From NCBI GenBank assembly GCA_035939775.1, contig DASZFO010000344.1, forward strand, positions 1 to 45,469: a DNA stretch of 45,469 nt. The letters run 5' to 3'. This document shows positions 1 to 45,469 of the stretch, one piece after another. Position 1 is the stretch's first letter, and each line of letters opens with the position of its first letter. The translations under genes were made by a program, and so were the position numbers. This DNA is from Pirellulales bacterium (GTDB taxonomy: Bacteria; Planctomycetota; Planctomycetia; Pirellulales; DATAWG01). The notes beneath the pieces were generated by a model. It ran no database searches and was not told the origin of the DNA. It saw nothing but the letters and a program-made list of their open reading frames with translations.

Positions 1-7
1 TGCTTTC

Positions 8-3000
8 ATGACGAGATTTCCATCGCGCGCCCTGTTGCGCACGACGCTCCTCGCCGCATTCGTTGGCGTTGCCGCGTTTGGAAGCGGCAGTTCTGCATTT
101 GGCCAGCTTAACTTTTGGTGGGATCCCGCCGGTGTATCGCCGGCAACCGGCGGATCGGGCGTGTGGGACGCGTTGTCTCCCGACTGGCTTACTCCGGCGA
201 TTAACTCGCCGCTGCCTGCGGTGCCTTGGGTTAACGGCAATATCGCGAATTTCTCGGGCACCGCCGGCACGGTTACCGTCGGCGCTCCGATCACAGCCGA
301 TCAAATCAATTTCAATACGACCGGCTACACGATTGCGGCCTCTGGCGGCAACACTCTGACTCTCGGCGGCGCAACGCCGACGATCGACGCCGGATCGGGA
401 ACCGCCAACACGTTTCTTTCGACAATCAGCGCCAATATCTCGGCGGCGAATCCGGTAAACATCGTGGATACTTTTACGGGAACCGGCAACACCCCCAACA
501 ACATCCTCAACCTGACTGGCACGACCAGCTTTGCCTCCGGCACGCTGACCATCACTTCGAGCAGCGTCGCCTCGGAGCTTTTCAACGTCGCTATTCCGCA
601 GCCTTTGACTCTCTCGACGCTGAACTTCTCCACGCCGGCTGCCAACAACACGTATTTGATCGGTACCGTCACCCTAGCGGGCGCTCTGCCCACCGGTACC
701 CTCGGCACGCTCAATCTAACGGGAACGACACCGACGATCACCTTCGGCGCACCCAGCGGCCCGAAATCCGGCGGAGCGTTCATTTACGACAACATTTCCG
801 CGACGAATCAAGTTCAGCTCATCGCGAATACCGCCCTGGGACAGACGCCGGTGCTCAACTTCGCTGGCACTTCGAACTCATTCGGCGGAGGACTCCTGCT
901 GACCGACAACCTGCCCCAGAATGGAGCCGGCTCTTGGACAACGACCACGGGAGGAGTGGCTTCAGGACAACACGCCGTCGCGCGGTTCAACTTCAATACG
1001 CCGAACGCAGGCGGCGGCTCAGGGGCCGCGAGTGAAATCGACGTGGCGGCTAACGGTCTGATCATCACGGATACGGGCGGTGCCCCGGGCTTCACGCTCA
1101 ATCTAGCCAACGACATCCATCTCAATTCGAACGGCGTTGTCCCCGATAGCGGATTCTTTATCACGGCTATCGGCGCGACGAAGGCCTCCACCGGAGCGAC
1201 TCATATCAATTACTCCGGGAGAATGTATGGCGACGGCAGCGTCTTGATCGGCAACGACCTCGTCCGTGGGTCCGGCGGCGCCGGAATGACGATCTTTAGC
1301 GGCACTCCCAAGACCTTCACGGGGAAAGTCGTCTACAACGGGACTTACAACACGAGCACCCACGCGATCGCCGTCTTGCTGATGGGGGCCAAGAATGTGC
1401 TCCCGACCGACTCGACCTTCGCGTTGCAGTTTGGTTTTTCCGACGGCGAAGCGGCCGGCTCGGAGCAGAACAACAACCTTGGCTCGGTGGATCTCAACGG
1501 CTACAGCCAGACGATCGCCTCGTTGACATCTAGCGTCACGCTGAACTCGAAAATCAATGGAATCACGACCAGCTATAACGGTCCGACCACGGCCACCCAG
1601 GATGCAATTCCGACGTTGACCATCAACGGCAGTAGCAACGATTGGTACACCGGGGGGCTCGGCACGGCACAGAACTTCGGTCCGCTGTATCCTAACTTGC
1701 CTGTTGCCTACAACAAGGTCGCCCTGACGCGGACTGGCACCGGCGGCACGACGCTCGGGGCATCGCCGAACGGAACGAACAATGGGAATTCATCGGACTA
1801 CGTCGGCGACACAAAAGTCGAGCAAGCCGCTTCGCTGATCGCCGGCTCCGTGACCGCGTTTAGCCCCAATTCGAACTTCATCGTGAACGACGATGGCGGC
1901 AACGCCGCGCTCGACCTGAACGGATATAGCGACACGATCAATTCGCTGGCTGGAACGGGCACGGTTAGAAACAATCTGAACCAGGTCAACTACAACGGCT
2001 CAGGTTTGCAATATACGACGAACGGCGGCGCTGCCGGGCACAGTGCTGTTTTAACGATCGGCAGCACCGGCAGCGTTAATGCCAATCCGTCGCCGACAAC
2101 GACGTTTTCCGGAGTCATCTCGGACGGCGGCGGCGGCCTCGGGTCGGCTGGCACGCTCGGCATCATCATGGGTGGCAATGGGACCCAGATCCTAGCCGGG
2201 ACCAACACCTACACCGGACCGACGACCATCAATGCCGGCACCCTCTCGCTTGCCTCCACCGGCTCACTTGCCGCTGGGAGCGCGGTGACGATCAACGGTG
2301 GCGGCACGTTGGCCGGCTCCGGCACGGCCAATGGCCCAGTGACTGTCAACCCGTCGGGAAGAATTGCTCCTGGTGCCGCGACGACGCCGGGGGCGCTGAC
2401 GGTCGGCAGCTTGACCTTCACGGGCGGCGGCGTCTACGGTTGGAAAATCAACGATGCAACCGCCGCCTCGGGGACCGGCTACGACACGATCAACTCCGCC
2501 GGGTCGCTCACGCTGGACGGCACAGTGAGCGCCAGCAGCACGGTCAATATCAAATTAACGTCGCTCGCCGGCGCCGTGCCCGGGACGCCGGCGCACTTTG
2601 TTAACACATCGCCCTTTACCTGGGCACTGGGAACATTCAGTTCATTGGCGGGGACTCCGTTCGCCTCCAACTTGTTCAATGTCGACGCGACAGGGTTCAA
2701 GGGGGGGAATCTGTTCTCGACATTCAATGTCACGAATCCCGGCCCAGGAGTTCTGGATCTGGTCTACACTCCCGGCACTCCGCCGCCGACCCTTTTTTGG
2801 TCGAACGGCGGCGCGGGGGGATTCGGCGCCTGGGCCCCGAGCGGCGGCATGGCCTGGAATAACGGCTCGTCGAACGGGCCTTGGAGTTCGGCGGCCGGCG
2901 CTGATTTCAATATCGGCTCGGGGACCGTTACCTTGAGCGGTGCGATTTCGGCCCCGCTCATCACTTTCGATGTGGACGGCTACACGATCGCCGGCGGCGG

Positions 3001-5917
3001 CAATGCGCTGAGCGCCACCAGCGGCTTCAGTTCGCTCACGGTGCAGGTGACGAATGCCGGCACCACCGGGACGATCGGCGGGTCGATCACGTCGCCGCTG
3101 CAGGTGATCGGCAATGGGACCCTGGTATTGACCGGCAACAATTCCTTCGGTGGCGGCGACGTCACCGTGAGCGGCGGAACGCTACAAGGCAACATTTCCA
3201 GCCTCGGCGGCAACGGCGGGACGACGAGCAATACGAGCATCACCAACAACACGACGGTCGTTTTCGATCAGGCGACCGATGCGACTTATGCCGGCACGAT
3301 GTCCGGCAGCGGCGTCTTCGTCAAGCAGAATGCGGGGACGCTAACTTTATCCGGCACGAATTCCTACGGCGGTGGAACGACGATCAAGGCGGGCGCTCTC
3401 AGCATTTCCGACAACAGCAATCTGGGGAGTTCCTCTGGAGGTGTGACCTTCGACGGCGGAACACTGCGCACCACGCTTGCTTCTTCGCTCTCGATTACGC
3501 GGCCCATAACGGTGACGGCCAATGGCGGCACGCTCACCGACGTTGCTCAAGCCGTCAACTTGTTCAGCGGTGGCGCGACGATTGCCGGTGGCGCCACGTT
3601 CACGAAAAACGGGCCAGGCACCCTCCAGATCCTCAGCGCCGGCTGGAGCGGCTCGGGCACGATCGTCATCAACCAAGGTTCATTGGTCGTCGGGAATGAA
3701 ACCGATCTCAATTCCAATCCCAGCAGCTTTCTGGGCAACAACTCGCTAACCCTTAATACGGGAACGACGATGGAGATTGCGGCCGGGACCGACGCGGGCG
3801 GATCGCTGGCCATTCCGGGGCTCACCTTGAACGGAAACGTTACGTTCTCGCTTTACAAGACCGGCGGCAATAGTGGCCTCGGTCCCTTGAATGCGAGCGT
3901 GGTAGCCCCCACGGTGATCAGCGGTGGCACGATTCATGTGGGTGGAGTTATCTCAAGCAGCCTTGCTCAGTCATCGTTGTTTTCCTTCGGGGCCGTCACG
4001 CTCAACGGCGATACGACGATCCAAACGGATTCCAACTCGACTGACCAGACCGGTGTGAGCTTCACCGGCATTCTAACGGACAACGGGCATACGATGACGT
4101 TCCTTGGTCAAGGCAACTCCTCCATTCAGCAGACGCCGGGCGCCGGCGTGTCGATTGGCGGCGCCTCAAACGGCGCGCCGACCATCACCGGCAATTGGAT
4201 TATCGGCGATGCGGCAGGAACCAACGCCCAGATCGTGGCGGTCAATGCCCAGGGGGCCCTCAACCCGAGCAACAGCTTTACCACCGGCAACGTCACTGTG
4301 AATACGGGCAGCCAATTGTTTTTCGAGCCTCGTTTGGCAACTTACGGGGCGACCAGCGGCGTACAGAACCTCACGGTCTCCGGCCAAGGTCCGTTCATCC
4401 CCAACGCCGTCGGCAACGATGTATTTGACGGGTCGATCAAGTTGCTGGGAGACGCGAAGGTCAATTTGACCGCCAACATCCACACGACGTTCGCCAGCCC
4501 GGTACTACTGCAATTGCAGTCGGGGTCCGCGGTTCAGCTCACCAAGCTGACCTTTAATGGTCCCGTCAGCGGTTCCTTCCCATTGACAATTCACGCCGAC
4601 GATTTTGCCAGCGTCGTTTTCAACGGGGTGAATAATCTAACCGGTTCGACGATCATGACGGGGGGCGAGTTGGATGTGAATGCCGGCTCGTCCATGGGGA
4701 CCGGCGATTTGACGATGAATCAGCACAAGGGGCGCAACACGGCGGTGGCCCTCAGCAATGCCGCCCAGTCGATCGGCAATTTGTCGAGTATCTACGATGG
4801 ATCGAATACGCCGGTATTCCAAACGATCACTCTGAACGGCACGGTGCTGTCGATTCACCAAACGTTGGCCGCCGATTATGGCGACAATCTGGCCGACGGC
4901 GCGACGGCAATGGGAAGCGATTCGATCATCACCGGTTCCGGGAGCATCGTTTTGGCAGTCGGCAGCACGGCGGAACTCTCGCTCAGCTCGCCGAACAACA
5001 GCTACACCGGTTCGACGACGATCAACGCCGGCTCGTTAGCCATCTCGACCGATAGCAACTTGGGCATGGCCCCCACGTCCTCCACGCCAGGTCAGTTGAC
5101 CGTCAATGGCGGCCAGTTCCACGCGACCGGCGGAGGGCCGCTGGTGCTCGCTCCGACGCGCGGATTCACCGCGGGTCCCGACGGCGGAACGCTTCTCACC
5201 GATGCCGGAACACCGCTGACCATTCAGGGGATCACGACGTTTTCCAACGCCGCTGCGACGCTCAATATCGCGGCCGGCAGTTATGTGAAACTGAATGCCT
5301 CGACCAATGCGGCCTCGGTCACCCCCGGCTCGAGCATCACGGTAGCCTCCGGCGCCACACTGGAGTTGGCCGGCAGCGCCTCGGCCCTAAGCGATGGCAG
5401 CACGCAACACAACGTGAACGTCGTCAACAACAGCGCGGCGGCCGGCGGTGGTTTGCGGGTCTCCGGCACACATCAGAAAGTCGGCGCGATTTCCGGCAGC
5501 GGAAACACGGTGATCGACGCGGGGAGCGATCTTACCGCCAACAGCGTGCAACAAACTTCGCTTGTGATCGGCGGCACCGCGGGCAGCCCGGCCCTCGTGA
5601 CGATTCGCGCGAGCGACAACAACGGCAATCCTCTCGCCGATACGGCTTCCGGCGGAAGCGGTCTAGCGCTGGCCGGGTCGATCGCGACGAGCGAGCCATT
5701 TGCCGCGGGGATCGATGGCGGTTCAAAGTTGATCATCCGTGGCGCAACCGCGACTTCGGCCAGCGCGTCCGCGTTGCTGCCGGGCGGCGGAGTCAATTTT
5801 GGCGGCGAACTGACTGCGGTTCCGGAACCATCCTCGATCCTGTTGGCAGCGTTGGCGGCGTTCAGTTTTGCTGGTGTCGGCTGGCGTCGGAATCGCCGGT
5901 CTAGGCAGGTCATTTAG
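8..5917 (+). CDS. Giant exported PEP-CTERM protein with autotransporter-type beta-strand repeats
   Basis: Predicted 1969-residue secreted surface protein; its exact role is unknown. Residues 1-33 form a signal peptide (basic start, hydrophobic stretch LLAAFVGVAAFG, cleavage near SAFGQ). The body is Gly/Thr/Ser/Asn-rich with many passenger-associated beta-strand repeats of the type NTYTGPTTINAGTLSL (near residues 735, 1115 and 1670), which predicts a long beta-helix. The C-terminus is a PEP-CTERM sorting tail: VPEPSSILL, a hydrophobic helix, then WRRNRRSR. No autotransporter beta-barrel is visible, so anchoring should go through the exosortase route rather than type V secretion. A W/G-rich head module at residues 35-120 seems to recur near residue 927. 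The ATG at 8 is preceded by only 7 bases in the window, so its ribosome-binding site and promoter cannot be judged. The stop codon overlaps the first bases of a palindromic repeat. Confidence 0.9.
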   Translation: MTRFPSRALLRTTLLAAFVGVAAFGSGSSAFGQLNFWWDPAGVSPATGGSGVWDALSPDWLTPAINSPLPAVPWVNGNIANFSGTAGTVTVGAPITADQINFNTTGYTIAASGGNTLTLGGATPTIDAGSGTANTFLSTISANISAANPVNIVDTFTGTGNTPNNILNLTGTTSFASGTLTITSSSVASELFNVAIPQPLTLSTLNFSTPAANNTYLIGTVTLAGALPTGTLGTLNLTGTTPTITFGAPSGPKSGGAFIYDNISATNQVQLIANTALGQTPVLNFAGTSNSFGGGLLLTDNLPQNGAGSWTTTTGGVASGQHAVARFNFNTPNAGGGSGAASEIDVAANGLIITDTGGAPGFTLNLANDIHLNSNGVVPDSGFFITAIGATKASTGATHINYSGRMYGDGSVLIGNDLVRGSGGAGMTIFSGTPKTFTGKVVYNGTYNTSTHAIAVLLMGAKNVLPTDSTFALQFGFSDGEAAGSEQNNNLGSVDLNGYSQTIASLTSSVTLNSKINGITTSYNGPTTATQDAIPTLTINGSSNDWYTGGLGTAQNFGPLYPNLPVAYNKVALTRTGTGGTTLGASPNGTNNGNSSDYVGDTKVEQAASLIAGSVTAFSPNSNFIVNDDGGNAALDLNGYSDTINSLAGTGTVRNNLNQVNYNGSGLQYTTNGGAAGHSAVLTIGSTGSVNANPSPTTTFSGVISDGGGGLGSAGTLGIIMGGNGTQILAGTNTYTGPTTINAGTLSLASTGSLAAGSAVTINGGGTLAGSGTANGPVTVNPSGRIAPGAATTPGALTVGSLTFTGGGVYGWKINDATAASGTGYDTINSAGSLTLDGTVSASSTVNIKLTSLAGAVPGTPAHFVNTSPFTWALGTFSSLAGTPFASNLFNVDATGFKGGNLFSTFNVTNPGPGVLDLVYTPGTPPPTLFWSNGGAGGFGAWAPSGGMAWNNGSSNGPWSSAAGADFNIGSGTVTLSGAISAPLITFDVDGYTIAGGGNALSATSGFSSLTVQVTNAGTTGTIGGSITSPLQVIGNGTLVLTGNNSFGGGDVTVSGGTLQGNISSLGGNGGTTSNTSITNNTTVVFDQATDATYAGTMSGSGVFVKQNAGTLTLSGTNSYGGGTTIKAGALSISDNSNLGSSSGGVTFDGGTLRTTLASSLSITRPITVTANGGTLTDVAQAVNLFSGGATIAGGATFTKNGPGTLQILSAGWSGSGTIVINQGSLVVGNETDLNSNPSSFLGNNSLTLNTGTTMEIAAGTDAGGSLAIPGLTLNGNVTFSLYKTGGNSGLGPLNASVVAPTVISGGTIHVGGVISSSLAQSSLFSFGAVTLNGDTTIQTDSNSTDQTGVSFTGILTDNGHTMTFLGQGNSSIQQTPGAGVSIGGASNGAPTITGNWIIGDAAGTNAQIVAVNAQGALNPSNSFTTGNVTVNTGSQLFFEPRLATYGATSGVQNLTVSGQGPFIPNAVGNDVFDGSIKLLGDAKVNLTANIHTTFASPVLLQLQSGSAVQLTKLTFNGPVSGSFPLTIHADDFASVVFNGVNNLTGSTIMTGGELDVNAGSSMGTGDLTMNQHKGRNTAVALSNAAQSIGNLSSIYDGSNTPVFQTITLNGTVLSIHQTLAADYGDNLADGATAMGSDSIITGSGSIVLAVGSTAELSLSSPNNSYTGSTTINAGSLAISTDSNLGMAPTSSTPGQLTVNGGQFHATGGGPLVLAPTRGFTAGPDGGTLLTDAGTPLTIQGITTFSNAAATLNIAAGSYVKLNASTNAASVTPGSSITVASGATLELAGSASALSDGSTQHNVNVVNNSAAAGGGLRVSGTHQKVGAISGSGNTVIDAGSDLTANSVQQTSLVIGGTAGSPALVTIRASDNNGNPLADTASGGSGLALAGSIATSEPFAAGIDGGSKLIIRGATATSASASALLPGGGVNFGGELTAVPEPSSILLAALAAFSFAGVGWRRNRRSRQVI

Positions 5918-6015
5918 AGCCTGTCCGAAAACGGCCGGGGACTGTCCCCTTTTGCAGAGTCTTCGGAGCAAAAGGGGACTGTCCCCATCTCCGCGGCCGT
6001 TTTCGGATAGGCTCT
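5916..6015. repeat. Palindromic element, family A (copy 1)
   Basis: Imperfect palindrome of 100 bp. The outer arms at 5916-5936 and 5995-6015 pair almost completely. The inner arms contain GGGGACTGTCCCCTTTTG and its reverse complement, around a short centre with GAGTCTTCGGAG. The left arm starts on the last two bases of the TAG stop codon of the PEP-CTERM gene. The same core recurs inside the LysM gene at 13308-13392. No transposase is nearby, so it could be a REP/MITE-like element or act as a bidirectional transcript end. Confidence 0.9.
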
Positions 6016-6042
6016 TAAGTACGCAAGTAGGGAAACATTCTC

Positions 6043-7083
6043 ATGGAAGTAATGCGAGCCGACGAGTTTCGAGTGCAGGCCGGTCTGGGAATTTGCAAAG
6101 CGCCGCCGCGGCGCGAAAGCCCGCGGCGCCTGGCGCGGTTTCGCGCGTTCACGTTGGTTGAATTGCTAGTCGTCATTGCGATCATTGGGATTTTGATCGC
6201 CCTCTTATTGCCGGCGATCCAGGCCGCCCGCGAGGCTGCGCGGCGCACGCAATGCGCCAACAATCTGCGGCAGATCGGCTTGGGGATGCAAAACCACGTC
6301 TCCTCGTTCCGAGCGTTTCCGCCGGGGCAAAAGCGGGCTTGCCCGAGTTGTCAGAAGTTCTCCTGGTGCGCGTACTTCCTCGATTTCATGGAGCAGAAGA
6401 CGACTTCGCGGCAGATCAACTACGCAGACAACGTGCATTCGCCCAACAACGCGTCGGCCGTGAATCAGGTGATCGCGGTTTACCTTTGCCCGAGTGCAGC
6501 TCGGATCCAGAAGACGCGGGGCCCCGACAACCGCATTAGGATGTTTCCAGACCCAGAGGGAATGACAATCGATAATGGCGGCGGAATGGGATGCACGGAT
6601 TACGGTGGCATCGACGGCCCAAACACCGGAATCAAGAGCTTGGCCAACCAACTTTATTACCCGTCGCACCGAGGTATCCTGCTAATCATCGACGACAACG
6701 ACGCTGTGAATATTGAGTCGCACCGCGTTCCGATTCGAGAGATTACCGACGGAACTTCCAAGACGATTCTGGTGGCTGAATCGACCGGACGAGGCGCCAC
6801 TCCTGATGCTTCCAACTCGGGCAAATGGCACGACCGCGGCGCGTGGGCGGAAGGGGCGAACATTTTCACGATCGCCCACCCTGTCAATTATCTGCCGGGG
6901 AATGACGACGGAACGGGATTGACGGATGGCCGGGAGATCTTCTCCGATCACCCCGGCGGCGCGCAGGTGGTGATGTGCGACAACTCGGTTCACTTTCTCG
7001 ACGAGGAAACCGACATGCAGGTCGTGGCCGCCCTCGCCAGCCGCGATGGCCGCGAGACCATCCCCTCGAATGTCGTCAAGTGA
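6043..7083 (+). CDS. DUF1559 protein with prepilin-type N-terminus
   Basis: A 346-residue member of the planctomycete DUF1559 family (SBP_bac_10), which is expanded to many copies in these genomes; its function is unknown. After a basic leader comes the type IV pilin-like motif FTLVELLVVIAIIGILIALL (about residues 35-54), followed by the family hallmark PAIQAAREAARRTQCANNL. The motif should be cut by a prepilin peptidase before F, leaving a membrane-anchored N-terminal helix with the C-terminal domain outside the cytoplasm. The end carries the usual GG...VMCDNSVHFLDE...ASRDGRE tail. A CPSC pair near residue 103 may form a disulfide. The ATG at 6043 is preceded by a weak GGGAAA. The leader before the F is long (about 34 residues), so a later start cannot be excluded. 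Confidence 0.92.
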   Translation: MEVMRADEFRVQAGLGICKAPPRRESPRRLARFRAFTLVELLVVIAIIGILIALLLPAIQAAREAARRTQCANNLRQIGLGMQNHVSSFRAFPPGQKRACPSCQKFSWCAYFLDFMEQKTTSRQINYADNVHSPNNASAVNQVIAVYLCPSAARIQKTRGPDNRIRMFPDPEGMTIDNGGGMGCTDYGGIDGPNTGIKSLANQLYYPSHRGILLIIDDNDAVNIESHRVPIREITDGTSKTILVAESTGRGATPDASNSGKWHDRGAWAEGANIFTIAHPVNYLPGNDDGTGLTDGREIFSDHPGGAQVVMCDNSVHFLDEETDMQVVAALASRDGRETIPSNVVK

Positions 7084-7320
7084 GGGCGTTTGCGAGTTCG
7101 GGCTTGGGACCGCGCTGTGGCCCAACCGGCAACTTCGATGCGGGAATCCCCTTTGGCCCTGCAAATCCGCGCGGTAGAGTTGATTTCGAACGGCCGATGG
7201 CGCAAAATAGGCCGATTCCATGCGCGGAGAGGAAAGGATTGCCCGCATTGGGGCCGCCGGCATCCCCTTCCGTGATTGCAACGATTCTGATTTCTCGATA
7301 CCGCTTTGAGGAGATTCATC

Positions 7321-7746
7321 ATGAAGAAAGCTGTGGCATTGTCGCTTGTCGGCGTTTTCCTGGGGGCGAGCCTGTTCGTTTCTCCAGCCAGCGCCTTGCC
7401 CCCGTTCAAGAAGGCGTTTGAAGATAAGTATGTCACCAATAGCAGCAGCGAGGGATTCAAGGATGCGTTCAAGGCGGCCAGTTGCAACACCTGCCACGTG
7501 AAGGGCAAGGATAAGAAGAGCCGCAACGCCTACGGCGCGGCGCTGGCTAAGATCACCGGCGGCCATGCCAAGAAGGACCTCGATGACGCCAAAGCTAGCG
7601 GCGGCGACGACGCACAAAAAGCCAAAATGGCCGAAATCCTCAAGAAGCTGGATGATGCCTTCGCCAAGGTCGAAGGGCAAAAATCACCTTCCGGCGATAC
7701 CTATGGCGACCTGATCAAGGCGGGCAAGCTCCCGGCTGGGACGTAA
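7321..7746 (+). CDS. Small exported mono-heme c-type cytochrome-like protein
   Basis: A 141-residue periplasmic protein. The first 25 residues are a clear signal peptide (MKKAVALSLVGVFLGASLFV, cleavage after SPASA). One heme-attachment motif, CNTCH, lies near residues 59-63. The rest is Lys/Ala/Asp-rich and ends with the motif GDTYGDLIKAGKLP. No distal Met ligand can be assigned with certainty. I chose the ATG at 7321 because TGAGGAGA at 7307-7314 is a good ribosome-binding site at the right distance; an in-frame TTG lies inside that site. The protein would be a client of the ResB-CcsA system at 26845-30525. A strong terminator follows, so it is probably transcribed alone. Electron transfer is inferred only from the heme motif. 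Confidence 0.85.
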   Translation: MKKAVALSLVGVFLGASLFVSPASALPPFKKAFEDKYVTNSSSEGFKDAFKAASCNTCHVKGKDKKSRNAYGAALAKITGGHAKKDLDDAKASGGDDAQKAKMAEILKKLDDAFAKVEGQKSPSGDTYGDLIKAGKLPAGT

Positions 7747-7747
7747 C

Positions 7748-7780
7748 AAATACGAATTACAAAGTACGAAGTACGAAATT
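7748..7780. repeat. Short word repeat, family D (TACGAA words)
   Basis: Short tandem run of the words TACGAATTACAAAGTACGAA and GTACGAA directly after the cytochrome stop codon. The same words form the arms of a larger inverted repeat at 19681-19836 and reappear near 33515. Confidence 0.6.
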
Positions 7781-7783
7781 GAA

Positions 7784-7825
7784 TGACGCCGGGCGATGGC
7801 GATATCGCCCGGCGTCACGTTTTTT
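7784..7825 (+). terminator. Rho-independent terminator after the small cytochrome gene
   Basis: Perfect 14-bp stem: TGACGCCGGGCGAT at 7784-7797 pairs with ATCGCCCGGCGTCA at 7804-7817 around a 6-nt loop. A run of six T follows at 7820-7825. It lies 38 bases after the stop codon. Confidence 0.9.
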
Positions 7826-7876
7826 GGCGGATCGGCGCAGCGAGTGTGAAAGCGATAGCCCAAAAAGTCGAAGCTC

Positions 7877-7905
7877 TTGCTCGTTTTGCCGCAAGGGCTT
7901 ATGAT
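7877..7905 (+). promoter_or_regulatory. Sigma70-like promoter for yajC-secDF
   Basis: TTGCTC at 7877-7882, a 17-bp spacer and TATGAT at 7900-7905. It lies between the preceding terminator and the GTG start of yajC, where a promoter is expected. Predicted from sequence only. Confidence 0.5.
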
Positions 7906-7974
7906 ACCACGCTTTAACCTTGTCATTGCGGGCGGTCGGCAGCACCGGCCGCTTTTCATTTTCGGGGCGACATT

Positions 7975-8385
7975 GTGAATCTTCTCTATTCGATTGTCAT
8001 CCCGCTCTTTGCCGCGGGCGCGGATGCCGCCGGCGGAGCAGGTAATGCTGGCGGGGCGGCGGGCGCGGGCGACGGCGGGCCATCAATTCTGCCGTACACC
8101 TTGATCCTGATCCTGTTCCTCGGCTACTTCATCGTGTGGCGGCCGGAGAAGAAGAAGCAGCGGGAATACAAAGACCAGTTGGCTTCCATCAAGAAAAATG
8201 ATCGCGTGGTCACGATCGGCGGCATCTACGGAGTCGTGGCCAACGTCAACCGCGAGGCGGACAAGGTCACGCTCAAAGTAGATGACAACACCAAGATCGA
8301 TTTCACGCTCGGGGCGATCTCCCGAATCATCTCGGCCGAAACCGCCGGCGACAAAGACAAAGACAAAGAACCCGCCAAGAACTAG
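7975..8385 (+). CDS. yajC: Sec translocon accessory protein YajC
   Basis: A 136-residue single-span inner membrane protein that associates with SecDF and the SecYEG channel. A Gly/Ala-rich N-terminal segment (about residues 14-37) precedes the transmembrane helix PYTLILILFLGYFIVWRP (about 41-58). Next comes the YajC signature KKQREYKDQLASIKKNDRVV and the beta-rich TIGGIYGVVANV region. The end is a short charged K/D/E tail. The start is the GTG at 7975; no strong ribosome-binding site precedes it. It lies directly upstream of secDF on the same strand, the usual yajC-secD-secF order. The 198-bp gap between them holds a large palindrome. The Gly/Ala-rich N-terminal extension is longer than in the E. 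coli protein. Confidence 0.95.
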   Translation: MNLLYSIVIPLFAAGADAAGGAGNAGGAAGAGDGGPSILPYTLILILFLGYFIVWRPEKKKQREYKDQLASIKKNDRVVTIGGIYGVVANVNREADKVTLKVDDNTKIDFTLGAISRIISAETAGDKDKDKEPAKN

Positions 8386-8434
8386 CGGCGAATCCAAAAC
8401 CCCAAATCCGTTCCATTAAAGCCGAATGCAGCAG

Positions 8435-8526
8435 ACCACGGATTGCACGGATGACACGGATATTTTGAACAGGGCCAAATCCATTTCTTGCCCGATCTTA
8501 TCCGTGAAATCCGTGTAATCCGTGGT
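8435..8526. repeat. Inverted repeat, family C (ACGGAT words)
   Basis: Left arm 8435-8467 is built of CACGGAT words (ACCACGGATTGCACGGAT and following). Right arm 8500-8526 is its near reverse complement, with ATCCGTG words ending in ATCCGTGGT. The arms are about 33 bp apart. It sits between yajC and secDF, so a transcript across both would contain a long stem-loop. Confidence 0.85.
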
Positions 8527-8583
8527 TCTCTCCTTCAAACCGCTTAACTGCTACAAAATCCCAACCTCAAAATTCAAAATCTC

Positions 8584-11500
8584 ATGCTCTGGCATTCGTT
8601 ATTGAGCCCATTGTTTGCCCAAGCCGACCAGGCGGCTCCCGGCGCTTGGTATGAAGAGCCTTGGTTCCTGGTCGTTTCCGTCCTGCTGATCTTGATCGTC
8701 CCCTACATGCTGGGGGAAATGATCTCGCGCAAGCTGCGGATGCCGGATTACGGCTGGAAGATCGGGTTGATCTTTGTCGCCATTGTCGCCGGGATCGCGA
8801 TCGACGTCACGCGTTGGCCGCCGCGGCTGGGAATCGACCTGAAAGGGGGCGTCAAGCTGATCTACGAGCTGGACCAGAGCAAGCTGCGCTCGGTCAACGT
8901 CGATCAGTTGCTCAAGCTCCTGGCCGACGAGGCCAACAAGGCGGGCGCCTATGGCAAGAAAAAGGCCGAGGTGATCCCGCTCGGCGAGGGTCGGCTGGAA
9001 ATCAAGCTGCCGACCGCCGATGCCGAGAAGGCCGACAAGGTCGAAGCGGCCCTGGCCAAGCTGGATTTGAAGAGCAAACTGGGCGTCACGTTGTCGTCTG
9101 CTGAGCGCCGCTCGACCGATGGCGGCATTTCGCTCACCTACCAAGCCGAGCACGACGCCGGCGCGGTCGACATGGAAAAGCTGGTCACCGCGATCGTCAA
9201 GCGTGTGAATCCGGGCGGGCAGCGCGAAGTGGCAATCAGAAAAATTGGAAACGACCAGATCGAAGTCGCCATCCCCGACGTCGATAAGGCCGAGATCGAT
9301 TTGATCAAGACGAAGATTTCGAGCGCCGGGGCGCTCGAATTCCGGATCGTCGCCGATAGCCGCTTTCCCGATCATGCCGAAGCGATCGACGCGGCCAAGG
9401 CAGACCTCCAGAGCCGCTCCAACGAGGTCAGCAATGGCGAGCAGATCGTCGCTCAATGGGTCGATTTGCCGAAGAAGGTCGAAGATAGGGGAGGAAAGTC
9501 GACCTGGTTGATACGCACCATCAATGGACAAAAACAGGTCCTGGTGATGCGCGACCCGTACGACGTCACCGGCGGTTACCTTTCCAACGCCTCCTCGAGC
9601 GTCGGCGAGGAGGGAAACCAGGTGAACTTCAGCTTCAATAGCGAAGGCGCCTCGCGTTTCGGAGAGTTGACGGGCCAAAACCTTCCCGATCCGGTCAGCG
9701 GCGTGGGGCGCGATTTGGCGATCGTGCTCGATGGCACGCTCACGTCGGCCGCCACGATCCGCAGCCGAATCTCCGATAGCGGCCGGATCACCGGCAGCTT
9801 CAGCGACCAGGACGTCAACATCATCGTCGACGTGCTCAACGCCGGCGCCTTACCCGCCGCGCTGCAAAAGGAGCCGGTGAGCGAAGAGCGGATCAGCGCC
9901 GAATTGGGCCAGGACACGATCCAAAACAGCTTCATCTCGATGATCGCCTCGACCGCCGCGGTGCTGCTGTTCATGTTGTTCTACTATCGCTTCGCGGGGA
10001 TCGTGGCGAACGCGGCGGTGATCTTCAACCTGGTGCTGGTGCTGGCGCTGATGATCGTGTTCAAGGCCGCGTTCACGCTCGCCGGCCTGGCCGGCCTGGT
10101 GCTGAGCGTCGGAATGGCGGTCGATTCGAACGTGCTCATCTACGAGCGGATGCGCGAGGAAAAGGAGCGCGGCGCCGCGTTGCGGATGGTGATCCGCAAC
10201 GGTTTCGGCCGCGCCATGGCGACGATCATCGACACGCACTCGACCACGATCATCACCGGAGTGATCCTGTATGTCATCGGCACGGAGCAATTGCGCGGAT
10301 TCGCCGTCACGCTCGTGATGGGTCTGGCCGTCAACTTATTCACGGCCGTGTTCTGTGCCCGAGTGGTGTTCGATATTGCCGAACGGCAGCGTTGGCTCAC
10401 CGAGCTGAAGATGCTCAAGCTGTTCGGCGAGACGAAGATCGATTTCGTCTCGATCATGAAGCCGGCGATCGCCATCTCGATCCTGATCAGCGCGGCCGGC
10501 ATCGTGGCGGTATGCCTACGCGGATCGACCATTTTGGACGTCGATTTTACGGGGGGATGCGAAGTTCAAATCGCGTTCAATCCCGACAAGGCGGAGGACG
10601 TTTCGCAGGTTCGCAAGGCGCTCGATCAGCCGGACGTGGCAAAGATCCTTCCCGATGCCACGGTGAGCGCGGTCACGTCGGCGAAGGGGCAGGAGAACAC
10701 GCAGTTCGTCATCCGCACCTCGAATGACAAGATTAAGGAAGTCGAGGATGAATTGTCGAAGGTCTTCGGCGACCGGCTGCGGCATTACAAGGCCGCCAAG
10801 TTTACGAATCAGCACCGGATCGAAGCGAAGACGCCAGCCCCCAGCGCGCCCGAAGCTGGGCAACCGAAATCGTCCTCCCGTGCGACGACCGGAACGCAGA
10901 CTCCGAGCGGCGCGCCGCCGCCAGCCGTCCCGCCGACCGCGGAAACGCCGAAACCCGACACCGGCAAGACCGACGCAAACAAGACTGACGCAGGCGACAA
11001 TAGCAAGTCAGGAAAAAGCGAGAGCGATAACAGCAGAGCCGGCGCGAAAACCGCGCCGGCGCCGGAGCCGAACAAGGGATCGCATCTGCCGCGGTTGGAT
11101 CGGGTGCTGCTCGCGTTCGCAGCGCCAGATGCGCTGCTGGCGGATGACAACGGGGCGAAGCCAGCGGCCGACGCCCAGAGCAATCCCGCGCCGAAATCGG
11201 CTGCCGCAAATGCGAAGACCGCTCCCGATACACAGTCGAACTCGACCAACACCGCCGCGGACGCCAAACCAATAGGCTCATCGCCAGCGGATACGAAGAA
11301 GGTTGACGAAACGGCCGGATCCAAATCGGCCGATGCCAAGCCCTCGGTGCCCGAAGCGCCTTCCACTGAGAAGTCGCGATTTGCCGCTCGAGTCTCGGCC
11401 GCGCCCGGCCGCGATTCGTTCGTAGGGGGCACGGAGGTCACGCTCCAATTCGACGATCCGATCAAGTTCGACAGCCTCAAGGAATTGCTCGATCAAACGA

Positions 11501-12243
11501 TCGATCCCAAGGAGGTCCAGTATGATCTTTCGAATCCCGAGTATGCGGCCGGGAGCAAAGAGCACGCTTTCAACACCTGGACGCTGCGGCTTTCCGTGCC
11601 GCCCGAGCAAGCTTCAGTCATTCTTAGTAACTTCGCCGCCAAGCTGGAGAGCACGCCGGTGTTCCTCGGCGATTCGACGATCGGCAGCCGCGTCGCCGCC
11701 GACACCGAGCGAACCGCCATCGTCGCCCTGATCGCCAGCATCGCCATGATCGTGGTCTATATCTGGATTCGGTTCCAGAACGTGATCTACGGGATCGGGG
11801 CCGTGGTGGCGCTGGTGCACGACGTGCTAGTGACGGTGGCCGGGGTCGCGCTTAGTTACTACGTCGCGGGTTTCCTCGGCTTCCTGCTCGTCGATCCATT
11901 CAAGATCAGTCTGAATGTGGTCGCCGCTTTGCTCACGATCGTGGGTTATTCGATCAGCGATACGATCGTCATTTTCGATCGAATCCGCGAGGTCCGCGGC
12001 AAAAGCCCCGACCTGAACGAAGAGATGATCAACAAGAGCGTCAACCAGACTTTGAGCCGGACGGTGCTGACCGTGTTCACCGTGCTGTTGGTGACGATTA
12101 TCCTCTACATCGCCGGGGGCCAGGCGATCCACGCCTTCGCCTTCACGATGTTGATCGGCCTGATTTCGGGCACCTATAGCTCGGTCTATATCGCAGCCCC
12201 CTGCCTGCTGTGGCTCAAGCTGCCGGGCGGACAGGGCAAGTAG
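8584..12243 (+). CDS. secDF: Fused protein translocase subunit SecDF
   Basis: A 1219-residue fusion of SecD and SecF, the proton-driven membrane proteins that pull exported proteins through SecYEG. Two N-terminal hydrophobic stretches precede LGIDLKGGVKLIYEL (about residue 84), which opens the SecD periplasmic domain. SecD membrane helices follow with the conserved Asp in GMAVDSNVLIYER (about residue 514). SecF begins around VDFTGGCEVQI (about 650), and its helices carry TIVGYSISDTIVIFDRIRE near the end. About 200 residues rich in Ala, Pro, Lys, Thr and Ser (about 739-938) split the SecF periplasmic region into two alpha/beta halves; typical SecDF fusions are about 750-850 residues. The ATG at 8584 lacks a clear ribosome-binding site. 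Likely cotranscribed with yajC. Confidence 0.95.
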   Translation: MLWHSLLSPLFAQADQAAPGAWYEEPWFLVVSVLLILIVPYMLGEMISRKLRMPDYGWKIGLIFVAIVAGIAIDVTRWPPRLGIDLKGGVKLIYELDQSKLRSVNVDQLLKLLADEANKAGAYGKKKAEVIPLGEGRLEIKLPTADAEKADKVEAALAKLDLKSKLGVTLSSAERRSTDGGISLTYQAEHDAGAVDMEKLVTAIVKRVNPGGQREVAIRKIGNDQIEVAIPDVDKAEIDLIKTKISSAGALEFRIVADSRFPDHAEAIDAAKADLQSRSNEVSNGEQIVAQWVDLPKKVEDRGGKSTWLIRTINGQKQVLVMRDPYDVTGGYLSNASSSVGEEGNQVNFSFNSEGASRFGELTGQNLPDPVSGVGRDLAIVLDGTLTSAATIRSRISDSGRITGSFSDQDVNIIVDVLNAGALPAALQKEPVSEERISAELGQDTIQNSFISMIASTAAVLLFMLFYYRFAGIVANAAVIFNLVLVLALMIVFKAAFTLAGLAGLVLSVGMAVDSNVLIYERMREEKERGAALRMVIRNGFGRAMATIIDTHSTTIITGVILYVIGTEQLRGFAVTLVMGLAVNLFTAVFCARVVFDIAERQRWLTELKMLKLFGETKIDFVSIMKPAIAISILISAAGIVAVCLRGSTILDVDFTGGCEVQIAFNPDKAEDVSQVRKALDQPDVAKILPDATVSAVTSAKGQENTQFVIRTSNDKIKEVEDELSKVFGDRLRHYKAAKFTNQHRIEAKTPAPSAPEAGQPKSSSRATTGTQTPSGAPPPAVPPTAETPKPDTGKTDANKTDAGDNSKSGKSESDNSRAGAKTAPAPEPNKGSHLPRLDRVLLAFAAPDALLADDNGAKPAADAQSNPAPKSAAANAKTAPDTQSNSTNTAADAKPIGSSPADTKKVDETAGSKSADAKPSVPEAPSTEKSRFAARVSAAPGRDSFVGGTEVTLQFDDPIKFDSLKELLDQTIDPKEVQYDLSNPEYAAGSKEHAFNTWTLRLSVPPEQASVILSNFAAKLESTPVFLGDSTIGSRVAADTERTAIVALIASIAMIVVYIWIRFQNVIYGIGAVVALVHDVLVTVAGVALSYYVAGFLGFLLVDPFKISLNVVAALLTIVGYSISDTIVIFDRIREVRGKSPDLNEEMINKSVNQTLSRTVLTVFTVLLVTIILYIAGGQAIHAFAFTMLIGLISGTYSSVYIAAPCLLWLKLPGGQGK

Positions 12244-12271
12244 GGAGTGGGCAGGAGTCGGCCGACCGCAA

Positions 12272-12297
12272 CGAGCCGGGCGGCGTCAGCCCCCGGA
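12272..12297. repeat. Short dispersed repeat, family J (copy 1)
   Basis: CGAGCCGGGCGGCGTCAGCC followed by CCCGGA. By hand count it matches 43862-43887 at 23 of 26 positions. The ends are self-complementary (CCGG...CCGG), allowing a short hairpin. Confidence 0.75.
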
Positions 12298-12497
12298 GTT
12301 CAAATAGTCGGCGGTAGGCATCACAACTGCCGCGCGGTCCTCGACTGGATCGCGACTTTCTAACTCGATCCAACTTCTGTCCAAGAAACTGCCTGGCAAA
12401 GGCTGCCGCGCTTGGCGGATTTACGGGCGGCAATCTCGCGCCCGCTTGCCGTGCCCGCCATTTTCGGGCAGCGTGCCGCCGCCTCCACCCGATAATA

Positions 12498-12574
12498 GGA
12501 GACAGTAGATAGCATGCACTCGACGGTGAATCCGTCTGCTCGTCCGGTGCCGGCATGCAGTCTACTGTCTACTC
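12498..12574. repeat. Inverted repeat, family I (GACAGTAGA words)
   Basis: GGAGACAGTAGATAGCATGC at 12498-12517 is matched on the opposite strand by GCATGCAGTCTACTGTCTAC at 12553-12572. The right arm ends 15 bp upstream of the GTG start of the LysM gene, so it would fold in that gene's leader. Confidence 0.8.
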
Positions 12575-12589
12575 TTCTAGGGGACAGCG

Positions 12590-13714
12590 GTGAGTCGGCG
12601 CACGAAGTTCATCCTGGTGGCGATCGTAATCGTCGTTGGCTTCGGCCTGGCGTGGCAGTTCCGCAAACGCGGCCCGTCGCTGGTTGACACGGAGCGAACT
12701 ACGCCGTTTGCCGCACCCAGCCGGCTCGCGCCGGCGGATTTGTCCGTCAATTCGGCAGCGTCGCCCGCGCCCGCCGGACAAGCGGAATCGTCCGCGCCGT
12801 TTGTCACTCGCCCGACGAGCGCGGCGCCCGCTTCGCCATCGTCAGCCGCCGCGAACTGGCAACCGCCCGCCCAGACGTCCGCGGCGTCTATCGAGAATTC
12901 GGCAGTTCGGCCGAAGCAAGGGGTCGCGGACGACGGCGGCGTGCCAGAGCTTTCGACCGCGTTCACTGGCGGGCGCGATGCAAAAGGCCCCAGTCCGATC
13001 GGCGGCGACGGCCCATCGATCGACAGCAGCCCGCGGCTGGAAAGCTCGATCGACTCCGGTTTGGGCCCATCGCACAAAGTGGCCGACGGCGATACGCTAA
13101 CCCAGTTGGCCCAGCACTACCTGGGTAGCGCCGACCGCTGGCGCGAGCTGTACGAATTCAATCGCGATGTGCTTGCCGATCCCGAGCTGCTGCCGATCGG
13201 CGCGGAGCTGCGCATTCCGACCGCCCCTTTCCCCGTCGCGCAAGAAGTGCCGCCAGCCGCGACGCAGCAACCGCTCGCGCGCAACGTGAGCCAGCCGATC
13301 AACGCGCCGGAAAACCGTCGGGGACTGTCCCCTTTTGTGGAGTCTTCGGAACAAAAGGGGACTGTCCCCCTCCCCGCGGACGGTTTTCAGGAAGGCCGCC
13401 AATCTGAAGCAAGCCTCGCTCCCGTGACGAGCGTTCCCCCGGCGGGCAATGCCGCCCCGGCGCCGACCGACCCACCATCGGCCAGACTGCAAAGGCTGCC
13501 GCCGGTTGTTGGCCCTGTCGCTCGAGCGCTCCGTGTCGCGCCGCGGACCTACGTCGTGCAATCGGGTGACACGCTCAATTCGATCGCCGAAAAGCTCTAC
13601 GGCGATGGCCGCCACGAAGACCTGCTGCGCGAGGCCAACCGCAATCTGCTGCAAAGCGGTCAACCGCTTCAGCCCGGCACGGTGCTCGTCGTGCCACTCG
13701 GCGAGCGGCATTAG
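12590..13714 (+). CDS. Membrane-anchored protein with two LysM domains
   Basis: A 374-residue protein with a signal-anchor helix at residues 6-21 (FILVAIVIVVGFGLAW). A Pro/Ala/Ser-rich spacer follows, then two LysM domains, about 163-212 (SHKVADGDTLTQLAQHYLG) and 319-372 (RTYVVQSGDTLNSIAEKLYG). LysM binds N-acetylglucosamine polymers, so binding to peptidoglycan or a related glycan outside the membrane is likely. No catalytic domain is seen. The start is the GTG at 12590; the GGGGAC just upstream is a possible ribosome-binding site. The linker between the domains contains a whole family A palindrome (13308-13392), read in frame as NRRGLSPFVESSEQKGTVPL. That stretch is inserted repeat sequence rather than protein under old selection. 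Confidence 0.88.
   Translation: MSRRTKFILVAIVIVVGFGLAWQFRKRGPSLVDTERTTPFAAPSRLAPADLSVNSAASPAPAGQAESSAPFVTRPTSAAPASPSSAAANWQPPAQTSAASIENSAVRPKQGVADDGGVPELSTAFTGGRDAKGPSPIGGDGPSIDSSPRLESSIDSGLGPSHKVADGDTLTQLAQHYLGSADRWRELYEFNRDVLADPELLPIGAELRIPTAPFPVAQEVPPAATQQPLARNVSQPINAPENRRGLSPFVESSEQKGTVPLPADGFQEGRQSEASLAPVTSVPPAGNAAPAPTDPPSARLQRLPPVVGPVARALRVAPRTYVVQSGDTLNSIAEKLYGDGRHEDLLREANRNLLQSGQPLQPGTVLVVPLGERH
13308..13392. repeat. Palindromic element, family A (copy 2), inside the LysM gene
   Basis: Same inner arms as copy 1: GGGGACTGTCCCCTTTTG, a centre with GAGTCTTCGGAA, then CAAAAGGGGACTGTCCCC. The outer arms contain GAAAACCGTC and GACGGTTTTC. It lies in the low-complexity linker between the two LysM domains and keeps the reading frame open. 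Confidence 0.9.
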
Positions 13715-13735
13715 ATTAGGACGAGCGCGGACCGA

Positions 13736-14743
13736 TTAATCCCCCAGCGCCGATTTGCGCATCGACCAGGGGAATCGTTGATCTACAAGGCGCCACGCGA
13801 TGAATTGCCCGATGTCGGCGCTAACTTGGGTCTCGAGCTTTCGGTCGTCCAGAATCTTGGCCCCTTGCAGGCTGGTCTTGAGGATGTCGAGGAACAGGTC
13901 CTGCCGCTTGCGCGCCTCGTCGGGATCGGTCGGCGGCTTGGGACGGAGCGCTCCGAACCGCTTGTAGACGCGCTGGGCATCGTCGAGCGCTCCTTTGTTC
14001 CCCTTGTCTCCGCCCACCACGATCAACACCGAAAGCTCGGTTTGGAGCGTCGGGCTGGACAGGGCATTCACGACGCTGATGCCGTGAAAGTTCAACGGCG
14101 GCGAGATCAGCACCAGGGCCTTGACGTCTTGCCCTTGCTTGCCGGTGAGCAGCTTGGGCGCGGCCCAATCGTGAACGGCCCAGTTCATCGCCACGACGGC
14201 CCCCATGTCGGCGCCGATCACGCACAGCTTTTCGATATTCAGCTCTCCGGCGTTGTTTCTTTCCAGCAGGAATTTCTTCACGGCCTCGACGTCCTGAGTG
14301 ACCATGGCCTCGAAGCCGGCCTTGCCCATCAAGGCCTGATCGATCGTGCGCAGCTCGGTTCCGGCCCTGATTTGCGTGCTCTTGCCGTGCCCGCGGAGAT
14401 CGGGAACGACCACGGCATGGCCCTGCTTCTGCATGTCGAAAGCCAATTTTTCGTAATCCGCGCCGCTTCCCTTCCAACCGTGGAGCATGAGGATCGGCAC
14501 GGCGTCTTTTGGATTCTCGCTGGGCGACGGGTAGTACGTCGCCTCCATTTGCAGGCCGTCGTTCGTCTCGAGTTGAATTGTCTTCGGCTTTGGCGGGCCC
14601 TCCGCCTTTCCCGCGGCTCCGGTGGGATCGTCCGCACGAGAGTTGCGCGGCGCCAAGCAGACGATCGCCACCGCGCAGCAGAGCAGCAACCCTAGACGAC
14701 AATCGATCGAGGATCGTGAACAAATGGCGGCGTTGCGACTCAT
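13736..14743 (-). CDS. Exported alpha/beta-hydrolase-fold protein with unusual catalytic residues
   Basis: A 335-residue protein with an N-terminal signal peptide or anchor (LGLLLCCAVAIVCLAP, about residues 18-33, cut near SRADD). The alpha/beta-hydrolase core has the oxyanion region ILMLHGWKGSGADY (about 83-96), VVVPDLRGHGKS (about 108-119) and the nucleophile elbow CVIGADMGAVVAMNWA (about 174-189). The elbow reads G-A-D-M-G, with Asp where lipases and esterases have Ser. Asp nucleophiles are known in haloalkane dehalogenases and epoxide hydrolases. After VLIVVGGDKGNKGALDDA (about 245-262) I find no His for the third triad position. It may use another chemistry or be a non-catalytic member. 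The ATG at 14743 is the first plausible start and gives a normal signal peptide. Confidence 0.8.
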   Translation of the reverse strand: MSRNAAICSRSSIDCRLGLLLCCAVAIVCLAPRNSRADDPTGAAGKAEGPPKPKTIQLETNDGLQMEATYYPSPSENPKDAVPILMLHGWKGSGADYEKLAFDMQKQGHAVVVPDLRGHGKSTQIRAGTELRTIDQALMGKAGFEAMVTQDVEAVKKFLLERNNAGELNIEKLCVIGADMGAVVAMNWAVHDWAAPKLLTGKQGQDVKALVLISPPLNFHGISVVNALSSPTLQTELSVLIVVGGDKGNKGALDDAQRVYKRFGALRPKPPTDPDEARKRQDLFLDILKTSLQGAKILDDRKLETQVSADIGQFIAWRLVDQRFPWSMRKSALGD

Positions 14744-14936
14744 TGCAAGAGCCTCGTTGGCGATGGTGAAAAGAGCGACGACAGGAGCGGTGCGATTCGG
14801 TCCGCGAGGCGACGGTCAACTAGCCATAGTCCGTGGAGTAGGCCGCACCAAACCTTCATCCTAAATATGGGTCGTGGGCCAGTCAATGTTGGCCCGAACG
14901 ATGCAGATTCGATGGATTCCGCAAAATCGGGGCCGA

Positions 14937-16769
14937 TCAAGCGGACTTCGGCAGTTCGCCCTTGGCGGCCGCCGGCAGCCGTGCCCCCAGGAACCGCTCG
15001 CGCACGAATTCCTCCTCGGTGTGCCGGGCCCGAGATTTCAAGAGATCACTCCGCGTGACGACGCCGATCACTCGGCTCGGCTGCTGCGGCCGCACAACCA
15101 GCAGTCGCCCGACGCCCGCCTGCGCCATCCGCTCCGCCGCCGTTCGGCACGTCTCCTCGGGCGAAATGGTAATGGGCGAACGATTCACGAGATCGAAGGC
15201 GATGATGTGGCTCAAATGGCCGTCGCTGCCATCGCCGCCGGCCATCATATTCGACGTCCATTCATCGAGCAGGTCGGTCTTGGTCACGACGCCCAGCAAG
15301 CGATCGGATTCATCTACGACGGGATACCCCTGATGCTTTTTCGGTCCGTGCCCCGAAAAGTATTGCAGCACCAACTCCTTGATCGGCAGCGCGGCGGGCA
15401 CGGAGACGATGTCGGCCGACATCACCTGGCTCACCAACAGGCGTTCCAGCGGATCGACCGAGTATTCCTGGCTCACATGGTAGCCGCGGCGAGCCACCTT
15501 TTCCGTCAGAATCGAGCGCTTCATGACGAGCACCGTGAAGCCATGCGCGACGATCGAGCCGATCAACAGCGGCAAAAGCGCGCGGACGTCGTAAGTCGTC
15601 TCGAGACCGAAGATCACTCCCGTAAGCGGCGCTCGCATCGTGCCACCCATCACGGCGGCCATGCAGACCAGCGCCCAGAGCCGCGCATCGTGGCCGGGTA
15701 GCAGCGTTGCTTCGACGACTCCCAGCATGCTTCCCATCATCAACAGTGGCGCCAGCACTCCCCCGGAAGTTCCAGACCCCAGCGCGATCGACCAGATCAA
15801 CCCCTTGACGACCATCAGGCCGATTAGCGTTTGAGCGACGTATTTGCCCTGCAATATGCCTTCAATCACTTGATAGCCGACCCCCAGCGCCCGCGGCTCG
15901 AAAAAGCCGCCGATTCCGACAACCAATCCTCCCAGCGCCGGCCACCACATCCAGTGGATCGGCAGCCGATGAAAGGCATTTTCCGAAGCGTAAACGGCGG
16001 AAGTGAGCGCAAGCGACAAGATTCCGCCGCTCAAGCCGACCAGCAGCGCCGAGAGCAGCGTGGTCAACGTCGGGGAATCGAGATGCGCTGGCACAGGGAT
16101 CATGGGCATCGCGCCCAGACCCAGGTAAGGGCGCATCAGCGTCGCCGTCGCGCTCGCTAGCGCCACCGGGATCAGGCTCCGCGGCTTCCATTCGAATAGG
16201 AGCAACTCGACCGCCAACAAGACGGCGGCCACCGGCGTGCCAAACGTCGCCGCCATTCCGCCGGCCGCACCGGCGACGAGGAGCGTCTTGCGCTCGGCCG
16301 GCGTCATGTGAAAAACCTGCGCGACGATCGAGCCCAACGCGCCGCCGGTCATGATGATCGGCCCTTCGGCCCCGAACGGCCCGCCGGAGCCGATCGAGAC
16401 GGCCGAGGAAAGGGGCTTGAGCACGGCCACCCGCGGCTGCATTCGGCTGGAGCCGATCAAGATCGCTTCGATCGCCTCAGGGATGCCGTGCCCGCGAATC
16501 CGTTCGGAACCGTAGCGGGCCATCAGGCCGACGATCAGGCCGCCGACCACCGGCACGAAGATGGCCACCCAGCCGAGCGTGTGCTCCCCGGGAGCGACGA
16601 GGTGATCGGGAATCGAGAAATGCTGGAAATAAAAGAGATTGGTGAACAGCCCGATGAGCCGCTGCAGCGCCATCGCCACGACCGCGCACACCAAACCGAT
16701 CGGGATTGCGAGGCCCGCCAGCCAGAGCAGCCGGTTGTCGGCGGTGAAATCTCCTTTGCCGTCCATCAC
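14937..16769 (-). CDS. ClC-family chloride channel/transporter with two CBS domains
   Basis: A 610-residue membrane protein. The ClC membrane part spans about residues 12-425 and shows the three anion-pathway signatures: GHGIPEA (usually GSGIP), GPFGAEGPI (usually GxEGP, gating Glu kept, about residue 132) and GSGTSGGVLAPLL (usually GxFxP). A cytoplasmic pair of CBS domains follows, about 450-505 (SQVMSADIVSVPAALPIKEL) and 530-590 (NRSPITISPEETCRTAAERM), which probably sense adenine nucleotides. At the position of the internal proton-relay Glu of E. coli ClcA (FIIEEM) this protein reads LAVELLL, apparently Leu. Exchange of chloride for protons is therefore uncertain and a passive channel is possible. 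The ATG at 16769 is preceded on its strand by a weak AGTTGTG. Confidence 0.93.
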   Translation of the reverse strand: MMDGKGDFTADNRLLWLAGLAIPIGLVCAVVAMALQRLIGLFTNLFYFQHFSIPDHLVAPGEHTLGWVAIFVPVVGGLIVGLMARYGSERIRGHGIPEAIEAILIGSSRMQPRVAVLKPLSSAVSIGSGGPFGAEGPIIMTGGALGSIVAQVFHMTPAERKTLLVAGAAGGMAATFGTPVAAVLLAVELLLFEWKPRSLIPVALASATATLMRPYLGLGAMPMIPVPAHLDSPTLTTLLSALLVGLSGGILSLALTSAVYASENAFHRLPIHWMWWPALGGLVVGIGGFFEPRALGVGYQVIEGILQGKYVAQTLIGLMVVKGLIWSIALGSGTSGGVLAPLLMMGSMLGVVEATLLPGHDARLWALVCMAAVMGGTMRAPLTGVIFGLETTYDVRALLPLLIGSIVAHGFTVLVMKRSILTEKVARRGYHVSQEYSVDPLERLLVSQVMSADIVSVPAALPIKELVLQYFSGHGPKKHQGYPVVDESDRLLGVVTKTDLLDEWTSNMMAGGDGSDGHLSHIIAFDLVNRSPITISPEETCRTAAERMAQAGVGRLLVVRPQQPSRVIGVVTRSDLLKSRARHTEEEFVRERFLGARLPAAAKGELPKSA

Positions 16770-16831
16770 AACTGAGAGTATCGCGCGAGCTGGTTGCTGC
16801 CAACACCCGTCGGTGGGACTGCCGCCCGTTT

Positions 16832-17488
16832 TTACAGCGCGTTCGTATCGCTCGCAAAATCGGCTCGGGGGTCGTGAGCGTAGAAATTCCGAGCGATGTG
16901 CTCCGCCAAGACGGCGATGTATTGGGAGCGAAACTCCGCTTCAGAACGCTCTGAGGCGGCCACGGCCGAATTCGGCGGGTAGATAACCTGCGGCAGCTTC
17001 TTTTCCCAAACTTTCTTGCCGCCGTTCTTGACGTCGCAAACCCAGATGTGCACAACCCCGCGACCCTTATACAGGGTCTGCCCCTCATTGAGGCTAAACT
17101 GTTCGAGGTCGATGCCGACGACCATGTCGGCTTTGAGCGCCTTGCCGATCTCGCCGTAATCGTTCCAGTTATGCTCGTCGGACCATTCCGCCACCTCGGT
17201 CGGACTGATTACCTGGCATTTCTTGACTTTCTCCTTCAAGAGCGATCCCACCGCGTTCGACAGATCGGGAGCGGCGCTCGAGTCGGCGTACTGCAATTGC
17301 TCGACCGGCCGACAAACGACGGCGATCCGCTTTCCGCTCAACTGCGAGAACTCGGCCTCGTCGGCGTCTTCGTGAGCGACATACCCCAACGCGGCCAACA
17401 TGTTGCAACCGCCAATCGCCACTAGCGACAGCAGTCCGAACACGGCGATCCATCCCCGCGCACAGCGGCACAGTGGAAGAGCATCCAT
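16832..17488 (-). CDS. Conserved putative lipoprotein
   Basis: A 218-residue protein of unknown function. The N-terminus has a hydrophobic stretch (WIAVFGLLSLVAIGGC) ending in a lipobox-like IGGC with Cys at about residue 28, so it should be a lipid-anchored protein. The mature part contains GKRIAVVCRPVEQLQYADSS, a DMVVGIDLEQFSL strand region and GRGVVHIWVCDVKNGGKKVW, giving an alternating alpha/beta pattern. It resembles planctomycete lipoproteins that I recognise only as hypothetical. The start at 17488 places nine residues with two Cys before the hydrophobic core, so a slightly later start is possible. It is 62 bp upstream of the ClC gene on the same strand, so the two may be cotranscribed. 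Confidence 0.8.
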   Translation of the reverse strand: MDALPLCRCARGWIAVFGLLSLVAIGGCNMLAALGYVAHEDADEAEFSQLSGKRIAVVCRPVEQLQYADSSAAPDLSNAVGSLLKEKVKKCQVISPTEVAEWSDEHNWNDYGEIGKALKADMVVGIDLEQFSLNEGQTLYKGRGVVHIWVCDVKNGGKKVWEKKLPQVIYPPNSAVAASERSEAEFRSQYIAVLAEHIARNFYAHDPRADFASDTNAL

Positions 17489-17956
17489 TGCGATCCCTCA
17501 GAGTTGATGCCAGACATGGGGCAAGAAAGGAGCGGGAGAATAGCCGCATCCGAAACAACCGACAAGAGCAGTTTGGCCCCCGCTGTAACGGCCGTAACGA
17601 CCCAGGCAGTGGTTTCCGTGCCGTTCCGAATGCGGTCTCTGCCGTTCGGGCTTGGCACTGATTCACGGAACGCAGCAGAGGGCGTACCCTACAGGTCGGC
17701 GGCGCAGTCTGCGCAATCAAAAAGCGGCCGGCCTGGGGCCTCATCCGTGGGCCCACGCCAGGCCGGGCGCTCGCGGTGCTCGGCATACGGGATGCCGGCG
17801 CCGTTGGTTCGCAATCAGGAATCGTCTTGACTCGCGATCCGTGAAACTGCCTGGGTCAACCGGTGGCCGTAGGCTGACGGTCGTGCGATTTCACGCCAAG
17901 GCGAACACTCCGAAGGACGACACGACGAACTGATACCACGCAGTCTCGAACCGTTC
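17489..17956. other. 468-bp gap downstream of mraZ, no gene seen
   Basis: The reading frames here have no recognisable protein pattern. The one clear structure is an inverted repeat: arms at 17724-17736 and 17758-17770 (GCGGCCGGCCTGG against CCAGGCCGGGCGC, 12 of 13 paired). Inside its loop a second, shorter GGGCC/GGCCC pairing is possible. No T-run follows on either strand, so it is not a standard terminator. The region separates mraZ from the lipoprotein gene on the same strand. Confidence 0.55.
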
Positions 17957-18424
17957 TCACTCAGGTTTTGCTTGTTTCTCGCCGCCGGCTGAAAACGCCG
18001 CTTCGGCGATCTGGTCGTAGCGGGCTTGTCGGCCGGCTAGGTATTCTTCCCAGCGGTTACGGTCCCAAAGTTCCAAATGATCCTGCACTCCCAACAACAC
18101 GGCCTCGCGACCCAAACCAGCCAGTTTCGCCAATTCGGGCGGAATGCGAATTCGGCCCTGGCTGTCCAGTTCGGCCGGCTGAGCCTGGGCGTAAAACAAG
18201 CGATTGAAGGCCCGCACATCCGGTCCCGCCGGCGAAGCAGCCGCGAGGCGAAGGGCCAACTGGCCGAGCGTTTCCTCCGTGTAAATGGCCAACGATCGAT
18301 CCGTTCCGGGCGTCACGAAGAGCAATCGATCCGGTCTGGCGCCGAGCAGGTCGCGAAGTCTCTTGGGGATAGCCAATCGCAGCTTTTCATCGATTGCCCG
18401 GACAAAAGTGCCGGTCAGCAGCAT
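17957..18424 (-). CDS. mraZ: Transcriptional regulator MraZ
   Basis: A 155-residue MraZ, an AbrB-like DNA-binding protein that forms rings and represses the division/cell-wall gene cluster and its own promoter. Two SpoVT-AbrB-type repeats are visible with their DxxxR motifs: DEKLRLAIP (about residues 12-20) and DSQGRIRIP (about 85-93). The first has Leu where Gly is more usual. The N-terminus MLLTGTFVRAIDEKLRL is typical, so the ATG at 18424 is the start. A promoter and four phased operator boxes lie directly upstream. The gene is not followed by mraW/rsmH or fts genes as in most bacteria; a 468-bp non-coding gap and a lipoprotein gene follow. Length and domain order are normal, with a short charged C-terminal tail. 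Confidence 0.95.
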   Translation of the reverse strand: MLLTGTFVRAIDEKLRLAIPKRLRDLLGARPDRLLFVTPGTDRSLAIYTEETLGQLALRLAAASPAGPDVRAFNRLFYAQAQPAELDSQGRIRIPPELAKLAGLGREAVLLGVQDHLELWDRNRWEEYLAGRQARYDQIAEAAFSAGGEKQAKPE

Positions 18425-18428
18425 GTTT

Positions 18429-18463
18429 CACCACTTATCCCCAATTCTTCCCACAGATGCCCA
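18429..18463 (-). promoter_or_regulatory. Probable MraZ operator: four boxes at 10-bp spacing
   Basis: Read on the minus strand, four boxes follow at exactly 10-bp steps: TGGGC (18463-18459), TGGGA (18453-18449), TGGGG (18443-18439) and TGGTG (18433-18429), each pair separated by 5 bp. MraZ of E. coli is known to bind TGGGN direct repeats with 5-nt spacers. The first box touches the -10 element and the last ends 4 nt before the mraZ ATG, so bound MraZ should block both promoter clearance and the ribosome-binding region. Confidence 0.85.
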
Positions 18464-18491
18464 AAGATACTGATTACTCCGTCGGCGTCAA
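18464..18491 (-). promoter_or_regulatory. Predicted mraZ promoter
   Basis: On the minus strand TTGACG (18491-18486), a 16-bp spacer and TATCTT (18469-18464). The predicted start of transcription falls within the first two operator boxes, giving a leader of about 30 nt. Predicted from sequence only. Confidence 0.6.
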
Positions 18492-18563
18492 GGATGTTTG
18501 GTTGTACAGTAAATGGCGAATTGGAACCGCGGTTCCGAATGCCTTGTGACGGTTGAGGTTAGA

Positions 18564-19676
18564 TCATTCGCAGAGTTCGAGATAGAGCCGCTCGTAGGCC
18601 GCGATCATTCGATCGAGGCGAAAGTGCGCTTCAACCCATTTGCGATTCGTCGCTCCCAATTCCTGCTGAAGCGATTCGTTTGCCGCGACCCGCACAAGGC
18701 TCTCGACAAAGGCACTGCGATCTTCGCGATCAACGATCTGCGCAACAGTGTTGGCTCCAAGAGCATCTCGAACTCCCTCCACATCGAATGCGACAACCGG
18801 TCGAGCGACTGCCATTGCTTCGAGCACCACATTCGACATTCCTTCCCATTGCGAGGGAGCGACAATCAAGTCGGCGGCCGCGAGAATCTCCGACACATCC
18901 TCGCGCCAGCCGACAAGATGAACACGTCCGGCGAGTCGTAATCGCTCAACCCGCCGAGCAATCGCCGCTTCTAATGGACCTTTGCCGACGATGAGCAAGT
19001 CGTGATGCGGAAGCCGAGCGAACAAATCGGGCGATCGCTCCACTAGCCATTCGATCCCCTTTTGCTCGTCCAATCGGCCGACGAAAGCGATTGCCCTCCG
19101 CCCCGCTGATATGCCAAACCGCGACAGGTCGATCGCGGCAATGGGTTCCTTGTCGAGCGACACGCCATTTGGAATCACGACGATCTTTTCCGCTGGCAAT
19201 CCGATTCGATCGCGGGCGAAGGCGGCGACTCCTTCGCTGACGGCGACGTGTCGATCGGCCAATCGACCGGCGAATCGCTCCAACGGCCATCGCGACCGAC
19301 GCCGCGGTTCGGCGACTCGCAATCCCGTCACGATTCTCCCGATTCCCGCCGACCATGCCGCCAGCGGCCCCAGCACATTGGCATGCCAGAGAAACGTTTG
19401 CACGATGTCAGGCCGCTCGGCGCGAAACTGCCGCCGCAATTGCTGCAGCACGCGCGGCGCGCTGAGCGGACCGCGGGCCCCCAAAAAGGAAACCGGAACC
19501 TGCGCGTCGCCAAGCCTCCACAGCAACCGCGCGGCGCCATCCACGGGTCGAGGGCCAAGACAGCAGACGCTCGTTTCGTGGCCCAATTGCTTCAAACCGA
19601 TCGCCAGCTCGACGAGACATCGCTCGGCGCCGCCGACGTTCAACTCGGTAATGCAGAAGGCGATTCGCAGCGGCAT
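18564..19676 (-). CDS. Family 4 glycosyltransferase
   Basis: A 370-residue GT-B fold glycosyltransferase that would move a sugar from a nucleotide donor onto a lipid- or polysaccharide-linked acceptor; donor and acceptor are unknown. The N-terminal acceptor domain opens with RIAFCITELNVGGAERCLVELA (glycine loop NVGGAE). The C-terminal donor domain has AIAFVGRLDEQKGIEWLVE, LLIVGKGPLEAAI and the EX7E-type motif PSQWEGMSNVVLEAMAVARP (about residues 276-295). Length is normal. The ATG at 19676 gives the standard family start. It lies upstream of mraZ on the same strand, but the 139-bp gap contains the mraZ promoter, so the two are probably separately controlled. A role in envelope glycan synthesis is inference. 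Confidence 0.92.
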   Translation of the reverse strand: MPLRIAFCITELNVGGAERCLVELAIGLKQLGHETSVCCLGPRPVDGAARLLWRLGDAQVPVSFLGARGPLSAPRVLQQLRRQFRAERPDIVQTFLWHANVLGPLAAWSAGIGRIVTGLRVAEPRRRSRWPLERFAGRLADRHVAVSEGVAAFARDRIGLPAEKIVVIPNGVSLDKEPIAAIDLSRFGISAGRRAIAFVGRLDEQKGIEWLVERSPDLFARLPHHDLLIVGKGPLEAAIARRVERLRLAGRVHLVGWREDVSEILAAADLIVAPSQWEGMSNVVLEAMAVARPVVAFDVEGVRDALGANTVAQIVDREDRSAFVESLVRVAANESLQQELGATNRKWVEAHFRLDRMIAAYERLYLELCE

Positions 19677-19680
19677 AACG

Positions 19681-19836
19681 ATGAAGGACGAAGTGCGAAG
19701 TACGAAGAACGAGATAAGATGGAATCGCGGCGCGGGCGGTCCACAGGTTCAAGCTCAACTCGATTATACTTGTCGCTCTTGGTTCTTCTTCCTGTTGCTT
19801 CGTCTTTCGTACTTCGTCCTCGTACTTCATACTTGT
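19681..19836. repeat. Inverted repeat, family D (TACGAA/GACGAA words)
   Basis: The left arm (19681-19713) is built of GACGAAGTGCGAAGTACGAA words. The right arm (19798-19836) is their near reverse complement (CTTTCGTACTTCGTCCTCGT). The arms bracket about 85 bp between the divergent glycosyltransferase and queA genes. The right arm ends just before the queA start codon. Confidence 0.8.
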
Positions 19837-19842
19837 TTTGCC

Positions 19843-20889
19843 GTGTCTGATCTCGACGCCTACGATTATGACTTGCCGCGGAATTTGATCGCGCAGGAGC
19901 CGCTTGCCAATCGGGCGGATGCGCGGCTGTTGGTCGTCGATCGGAGCGGCAGCACGCTTGCGCATAGCCACGTCCGCGATTTGCCGCAGATTCTCAGGCC
20001 GGGCGATCTCTTGGTGCTCAACGATACGCGTGTCGTGCCGGCCCGCTTGATCGGCCGACGCACGGCGACGGGCGGGCATTGGGAGGGGCTCTTCCTGCAA
20101 GTCGACGAACAGGGGCTGTGGCGGCTGCTGGCCCGATCGCGCGGCAAAATGCCCTGCGGCGAGACGATCACGCTGGTCGATCCGGTATGGAAGGATGACA
20201 TTCGGCTGCGACTCGTCGAGCGGCTGGAGGGCGGCATCTGGGTCATGAACGCCGAAAGCGGCGAGCCGGCGCTGGCGATTTTGGATCGGCTCGGGCGAGT
20301 TCCGTTGCCCCCCTATATTCGTCACGGCGAGATGATGCCGGCTGACCGAGAGCGTTATCAAACCGTTTTTGCCCGCCAACCCGGCGCCGTCGCCGCGCCG
20401 ACGGCCGGCTTGCACTTCACGCCGGAACTTTTGCGGCGGCTGCAAGAAGCTGGGATCGAAATCTGCTACGTGACACTGCACGTGGGCCTCGACACGTTTC
20501 GCCCGGTCACGGTTGACCGGCTCGCCGATCACAAGATGCACAGGGAGTGGGGCCAGATCGACGCGGCGGCGGTCGAGCGAATCGCCGCGTGCCGCGGCCA
20601 CGGGGGCCGAATCGTGGCCGTCGGCACAACTTCGGTCCGAGTGCTGGAATCCGCAGCGGCGGATGGTCCGTTGAAACCGTGGAGCGGCTGGACGAATCTA
20701 TTCATCCGACCGCCGTACGCGTTTCGCGCGGTGGACGCCGTGTTGACCAACTTCCATCTCCCGCGGACCACGCTGCTCGTGCTCGTTCGCACATTCGGCG
20801 GCGACGACTTGGTCCACCGCGCCTACGAAGAAGCAATCCGGCAGGAGTATCGGTTTTACAGTTACGGCGATGCGATGCTGATTCAGTAG
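19843..20889 (+). CDS. queA: S-adenosylmethionine:tRNA ribosyltransferase-isomerase QueA
   Basis: A 348-residue enzyme that transfers and rearranges the ribosyl part of S-adenosylmethionine onto 7-aminomethyl-7-deazaguanine in tRNA, making epoxyqueuosine at the wobble position. Family motifs: the N-terminal DLDAYDYDLPRNLIAQEPL, then GDLLVLNDTRVVPARLIGRR, PLPPYIRHG, QTVFARQPGAVAAPTAGLHF and, near the end, TNFHLPRTTLLVLVRTFGG. The start is the GTG at 19843 because the conserved N-terminus begins right there. The frame stays open far upstream, but that stretch lies over the glycosyltransferase gene and a repeat. No ribosome-binding site is visible; the bases before GTG belong to the repeat arm. 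Length is normal. No other queuosine gene is in the window. Confidence 0.95.
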   Translation: MSDLDAYDYDLPRNLIAQEPLANRADARLLVVDRSGSTLAHSHVRDLPQILRPGDLLVLNDTRVVPARLIGRRTATGGHWEGLFLQVDEQGLWRLLARSRGKMPCGETITLVDPVWKDDIRLRLVERLEGGIWVMNAESGEPALAILDRLGRVPLPPYIRHGEMMPADRERYQTVFARQPGAVAAPTAGLHFTPELLRRLQEAGIEICYVTLHVGLDTFRPVTVDRLADHKMHREWGQIDAAAVERIAACRGHGGRIVAVGTTSVRVLESAAADGPLKPWSGWTNLFIRPPYAFRAVDAVLTNFHLPRTTLLVLVRTFGGDDLVHRAYEEAIRQEYRFYSYGDAMLIQ

Positions 20890-20996
20890 GGGCCAGAGAC
20901 CAGAGGCCGGGGGCCAGGGAAGAAACCGCCCGTTGGGCGATCGTATGACTCCGCTTGCGCGTCCACCGGCCTCTGGCCCCTGGCCTCCGGCCCCTC
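20889..20996. repeat. Inverted repeat, family F (CCAGAGGCC words)
   Basis: The left arm right after the queA stop contains GACCAGAGGCCGGGGGCCAG. The right arm (about 20970-20996) contains CTGGCCCCTGGCCTCCGGCC. They can pair imperfectly over about 25 bp around a 50-bp centre. It could end queA transcripts but has no T-run. Confidence 0.75.
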
Positions 20997-21049
20997 TATA
21001 CTGAGCAACGACAATGGATTGAACTGCTGCTGTACGAGGTGCCACAGAT

Positions 21050-21667
21050 ATGCTGGAAGTGCAAACGGAACTTGTGCTGGTCGTGCCGACGGAATTGTTT
21101 CACCGGCTCGGGCACTTCCAGGGCTTTTCGGCCGACGTGAACCGCTATCTAGGCGAGTTGCTCAGCCCGCGGAACACGAGCTATCGGCCGCGCGGCGAAG
21201 TGGAGCAAGACCCGTCGTTCAAGCAGTTGATCCCCTACGTGATCTTCCGCCATCGCGAGCCGGCGGGGGTAACGACCATCTTTCAATACACCCGAGGCAA
21301 GGGAATGGGCGAGGCCCGGCTGCACAGCAAGCAAAGCATCGGCGTTGGCGGGCATATTTCCATCGATGACCGAGTCTCCGAAGCCGCCGTGCCGTATGCC
21401 GAAGGGATGCGGCGGGAGCTTGAGGAAGAAGTGATCATCGATAGCCCGGTCGTCGAACGCTGCGTCGGCCTGATCAACGACGACGAGACGCCGGTCGGCC
21501 AGGTCCATCTCGGCGTCGTCCACCTGGTCGATGTCGAGCGGCCGGACGTTCAGCCGCGCGAAAGCGAAATCATCGAAGCCGGCTTCCGCCGGGTCGAGCA
21601 ACTCTTGGCCGACCTGAGCCGGTTCGAAACGTGGTCGCAGATTTGCCTGCGAGCGCTGTATGGGTGA
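21050..21667 (+). CDS. NUDIX-like hydrolase (annotated in relatives as phosphoesterase)
   Basis: A 205-residue cytoplasmic protein. The centre resembles a Nudix box: SIGVGGHISIDD (about residues 97-108) followed after an insertion by EGMRRELEEEVII (about 121-133), giving the REL-EEE metal-binding helix. The spacing between the Gly and the REL helix is longer than the standard GX5EX7REUXEEXGU, so it is a divergent member. The N-terminal part (VLVVPTELFHRLGHFQGF) and the VIFRHREPAGVTTIFQYTRG region are conserved in planctomycete proteins I know only by general annotation. Substrate unknown. The ATG at 21050 has GAGG about 10 bases upstream. It sits between queA and a small conserved gene, all on the plus strand. 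Confidence 0.75.
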   Translation: MLEVQTELVLVVPTELFHRLGHFQGFSADVNRYLGELLSPRNTSYRPRGEVEQDPSFKQLIPYVIFRHREPAGVTTIFQYTRGKGMGEARLHSKQSIGVGGHISIDDRVSEAAVPYAEGMRRELEEEVIIDSPVVERCVGLINDDETPVGQVHLGVVHLVDVERPDVQPRESEIIEAGFRRVEQLLADLSRFETWSQICLRALYG

Positions 21668-21692
21668 AGTTCGTCGCCGAGCAATTAATTCT

Positions 21693-21953
21693 ATGGAATA
21701 CACCGCTATTCCCCGCGACACGACGCTTGAAGCCTTCAGGGTGCAGATCGACGTGATGCGTCGGCTCGGCGTGGAGGGGCGGGCCAAGCTGACCTTTGAA
21801 CTCTGCAAAAACCTTCGCCAGGTGCTGACTGACGGCGTGCGGTTCCGTCATCCTGACTACACCGATGATCAGGTTCGCCTGGCGGTGATCCGCCTTCGAT
21901 TGGGCGAAAAGCTGTTCCGCAAGGTCTATCCGGGTGTCGAGATCAAACCGTGA
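21693..21953 (+). CDS. Small conserved protein, usual first partner of a nucleotidyltransferase-like gene
   Basis: An 86-residue protein of unknown function. The pattern IPRDTTLEAFRVQIDVMRRL, then KLTFELCKNLRQVLTDGVRFRHP, YTDDQVRLAVIRLRLGEKLF and KVYPGVEIKP matches a family common in planctomycetes, cyanobacteria and related genomes. As I recall the family, it usually sits just upstream of a nucleotidyltransferase-fold gene, like a two-gene toxin-antitoxin-type unit; that role is not established. I chose the ATG at 21693 because family similarity begins right after it; an in-frame ATG at 21660 overlaps the previous gene. The stop overlaps the GTG of the next gene (GTGA), the arrangement of coupled translation. 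Its partner is broken here. Confidence 0.75.
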   Translation: MEYTAIPRDTTLEAFRVQIDVMRRLGVEGRAKLTFELCKNLRQVLTDGVRFRHPDYTDDQVRLAVIRLRLGEKLFRKVYPGVEIKP

Positions 21954-22116
21954 CGGTCGAAGAGCTGTTCAAGATGCTCTTGGCGTCGCCCTGGTGCAAT
22001 TCGGCCGTCTCGATTGGGACTATTTGCGCAAATGGGCGGTAGAATTGGATGTGACAGCTTTGCTCGACCAATTGGCCGCCGAGGCGAACCGGGGCAAACC
22101 GCCTAAGAGCGAGTGA
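21950..22116 (+). pseudogene. Remnant of a nucleotidyltransferase-like partner gene (internal deletion, frameshift)
   Basis: The region begins with GTG ACG GTC GAA GAG, a plausible start (MTVEELFKML) coupled to the preceding stop. That frame ends after about 30 codons. In another frame the sequence encodes DALGVALVQFGRLDWDYLRK, then WAVELDVTALLDQLAAEA and the stop at 22114-22116, which looks like the last 45 or so residues of the nucleotidyltransferase-type partner. The middle of the gene, roughly 400 bp or more judging by relatives of about 180-200 residues, is missing. The nucleotidyltransferase active-site segment is therefore absent. This rests on my memory of the family and has not been checked by a search. 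Confidence 0.65.
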
Positions 22117-22165
22117 GCGCAAGTTGCCGACAGAGCCGAAGTCGCATCGCGGCGACACCTTGTCG

Positions 22166-22603
22166 TCATCCTAACCACCATTTTACCAAATGGATCACCG
22201 TGAAGAGGTATCCGACCAAAAACCCCAATCCGCCACCGGAAACCGAGAAGACGACGAGCCATAGAATGATCCGGCTATCCTTCGGCCCCACAATTGCGGT
22301 TATTAGCGCGAAGAACACGAGCCCAGCAACCATCCCAACCAGTCGCGGCGACGATCGCATTGCTCCGACCGTGGCTCCCGCGAGAGTTAACCCGGTCATG
22401 TTAATGAAAAACCAGAGTTGAATAGTAAGGGGAAGCCCGGCATTCCGAAGAGACACTGACCAAATGACGGCGACCGACAGCCCAATTCCGGCTCCGAGTA
22501 TTGATGAGGCTATTCGAGCACGTTGGCGAACCGCCAATTGCCGCTTTTCTTCGACGGTAGTCGTCGGCAACTTTGGCGATGTGTATGGATTCGGGTCAGA
22601 CAT
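22166..22603 (-). CDS. Small multi-pass membrane protein, function unknown
   Basis: A 145-residue protein. The N-terminus MSDPNPYTSPKLP is the NPY.SP-type start common in planctomycete membrane proteins. Four hydrophobic segments follow: about residues 34-50 (ASSILGAGIGLSVAVIWS), 58-82 (LTIQLWFFINMTGLTLAGAT), 90-106 (LVGMVAGLVFFALITAIV) and 113-138 (IILWLVVFSVSGGGLGFLVG). No catalytic motif is seen. I chose the ATG at 22603, preceded by AGGTG at a good distance, over a GTG two codons earlier that lies inside that site. It is divergent from the cysteine desulfurase gene, 94 bp apart. I do not recognise a function. Confidence 0.72.
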   Translation of the reverse strand: MSDPNPYTSPKLPTTTVEEKRQLAVRQRARIASSILGAGIGLSVAVIWSVSLRNAGLPLTIQLWFFINMTGLTLAGATVGAMRSSPRLVGMVAGLVFFALITAIVGPKDSRIILWLVVFSVSGGGLGFLVGYLFTVIHLVKWWLG

Positions 22604-22697
22604 CGTCACCTACCGTTGTAAAGAAGGTTGCCGCACAGATTCGACTTTACCCGGATGCTTGCGCAAACGAAATAGTCGATAGACGCGAAATCCTGAT

Positions 22698-23894
22698 ATG
22701 CCGTTGCAATTGCCGATCTACATGGACAACCACTCGACGACTCGCGTTGATCCGCGGGTGTTGGAGGCGATGTTGCCGTATTTCGACGAGAAATATGGCA
22801 ATGCGGGGAGCACGAATCATCCATTTGGCTGGGAGGCCAAGGAGTCCGTCGATCGCGCCCGCGAGACCATCGCCGCGACGGTCGGCGCGCAGCCGCGCGA
22901 GATCGTGTTCACGAGCGGAGCGACTGAGAGCAACAATCTGGCGATCCGCGGAGTGACGGAGTCGGTCGGCGCACGCGGCAATCAAATCGTTAGCGTCGCG
23001 ACGGAGCACAAGGCCGTGCTCGATCCGCTCATGCATCTGGGCCGACGCGACTTTGAAATCACGCTGCTTTCGGTCGAGCAGGCCGGCGGCCCGCGGGCCG
23101 GCCTCATCTCGCCAGAGCAAGTGGCGGACGCGATCAGCGACAAGACGGCGCTCGTCTCGGTCATGTTGGCGAACAACGAGATCGGCGCGATCCAGCCGAT
23201 CGCCGAGATTGCCGCCGTCTGCCGCGAGCGCGGCGTGCCGCTGCACTGCGACGCCACGCAAGCGGTCGGCAAGATACAGGTCGACGTCGTGCAGCTCGGG
23301 ATCGACTTGATGAGTTTTTCGGCCCACAAAGTTTACGGGCCAAAAGGCGTCGGCGCGCTGTTTGTTCGCCGACAGCGACCGGCCGTTAAGCTGGAGCCGC
23401 AAATCGACGGCGGCGGGCAAGAACACGGGCTGCGCAGCGGAACGCTCGATGTGCCGGGCATCGTGGGGTTCGGCAAAGCGCTCGAAATTGCCGCGGCCGA
23501 GTTGCCCGCCGAAATGAATCGGCTGGCGGCGCTGCGGTCGCGGCTGTACGCGGGGTTGCAAGAACGATTGAGTGGCGTTTCGCTCAACGGGCCGGTCCTG
23601 GAAATCCCCGGGCCGCGACTTCCGGGCAATCTCAACCTCTCGTTTGCCTACGTCGATGGCGAGGCATTACTGCTTAACATGCGCGACCTGGCGGTCAGTT
23701 CCGGAAGCGCTTGCACTTCCGCGAACCCAGAGCCAAGTCACGTGCTGCGGGCATTGGGAATCGACGAAGACCTGGTCCGCGCCAGCTTGCGATTTGGCTT
23801 GGGGCGGTTCAACACCGAGGAAGAGGTCGATTTCGCGATTCTCAAGGTGGTTGAAACGGTCAGCCGTCTGCGGCAATTGAGCAGCCTCGCCTAA
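22698..23894 (+). CDS. Cysteine desulfurase, IscS/NifS type
   Basis: A 398-residue PLP enzyme that takes sulfur from cysteine as an enzyme-bound persulfide, giving alanine and sulfur for Fe-S clusters or tRNA thiolation. Motifs: [20 protein letters not shown] at the N-terminus, [15 protein letters not shown] (phosphate of PLP), [35 protein letters not shown] with the PLP-binding Lys near residue 209, [15 protein letters not shown], and the mobile loop [20 protein letters not shown] with the catalytic Cys near residue 338. The long loop makes it the IscS-like group. No iscU, sufU or mnmA lies next to it, so its sulfur acceptor cannot be told. The ATG at 22698 fits the family start. Confidence 0.95.
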
Positions 23895-23930
23895 CAAGCG
23901 CAAAAAAACTGGCGGAGCCGCAAATTTTTT

Positions 23931-24013
23931 GCCGGGTGCCATGGCCACTGCCCTGAGTGGCCACGCGACAGCGCGGTCCCATGCCCACGCAAAGTCGTGA
24001 GCATGGCACCCAC
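23931..24013. repeat. Inverted repeat, family G (GGGTGCCATGG words)
   Basis: GGGTGCCATGGCCACTGCCC near 23934 faces GAGCATGGCACCCACCC near 24000 in inverse orientation. Between them CCACTGCCCTGAGTGGCCAC forms a smaller hairpin. It fills much of the 264-bp gap between the cysteine desulfurase and chorismate synthase genes. Confidence 0.75.
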
Positions 24014-24158
24014 CCTATCAAAACACTTTGAAGCTCCACTGCTCCACCGGGCCGCGCGGACTCGATCTATCGGCATCAGGCCAGTCCAAGTAAAATTGAG
24101 CGATTGGCCCCGCTTTGCTAGCAGTTCATTTCGTTGCCGCAAACCTCAATCGCTCCCC

Positions 24159-25298
24159 ATGTTGCGTTACTTAACCGCCGGTGAATCGCACGGCAAGGCG
24201 CTTGTGGCGCTGGTGGACGGCTTCCCAGCCGGCGTGAAAATCGACACGCAGCCGATCGATGTCGAGCTGCACCGCCGCCAAGGGGGCTACGGCCGCGGCG
24301 GCCGGCAGCGAATCGAAACGGATAAGGTCGAGATCAAGAGCGGCATTTGGCACGACGTGACGCTCGGCAGCCCAATCGTGCTCGAAGTGGTCAACAAGGA
24401 CTCCAAGCTCGAACGACTCGGCGATCTGGCCCGGCCGCGCCCCGGCCACGGCGACCTCACTGGGGCGATCAAGTTTCTCGGCTCGATCCGCGCGACGCTG
24501 GAACGAGCCAGCGCCCGCGAAACAACGGTTCGCGTGGCCGCAGGGGCGCTCGCCAAGCAATTGCTGGAAGCGTTCGGAATCCGCGCGTTTGGCTATGTCG
24601 TCGAGATCGGTGGCGTGGCGATTCCCCCCAAGCCCGGCACGCTCGACGAGCAGCGGGCATTGCGCGACGCGAGCGAGGTCTATTCGCTTAACCCCGAGCA
24701 AGACGGCCAGCTCAAGGCGCTGATCGACGAGTGCGGCAAGGAAGGAGATACGCTGGGCGGAGTGGTGGAAACGCGCGTTGAGGGGCTACCGTTTGGACTT
24801 GGCTCGCATGCCCAATGGGACCGCAAGCTTGATGGGCGGTTGGCCCAGGCCGTGATGTCGGTGCAGGCGATCAAGGGAGTCGAGATCGGTCTGGGGTTCG
24901 AGGCCGCCCGGCGGCGTGGCTCGCATGTGCACGATCCGATTCATTACGACGAGAGCCAAAAGAATTCACCCAATCTCGGCTTCGTCCGCCCGACGAACAA
25001 TGCCGGCGGTCTCGAGGCCGGAATGACCAACGGCCAGCCCCTCGTGGTCCGGGCGGCAAAGAAGCCGATCAGCACGCTCCGCAAACCGCTCGAATCGATC
25101 AACCTTGAGACAAAGCAGCCTGAGGCCGCCTCCTACGAGCGGAGCGACGTGTGCGCCGTTTCCGCGGCCAGTGTGATCGTTGAAAACGTCGTGGCCTTCG
25201 AGGTTGCCGGGGCGCTTATCGATAAGTTCGGCGGCGACAGCCTCGGGGAAATGCAGGCGCGGTATGACATGTTCCTTAAGATGGCGAGAGAGAGATGA
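24159..25298 (+). CDS. aroC: Chorismate synthase AroC
   Basis: A 379-residue enzyme of the last shikimate-pathway step: it converts 5-enolpyruvylshikimate 3-phosphate to chorismate and needs reduced FMN. Signatures: MLRYLTAGESHGKALVALVD (GESHG motif), ELHRRQGGYGRGGRQRIETD, RPRPGHGDLTGAIKF, ERASARETTVRVAAGALAKQ, GSHVHDPI, NNAGGLEAGMTNGQPLVVRA, and near the end RSDVCAVSAASVIVENVVAF. The start is the ATG at 24159 because the invariant N-terminus begins there; the frame stays open upstream over a repeat. No ribosome-binding site is obvious. Length is normal for the family. No other aromatic biosynthesis gene is in the window. Confidence 0.96.
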   Translation: MLRYLTAGESHGKALVALVDGFPAGVKIDTQPIDVELHRRQGGYGRGGRQRIETDKVEIKSGIWHDVTLGSPIVLEVVNKDSKLERLGDLARPRPGHGDLTGAIKFLGSIRATLERASARETTVRVAAGALAKQLLEAFGIRAFGYVVEIGGVAIPPKPGTLDEQRALRDASEVYSLNPEQDGQLKALIDECGKEGDTLGGVVETRVEGLPFGLGSHAQWDRKLDGRLAQAVMSVQAIKGVEIGLGFEAARRRGSHVHDPIHYDESQKNSPNLGFVRPTNNAGGLEAGMTNGQPLVVRAAKKPISTLRKPLESINLETKQPEAASYERSDVCAVSAASVIVENVVAFEVAGALIDKFGGDSLGEMQARYDMFLKMARER

Positions 25299-25301
25299 TG
25301 C

Positions 25302-25430
25302 TGATATGACGAATGCCAAATGACGAATGTCTAAAGAATGACGAAGCACGAATGAACGAACCACGAATGACGAATCGCAGGCGGAAATCGAGTCGTTCGG
25401 CATTCGGACATTCGTCATTCCGAACACGGA
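25302..25430. repeat. Word repeat with inverted arm, family E (ATGACGAAT words)
   Basis: The left part (25302-25378) repeats ATGACGAATG, GACGAAGCACGAATGAACGA and ATGACGAATCGC. The right part (about 25400-25425) is inverse: TTCGGCATTCGGACATTCGT then CATTCCG. Related words occur at 41461-41487. It fills the gap between aroC and the next gene, which starts at 25438. Confidence 0.8.
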
Positions 25431-25437
25431 GGTTCGC

Positions 25438-26802
25438 ATGCACGATCGAACGCGACGGGTGCTTTGCCGGGCCGGATTCTTGGCCCTCTGCGTGCTGCCG
25501 ACGGCGGCAGTCTTCGCGTGGTCTAGCTCGCGCACTAGCACGGCACACAGCACGGCCTGCGCTGCGGCATTGTCGCACGAGCTAGGTTTGCGCGTGTCGC
25601 TGGCCGGAGTATCGTATCCGCGACCAGGAGCCACGCGTTATGAAGGTGTCGAAGTTGCCGACCCGGAGACGGGCGCACCGCTTGTCCAGACGCGGTCGCT
25701 CGAAACGGACCACGGAAATGATCTGACGGCTCTGTTCGCATCGCAGCCGGAATTGGACGCTCTAAAACTGGCGAAGCTTTGGGAAACCGTGGAACAGCGA
25801 ATTCGCAGCACGACAGATCCCCAGCCCGCGACTAGCCTGACCGCCGGCGCAGCGACGTTGCATTGGCCGGGTGGCTCGCAAACGCTCACCGAAGTGTTGG
25901 GACAGTTGGATGCCAAGTCTGGCGGTGACGGGGAGCGCGTCGCGTCGCTTAAGTTCCGCCTGGCTGGCATCGATTCGGCCGAGCCGATCCGGCTGCGCTA
26001 CTCGCGGAAGCTCGTCGATTCGCGGACGACGAGCAACGTCGAACGCTCGGCGGTGAACCACCTCGAACTGCCCGCAGTGAGCCACGTCGAACTGAATACG
26101 GGCGGGACGGCGGCCCCCTGTTCGCTGCTGATGGTTCCGCTGGGGATCGCCAATCGACTTGGCGAGCGAGCCCGGTTCCGCGGGTCGGTTTGGGCGATTG
26201 AAACGGCCGATGGCTGGGAAGGAGAGTTGACCGGACAGTTCACGGAAGTCGATTTTCAGACGGCCATCACGGAGCAATTCCCGCACCACCTCGTGGGAAC
26301 AGCCGAAATCACAATCCAAAAGGCCCGCTTCCGTCGCGGCCGTTTGGTAGAAGCCAACGGCACGATAGCGGCTGGGCCCGGCATGGTGAGCCAGTCGCTG
26401 TTGACGTCGGCCGCGGAACACCTGCATCTGAATGGCGCCGCCGCGACGGATTCCGGCGCCTCGATAATTCCCTACGATCAAATCGCTTTCTCGTTCGAGA
26501 TCGATTCCGCCGGGCTGACGCTCCGCGGCCAATGCGAAGGCTCGCCGGGAGTGATCGTTCGCGGCGGAGCGACGGCGCTGTTGTCGTCATCAGTCGGATC
26601 GTCTGGGCCGGTCGTCGCGCTGCTGCGAACGCTCGTTCCGCAGAGCGAAGTGCAAGTGCCCGCCACGCGCGAGACCGACTGGCTGATGCGCCGCCTGCCA
26701 GTGCCGCAGGTGATGCCGCCGGCCACACAGCCCCCGCAAGGCCGAGTGCGGCTGGGACCGAGGGACGAGGGGCGAGGGACAAGAAGCGAGGGACAAGAGT
26801 AG
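25438..26802 (+). CDS. Exported hypothetical protein, possibly AsmA-like
   Basis: A 454-residue protein of unknown function. An N-terminal signal-anchor (RAGFLALCVLPTAAVFAWSS, about residues 12-31) is followed by ALSHELGLRVSLAGVSYPRP and YEGVEVADPETGAPLVQTRS, which recalls the start of AsmA-type beta-taco proteins. The rest is beta-rich with repeated polar/hydrophobic alternation (WAIETADGWEGELTGQFTEV; AEITIQKARFRRGRLVEANG). No enzyme motif is visible. The last 15 residues, GPRDEGRGTRSEGQE, come from a word repeat (family H) and are probably recent additions. The ATG at 25438 is preceded by GGAGG, a good ribosome-binding site. It converges on the ResB-CcsA gene with only 42 bp between stops. 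Confidence 0.75.
   Translation: MHDRTRRVLCRAGFLALCVLPTAAVFAWSSSRTSTAHSTACAAALSHELGLRVSLAGVSYPRPGATRYEGVEVADPETGAPLVQTRSLETDHGNDLTALFASQPELDALKLAKLWETVEQRIRSTTDPQPATSLTAGAATLHWPGGSQTLTEVLGQLDAKSGGDGERVASLKFRLAGIDSAEPIRLRYSRKLVDSRTTSNVERSAVNHLELPAVSHVELNTGGTAAPCSLLMVPLGIANRLGERARFRGSVWAIETADGWEGELTGQFTEVDFQTAITEQFPHHLVGTAEITIQKARFRRGRLVEANGTIAAGPGMVSQSLLTSAAEHLHLNGAAATDSGASIIPYDQIAFSFEIDSAGLTLRGQCEGSPGVIVRGGATALLSSSVGSSGPVVALLRTLVPQSEVQVPATRETDWLMRRLPVPQVMPPATQPPQGRVRLGPRDEGRGTRSEGQE
26757..26800. repeat. Word repeat, family H (GAGGGAC words), at the 3-prime end of a gene
   Basis: GACCGAGGGACGAGGGGCGA is followed by GGGACAAGAAGCGAGGGACA. The words (G)CGAGGGAC and GAGGGACGAG recur three to four times. 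They run to the TAG stop of the exported protein gene, so the repeat is translated. Confidence 0.7.
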
Positions 26803-26844
26803 GGCACGTTTTCGCGTGCGGTCCGTCGCTCGCAAACACGCCGG

Positions 26845-29800
26845 TCATGCGGCCGCCGCGCGATTGCTCCACCAAAACCGCCTTGGGATCGAGCCGAGCG
26901 CCATCAGCGCCAAATGGCATGCAACGATGATGCCGGGCACCACCCAAACCCCGGCGTCGGTGAAGCCGTATGAATGCAAGCCGACCCCCAAGAAATTCAC
27001 GCCGAAGTACGACCAAATCATGGCGATGTTTCCGCCAAGCGCTAAGACGGCCAAGCCACGATCCTTCACGATCCCATCCCAGAGAGCGTGCAAGACAAGT
27101 GCATTCCATAGCACGATGATCAGGGCGCCGTTTTCCTTGGGGTCCCAACCCCAAAACCGGCCCCAAGAATCATCGGCCCACAATCCGCCGAGCACCGTGC
27201 CGACGAAGCTGAAAAAGATCGCGCAACATACGGAACCGTAAATCATATTGGCAAACACTTTGCCAATGGTGGTGGTGCCGACTGACGCGCCGCGGCCAAG
27301 GTTTGCGTTCGTTAAGCTGGGTTCCACGCTCATGGTCCGAAGATCCAAACGGTATCCAAGGAGAGGCGTAAACAGACCAAACATGATATATGAAAACCCG
27401 ATCAGCGCGGCGACGAACGTCGTGGCGTAGCCGAGCGAGACGCAAACGACGTGCGTACCCAACCAAAACTGCGTGGCAAGCACCGCCTCAGGCACAACGA
27501 TTGTATCCTTGCCGGTATCCAAAACCTCGAAGATCAATTGGGCAGTGCCGAGGGCCACGGCGCCTGCCGCTCCGGCAATCAGGTTTCCAATGCCAATTCG
27601 ATACACGAGTTCCAGCACGATGCCCAACAACACTGCAGCCCATGCAATGAACACGGCAGCAGAGTAAAGCGTTGTGACCGGCGGCCATCCGGAAATATAA
27701 ATCCGCGCGATCACGGCAAAAGTGTGCAGCGCCAGCGCAAAGACAATCACGCCAAAGGCGGCTTTGTTAAACGGGCCGCTCCACCCCAATAACCATCCCA
27801 ACAGCCCCAGGCACGCCAACACAATCGCGAACAAATAGAGCCAAAACGCGCACTCGAACGGAGCGAAATGATTGAAGAACGCCTCGAAATTGACCGCCGC
27901 CGGCTCGAACGGCTTAGGCGGGGCGGCATCGAGTTGTGCGCGATACTTCGCTAATTCGGTGTTAAAACCGGCAACATCGCGCTTTCCATAGGCTTTGAAC
28001 ATCGACGCGAGCGAACGGGTGGCTTCGTCTGGCGGCTGTTGGAGAGCCGTCGCATTCACGTAGGCAAGCACCACGGCCGACGCATACGAGTGCCATTCGC
28101 CACCAAGCGTGTCCATCGGCACGATCAGCGGCTTCGGTTTCTCTTGACTATTCTTACCCGGCCTATCCCATTGATGGCTGATTTCCAAGGTACTGTCGAA
28201 TGCCGATCGGGGATTCTCTTTGATTTCTTGCTCGCTGGGCAGCCCCGGGAACTGCGTGGGGTCAAATGCTTCGCGCAACACGATGTACGCCGTGATCCGG
28301 CGGGCAAGGTCGAGAATCCGTTCCTGGTAAGCGCTTCGTCGCTCGGGGTCCGTTGCTTCGGCCTTGTCCACCTGCTGCTTCATGTCGGGCATGTGGTCGC
28401 TCAATTCGTCGATCGAGTAGCGAAGACTCTTCCGACGCGGCAAGCCGAGCATGTTGAGCACATCGGGATTGTCGATGTGGACCACTTGCTGCTTATTGGC
28501 TCTTTCTGGATCGGCAACCACGTCCAGCAACCACTCGATCGCCGGACGAGTGCGCCCCTGATCGTCGACATACGTTTGGGCGTCCGTGATCGCCCAGAGG
28601 CTAGTGCGAGCCAGCGTGTCGATCGGCTTGATTCGCCCCTCGTGCATCACCGGGATCTCGCCGAATTCGAAGAGGTGCATGGCGTCCGGAGATGCGCCGG
28701 GAACGATCGCTTTGCTGAGGGCCCATCCGGCCAAGACGGCCACCACAACCCAGGGGAAAAAATCGGCTGCGGTGGACAGCCAGAGAGGCTTCGCGGCGCG
28801 GTCCGACTTTTCTGAAAGTAAGATCGCGTCGGCCGGGATTCCTCCACTTGCTTGCAACGCGCTCTGCTGACCGGGCGACAATCGCCGCGTGAACCGCAGC
28901 AGCACGCCGAGGAAATGCGCCAACAGGCCGGTGGCGACGATCATGCAGCCGATGTACGGGATCATCCAACCCGTGTTGTCGACTACGCTCAGTGTGGAAT
29001 ACTTCACGTCGCCGATCTGGGTGAAGCCGCTCTGATAGAATGTTTCGCCGCCAAAGCGCAGCGGATTATTCATCCAAATGTGGTCGTGACGATCCTCGGG
29101 AGAATTCGTGCTAACCAAGTGAATATCCGAAGAGTAATAGCGCGGCATGGTCGTGCCCGGCCAATCCACTTCCTCCGTTTTCACCAAGCGCACGACATAC
29201 GGCTTGTAGACTCGCTTGAAACGCAAGGCAATTTCGTATTCCTTGCCGTCGAACTCGATCCGGTCCGGCTTTTCCAGATTGACGCTTACGAGATGCGTTT
29301 CGACCGGATCGTGAGTCCCCTTCTTCAGGAGTTCCACGTACGCCGAGGCAACGTCGACCTTGCTGCTCGTATCGGTCCCCTTGCCGGGACTGACCGCGAC
29401 GGCGATGTTGTCCAAGCCGGCGCCTGCGGTCGCAATCGTCTTGTCACCAGGGGCTGGATCGGCCAACTCGGAATTCTCGATGAATTGGAGCACTCTTAAG
29501 TCGAACGGCAGGTTGTCGTCGTGGATCAAGTCGCCGGGGCGGAGCCTCGATTGCGGAATCACGACCACATCGTCAGTCTTAGGAGCGGATTTATCGACGA
29601 CGGCCAATTCGCAGGTACGGCTGTCTTCCGCGAAATTCCGAGCCTGGCCTTCGCGCACCGTCAATTGCTGAGGCTCTTTCGCGGTGACGTCCACAAACAA
29701 CTCGTTGAACATCATGAGGCCGACGCCGGCATGGATCAGTACGATTCCGGCCCGCTTCTTGAATAGCAACAAGCAGCCTGCCAAGAGGGTCAGCCCGACG

Positions 29801-30525
29801 GCCTCCCCTTCGATCAATTGCCAAACGATTCGGAGCGATGACGGATTTGGCACGAAGTCGTTTCGATAGAGAAGCCATGCGAGCGACGCGGCAAGAATCA
29901 ACGTTCCCACCAACAGCAGGTTCCGCTCAAACCGCCGCGACCAATTCAGAAGCGATAGTCCGGCGATTCCGGCTGCCACGACCGCGGCGAGACCGAGCTT
30001 GAAAATGAACCATAACGTCGACCATTCAACTGGACTCCCGGCTTGCACCCCCGACAAGTGGTTTCCCACGACGACCACCAGGCCAAGCAAGCCAATCCCC
30101 GCCGCGATCACCGCCAGCCCGGCGGGCAAACGCCAATCTCGAGCCTGCATCTTGAAACGCACCGCATGGGCCGCCAGCAAATTGATCGCCATCAACACGC
30201 CGATCAATCGCCCGCCCGGAAAGAAGAAGCCGCTCGTCCCATTGGGCGGCCGCGCCAGAAAAAAGAAAAATATCTTGAATTCGACAAAGGCAAACCAAGT
30301 GCGAAAGTATTGTCCGATGGCAACCCAAATGCCACTTTCCTTCTGTGCCAGCGTACCGGACCAAATGATGAAGATCGCCATCGCGAACAGGACCACCGTC
30401 AGCTTTAGCGATGCCAATGGCCGGAAGATCCGCTCGAACAATGCGGTGTCCCGGCGCGCGGGCGCCGGTACAAATCCTCCGGGCCTGATCGGTTTATCGA
30501 CCGGGAATACGTTCGTCGCCATCAT
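26845..30525 (-). CDS. ResB-CcsA single-chain cytochrome c assembly protein (system II)
   Basis: A 1226-residue membrane protein that exports heme and joins it to CxxCH apocytochromes outside the membrane. The ResB half (about residues 25-560) starts with LASLKLTVVLFAMAIFIIWS and holds four hydrophobic helices and a large external domain. An extra soluble segment (about 630-880, with MHLFEFGEIPVMHEGRIKPI) precedes the CcsA half. CcsA shows HTFAVIARIYISGWPPVTTL (TM His), TQFWLGTHVVCVSLGYA, the WWD-type motif WGRFWGWDPKENGAL (about 1118-1132) and NFLGVGLHSYGF. Fusions of ResB and CcsA are known, for example in epsilonproteobacteria. ATG at 30525; a second ATG follows at once. Just downstream of the two-repeat putative lipoprotein gene (10 bp), so probably cotranscribed. 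Confidence 0.94.
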   Translation of the reverse strand: MMATNVFPVDKPIRPGGFVPAPARRDTALFERIFRPLASLKLTVVLFAMAIFIIWSGTLAQKESGIWVAIGQYFRTWFAFVEFKIFFFFLARPPNGTSGFFFPGGRLIGVLMAINLLAAHAVRFKMQARDWRLPAGLAVIAAGIGLLGLVVVVGNHLSGVQAGSPVEWSTLWFIFKLGLAAVVAAGIAGLSLLNWSRRFERNLLLVGTLILAASLAWLLYRNDFVPNPSSLRIVWQLIEGEAVGLTLLAGCLLLFKKRAGIVLIHAGVGLMMFNELFVDVTAKEPQQLTVREGQARNFAEDSRTCELAVVDKSAPKTDDVVVIPQSRLRPGDLIHDDNLPFDLRVLQFIENSELADPAPGDKTIATAGAGLDNIAVAVSPGKGTDTSSKVDVASAYVELLKKGTHDPVETHLVSVNLEKPDRIEFDGKEYEIALRFKRVYKPYVVRLVKTEEVDWPGTTMPRYYSSDIHLVSTNSPEDRHDHIWMNNPLRFGGETFYQSGFTQIGDVKYSTLSVVDNTGWMIPYIGCMIVATGLLAHFLGVLLRFTRRLSPGQQSALQASGGIPADAILLSEKSDRAAKPLWLSTAADFFPWVVVAVLAGWALSKAIVPGASPDAMHLFEFGEIPVMHEGRIKPIDTLARTSLWAITDAQTYVDDQGRTRPAIEWLLDVVADPERANKQQVVHIDNPDVLNMLGLPRRKSLRYSIDELSDHMPDMKQQVDKAEATDPERRSAYQERILDLARRITAYIVLREAFDPTQFPGLPSEQEIKENPRSAFDSTLEISHQWDRPGKNSQEKPKPLIVPMDTLGGEWHSYASAVVLAYVNATALQQPPDEATRSLASMFKAYGKRDVAGFNTELAKYRAQLDAAPPKPFEPAAVNFEAFFNHFAPFECAFWLYLFAIVLACLGLLGWLLGWSGPFNKAAFGVIVFALALHTFAVIARIYISGWPPVTTLYSAAVFIAWAAVLLGIVLELVYRIGIGNLIAGAAGAVALGTAQLIFEVLDTGKDTIVVPEAVLATQFWLGTHVVCVSLGYATTFVAALIGFSYIMFGLFTPLLGYRLDLRTMSVEPSLTNANLGRGASVGTTTIGKVFANMIYGSVCCAIFFSFVGTVLGGLWADDSWGRFWGWDPKENGALIIVLWNALVLHALWDGIVKDRGLAVLALGGNIAMIWSYFGVNFLGVGLHSYGFTDAGVWVVPGIIVACHLALMALGSIPRRFWWSNRAAAA

Positions 30526-30535
30526 TCGCTCCAGG

Positions 30536-31792
30536 TCATTTCGGCGAGCCGAATTGGATTGACTTCACAAAAGCCTCGAAGCGCGGTTTTTCGCGCTCGG
30601 CCAGGTTAGCGTCGCCGCGCAGGGTGATGAACCAGACTTGATCGCCGCGCGGCGCGAACGCGCCGAATATCGCTTTTTGCGGAACCGGATCCTTCGGCCC
30701 GAGTATTTCTACGTAGCTGCCAGCCGCATCGCCGATTTGGATCGGCTTGACGGCCTGAGCAATCTCCTTCTCGTCGGCCGCCGGGAGCTTTAATAGCCCG
30801 CGCCAGCGGTTGACATTCGCCGCGACGTCCGCGGAAGACGGCGGTAAAGTGACCACCGTGATCTCGACGTTCTTGTCGCCCTCTTGGACCACGAACGCCG
30901 CCTTTCGCATGACGCTCAGTTTGCCATGCTGCCAGCCGGCGGGAATGTCGTATTTGAATTCCGCGTTTTCCGTCTCGGCGGGTGGTGGCGCCGGCTCGGC
31001 GGGCCGCGCTCCCTGGCTGATCGCGGGATGACCCTCGGGAAGTTCAGGCTGGTCGCCGCCCGCGACGGGGCGGCTCATGCCGCCAGTTTGATGCCTGCCG
31101 GTCAGCCCCAGAACATACGCCGGCCCACCATCGGCCGTCTTACGCTCACGGATCGCTCCAGAAAGCTGCTCGATCGGGCGCAAGCTCATTTGGCCACGCC
31201 AGCGGTTGACGTTCTTGAGCGTCGCTTCACTGTCGTCTTCATCTGGCTTACGCGGAAGCGACGTGACTGTCACGTCTAAAGGCTTTTCGCCCGAGCCGAT
31301 CTGAAGCGTCGCGAAACGTTTGGCCGGGCCGGAGCCGGAAGCCGGCAGCTCGCGCCAATCTTTGGGGAGCGTCCATTTGGGCGACGCGTCGTCGCCGCCA
31401 AAACGGACCGAAGCGATCAACGCCGCGAACGGGTCGCTCTCGCGCCGCACGGCATCCGCTGGGCCAACGAGCTTGAAAAACCAGAACTGGGTCCCGTGCG
31501 GCACGATTGCCGCGAACATCCGATCCTTTTCGGGGGGGCTTTCATCCGCTGGCGGCTCGGTCTCGTTGAAGTAGGTCTTCAGCAATATGTCCGGCTTCGT
31601 CTGGCGGTAATGCTCTATCTCCTCGGGCCGTTCGCAACCCGCGAAAACCCCGGCAGATAGGGCGAAACCGAAAAGCAGCGCGAGACGGGTGGGCACGGGA
31701 GAATTTCGTCTGGTTTTGGCGACGACCCAGCGACCGAGAGCAACGTCCGGCGGATCGCCGGCCGACGGGATCGGGTCGGGGGCGGGATTCAT
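30536..31792 (-). CDS. Putative lipoprotein with two repeated domains, upstream of ResB-CcsA
   Basis: A 418-residue protein of unknown function. A hydrophobic stretch ending in a lipobox (LALLFGFALSAGVFAGC, about residues 36-52) indicates lipid anchoring. The mature part has two similar domains of about 130-150 residues. Each includes a beta-rich stretch, the motif NVNRWRG (NVNRWRGQMSL and NVNRWRGLLKL) and a matching segment (FAAIVPHGTQFWFFKLVGPA; FGAFAPRGDQVWFITLRGDA). The two copies look like an old duplication, in swapped or overlapping order. A later GTG at 31696 would give a classic short lipoprotein signal peptide, so the true start may be there (386 residues). The gene ends 10 bp before ResB-CcsA; a role in cytochrome maturation is inferred from this alone. 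Confidence 0.8.
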   Translation of the reverse strand: MNPAPDPIPSAGDPPDVALGRWVVAKTRRNSPVPTRLALLFGFALSAGVFAGCERPEEIEHYRQTKPDILLKTYFNETEPPADESPPEKDRMFAAIVPHGTQFWFFKLVGPADAVRRESDPFAALIASVRFGGDDASPKWTLPKDWRELPASGSGPAKRFATLQIGSGEKPLDVTVTSLPRKPDEDDSEATLKNVNRWRGQMSLRPIEQLSGAIRERKTADGGPAYVLGLTGRHQTGGMSRPVAGGDQPELPEGHPAISQGARPAEPAPPPAETENAEFKYDIPAGWQHGKLSVMRKAAFVVQEGDKNVEITVVTLPPSSADVAANVNRWRGLLKLPAADEKEIAQAVKPIQIGDAAGSYVEILGPKDPVPQKAIFGAFAPRGDQVWFITLRGDANLAEREKPRFEAFVKSIQFGSPK

Positions 31793-31798
31793 CGGTTG

Positions 31799-31828
31799 AT
31801 TATACGGGCGGGTTGGTCCGGGTGTATA
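31799..31828 (-). promoter_or_regulatory. Candidate promoter very close to a start codon
   Basis: On the minus strand a perfect TATAAT (31804-31799) lies 6 bp before the ATG at 31792. TATACA (31828-31823) stands 18 bp upstream of it as a weak -35. If real, transcription would start at about the ATG, giving a leaderless message or favouring the GTG at 31696. Confidence 0.4.
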
Positions 31829-32084
31829 GGCGCATCCGGATGCGGAGCAACGGCGGCAAGAACGGGGACCATGAAGGTTGAGGGTAGCGAAAATCGCGGA
31901 AATCCCAATTTCCCGCGGACGAAAACGGGGTTGGCTGCTTACGAACTGAGCCACAAAAGCGCCTGCAGATTTGCCAGATGCCGCCCCTCATGTTCCGGCC
32001 GCCTGCCCGGCTTTTTTGACCTAGACTTGAAAGAGCGGTTTTCACCGGAGAACCCGGAAACCGGGTGTACCCAGTGGTAGAGCT

Positions 32085-32339
32085 ATGCGCCGATTCCTGA
32101 GCAAGTTTCGTCGTCCTCAAGCAAACGTCGTGAGCCAGCGACCGAGGGGCACCCTGTGTTGCGCGCTGGCCGCGCCGTTGTATCTAGTCTTTGGCAGTAA
32201 CTTTGTCGGGCAGGCCTGGACGGCGGCTATGAATTGGATTTATCGTTTCGACCGGCAGGCTTGGCTGATCGTACTGTGCGGCGTGCTGGCGGTCGGGGCA
32301 TTTTTTCTACGCGGATTCGGATCGAGGTCGAATTATTAG
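32085..32339 (+). CDS. Small membrane protein, function unknown
   Basis: An 84-residue protein. Two hydrophobic segments are visible: about residues 25-45 (CCALAAPLYLVFGSNFVGQA) and 59-75 (AWLIVLCGVLAVGAFFLRG). The end FFLRGFGSRSNY looks like a conserved motif of short planctomycete membrane proteins, though I cannot name the family. An internal ATG at 32229 (MNWIYRFDRQAW) may be the true start, giving a one-helix protein of 36 residues. The ATG at 32085 is preceded by GGTAGAG. Its stop codon TAG overlaps the first base of a palindromic element. Coding status is moderately supported by the hydrophobic pattern only. Confidence 0.5.
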   Translation: MRRFLSKFRRPQANVVSQRPRGTLCCALAAPLYLVFGSNFVGQAWTAAMNWIYRFDRQAWLIVLCGVLAVGAFFLRGFGSRSNY

Positions 32340-32400
32340 AACGCCTAACAAACCCGGCGAGGAGAAGGGAACAGTCCCCGCCGGATCTGTTAGGCGCTCT
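32338..32400. repeat. Palindromic element related to family A (variant B)
   Basis: Outer arms AGAACGCCTAACA (32338-32350) and TGTTAGGCGCTCT (32388-32400) pair at 12 of 13 positions. The inner part contains CCCGGCG...CGCCGG and GGGAACAGTCCCC, the counterpart of GGGGACTGTCCCC in family A. As in copy 1 of family A, it begins inside a TAG stop codon. Confidence 0.8.
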
Positions 32401-32433
32401 TAGATTTTTTCCCGGAACAGAACAGGTTCGATC

Positions 32434-33429
32434 GTGTCGCTCGAAATGCTGCTTGGCGAGTTTGATTTGTCGACAATCGGGCTTCCCACGCCGTTGGCGT
32501 TGGCGATCGTGTCGGTGATCGGTTACCTCCTCGGCAAGCGCCGGCAATCCGGCCGGGAAGAGACCGAGAATCAGTCGCGCCGCGAATTGAAACGGGCCCA
32601 GGCCGTGGCCAAGGAATTGGAAAAGATCGCCGAATTGGTGCGGCGGCATTTGGCCACGCACCACGCCAGCGTCGTGCGGTTCAAGAACCGCATGGTCTCG
32701 CTCGGAGGCACCCAGAACGAATCTGCCTGGCAAGAACTCTGCCAAGAGTCGGAAAGCATGCTCAAGCCGACTCTCAAATTGGCCGCCCAATTGGCCAACG
32801 CCTACGACGAAATCCGCCAGCAGTCGAACCACCTGATGACGTTCACCGAAGTGCGAACGGATCCACTGACCGGCGTGAGCAATCGCCGGGCGCTCGACGA
32901 GACGCTCGGCTCGATGTTCGCAATCATGAACCGCTACGAGCTGCCGTTTTCGATCGTGATCGTCGATATCGACCACTTCAAGAAGATCAACGACGAGCAA
33001 GGGCATCTTTACGGCGACAGCATCCTCAAATTGGTGGCCAAGGTGCTGGACGACAACGTGCGCGACACCGACGTCGTAACGCGCTACGGCGGTGAGGAAT
33101 TCGTGATCGTCATGCCACAGACGCCGCTGGGGGGAGCTTGCATCTTCAGCGATCGACTGCGGGAGAGTATCGAGCAGAAACTGCCGCTAACGGTAAGTGG
33201 CGGAGTCTCGGCGGCCGTCGATGGCGACAATCCGCAGACCTTGCTCGCCCGAGCCGACGCCGCGCTCTACAGCGCCAAGGCGGCGGGGCGCAATCGCGTC
33301 TACTACCACACCGGCCTGGAAATCCGCTCCGCCTCCGACAACGAGACCAGTCCGGATTCGCAATCGCCGGCGGCGACCGAACGTGCCGAGATCGAAGCGG
33401 TGCTGCCGCAGGAGCAGGCAAGCCGATGA
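32434..33429 (+). CDS. Membrane-anchored diguanylate cyclase (GGDEF)
   Basis: A 331-residue enzyme that joins two GTP into the second messenger cyclic di-GMP. One transmembrane helix at about residues 16-34 (GLPTPLALAIVSVIGYLLG) is followed by a charged helical, probably coiled-coil, linker (about 40-145). The GGDEF domain (about 146-295) starts with TDPLTGVSNRRALDE and includes VIVDIDHFKKINDEQGHLYG. The active site RYGGEEF (about 217-223) is intact. RDTD lies five residues before GGEEF, the position of the RxxD inhibitory site, so product feedback is likely. No sensory domain is recognised in the linker. The start is the GTG at 32434; upstream bases belong partly to the palindrome at 32338-32400. 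The C-terminus is an acidic low-complexity tail. Confidence 0.92.
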   Translation: MSLEMLLGEFDLSTIGLPTPLALAIVSVIGYLLGKRRQSGREETENQSRRELKRAQAVAKELEKIAELVRRHLATHHASVVRFKNRMVSLGGTQNESAWQELCQESESMLKPTLKLAAQLANAYDEIRQQSNHLMTFTEVRTDPLTGVSNRRALDETLGSMFAIMNRYELPFSIVIVDIDHFKKINDEQGHLYGDSILKLVAKVLDDNVRDTDVVTRYGGEEFVIVMPQTPLGGACIFSDRLRESIEQKLPLTVSGGVSAAVDGDNPQTLLARADAALYSAKAAGRNRVYYHTGLEIRSASDNETSPDSQSPAATERAEIEAVLPQEQASR

Positions 33430-33478
33430 AAGCCGGACAACCGATGGTCGCGGCACGAAAACGACCGCCGCTCTGATG

Positions 33479-34606
33479 TCAGAGTTCGCCAATCGTTTTT
33501 GGCTCGGTTCCGTCTTTCGTACTTTGTCCTGACTGCTTGCCGGCTTCGACCGTTGGTCCCTTAGCTTCGTTTGCTTCGAGGGATTCGCCGCCGCTTGGAT
33601 CGAAACCGTGCAACGCGGCCTTCTCAAGATCGGCGTCGGCCAGTTTTCTAAGATGCGTCCGATCGGTCTTTCTTGGATCATCACTCAGCTTGCGATAGAT
33701 CTCTCCCTCGTGGCGGTACATGACGGCGAGTTCTTGATCGGTAATCTGTGAATCATCTCGATCGTCGCTGAAGGCATGAACCTGGTCCGCGTCCCAACCT
33801 AATCGAAAGTGACTTCGACGCGCTGTCACGCTGCGAATCGCAACTTGCATGTCGCGCAAGGCTGCGTCGTATTGGCCGAGCCGGTAACGGAGACAGGCGC
33901 GCGTGTCGAGCAACTCGGCCTTGTCGTCGCCGAGTTCGCGGATGGCCTGTTCGATGTCTTGCAAGCCGGCTTCCACCTCAAGGCCCGACAGCGCGGAGAT
34001 GTACGCCCGCTCGTTGAGCAAGTTCGGGTAGAGCGTGGGATCCCGATTGACACTCCATCGCGGGCAGGATTCCAAGGCCGCCTTGCAGTCGGCAAGCGCT
34101 TCGCGGTGGCGCCCCAGCCGTTGCAGCACCCAGGCGCGCTGCCGATAAGTCTCAGGCAAGTCGTCGGATGCCTTGCGCAGCGTCTTGACTTCATTCCACA
34201 GCGCGATTGCCTGGTCGCAATCCCTCAGGCTGCCATCGAGGTCTTGGAGCTTCTCACGGACCCTGGCCCGTAGCGACAAATCCGCGGCACGGGCCCCGGC
34301 ATCGGGTTCCCATTCAATCGCCCGATCGATGTGGGCCTTGGCCTTTCGCAGTTCGCCGACCTGAAGATCGCGCCAAGCACGCTGCATTTGAAATCCGGCG
34401 ACCAGATCGCGCCCAAAATCGACCAACTGCCGGCCGAATAATAGCCCGGGCACCAATAGCAGGAACAGCCACTTCCACCGCCCCATGCGCTGAGAAATCG
34501 AGCGCCGCGGCGGACGCGGTTCGTCTTCGCCGCCGCGCGGCCAGTCCTCGAACTTGGTAGGGATTGGAAATCCGTGTTCGTCAACGGGGCGGATCGGTGC
34601 GGGCAT
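33479..34606 (-). CDS. Membrane-anchored TPR-like protein
   Basis: A 375-residue protein of unknown function. The N-terminal cytoplasmic part is proline-rich (MPAPIRPVDEHGFPIPTKFE). One transmembrane helix, WLFLLLVPGLLFGRQLVDFG (about residues 45-64), follows. Then come helical repeats of TPR type, for example ETYRQRAWVLQRLGRHREAL, ADCKAALESCP and LLDTRACLRYRLGQYDAALR, DMQVAI (about 75-280). The C-terminal tail is charged and low in complexity. TPR domains carry protein-protein contacts, so it may be a scaffold. I chose the ATG at 34606; the frame stays open upstream, but that part looks like a palindrome-bearing gap. A family D-like word (TCTTTCGTACTTTGTCCTGA) lies inside its 3-prime end at 33511-33530 and encodes part of the low-complexity tail. 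Confidence 0.78.
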   Translation of the reverse strand: MPAPIRPVDEHGFPIPTKFEDWPRGGEDEPRPPRRSISQRMGRWKWLFLLLVPGLLFGRQLVDFGRDLVAGFQMQRAWRDLQVGELRKAKAHIDRAIEWEPDAGARAADLSLRARVREKLQDLDGSLRDCDQAIALWNEVKTLRKASDDLPETYRQRAWVLQRLGRHREALADCKAALESCPRWSVNRDPTLYPNLLNERAYISALSGLEVEAGLQDIEQAIRELGDDKAELLDTRACLRYRLGQYDAALRDMQVAIRSVTARRSHFRLGWDADQVHAFSDDRDDSQITDQELAVMYRHEGEIYRKLSDDPRKTDRTHLRKLADADLEKAALHGFDPSGGESLEANEAKGPTVEAGKQSGQSTKDGTEPKTIGEL

Positions 34607-34727
34607 AGGGTCATTCGTCCTGGGGCTCGTTTCCCAATTCAAGCATAAGGAGCGGCTAAGCCCGTGCCAAGTCCGGGAGGGAAAACAACTCGATAATCCT
34701 TGTTCGCCGCCATCGAGCTGCTTAGCC

Positions 34728-34779
34728 GGAAGCCGAAGGCGACCGTGGGAACGCGCCCGCGTGGTCGCCTTCGGGCTCC
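34728..34779. repeat. Inverted repeat K (AAGGCGACC stem)
   Basis: GGAAGCCGAAGGCGACC (34728-34744) pairs with GGTCGCCTTCGGGCTCC (34763-34779) at 15 of 17 positions, with an 18-nt loop. It lies in the gap between the TPR-like gene and the gltX stop, both on the minus strand. There is no T-run, so it may be a mobile palindrome rather than a terminator. Confidence 0.8.
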
Positions 34780-34810
34780 AGGTCAAACGGTCTGAATCAA
34801 GCGACTATCG

Positions 34811-36379
34811 CTATCCGCTACTGCCGGAAAACTCGTCGAGTGCCCGTTGGATGCGAGCCAGGCTGGTTTCCCGGCCAAGGATAGCCAAGCAGTCGTAGAG
34901 CCCCGGCCCGACCGCTTTGCCGGTCACGGCCACTCGCAAGGCATGGATCACGTCGCCGATCTTAATCCTCTCGTCGGCGATGAACTGTTGCAGCGCCGTT
35001 TCCAGCGGCTCGACGTCAAACGGCTCAATCGCCGCCAACCGCTGCTTGAGCTTCGCCAGCAACTCGAGCGCCCCCGGCTTGCGGAGGTTTTTCTCCACTG
35101 CTGACGGATCGTAAGCGAAATGGTCGGCAAAGAAGAAGTCGGCGTAAAGCAGGATATCGCCGGCCACTTTGATCCGGTCGCCGGCCGCCGCGATGATCCG
35201 CGTCAGCTTCGGGCCGACATCGCAGGGAGGCGGGCTCGATACGAGTCCGACGCGCTGGAGATAGGGCAGCATCATCGCCACCTTCTGCTTGAGCGGCAGT
35301 GCCTGCATGTAGTGATCTTCAAAGGCCCATAGCTTTTTGCCGTCGAGGCTGGCCGGGGCCTTCGTCACGCGATCGAGCGAGAAGCTGGCGACCATCTCCT
35401 CGCGCGTGAAGAACTCCCGCTTGTCGTCGAATGACCACCCCAGCAGCAGCAGATAGTTGATGATGGCCTCGGGCAAGTAACCGACTTGCTCGTAGAAATC
35501 CGCGATCACGGGGTTGAATGATTCCGCGGCCGTTTGCAGGCCGAGGGCCGCGGCGATGCGCTGGCCATGTTCCATGAGTTGGGCAAAATCGCGGTTCTTC
35601 AGATACTTGTCGAGCTTTCGCTTGCTGAGTTTGGTCTTGCTCCCCGGCTCCGCGACAAACGGCAGGTGAGCGTATTCGGGAAGCGGATATCCGAGCGCCT
35701 GGGCGATGAAAATCTGCCGCGGCGTGTTCGAGAGATGCTCCTCGGCCCGAATGACGTGCGTGATTTCGAAATCGAAATCATCGACGACGCTGGCCAGATG
35801 ATAGAGGCAAGTGCCGTCCGCCCTCTGGACGACGTGGTCCTGCTCTCGGGCCCAATCGAACTCGACGTCGCCGCGAATATGGTCGTGAATCACGAGCTTC
35901 CCCTCACGCGGCATCTTCAGCCGCACGACCCCCTGCCGCCCCTCGGACTCGAAGCGCTTCCGATCGGCCGCCGTCTCGGCCATCCAGCGGCGGCTATAGA
36001 GAAACGGCCGCTTCTCTTTCTGGGCTTGCTCGCGCTCGGCCTGTAGCTCGTCAGTCGTCGCGTAGTCGCGATAAGCGAAACCGCCCTCCAACAGCTTTAC
36101 GGCTGCCGCTTGATAGAGCGGCAGGCGCTGCGATTGATAGTACGGCGCATGCGGCCCGCCGACTTCCGGTCCCTCGTCCCAATCGATCCCCAGCCAACGA
36201 AAGCCGTGCAGGATCGGGGCCAGCGCCGCCTCGACGTTCCGCTCCTGATCCGTGTCGTCGATCCGCAGCAGAAACTGTCCGCCATATCGTCGAGCGAAGA
36301 GCCAGCAGAACAAGGCCGTGCGCACGCCGCCAATGTGCAGATAGCCGGTCGGACTGGGAGCAAAACGGGTGCGGACCAT
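34811..36379 (-). CDS. gltX: Glutamyl-tRNA synthetase
   Basis: A 522-residue class I aminoacyl-tRNA synthetase that charges tRNA(Glu). The start MVRTRFAPSPTGYLHIGGVR carries the HIGH-type motif as HIGG. LRIDDTDQERNVEAAL and CLYHLASVVDDFDFEITHVI, RAEEHLSN are standard active-site segments. The KMSKS-type motif is KTKLSKRKLDK (about residues 245-255). The C-terminal half is the helical anticodon-binding domain, ending in ALRVAVTGKAVGPGLYDCLA. Length is slightly above the common 470-500. Whether it discriminates tRNA(Gln) cannot be read here; no glnS or gatCAB is in view. The ATG at 36379 is the only sensible start. Confidence 0.96.
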   Translation of the reverse strand: MVRTRFAPSPTGYLHIGGVRTALFCWLFARRYGGQFLLRIDDTDQERNVEAALAPILHGFRWLGIDWDEGPEVGGPHAPYYQSQRLPLYQAAAVKLLEGGFAYRDYATTDELQAEREQAQKEKRPFLYSRRWMAETAADRKRFESEGRQGVVRLKMPREGKLVIHDHIRGDVEFDWAREQDHVVQRADGTCLYHLASVVDDFDFEITHVIRAEEHLSNTPRQIFIAQALGYPLPEYAHLPFVAEPGSKTKLSKRKLDKYLKNRDFAQLMEHGQRIAAALGLQTAAESFNPVIADFYEQVGYLPEAIINYLLLLGWSFDDKREFFTREEMVASFSLDRVTKAPASLDGKKLWAFEDHYMQALPLKQKVAMMLPYLQRVGLVSSPPPCDVGPKLTRIIAAAGDRIKVAGDILLYADFFFADHFAYDPSAVEKNLRKPGALELLAKLKQRLAAIEPFDVEPLETALQQFIADERIKIGDVIHALRVAVTGKAVGPGLYDCLAILGRETSLARIQRALDEFSGSSG

Positions 36380-36562
36380 CTTGGCTCGGCCACGGGATGA
36401 AGTATCGGGGCAAAGTATGCTGGATTGTTCCCGCTTTCACTCGAATTGGGAAGGGGAACACCTTGAGCCACGTTCTTCGTTCAACCCGAAGGCAGCAGCG
36501 ACGGCAGCGGGCAAAGAGAGAATCGTCTCTGATGGCTCCACGCCAAACGAAGCCGCCGCTCG

Positions 36563-37711
36563 CTACCAACCGCGTTCTGCCGATTTCTGCTTGCGGAGCC
36601 GTTTGCGGTCGGCTTTACTCAGCTTGCGATTGCGATCTTCGGAATCCATCTCCTCGAAGTCGGACGCGTCGTCGTCGCTGGTGGAGTTGACAAATGTGGC
36701 GGCGGCTAAATGCGAATGAGGGGTCGCGGCCACCGCGGAACCGGTGGAATGATCGGTCCGCTTGTCGCCGGACGGGCCGGAACTGTGGGGACCGTCGATC
36801 TTCGCGATTTGCGGCGCGGATGACGGGGCCGTTTTCGCGTCCTTCTTAGCTCGTTCCTTTCGCGGTTTTTGATCGCGCGTGGGCAACAAACCCTGGGCAT
36901 GCAAAATCACATGCCGGGCATACAGGGTCACGCCCAAGAGTAAGAGCAGATGCCCGAATAGTTTGAGCGTCCCCACCACGAGCACCGTCGGAATTCCAGG
37001 CAATCGAGCACCTGCAAATTGGATCGCGAGCGACGTGCTCCATGAGCCCAGCGCAAGCAGGATCATGAAGAGCGCGATCCGGCAGGCCCGCATATCGAGC
37101 AGCAAGCGGACGACCGTCGCGGCCAGCAACAGCCCCCAACAGCCGATCCACCAGATTTGGCCGTTGGCCGGCGCCGAGTAGCCCGAGAACCGCGTCATCA
37201 CGGCACGGAACAAATCGTGGATGCCCGCGGTCGCATCGACGCTCATCACGAGCCACGCCATCGCGGCCACGAGCCACCAGCGGTAATGTCCGCGGTAATC
37301 GTCCAGCTTGTGGCGACGGACGGAATAGATCAGCAGCGATGCCAAACCGGCCAGCCCGAGCAACAACGACGAAAGCCAGGAGGCCAAACTTCCTCGCTCT
37401 CCCAAATCGAGCGCCGCGACTCCGTCTTTTGCCCCCCAGGCCGATAACTCGGGCAAATAAAGGTGTGCCGCGGTCAGCCCCGCGATGGCCGTCAGCCCGG
37501 CCATGAACAACACCGAAATCGTCCAGTAGCTTTTGGGGACAAGATCACTGATGCGGCGTTGGTTCGCAATCCGTGCCGCCTCCGTATACGCATCCGGCTT
37601 TCGGGCGCGCGGCGGCGTGGCGACCTTCGCAATCGCCGCGGCGTCGAGGGCGTCTTCCGCGAGCACACGGCGGCGACGCTCATCCCGTTGATGGCTTTGA
37701 AAGAGCTGCAT
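36563..37711 (-). CDS. Multi-pass membrane protein with charged tails, function unknown
   Basis: A 382-residue protein. A charged N-terminal cytoplasmic segment (MQLFQSHQRDERRRRVLAED) is followed by about seven hydrophobic helices: near residues 65-85 (TISVLFMAGLTAIAGLTAAH), 112-130 (SWLSSLLLGLAGLASLLIYS), 146-160 (WWLVAAMAWLVMSVDAT), 190-210 (WWIGCWGLLLAATVVRLLLD), 213-235 and 246-270. The C-terminal third is low-complexity and ends in a strongly basic stretch, RKLSKADRKRLRKQKSAERG. I recognise it only as a planctomycete hypothetical. The ATG at 37711 was chosen over an upstream extension with no protein character. It is 183 bp upstream of gltX on the same strand. Confidence 0.75.
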   Translation of the reverse strand: MQLFQSHQRDERRRRVLAEDALDAAAIAKVATPPRARKPDAYTEAARIANQRRISDLVPKSYWTISVLFMAGLTAIAGLTAAHLYLPELSAWGAKDGVAALDLGERGSLASWLSSLLLGLAGLASLLIYSVRRHKLDDYRGHYRWWLVAAMAWLVMSVDATAGIHDLFRAVMTRFSGYSAPANGQIWWIGCWGLLLAATVVRLLLDMRACRIALFMILLALGSWSTSLAIQFAGARLPGIPTVLVVGTLKLFGHLLLLLGVTLYARHVILHAQGLLPTRDQKPRKERAKKDAKTAPSSAPQIAKIDGPHSSGPSGDKRTDHSTGSAVAATPHSHLAAATFVNSTSDDDASDFEEMDSEDRNRKLSKADRKRLRKQKSAERGW

Positions 37712-37954
37712 CTTCGAGGGGCTCGGGGCTAGTGATTCGGGACTCGGGAACGCGCATGCGGAAGTTGGATCGAACCGCGCGCTCGCGCGCGACGATTGAG
37801 TAAAGCATGGAGAAGCGTTCAAGATGCGAAGCCAGCACAAGACGCGGCAAATCCGGCAATCCGGGACGCACTGCTAGCACCTATCGTCCGCCTATCCCTT
37901 ACCTTCGACTTCGGCATTTCGACCTGTCCGTCTGCATAATGACGAGCGCGCAAA

Positions 37955-38821
37955 TCACGCGACTTGTTCCGCAACGACCGGATTGCGAAGTACGCCGATT
38001 CGCTCGATCTCCACTTCAACGACGTCGCCCGGCTTTAAGAAAACCGGCGGCTTGCGGGCGAAGCCGACTCCGGGGGGGGTGCCGGTAAAGATCACGTCGC
38101 CTGTGTGAAGTGTGCAAACGCCCGAAATATATGCCACCAATTCGGCAACCGAAAAAATGAATTGGCGCGTTGAGGAATCCTGCATCGTCAGGCCGTTAAT
38201 TCGCAGTTGAACTCGTAGATTCCCCGAATCACCAAGTTCATCGGCAGTGACCAACTCGGGCCCAAACGGAGCGAAGCCATCGAATGATTTCCCGAGCAGC
38301 CACTGCCCGCCCGGCTTGCCCGTCTGCCAGTCGCGGGCTGATACGTCGTGGCCGCAGCAATACCCGGCTACGTGCGCGAGCGATTCTTCAACTGGAATGT
38401 GCCGGCCTGCTCGCCCGATGACCACGACCAATTCCGCTTCGTAGTCAACTTTTCGGCTCGATTTGGGGAGCACGATCGGATCGCCGTGCGCCGCGACGGA
38501 CGTCACAAACTTGCAAAAGATGACCGGCTCTGGCGGAGGATCTTTGCCCGTCTCGCGGGCATGATCGGCGTAGTTGAGCCCCACGCAGATCACTTTCTCA
38601 GGCCGCGGCACGGGAGCTAGCAGCTTGACGCTCTCCATCGGAAATGATTTCCCCGCGGCGACCGCGGCCGCGGCGCGCTCGATTCCCGTGGGCCCGAGTT
38701 CGAGCAACTCGACGATCGCGGCGGGCAACGACGGATCGGCCCGATTGAGATCGACGAGCGCCCCGTCGCGAGCCACGGCAACCCGCGACCCGGCGGCGCT
38801 TTGATAACTGACTAATCGCAT
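37955..38821 (-). CDS. Fumarylacetoacetate hydrolase family protein
   Basis: A 288-residue metal-dependent enzyme of the FAH superfamily, which includes acylpyruvate hydrolases, oxaloacetate decarboxylases and ureidoglycolate lyase-like proteins; the exact substrate is unknown. A small N-terminal domain (MRLVSYQSAAGSRVAVARDG) precedes the catalytic core. The core begins at ICVGLNYADHARETGKDPPP, followed by PVIFCKFVTSVAAHGDPIVL. The metal ligands are in DYEAELVVVIG (ExE), then GHDVSARDWQ and GKSFDGFAPFGPELV. GDVIFTGTPPGVGFARKPPV and FLKPGDVVEVEIERIGVLRN close the fold. The start is the ATG at 38821, with GGAGG at a good distance upstream. It is divergent from the HD/PAS/GGDEF gene. Confidence 0.92.
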   Translation of the reverse strand: MRLVSYQSAAGSRVAVARDGALVDLNRADPSLPAAIVELLELGPTGIERAAAAVAAGKSFPMESVKLLAPVPRPEKVICVGLNYADHARETGKDPPPEPVIFCKFVTSVAAHGDPIVLPKSSRKVDYEAELVVVIGRAGRHIPVEESLAHVAGYCCGHDVSARDWQTGKPGGQWLLGKSFDGFAPFGPELVTADELGDSGNLRVQLRINGLTMQDSSTRQFIFSVAELVAYISGVCTLHTGDVIFTGTPPGVGFARKPPVFLKPGDVVEVEIERIGVLRNPVVAEQVA

Positions 38822-39092
38822 ACAACGACCTCCAGCCGAAGGACGAATTTCAAACGTGTGCTGTACGGTAACGCGCCGCGCAACTGGCGGCAAGTTGCCG
38901 CGGATTGACGGCGTTTCCCAAAATGGCCCCACGAATCGGCCATTGCCGGAATCGCCTGCCGATGCTCGCAGCGTCGGAACGGATTTGGCGTCGCGACCGT
39001 CGTAACAGGCGCCGCTGCTCCAAGCCATCGATTCGCCAATTCTCGGTTAATCGGGCGGTTTGCCCTTGCCGGGGCCATAACCTACGTTTGCC

Positions 39093-41447
39093 ATGTTCCC
39101 GCTAGCGATTTCCCCCGAGTCGAGCGGACCACGGCGGCGTCGTGCCCGCTCTCGCTCCGTATCTGCTGAAAGTGCGATGGCCATTGATTCGCAACCCATG
39201 TCGCCTCCCGCTGCTGACGAGCGATTCGCCAGCAACGGCAAGATCGACGAGCGGCTGAGCGAACTCAATTCGTTGCTGGAACATTGGCAGCAAGTGGGCG
39301 CGAGGAAGCAAGCAACTCTGTCGGCCGTCGATCAGACATTTGAAAACTGCCTGGTGCAGGTGCGGCTAGGAATGGCGAGCAGCTTGTTCATGGCCTTGCG
39401 CTGCAAGCACGCCCCGACGGCCAGTCATTCGCTCCGCGTCGCGCTGGGCTGCTCGGCCTGGACGACGGCCCTCGACTTGCCAAAGGAGGAGCGCGAAGCG
39501 ATCGAGGTGGCCGCGTTGTTGCACGATGTGGGCAAAATCGGCGTTCCCGATCGCGTGCTCCTGAAGCCCGGCGCGCTCACGAACGAGGAAGCGCTGTTGA
39601 TGGATCGCTATCGGCGGATGACGATCGAAATCCTCACGGCCTGCTGCGCGTCGCCACTGGTGCTAAGTTTGGCCGGCAACGCCGCCGCTTGGTATGACGG
39701 CAGCCGGCGGGTGGGCAATTTGTCCGGCGAAAACCTTCCGCTCGGGTCGCGGCTGATCGCCATCATGGACGCCTTCGACGCGATGACCACCGGCAACGTT
39801 TATCGGCCAGCTTTTTCGCACGAGCGCTCGGTCAAGGAACTGTTCGCGTCGGCGGGCACCCAGTTCGATCCGCGGCTGGTTCAATGCTTCAGCGAATTGC
39901 ACGAACGCGACTTGGAGCAGCTCCATCGCCGCATGGCGGCCAAGTGGTTGCAAGACCTCGATTCCGCGTCGACCGAGTCCTGCTGGCAACTAAGCAACTC
40001 CTTCGCCGGCCGCACGCCGCTAGTGACCGAGGCGCTGTTCCAACAAAAGCTGCTCGACAACATGTACGACGCCGTCGTGTTTCTCGACAATAACTTGCAG
40101 GTGACGCTCTGGAACCGCGGCGCGGAGCGGCTGACGGGTTTGGACGGCGCCGCCGTCTTCCAGCGGCCTTTCCGCCCCAGCCTGTTCCATCTCCGCAATG
40201 AACGGGGAGATGCCTACAGCGACGCCGATTGCCCGGTCGCCCATGCTTTGCATAGCGGCGTCCAATCGATGCGGCGCGTTCTGATTCGGGGGCGAAACGA
40301 TCGCGACGTGGCCGTGGACGTCCATATCATGCCGGTCGTGCCAAGCGAGGGAACGATCCACGGAGTGACGCTGCTGTTGCACGACGTTTCGCCCGAGGCT
40401 TCGCTCGAAGAGCGCTGCCAGCGGCTTCACGAAAAGGCGATTCGCGATCCGCTGACCCAAGTGGCCAATCGGGCCGAGTTTGATCGCGTGCATGGAATTT
40501 TCGTCGAGACGCACTTGCAGCGCGGGTTGCCGTGCAGCTTGGTCATGTGCGACATCGATCGCTTCAAGAGCGTGAACGACAACTACGGCCATCCCGCCGG
40601 TGACGAGGTGATCAAGAGCTTCGCCCAGTTGCTCAAAGGCTCCTGCCGGTCGGGCGATCTGGTGGCCCGGTATGGCGGCGAGGAATTCGTGATGCTCTGC
40701 GCCGATTGCGGTGTAGCCACGGCGTTCGAGCGAGCGGAAAAGGTTCGCCGGGCGTTCGGTGAACTGTCGCAGCCGGCACTCGGCGGCCAGGTGGTTACCG
40801 CCAGCTTCGGTGTCACCGAAACGCAGCCCGGAGATACCGCGGAGACAATGCTTAGCCGCTCCGACCGAGCCCTGTTATTGGCCAAGCAATCCGGCCGGAA
40901 CGTGGTCGTGCAGCTTGGGGCCGGCCCGAGCGACGTGCGGCGATCGAGGCGCCGCTGGTGGCGTTTCTGGAAGACGGGTCTATCCAGCTCGATCCTCGAA
41001 CAGAATCTGATCACGACCGTGCCGCTCAAGGTAGCGATCGAAAAGCTCCGCGGCTTCGTCGCCGATCATTCGGCCGAGATAAAATCGATCGAAGACAGCC
41101 GAATTCTGATGCACGTGCACGGCGAACGGACACTCACGCTCCGCCGCCGCTCGGATCGGCCGGTGCCACTCGTGGTCGAATTGTCGTTCGCCGAGGAGCA
41201 TGTTCGTGGCAACGTCGGATCCCATGCGCCAAGCGGAACGATCACGCGCACAAAGATCCAAGTCGTGATGCGGCCGAAGCGGAATCGGGACCGCCGCCAC
41301 GCGAATGCCATCGGCCGCGCCCGTCAACTGCTGGCGAGCCTTCGCTCGTATCTCATGGCGAGCGACGATTGTCCGCAGACTGATGAAGGCGTCTTGCGTC
41401 GCGCCACCCACATGCTCGTGCCTTGGCTGCTGAAGAAAGACGAGTAA
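39093..41447 (+). CDS. HD-PAS-GGDEF signalling protein with degenerate HD-GYP domain and extra C-terminal domain
   Basis: A 784-residue cytoplasmic protein. An HD-GYP-like domain spans about residues 90-260: VAALLHDVGKIGVPDRVLLK (about 139-158) keeps His-Asp, and IAIMDAFDAMTTGNVYRPA is kept. The segment that should read HHE..DGxGYP is AAAWYDGSRRVGNLSGE, without the His pair and GYP. A PAS domain (about 318-432) begins LLDNMYDAVVFLDNNLQVTL. The GGDEF domain (about 447-610) has RDPLTQVANRAEF and an intact RYGGEEF (about 525-531), with RSGD five residues before it as inhibitory site. Residues about 620-784 form an unrecognised basic domain (TLTLRRRSDRPVPLVVELSF). It probably makes c-di-GMP, with the HD part regulatory. 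The ATG at 39177 is an alternative start; neither has a clear ribosome-binding site. Confidence 0.88.
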   Translation: MFPLAISPESSGPRRRRARSRSVSAESAMAIDSQPMSPPAADERFASNGKIDERLSELNSLLEHWQQVGARKQATLSAVDQTFENCLVQVRLGMASSLFMALRCKHAPTASHSLRVALGCSAWTTALDLPKEEREAIEVAALLHDVGKIGVPDRVLLKPGALTNEEALLMDRYRRMTIEILTACCASPLVLSLAGNAAAWYDGSRRVGNLSGENLPLGSRLIAIMDAFDAMTTGNVYRPAFSHERSVKELFASAGTQFDPRLVQCFSELHERDLEQLHRRMAAKWLQDLDSASTESCWQLSNSFAGRTPLVTEALFQQKLLDNMYDAVVFLDNNLQVTLWNRGAERLTGLDGAAVFQRPFRPSLFHLRNERGDAYSDADCPVAHALHSGVQSMRRVLIRGRNDRDVAVDVHIMPVVPSEGTIHGVTLLLHDVSPEASLEERCQRLHEKAIRDPLTQVANRAEFDRVHGIFVETHLQRGLPCSLVMCDIDRFKSVNDNYGHPAGDEVIKSFAQLLKGSCRSGDLVARYGGEEFVMLCADCGVATAFERAEKVRRAFGELSQPALGGQVVTASFGVTETQPGDTAETMLSRSDRALLLAKQSGRNVVVQLGAGPSDVRRSRRRWWRFWKTGLSSSILEQNLITTVPLKVAIEKLRGFVADHSAEIKSIEDSRILMHVHGERTLTLRRRSDRPVPLVVELSFAEEHVRGNVGSHAPSGTITRTKIQVVMRPKRNRDRRHANAIGRARQLLASLRSYLMASDDCPQTDEGVLRRATHMLVPWLLKKDE

Positions 41448-41460
41448 GCACGACCGACGC

Positions 41461-41487
41461 CATTCGTCGTTCGAGATTCGTCATTTC
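41461..41487. repeat. Short word repeat, family E (second copy)
   Basis: CATTCGTCGTTCGAGATTCG followed by TCATTTC, directly after the HD/PAS/GGDEF stop. It matches the inverse arm of the repeat at 25302-25430. Confidence 0.55.
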
Positions 41488-41503
41488 CCCTCCTCTCACA
41501 CGA

Positions 41504-41532
41504 TTGTCAATCAGCTTCCCATCGGCTATGCT
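41504..41532 (+). promoter_or_regulatory. Sigma70-like promoter for superoxide dismutase
   Basis: TTGTCA at 41504-41509, a 17-bp spacer and TATGCT at 41527-41532, 51 bp upstream of the ATG. Together with the terminator at 42238 it makes a one-gene transcription unit likely. Confidence 0.6.
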
Positions 41533-41583
41533 GCGCGGAAGACTTAGCGTTGGTCCCGAACCCGGTGATAGGAGAATCGAACC

Positions 41584-42198
41584 ATGGCCTACACTGTCCC
41601 CCCGCTGCCCTATCCGTTCGACGCATTGGATCCCTACATCGATGCGAAGACGATGGAAATCCATCACGACAAGCATCATGCGGCTTACGTCACCAATTTG
41701 AACAAGGCGCTTGACGGAACCAATTTGGGCGATCAGCCGGTCGAATCGCTGATTGCCAAACTCGATTCCGTGCCCGAGAAGATTCGCATGACCGTGCGGA
41801 ATAACGGCGGCGGCCATGCCAACCATTCGCTCTTTTGGACCATCATGGGCAAGGGCAAGGGAGGCCAGCCGAGCGGTAAGCTCGCCGACGCGATCAACGC
41901 CGAACTTGGCGGTTTCAAGAGCTTTACCGACGCCTTCACGCAGGCCGCCACGACCCGCTTCGGCAGCGGCTGGGCCTGGCTCTATCTCGATCACAAGACG
42001 GGCAAGCTGGCGGTTGGTAACCTCCCCAACCAAGACAGCCCGATCATGGAAGGCAACACGCCTCTGTTGGGAATCGACGTGTGGGAGCATGCCTATTACT
42101 TGAAGTATCAAAACCGCCGGCCGGAATACATCGCCGCGTTTTACAACGTGATCGATTGGGACGCCGTCGGCCAGCGTTTTGCCGCTGCCAAGAGGTGA
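41584..42198 (+). CDS. Superoxide dismutase, Fe/Mn family
   Basis: A 204-residue enzyme that turns superoxide into oxygen and hydrogen peroxide. The N-terminal helical hairpin domain has [17 protein letters not shown]; the metal ligands are His27, His81 ([10 protein letters not shown]), Asp165 and His169 ([20 protein letters not shown]). Other signatures are FGSGWAWL and LPNQDSPIM. The Gln in NQDSPIM and the GGH before the second ligand favour the manganese type, but metal use cannot be settled from sequence. No signal peptide, so cytoplasmic. The ATG at 41584 has a good ribosome-binding site (TAGGAGA). A promoter lies upstream and a strong terminator follows 40 bp after the stop. Confidence 0.97.
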
Positions 42199-42237
42199 CG
42201 CGCGGAACCGATTCTAGGCTGATTGCGATCGACTCAA

Positions 42238-42267
42238 GCCGCGACCGGGATGGTCGCGGCTTTTTTT
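42238..42267 (+). terminator. Rho-independent terminator after superoxide dismutase
   Basis: GCCGCGACC (42238-42246) pairs perfectly with GGTCGCGGC (42252-42260) around a 5-nt loop, followed by seven T (42261-42267). A textbook intrinsic terminator. Confidence 0.95.
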
Positions 42268-42345
42268 GTCGATTCGCGCTAACTACGATGGGAGATTGAG
42301 TTCCCGTGCCACTCCTGAAGTCTCCGTTTGTTGAGGAACATCGCC

Positions 42346-43797
42346 ATGGCGACGTCGAATCAGCCGCGTTCGGTCCGTTGCCGAATGTTCGGGGCGCTTG
42401 CCGCGGTCATCTCGCTGGTGACCTGGGTCGTTGCGCTCGCGGGCGGCGCCATTGCGGACGCCTCCGAATCGGCCGATCAAAAACTGGCCGCGTTTCGCAG
42501 CCGCGTCAACCACATCATCGTGATCTATCAGGAGAATTGGAGCTTCGACGGTCTTTACGGAAAGTTCCCCGGCGCAAACGGTCTAGCTCAGGCCGGCGAG
42601 TCGGTCAAGCAGGTCAATTTGAAAGGCGAGCCGTACAAAGCCTTACCCCAGCCAGTCAATGCGGAAACCGCGAAACCCGATCCACGATTTCCAGCCGACC
42701 TGCCGGTCGCGCCATTCGACTTGGCAAAGTACGTCAGCCCCGACGACAAGACCGGCGACCTGGTGCACCGATTCTACCGCGAGCAATTGCAGATCGACGA
42801 CGGGAAGATGGACAAATTCGTCGCCTGGAGTGACGCGAGCGGACTCGTCATGAGTTATTACGACGCCAGCGATATGCCGGAGGGCAAGTTGGCGAAGCGC
42901 TATACCCTGTGCGACAACTTCTTCCATGCGGCCTTCGGCGGCTCGTTCCTAAACCACATCTGGCTGGTCGCCGCCGCTTCGCCGAGATTTGAGGACGCTC
43001 CCGAAAGCATGATCATCCACGATCCGGAGCGTCGCGAGAAGTACGACGAGTTGCAGGTTACGACCGACGGCTATGCGGTCAACACGGTGTTCTCCGTCAA
43101 CCTTCCCCATCAGCGCGACCCGAAGGGAAATGACTTGTTCCTGAGAACGCCGCGACGTCTGCTCCCCAGTCTTACGATGCCGACCATCGGCGACCGCCTC
43201 GACGCGAAGGGAGTCACGTGGAGCTGGTATTCGGGCGGGTGGGATCGAGCGATGGCGGGTGCGACCGATCCCGAATTCAACAAGTATTTTCAGTTCCACC
43301 ATCAACCGTTCGTTTACTTCGCGAACTATGCCGATGGAACCCCCGCCAAAGCTTTGCACCTCAAGGATGAGGGCGATTTTTTCGATGCTCTGGTCGAGAG
43401 CGACAAGTTACCGGCTGTCGCGTTCATCAAGCCGTTCGGCGAAGACAACGAGCATCCCGGTTATACGAAGCTAATTCGCGGACAGAGGCACGTCGCCCGC
43501 TTGGTGAAAGCGATCCGCGACAGCTCGTATTGGAAGGATTCGCTGATCGTCATCACCTACGACGAGCACGGCGGCCGTTGGGACCATGTGCCGCCGCCGA
43601 GAATTGACCGCTGGGGCCCCGGCAGTCGAGTCCCGACGATCGTGATCGGGCGATCGGCGCGCCGTGGTTATGTCGATCACACCGAATACGACACCACCTC
43701 GATCCTTAAGTTGATCGAGCGCCGTTTCGATCTCGCTCCCCTCACCGATCGCGACCGGAAGGCGGGCGACTTGCTCAATGCGCTGGATTTCGAGTAG
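42346..43797 (+). CDS. Exported phosphoesterase of the PF04185 (phospholipase C / acid phosphatase) family
   Basis: A 483-residue secreted hydrolase of phosphate esters, related to bacterial non-specific phospholipase C and AcpA-type acid phosphatases. A signal peptide covers about residues 1-38 (FGALAAVISLVTWVVALAGG, cut near AIADA). The family start is VNHIIVIYQENWSFDGLYGK (usual form: ENRSFDHYFG). TLCDNFFHAAFGGSFLNHIW is the conserved NH segment. IKPFGEDNEHPGYTKLIRGQ, then SLIVITYDEHGGRWDHVPPP and GPGSRVPTIVIG carry the metal-binding Asp, Glu and His. The actual substrate is unknown. The start is the ATG at 42346, with GAGGA 8 bp upstream; two in-frame TTG codons lie inside or before that site. 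The stop codon overlaps a half copy of the family A repeat. Confidence 0.92.
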   Translation: MATSNQPRSVRCRMFGALAAVISLVTWVVALAGGAIADASESADQKLAAFRSRVNHIIVIYQENWSFDGLYGKFPGANGLAQAGESVKQVNLKGEPYKALPQPVNAETAKPDPRFPADLPVAPFDLAKYVSPDDKTGDLVHRFYREQLQIDDGKMDKFVAWSDASGLVMSYYDASDMPEGKLAKRYTLCDNFFHAAFGGSFLNHIWLVAAASPRFEDAPESMIIHDPERREKYDELQVTTDGYAVNTVFSVNLPHQRDPKGNDLFLRTPRRLLPSLTMPTIGDRLDAKGVTWSWYSGGWDRAMAGATDPEFNKYFQFHHQPFVYFANYADGTPAKALHLKDEGDFFDALVESDKLPAVAFIKPFGEDNEHPGYTKLIRGQRHVARLVKAIRDSSYWKDSLIVITYDEHGGRWDHVPPPRIDRWGPGSRVPTIVIGRSARRGYVDHTEYDTTSILKLIERRFDLAPLTDRDRKAGDLLNALDFE

Positions 43798-43816
43798 AGC
43801 CTACCCGAGAACTGCC
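43795..43816. repeat. Half copy of family A palindrome arm, on a stop codon
   Basis: TAGAGCCTACCCGAGAACTG followed by CC matches the left outer arm of copy 1 (from 5915) at 18 of 22 positions by hand count. It again begins exactly with the TAG stop codon, here of the phosphoesterase gene. No right arm follows. Confidence 0.6.
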
Positions 43817-43861
43817 TTTTTCGTGCTCTTTCGTCCAGATTGAGGAAATCGCGCACTTCGG

Positions 43862-43887
43862 CGAGCCGGCTGGCGTCAGCCGCCGGA
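43862..43887. repeat. Short dispersed repeat, family J (copy 2)
   Basis: CGAGCCGGCTGGCGTCAGCC followed by GCCGGA, 23 of 26 positions equal to 12272-12297. It lies between the convergent phosphoesterase and cfa genes, directly beyond the half copy of family A. Confidence 0.75.
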
Positions 43888-43906
43888 CCGGTCAACAGCG
43901 GTGAGT

Positions 43907-45250
43907 TTACGCTGCAACTCGTCGCGGAGGCTCGATCGTGTAGAGGTCGCCTCGCGTCAGCGGGACTTCCGAGAAGCCTCTGGCCGCATGCTTGCTGGCG
44001 ACGACTTGAAAGATCCGGAGCGTGCCATCGCGAAAGCCGGCCGAAACGCACGCCAGATAGGCCACCCACAACCGATAGCGCTCGGGGCCGACCAGGTGAA
44101 TCGCCTCGTCACGGCGTGCCGACAGTCGCTGGCACCAGTGCCGAGTCGTGAGAGCGTAGTGCTCGCGCCACCCCTCGACATCGTGAACGTCGAACCGGCT
44201 GGCTTCCAGCGATTCCAGCGTGTGGCCGATGTGATCCAGCTCACCCCCCGGAAAAATGTACTTCGCGATCAATCGCTGCTCGGGCCGGCGCCGGCGAAAT
44301 CGTTTCGCTTCCGCCTTCGCCCGTCGCGAGATGCCGTGATTCAAAAAGATGCCGCGGTCGCGCAAGAGTGAGTTGATCTTATTGAAATAGTCCGCCATGT
44401 TGGCGATGCCCACATGTTCGAACATCCCCACGCTGGCGATCTTGTCGAAAGTTCCCTCGACCTCGCGGTAGTCTCGCAAATCCACCGTCACTTGGCCATT
44501 CAGCCCGCGTTGTCGGATCTTCTCGCGCACGTAATCGAATTGAGTTTGAGCGAGTGTCACGCCGTGCGCCTCGACTCCGTAATTCTCGGCGGCGTAGCAG
44601 ATCAGACCACCCCAGCCGCAGCCAACATCGAGAAATCGCTCGCCCGGCTGCAGCCGCAGCTTGCGACAGATCATTTCCAGCTTGTCCTGCTGGGCCTGTT
44701 CGAGCGAGTTGTTCCGGTCGGTGAAGTAACCGCACGAATACAGCATCTCAGGATCGAGGAACAGGCGATAGAAATCGTTTCCAATATCGTAGTGAAACTG
44801 GATGTAGTCGCGGTTGTCGCGGCGCTTGGGATCGACGCCGTCGTAGTCACCAGCAAAGGCGTGCTGGACCTGCTGTTTCTCGGCCGGTGCGCATAAAAAC
44901 GCCAGGGCCGCGGAAAGCAACAATCTCTTGCTCAGGTCGCGCAGTTTCGGTTTGCGACCGGGAGCACTGATCGCCTCCGCGAACTCGGTCAGGTCGCCCC
45001 CCTCGAAGTCGATTCCACCGGTCGCGTATTGTCTGAGCAAGTTGTCGAGCGTCGGCCAACGGATCAGCGTGCTGATGACGCCGGGGTTGCGAATGGCGAT
45101 CGTCAACGGGCAATCCGAATCGCTGAGCGGATTGATCGAGCCATCCCACAGCCGAACGGCGATCGGGATGTCGCAGTTTTCCGCCAGGTGCGAACAAACC
45201 CGACGTGCGGCAGCCAACTGCCGATCCGGAGAATTGAAGAATGGAAACAT
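43907..45250 (-). CDS. cfa: Cyclopropane-fatty-acyl-phospholipid synthase family methyltransferase
   Basis: A 447-residue enzyme that adds a methylene group from S-adenosylmethionine to the double bond of membrane phospholipid acyl chains. The N-terminal lipid-binding part (about residues 1-130) includes DCPLTIAIRNPGVISTLIRW. The catalytic part has DYIQFHYDIGNDFYRLFLDP, MLYSCGYF, the SAM-binding motif ERFLDVGCGWGGLICYAAEN (about 200-219), GVTLAQTQFDYVREKI, FDKIASVGMFEHVG and KYIFPGGELDHIG. All are standard for Cfa. The start is the ATG at 45250, preceded by AAGGAGG, an ideal ribosome-binding site; the open frame further upstream is not used. It converges on the phosphoesterase gene. Close paralogues with other methyl-transfer products exist, so the exact product is inferred. 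Confidence 0.93.
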   Translation of the reverse strand: MFPFFNSPDRQLAAARRVCSHLAENCDIPIAVRLWDGSINPLSDSDCPLTIAIRNPGVISTLIRWPTLDNLLRQYATGGIDFEGGDLTEFAEAISAPGRKPKLRDLSKRLLLSAALAFLCAPAEKQQVQHAFAGDYDGVDPKRRDNRDYIQFHYDIGNDFYRLFLDPEMLYSCGYFTDRNNSLEQAQQDKLEMICRKLRLQPGERFLDVGCGWGGLICYAAENYGVEAHGVTLAQTQFDYVREKIRQRGLNGQVTVDLRDYREVEGTFDKIASVGMFEHVGIANMADYFNKINSLLRDRGIFLNHGISRRAKAEAKRFRRRRPEQRLIAKYIFPGGELDHIGHTLESLEASRFDVHDVEGWREHYALTTRHWCQRLSARRDEAIHLVGPERYRLWVAYLACVSAGFRDGTLRIFQVVASKHAARGFSEVPLTRGDLYTIEPPRRVAA

Positions 45251-45469
45251 GCGTCCCCTCCTTGGGATTCGCAAGATTCTAGTGCTGGCCGGTATATGGG
45301 GGAAGGCGAATTGCAGCGGATACGGATTGACGGGTGCATTCCGCACTTTGCAGTTTGGCACGTTGAGGTTATGACTTCGGGTTTGGATTTTGGGGTTGGT
45401 GCATGGAAACATAGGAATCGACGGGGAGGTAGGCAATGGAATGCCGTTTACAAGACCGGATTAAGGCTG

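Follow-up and report, generated by a model that had tools for sequence, protein, structure and literature searches.

According to passages in PMC8475190 and PMC7761207 that cite Eraso et al. 2014, E. coli MraZ represses its own promoter. Upstream of mraZ in E. coli K-12, TGGGA, TGGGG, and TGGGA stand at -43, -33, and -23, followed by a degenerate GGGTG at -13. MraZ of Burkholderia cenocepacia binds a fragment with four 7-nt repeats separated by 3-nt spacers, which lies downstream of the -10 and overlaps the start site (PMC7761207). In Mollicutes, AAAGTGK-N3 units in series make up the MraZ site (PMC5282649). In M. genitalium, MraZ is a repressor whose sole chromosomal site is at mraZ, and its loss raises expression of the cluster (PMC8475190). 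Two PDB entries are entitled as M. genitalium MraZ with its promoter (9R4J) and with a 4 box promoter (9SZ7).

The site described here belongs to a 45,469-nt stretch of DNA from a Pirellulales bacterium, which we call the window. It shares with E. coli Pmra the direct TGGG boxes at exact 10-bp steps upstream of mraZ. It differs in that E. coli has three strong boxes plus the degenerate one and carries rsmH directly after mraZ, whereas mraZ of the window stands alone. The four repeats, the 10-bp period, and the position at the promoter recur in PmraBc of B. cenocepacia, where binding has been shown and the dcw operon is controlled; the window site, in contrast, is predicted, and its mraZ has no linked dcw gene. 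The GTG core, the 10-bp period, four boxes (9SZ7), and a site that is the only one in the chromosome (M. genitalium) are common to the Mollicute systems, and the predicted fold of the window MraZ matches the 9R4J and 9SZ7 chains. The Mollicute core is, however, AAAGTGK rather than the GTGG[G/T]G of the window lineage, and mraZ of M. genitalium has mraW and ftsZ linked to it, whereas no dcw gene is linked to mraZ in the window. Four-box MraZ operators are already known. A preceding reading of the sequence had set the four boxes against three in E. coli, a contrast that the degenerate box at -13 removes, and their novelty was overstated given the B. cenocepacia repeats (PMC7761207) and the four-box structure 9SZ7.

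The mraZ promoter of the window and its four boxes

The minus strand from 18491 to 18422 reads TTGACG-N16-TATCTT-TGGGC-ATCTG-TGGGA-AGAAT-TGGGG-ATAAG-TGGTG-AAAC-ATG, which bears out the earlier description of four TGG boxes at exact 10-bp steps, one helical turn apart, between a TTGACG/TATCTT promoter and the mraZ start codon. The features are as follows.

18486..18491, minus strand: -35 hexamer TTGACG (sequence and promoter scan)
18464..18469, minus strand: -10 hexamer TATCTT, abutting box 1 (sequence and promoter scan)
18459..18463, minus strand: predicted MraZ box 1, TGGGC (sequence and genome pattern search)
18449..18453, minus strand: predicted MraZ box 2, TGGGA (sequence and genome pattern search)
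18439..18443, minus strand: predicted MraZ box 3, TGGGG (sequence and genome pattern search)
18429..18433, minus strand: predicted MraZ box 4, TGGTG(A), probably also a ribosome-binding site (GGUGA) (sequence and genome pattern search)
17957..18424, minus strand: mraZ, 155 aa, with its ATG at 18424, 4 nt (AAAC) after box 4 (PF02381, fold match, and alignments)

The TTGACG/TATCTT pair was the sole -35/-10 pair found when 17300-18700 was scanned for promoters. We looked for three or more direct (G)TGG boxes that recur every 10 bp upstream of mraZ, placed downstream of or over the -10 or the start site; the window has four, and box 1 adjoins the predicted -10, with the start site taken as expected from the promoter.

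The product of the gene is an MraZ protein, and mraZ is the single MraZ gene of its genome. It scores 81 bits against PF02381 (curated cut-off, 23) and 98.0 bits against the NCBI equivalog model TIGR00242, just under the curated cut-off of 98.35. Its two DXXXR motifs (D12/R16 and D87/R91) are invariant across 15 aligned sequences, and its nearest solved relatives are MraZ proteins. The AlphaFold2 monomer model (mean pLDDT, 86) gave a target-normalized TM-score of 0.84 against 9QLG, and a fold search with it returned 16 MraZ chains at E ≤ 0.001, including those of M. genitalium and M. pneumoniae. The protein is thus predicted by modeling to have the swapped-hairpin, AbrB-type MraZ fold.

Could the boxes have arisen by chance in GT-rich sequence close to a promoter? 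TGG is common in the window, whose G+C content is 61%, and pairs of TGG do arise by chance; however, none of 20,000 dinucleotide shuffles of the 100-nt mraZ upstream region produced four phased TGG. The pattern TGG-N7 repeated four times occurs once in the 6,386,794 bases of the genome, upstream of mraZ, against no match for the reversed pattern used as a control, and the window site is also the only exact match to TGGG-N6 repeated three times. An operator profile of 52 positions, trained on 34 operators from mraZ upstream regions, gave the window site an E value of 1.2e-8 in its own genome and the next best place 3.3, and across 199 genomes of the class it matched 35, one site apiece and, judged by coordinates, always directly upstream of mraZ; the recovery of such sites is partly circular because of the training set, but the lack of matches elsewhere is not. 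The profile search of the whole genome yielded no second MraZ operator.

Conservation of the array and its tie to the promoter

Conservation upstream of mraZ in relatives had been named beforehand as a check. We compared 61 type-A mraZ upstream regions, namely, those of well-aligning relatives, most of them 40 to 70% identical, and that of the window gene itself. Arrays of three or more TGG boxes, each 10 bp from the next, were present in 60 of the 61 and arrays of four or five in 48, although the loci are mutually related and such counts are not independent; the longest phased array had two boxes in 1 locus, three in 12, four in 35, and five in 13. By comparison, three boxes appeared in 8 of 1,830 shuffled upstream regions and four in none. 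In the first 41 type-A loci, TGG pairs at a lag of 10 numbered 124 against 5.9 expected (z of 46), with z values of 40 and 20 at lags of 20 and 30 and no excess at the lags adjacent to these three. Chance is refuted by this conservation of the phase, and with the shuffles and the uniqueness in 6.39 Mb also against it, we give it practically no weight. The box unit had been described as TGGGN, which fits boxes 1 to 3, but the unit conserved among relatives is closer to (A)GTGG[G/T]G.

Most relatives have TTGA or TTGC at the same distance from the MraZ boxes as the -35 of the window. From the -35 to the first box there are 27 or 28 nt, or 17 or 18 nt where an extra box overlaps the -10, in 42 of the 61 type-A loci; in the other 19, the -35 was unrecognised at these distances. 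The extra box is a fifth one, fused to the -10 (e.g., TGGGT-ATCTT) in about a dozen relatives, which is a new detail; at the corresponding position over its -10, the window has TCAGT and so lacks box 5. The last box, in contrast, may stand as close as 2 nt or as far as 151 nt from the ATG. In the window, the two are indeed 4 nt apart, a gap that had been counted as part of the design, but it falls outside the logic of the operator, given this spread and a nearly fixed distance to the -35. Since the distance of the array is fixed to the -35 and variable to the ATG, the array belongs to the promoter and is a transcriptional operator.

The sequence of the last box bears on a different reading, in which the boxes work as part of the mRNA or to signal translation, as repeated Shine-Dalgarno-like motifs, rather than as a DNA operator. 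GGUGA, which is contained in TGGTGA, is part of the Shine-Dalgarno consensus. Where the last box lies 2 to 8 nt from the ATG, it is TGGTG in 18 of 27 type-A loci, compared with 3 of 34 where it lies at least 12 nt away (Fisher p of 2.5e-6, with the kinship of the loci ignored), and TGGTG accounts for 13 of 82 inner boxes in the 27 near-ATG loci. The TGGTG of box 4 is therefore not simply a decayed box; to judge from these counts, it probably doubles as an MraZ box and a ribosome-binding site, and such dual use would explain why box 4 of the window departs from TGGGN. Dual use of one box is, however, compatible with an operator, the array is fixed to the -35/-10 and not to the ATG, from which it is 40 to 150 nt away in many relatives, and a box can overlap the -10 itself. 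A purely translational role is thus very unlikely.

We consider it highly probable that the four boxes serve the mraZ promoter as its MraZ operator and that MraZ represses its own gene through them. MraZ, as an AbrB-type swapped-hairpin protein forming rings, would place neighboring ring subunits on the four TGG boxes, along one face of the DNA and one helical turn apart. So bound, it would lie over the -10, the site where transcription is expected to begin, and the first part of the transcript, and it would exclude RNA polymerase and thereby keep its own level down, while box 4 would very probably be used by the ribosome too. The run of boxes from the -10 across the expected start site is the position expected of a repressor. 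Autorepression, already suggested by the sequence-only reading, gains support from this place, from the uniqueness of the site in the genome, and from the MraZ fold.

Type-B MraZ and twin palindromes

Many genomes of the order, though not that of the window, encode a second kind of MraZ, type B, which is 22 to 24% identical to the window MraZ and in which another residue takes the place of the aspartate in the second DXXXR motif. No direct box array was found upstream of type-B mraZ. Instead, all 16 of the upstream regions analyzed contain TGGG-N7-CCCA, with 26 sites against 0.10 expected, and the intervals between neighboring sites, counting those with at most one mismatch, are 41 to 43 bp in 15 of 18 cases. 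This arrangement suggests a type-B operator whose half-sites are inverted and separated by about four helical turns.

When 197 genomes of the order were searched for the twin palindrome from DNA only, 64 matched, mostly once, while the control gave 0 in every genome listed. Of 20 loci fetched, 18 had type-B mraZ within a flank of about 1.5 kb, and the other two were repeat-like. By coordinates, the twin sites stand about 50 to 100 nt upstream of the type-B gene, e.g., in G472, G452, G368, and G348. Neither the twin palindrome nor type-B mraZ occurs in the genome of the window, and the literature searched contained nothing relevant on MraZ with inverted repeats. Separately, one genome (G499) has 21 places with TGGGTCGCAGACCCA-type twin palindromes across its contigs, which are probably copies of a dispersed hairpin repeat that has nothing to do with MraZ.

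Another MraZ-domain protein was seen at L117 (G333:C22:4000-9500), where positions 1087-2295 on the minus strand, downstream of mraZ and rsmH, encode a protein of 402 aa in which a proline-rich linker lies between a hydrophobic segment at the N terminus and an MraZ domain at the C terminus; it scores 64 bits against TIGR00242, below the cut-off, and lies above the cut-off of PF02381. From its sequence, it is possibly a membrane-anchored MraZ-domain protein. Long frames of this kind that carry a second MraZ match were noted in G347, G355, G399, G431, and G470.

The surroundings of mraZ and the RNA element behind it

In most relatives, rsmH follows a few hundred bases after mraZ. The dcw-type arrangement, with rsmH directly downstream of mraZ, is absent from this genome, whose sole rsmH lies on another contig (C359), away from mraZ (window 16832-18424 was compared). 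The mraZ gene lies deep inside its own contig. In the only other genome of the family that we examined, G472, mraZ is 72% identical and the operator is kept, and the 3.2 kb read after mraZ likewise contain no rsmH; the separation of the two genes is therefore probably not an assembly fault. A GT4 glycosyltransferase gene and queA, upstream of mraZ, are still in place in many relatives. That mraZ in the family of the window has lost its rsmH neighbor while the operator persists is a new detail. Elsewhere in the window, a 1,219-aa frame (8584-12243, plus strand) looks by eye like SecD fused to SecF, with a long insert of low complexity.

These surroundings bear on a further alternative, that MraZ is an activator when bound to the boxes, or that it acts chiefly in trans on targets such as rsmH and other dcw genes. 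mraZ is usually the first gene of the dcw cluster, and rsmH is still present in this genome. Against this, the boxes lie downstream of the -10, where a repressor would sit, the genome has no second operator, and repression by M. genitalium MraZ needs the operator and the genes in cis (PMC8475190). No array of at least three boxes was found upstream of rsmH in the window's own genome, and rsmH was accordingly rejected as a second target in trans. We regard this alternative as unlikely and retain negative autoregulation. Since the rsmH/dcw cluster no longer stands behind mraZ and no second operator was found, the loop would control the mraZ transcript alone, that is, mraZ and anything co-transcribed with it, which would include a conserved, terminated RNA element.

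17719..17920, minus strand: structured-RNA-like element 3' of mraZ (likeness to spacers of relatives, covariation, and folding)

These 200 nt after mraZ (17920-17719) resemble the mraZ-rsmH spacer of relatives (L034-L055, L130/L198). In the window, the element comprises a P1 stem (GTTCGC/GCGAAC), a hairpin whose loop carries CGGCCAC (17863-17869), additional hairpins, and a terminator hairpin, which has ACGGAUG as its loop and comes with a T run. Individual folds of nine members mostly showed P1 enclosing two hairpins or hairpin groups, then another hairpin, and a terminal one that T's often follow; their folding z-scores ranged from -1.6 to -6.4, that of the window copy, -1.8, being unconvincing alone. 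As the alignment of the whole element by MAFFT/RNAalifold was poor (consensus energy, -1.3), the CGGCCAC and A-N-GGA hairpins were tested singly. In the former, GGCCAC is invariant and CGGCCAC is present in all but one of the sequences; across 18 sequences, all seven stem pairs change on both sides, 81% of cells are paired, and the covariation of 0.648 exceeds the 0.287 of shuffled alignments (0 of 500) and the slid controls (at most 0.253). An A-N-GGA loop closed by a hairpin of at least 5 bp occurs in 22 of 41 spacers, against 0.5 in shuffles and 0 to 4 for other loops, in a strict test that does not score the window copy, whose ACGGAUG loop sits on an imperfect stem. No Rfam family reached its gathering score in five loci including the window, save an rRNA fragment elsewhere. 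The sub-threshold matches to Chlorobi-1 and lin-4 in the RNA region of the window were far below their gathering values and were taken as chance.

The A-N-GGA hairpins resemble the CsrA binding consensus, RUACARGGAUGU, so that the RNA may be linked to CsrA. Eleven CsrA-family matches were counted in the genome of the window (G000), which looks unusually many. Taken further, the MraZ loop, detached from the division cluster, might control MraZ together with a conserved terminated RNA with CsrA-type hairpins, its real output being a regulatory RNA that acts on the cell's many CsrA proteins, while the second MraZ lineage of the order re-uses the TGGG half-site as a palindrome; we offer this combined picture as a speculation that is probably wrong in part or whole.

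The type-B palindromes and the structured RNA 3' of mraZ are more novel than the four-box operator. If the palindromes bind type-B MraZ, one DNA-reading fold would use a common half-site both as direct and as inverted repeats. The operator itself extends the known MraZ switch to planctomycetes, in which FtsZ is reported to be missing (PMC12283558). Even where cell wall genes no longer follow MraZ, the self-repression site persists, so that autoregulation itself seems to be selected, and this genome, whose only site stands at an mraZ unlinked to any dcw gene, is a clean one in which to ask what MraZ is for.
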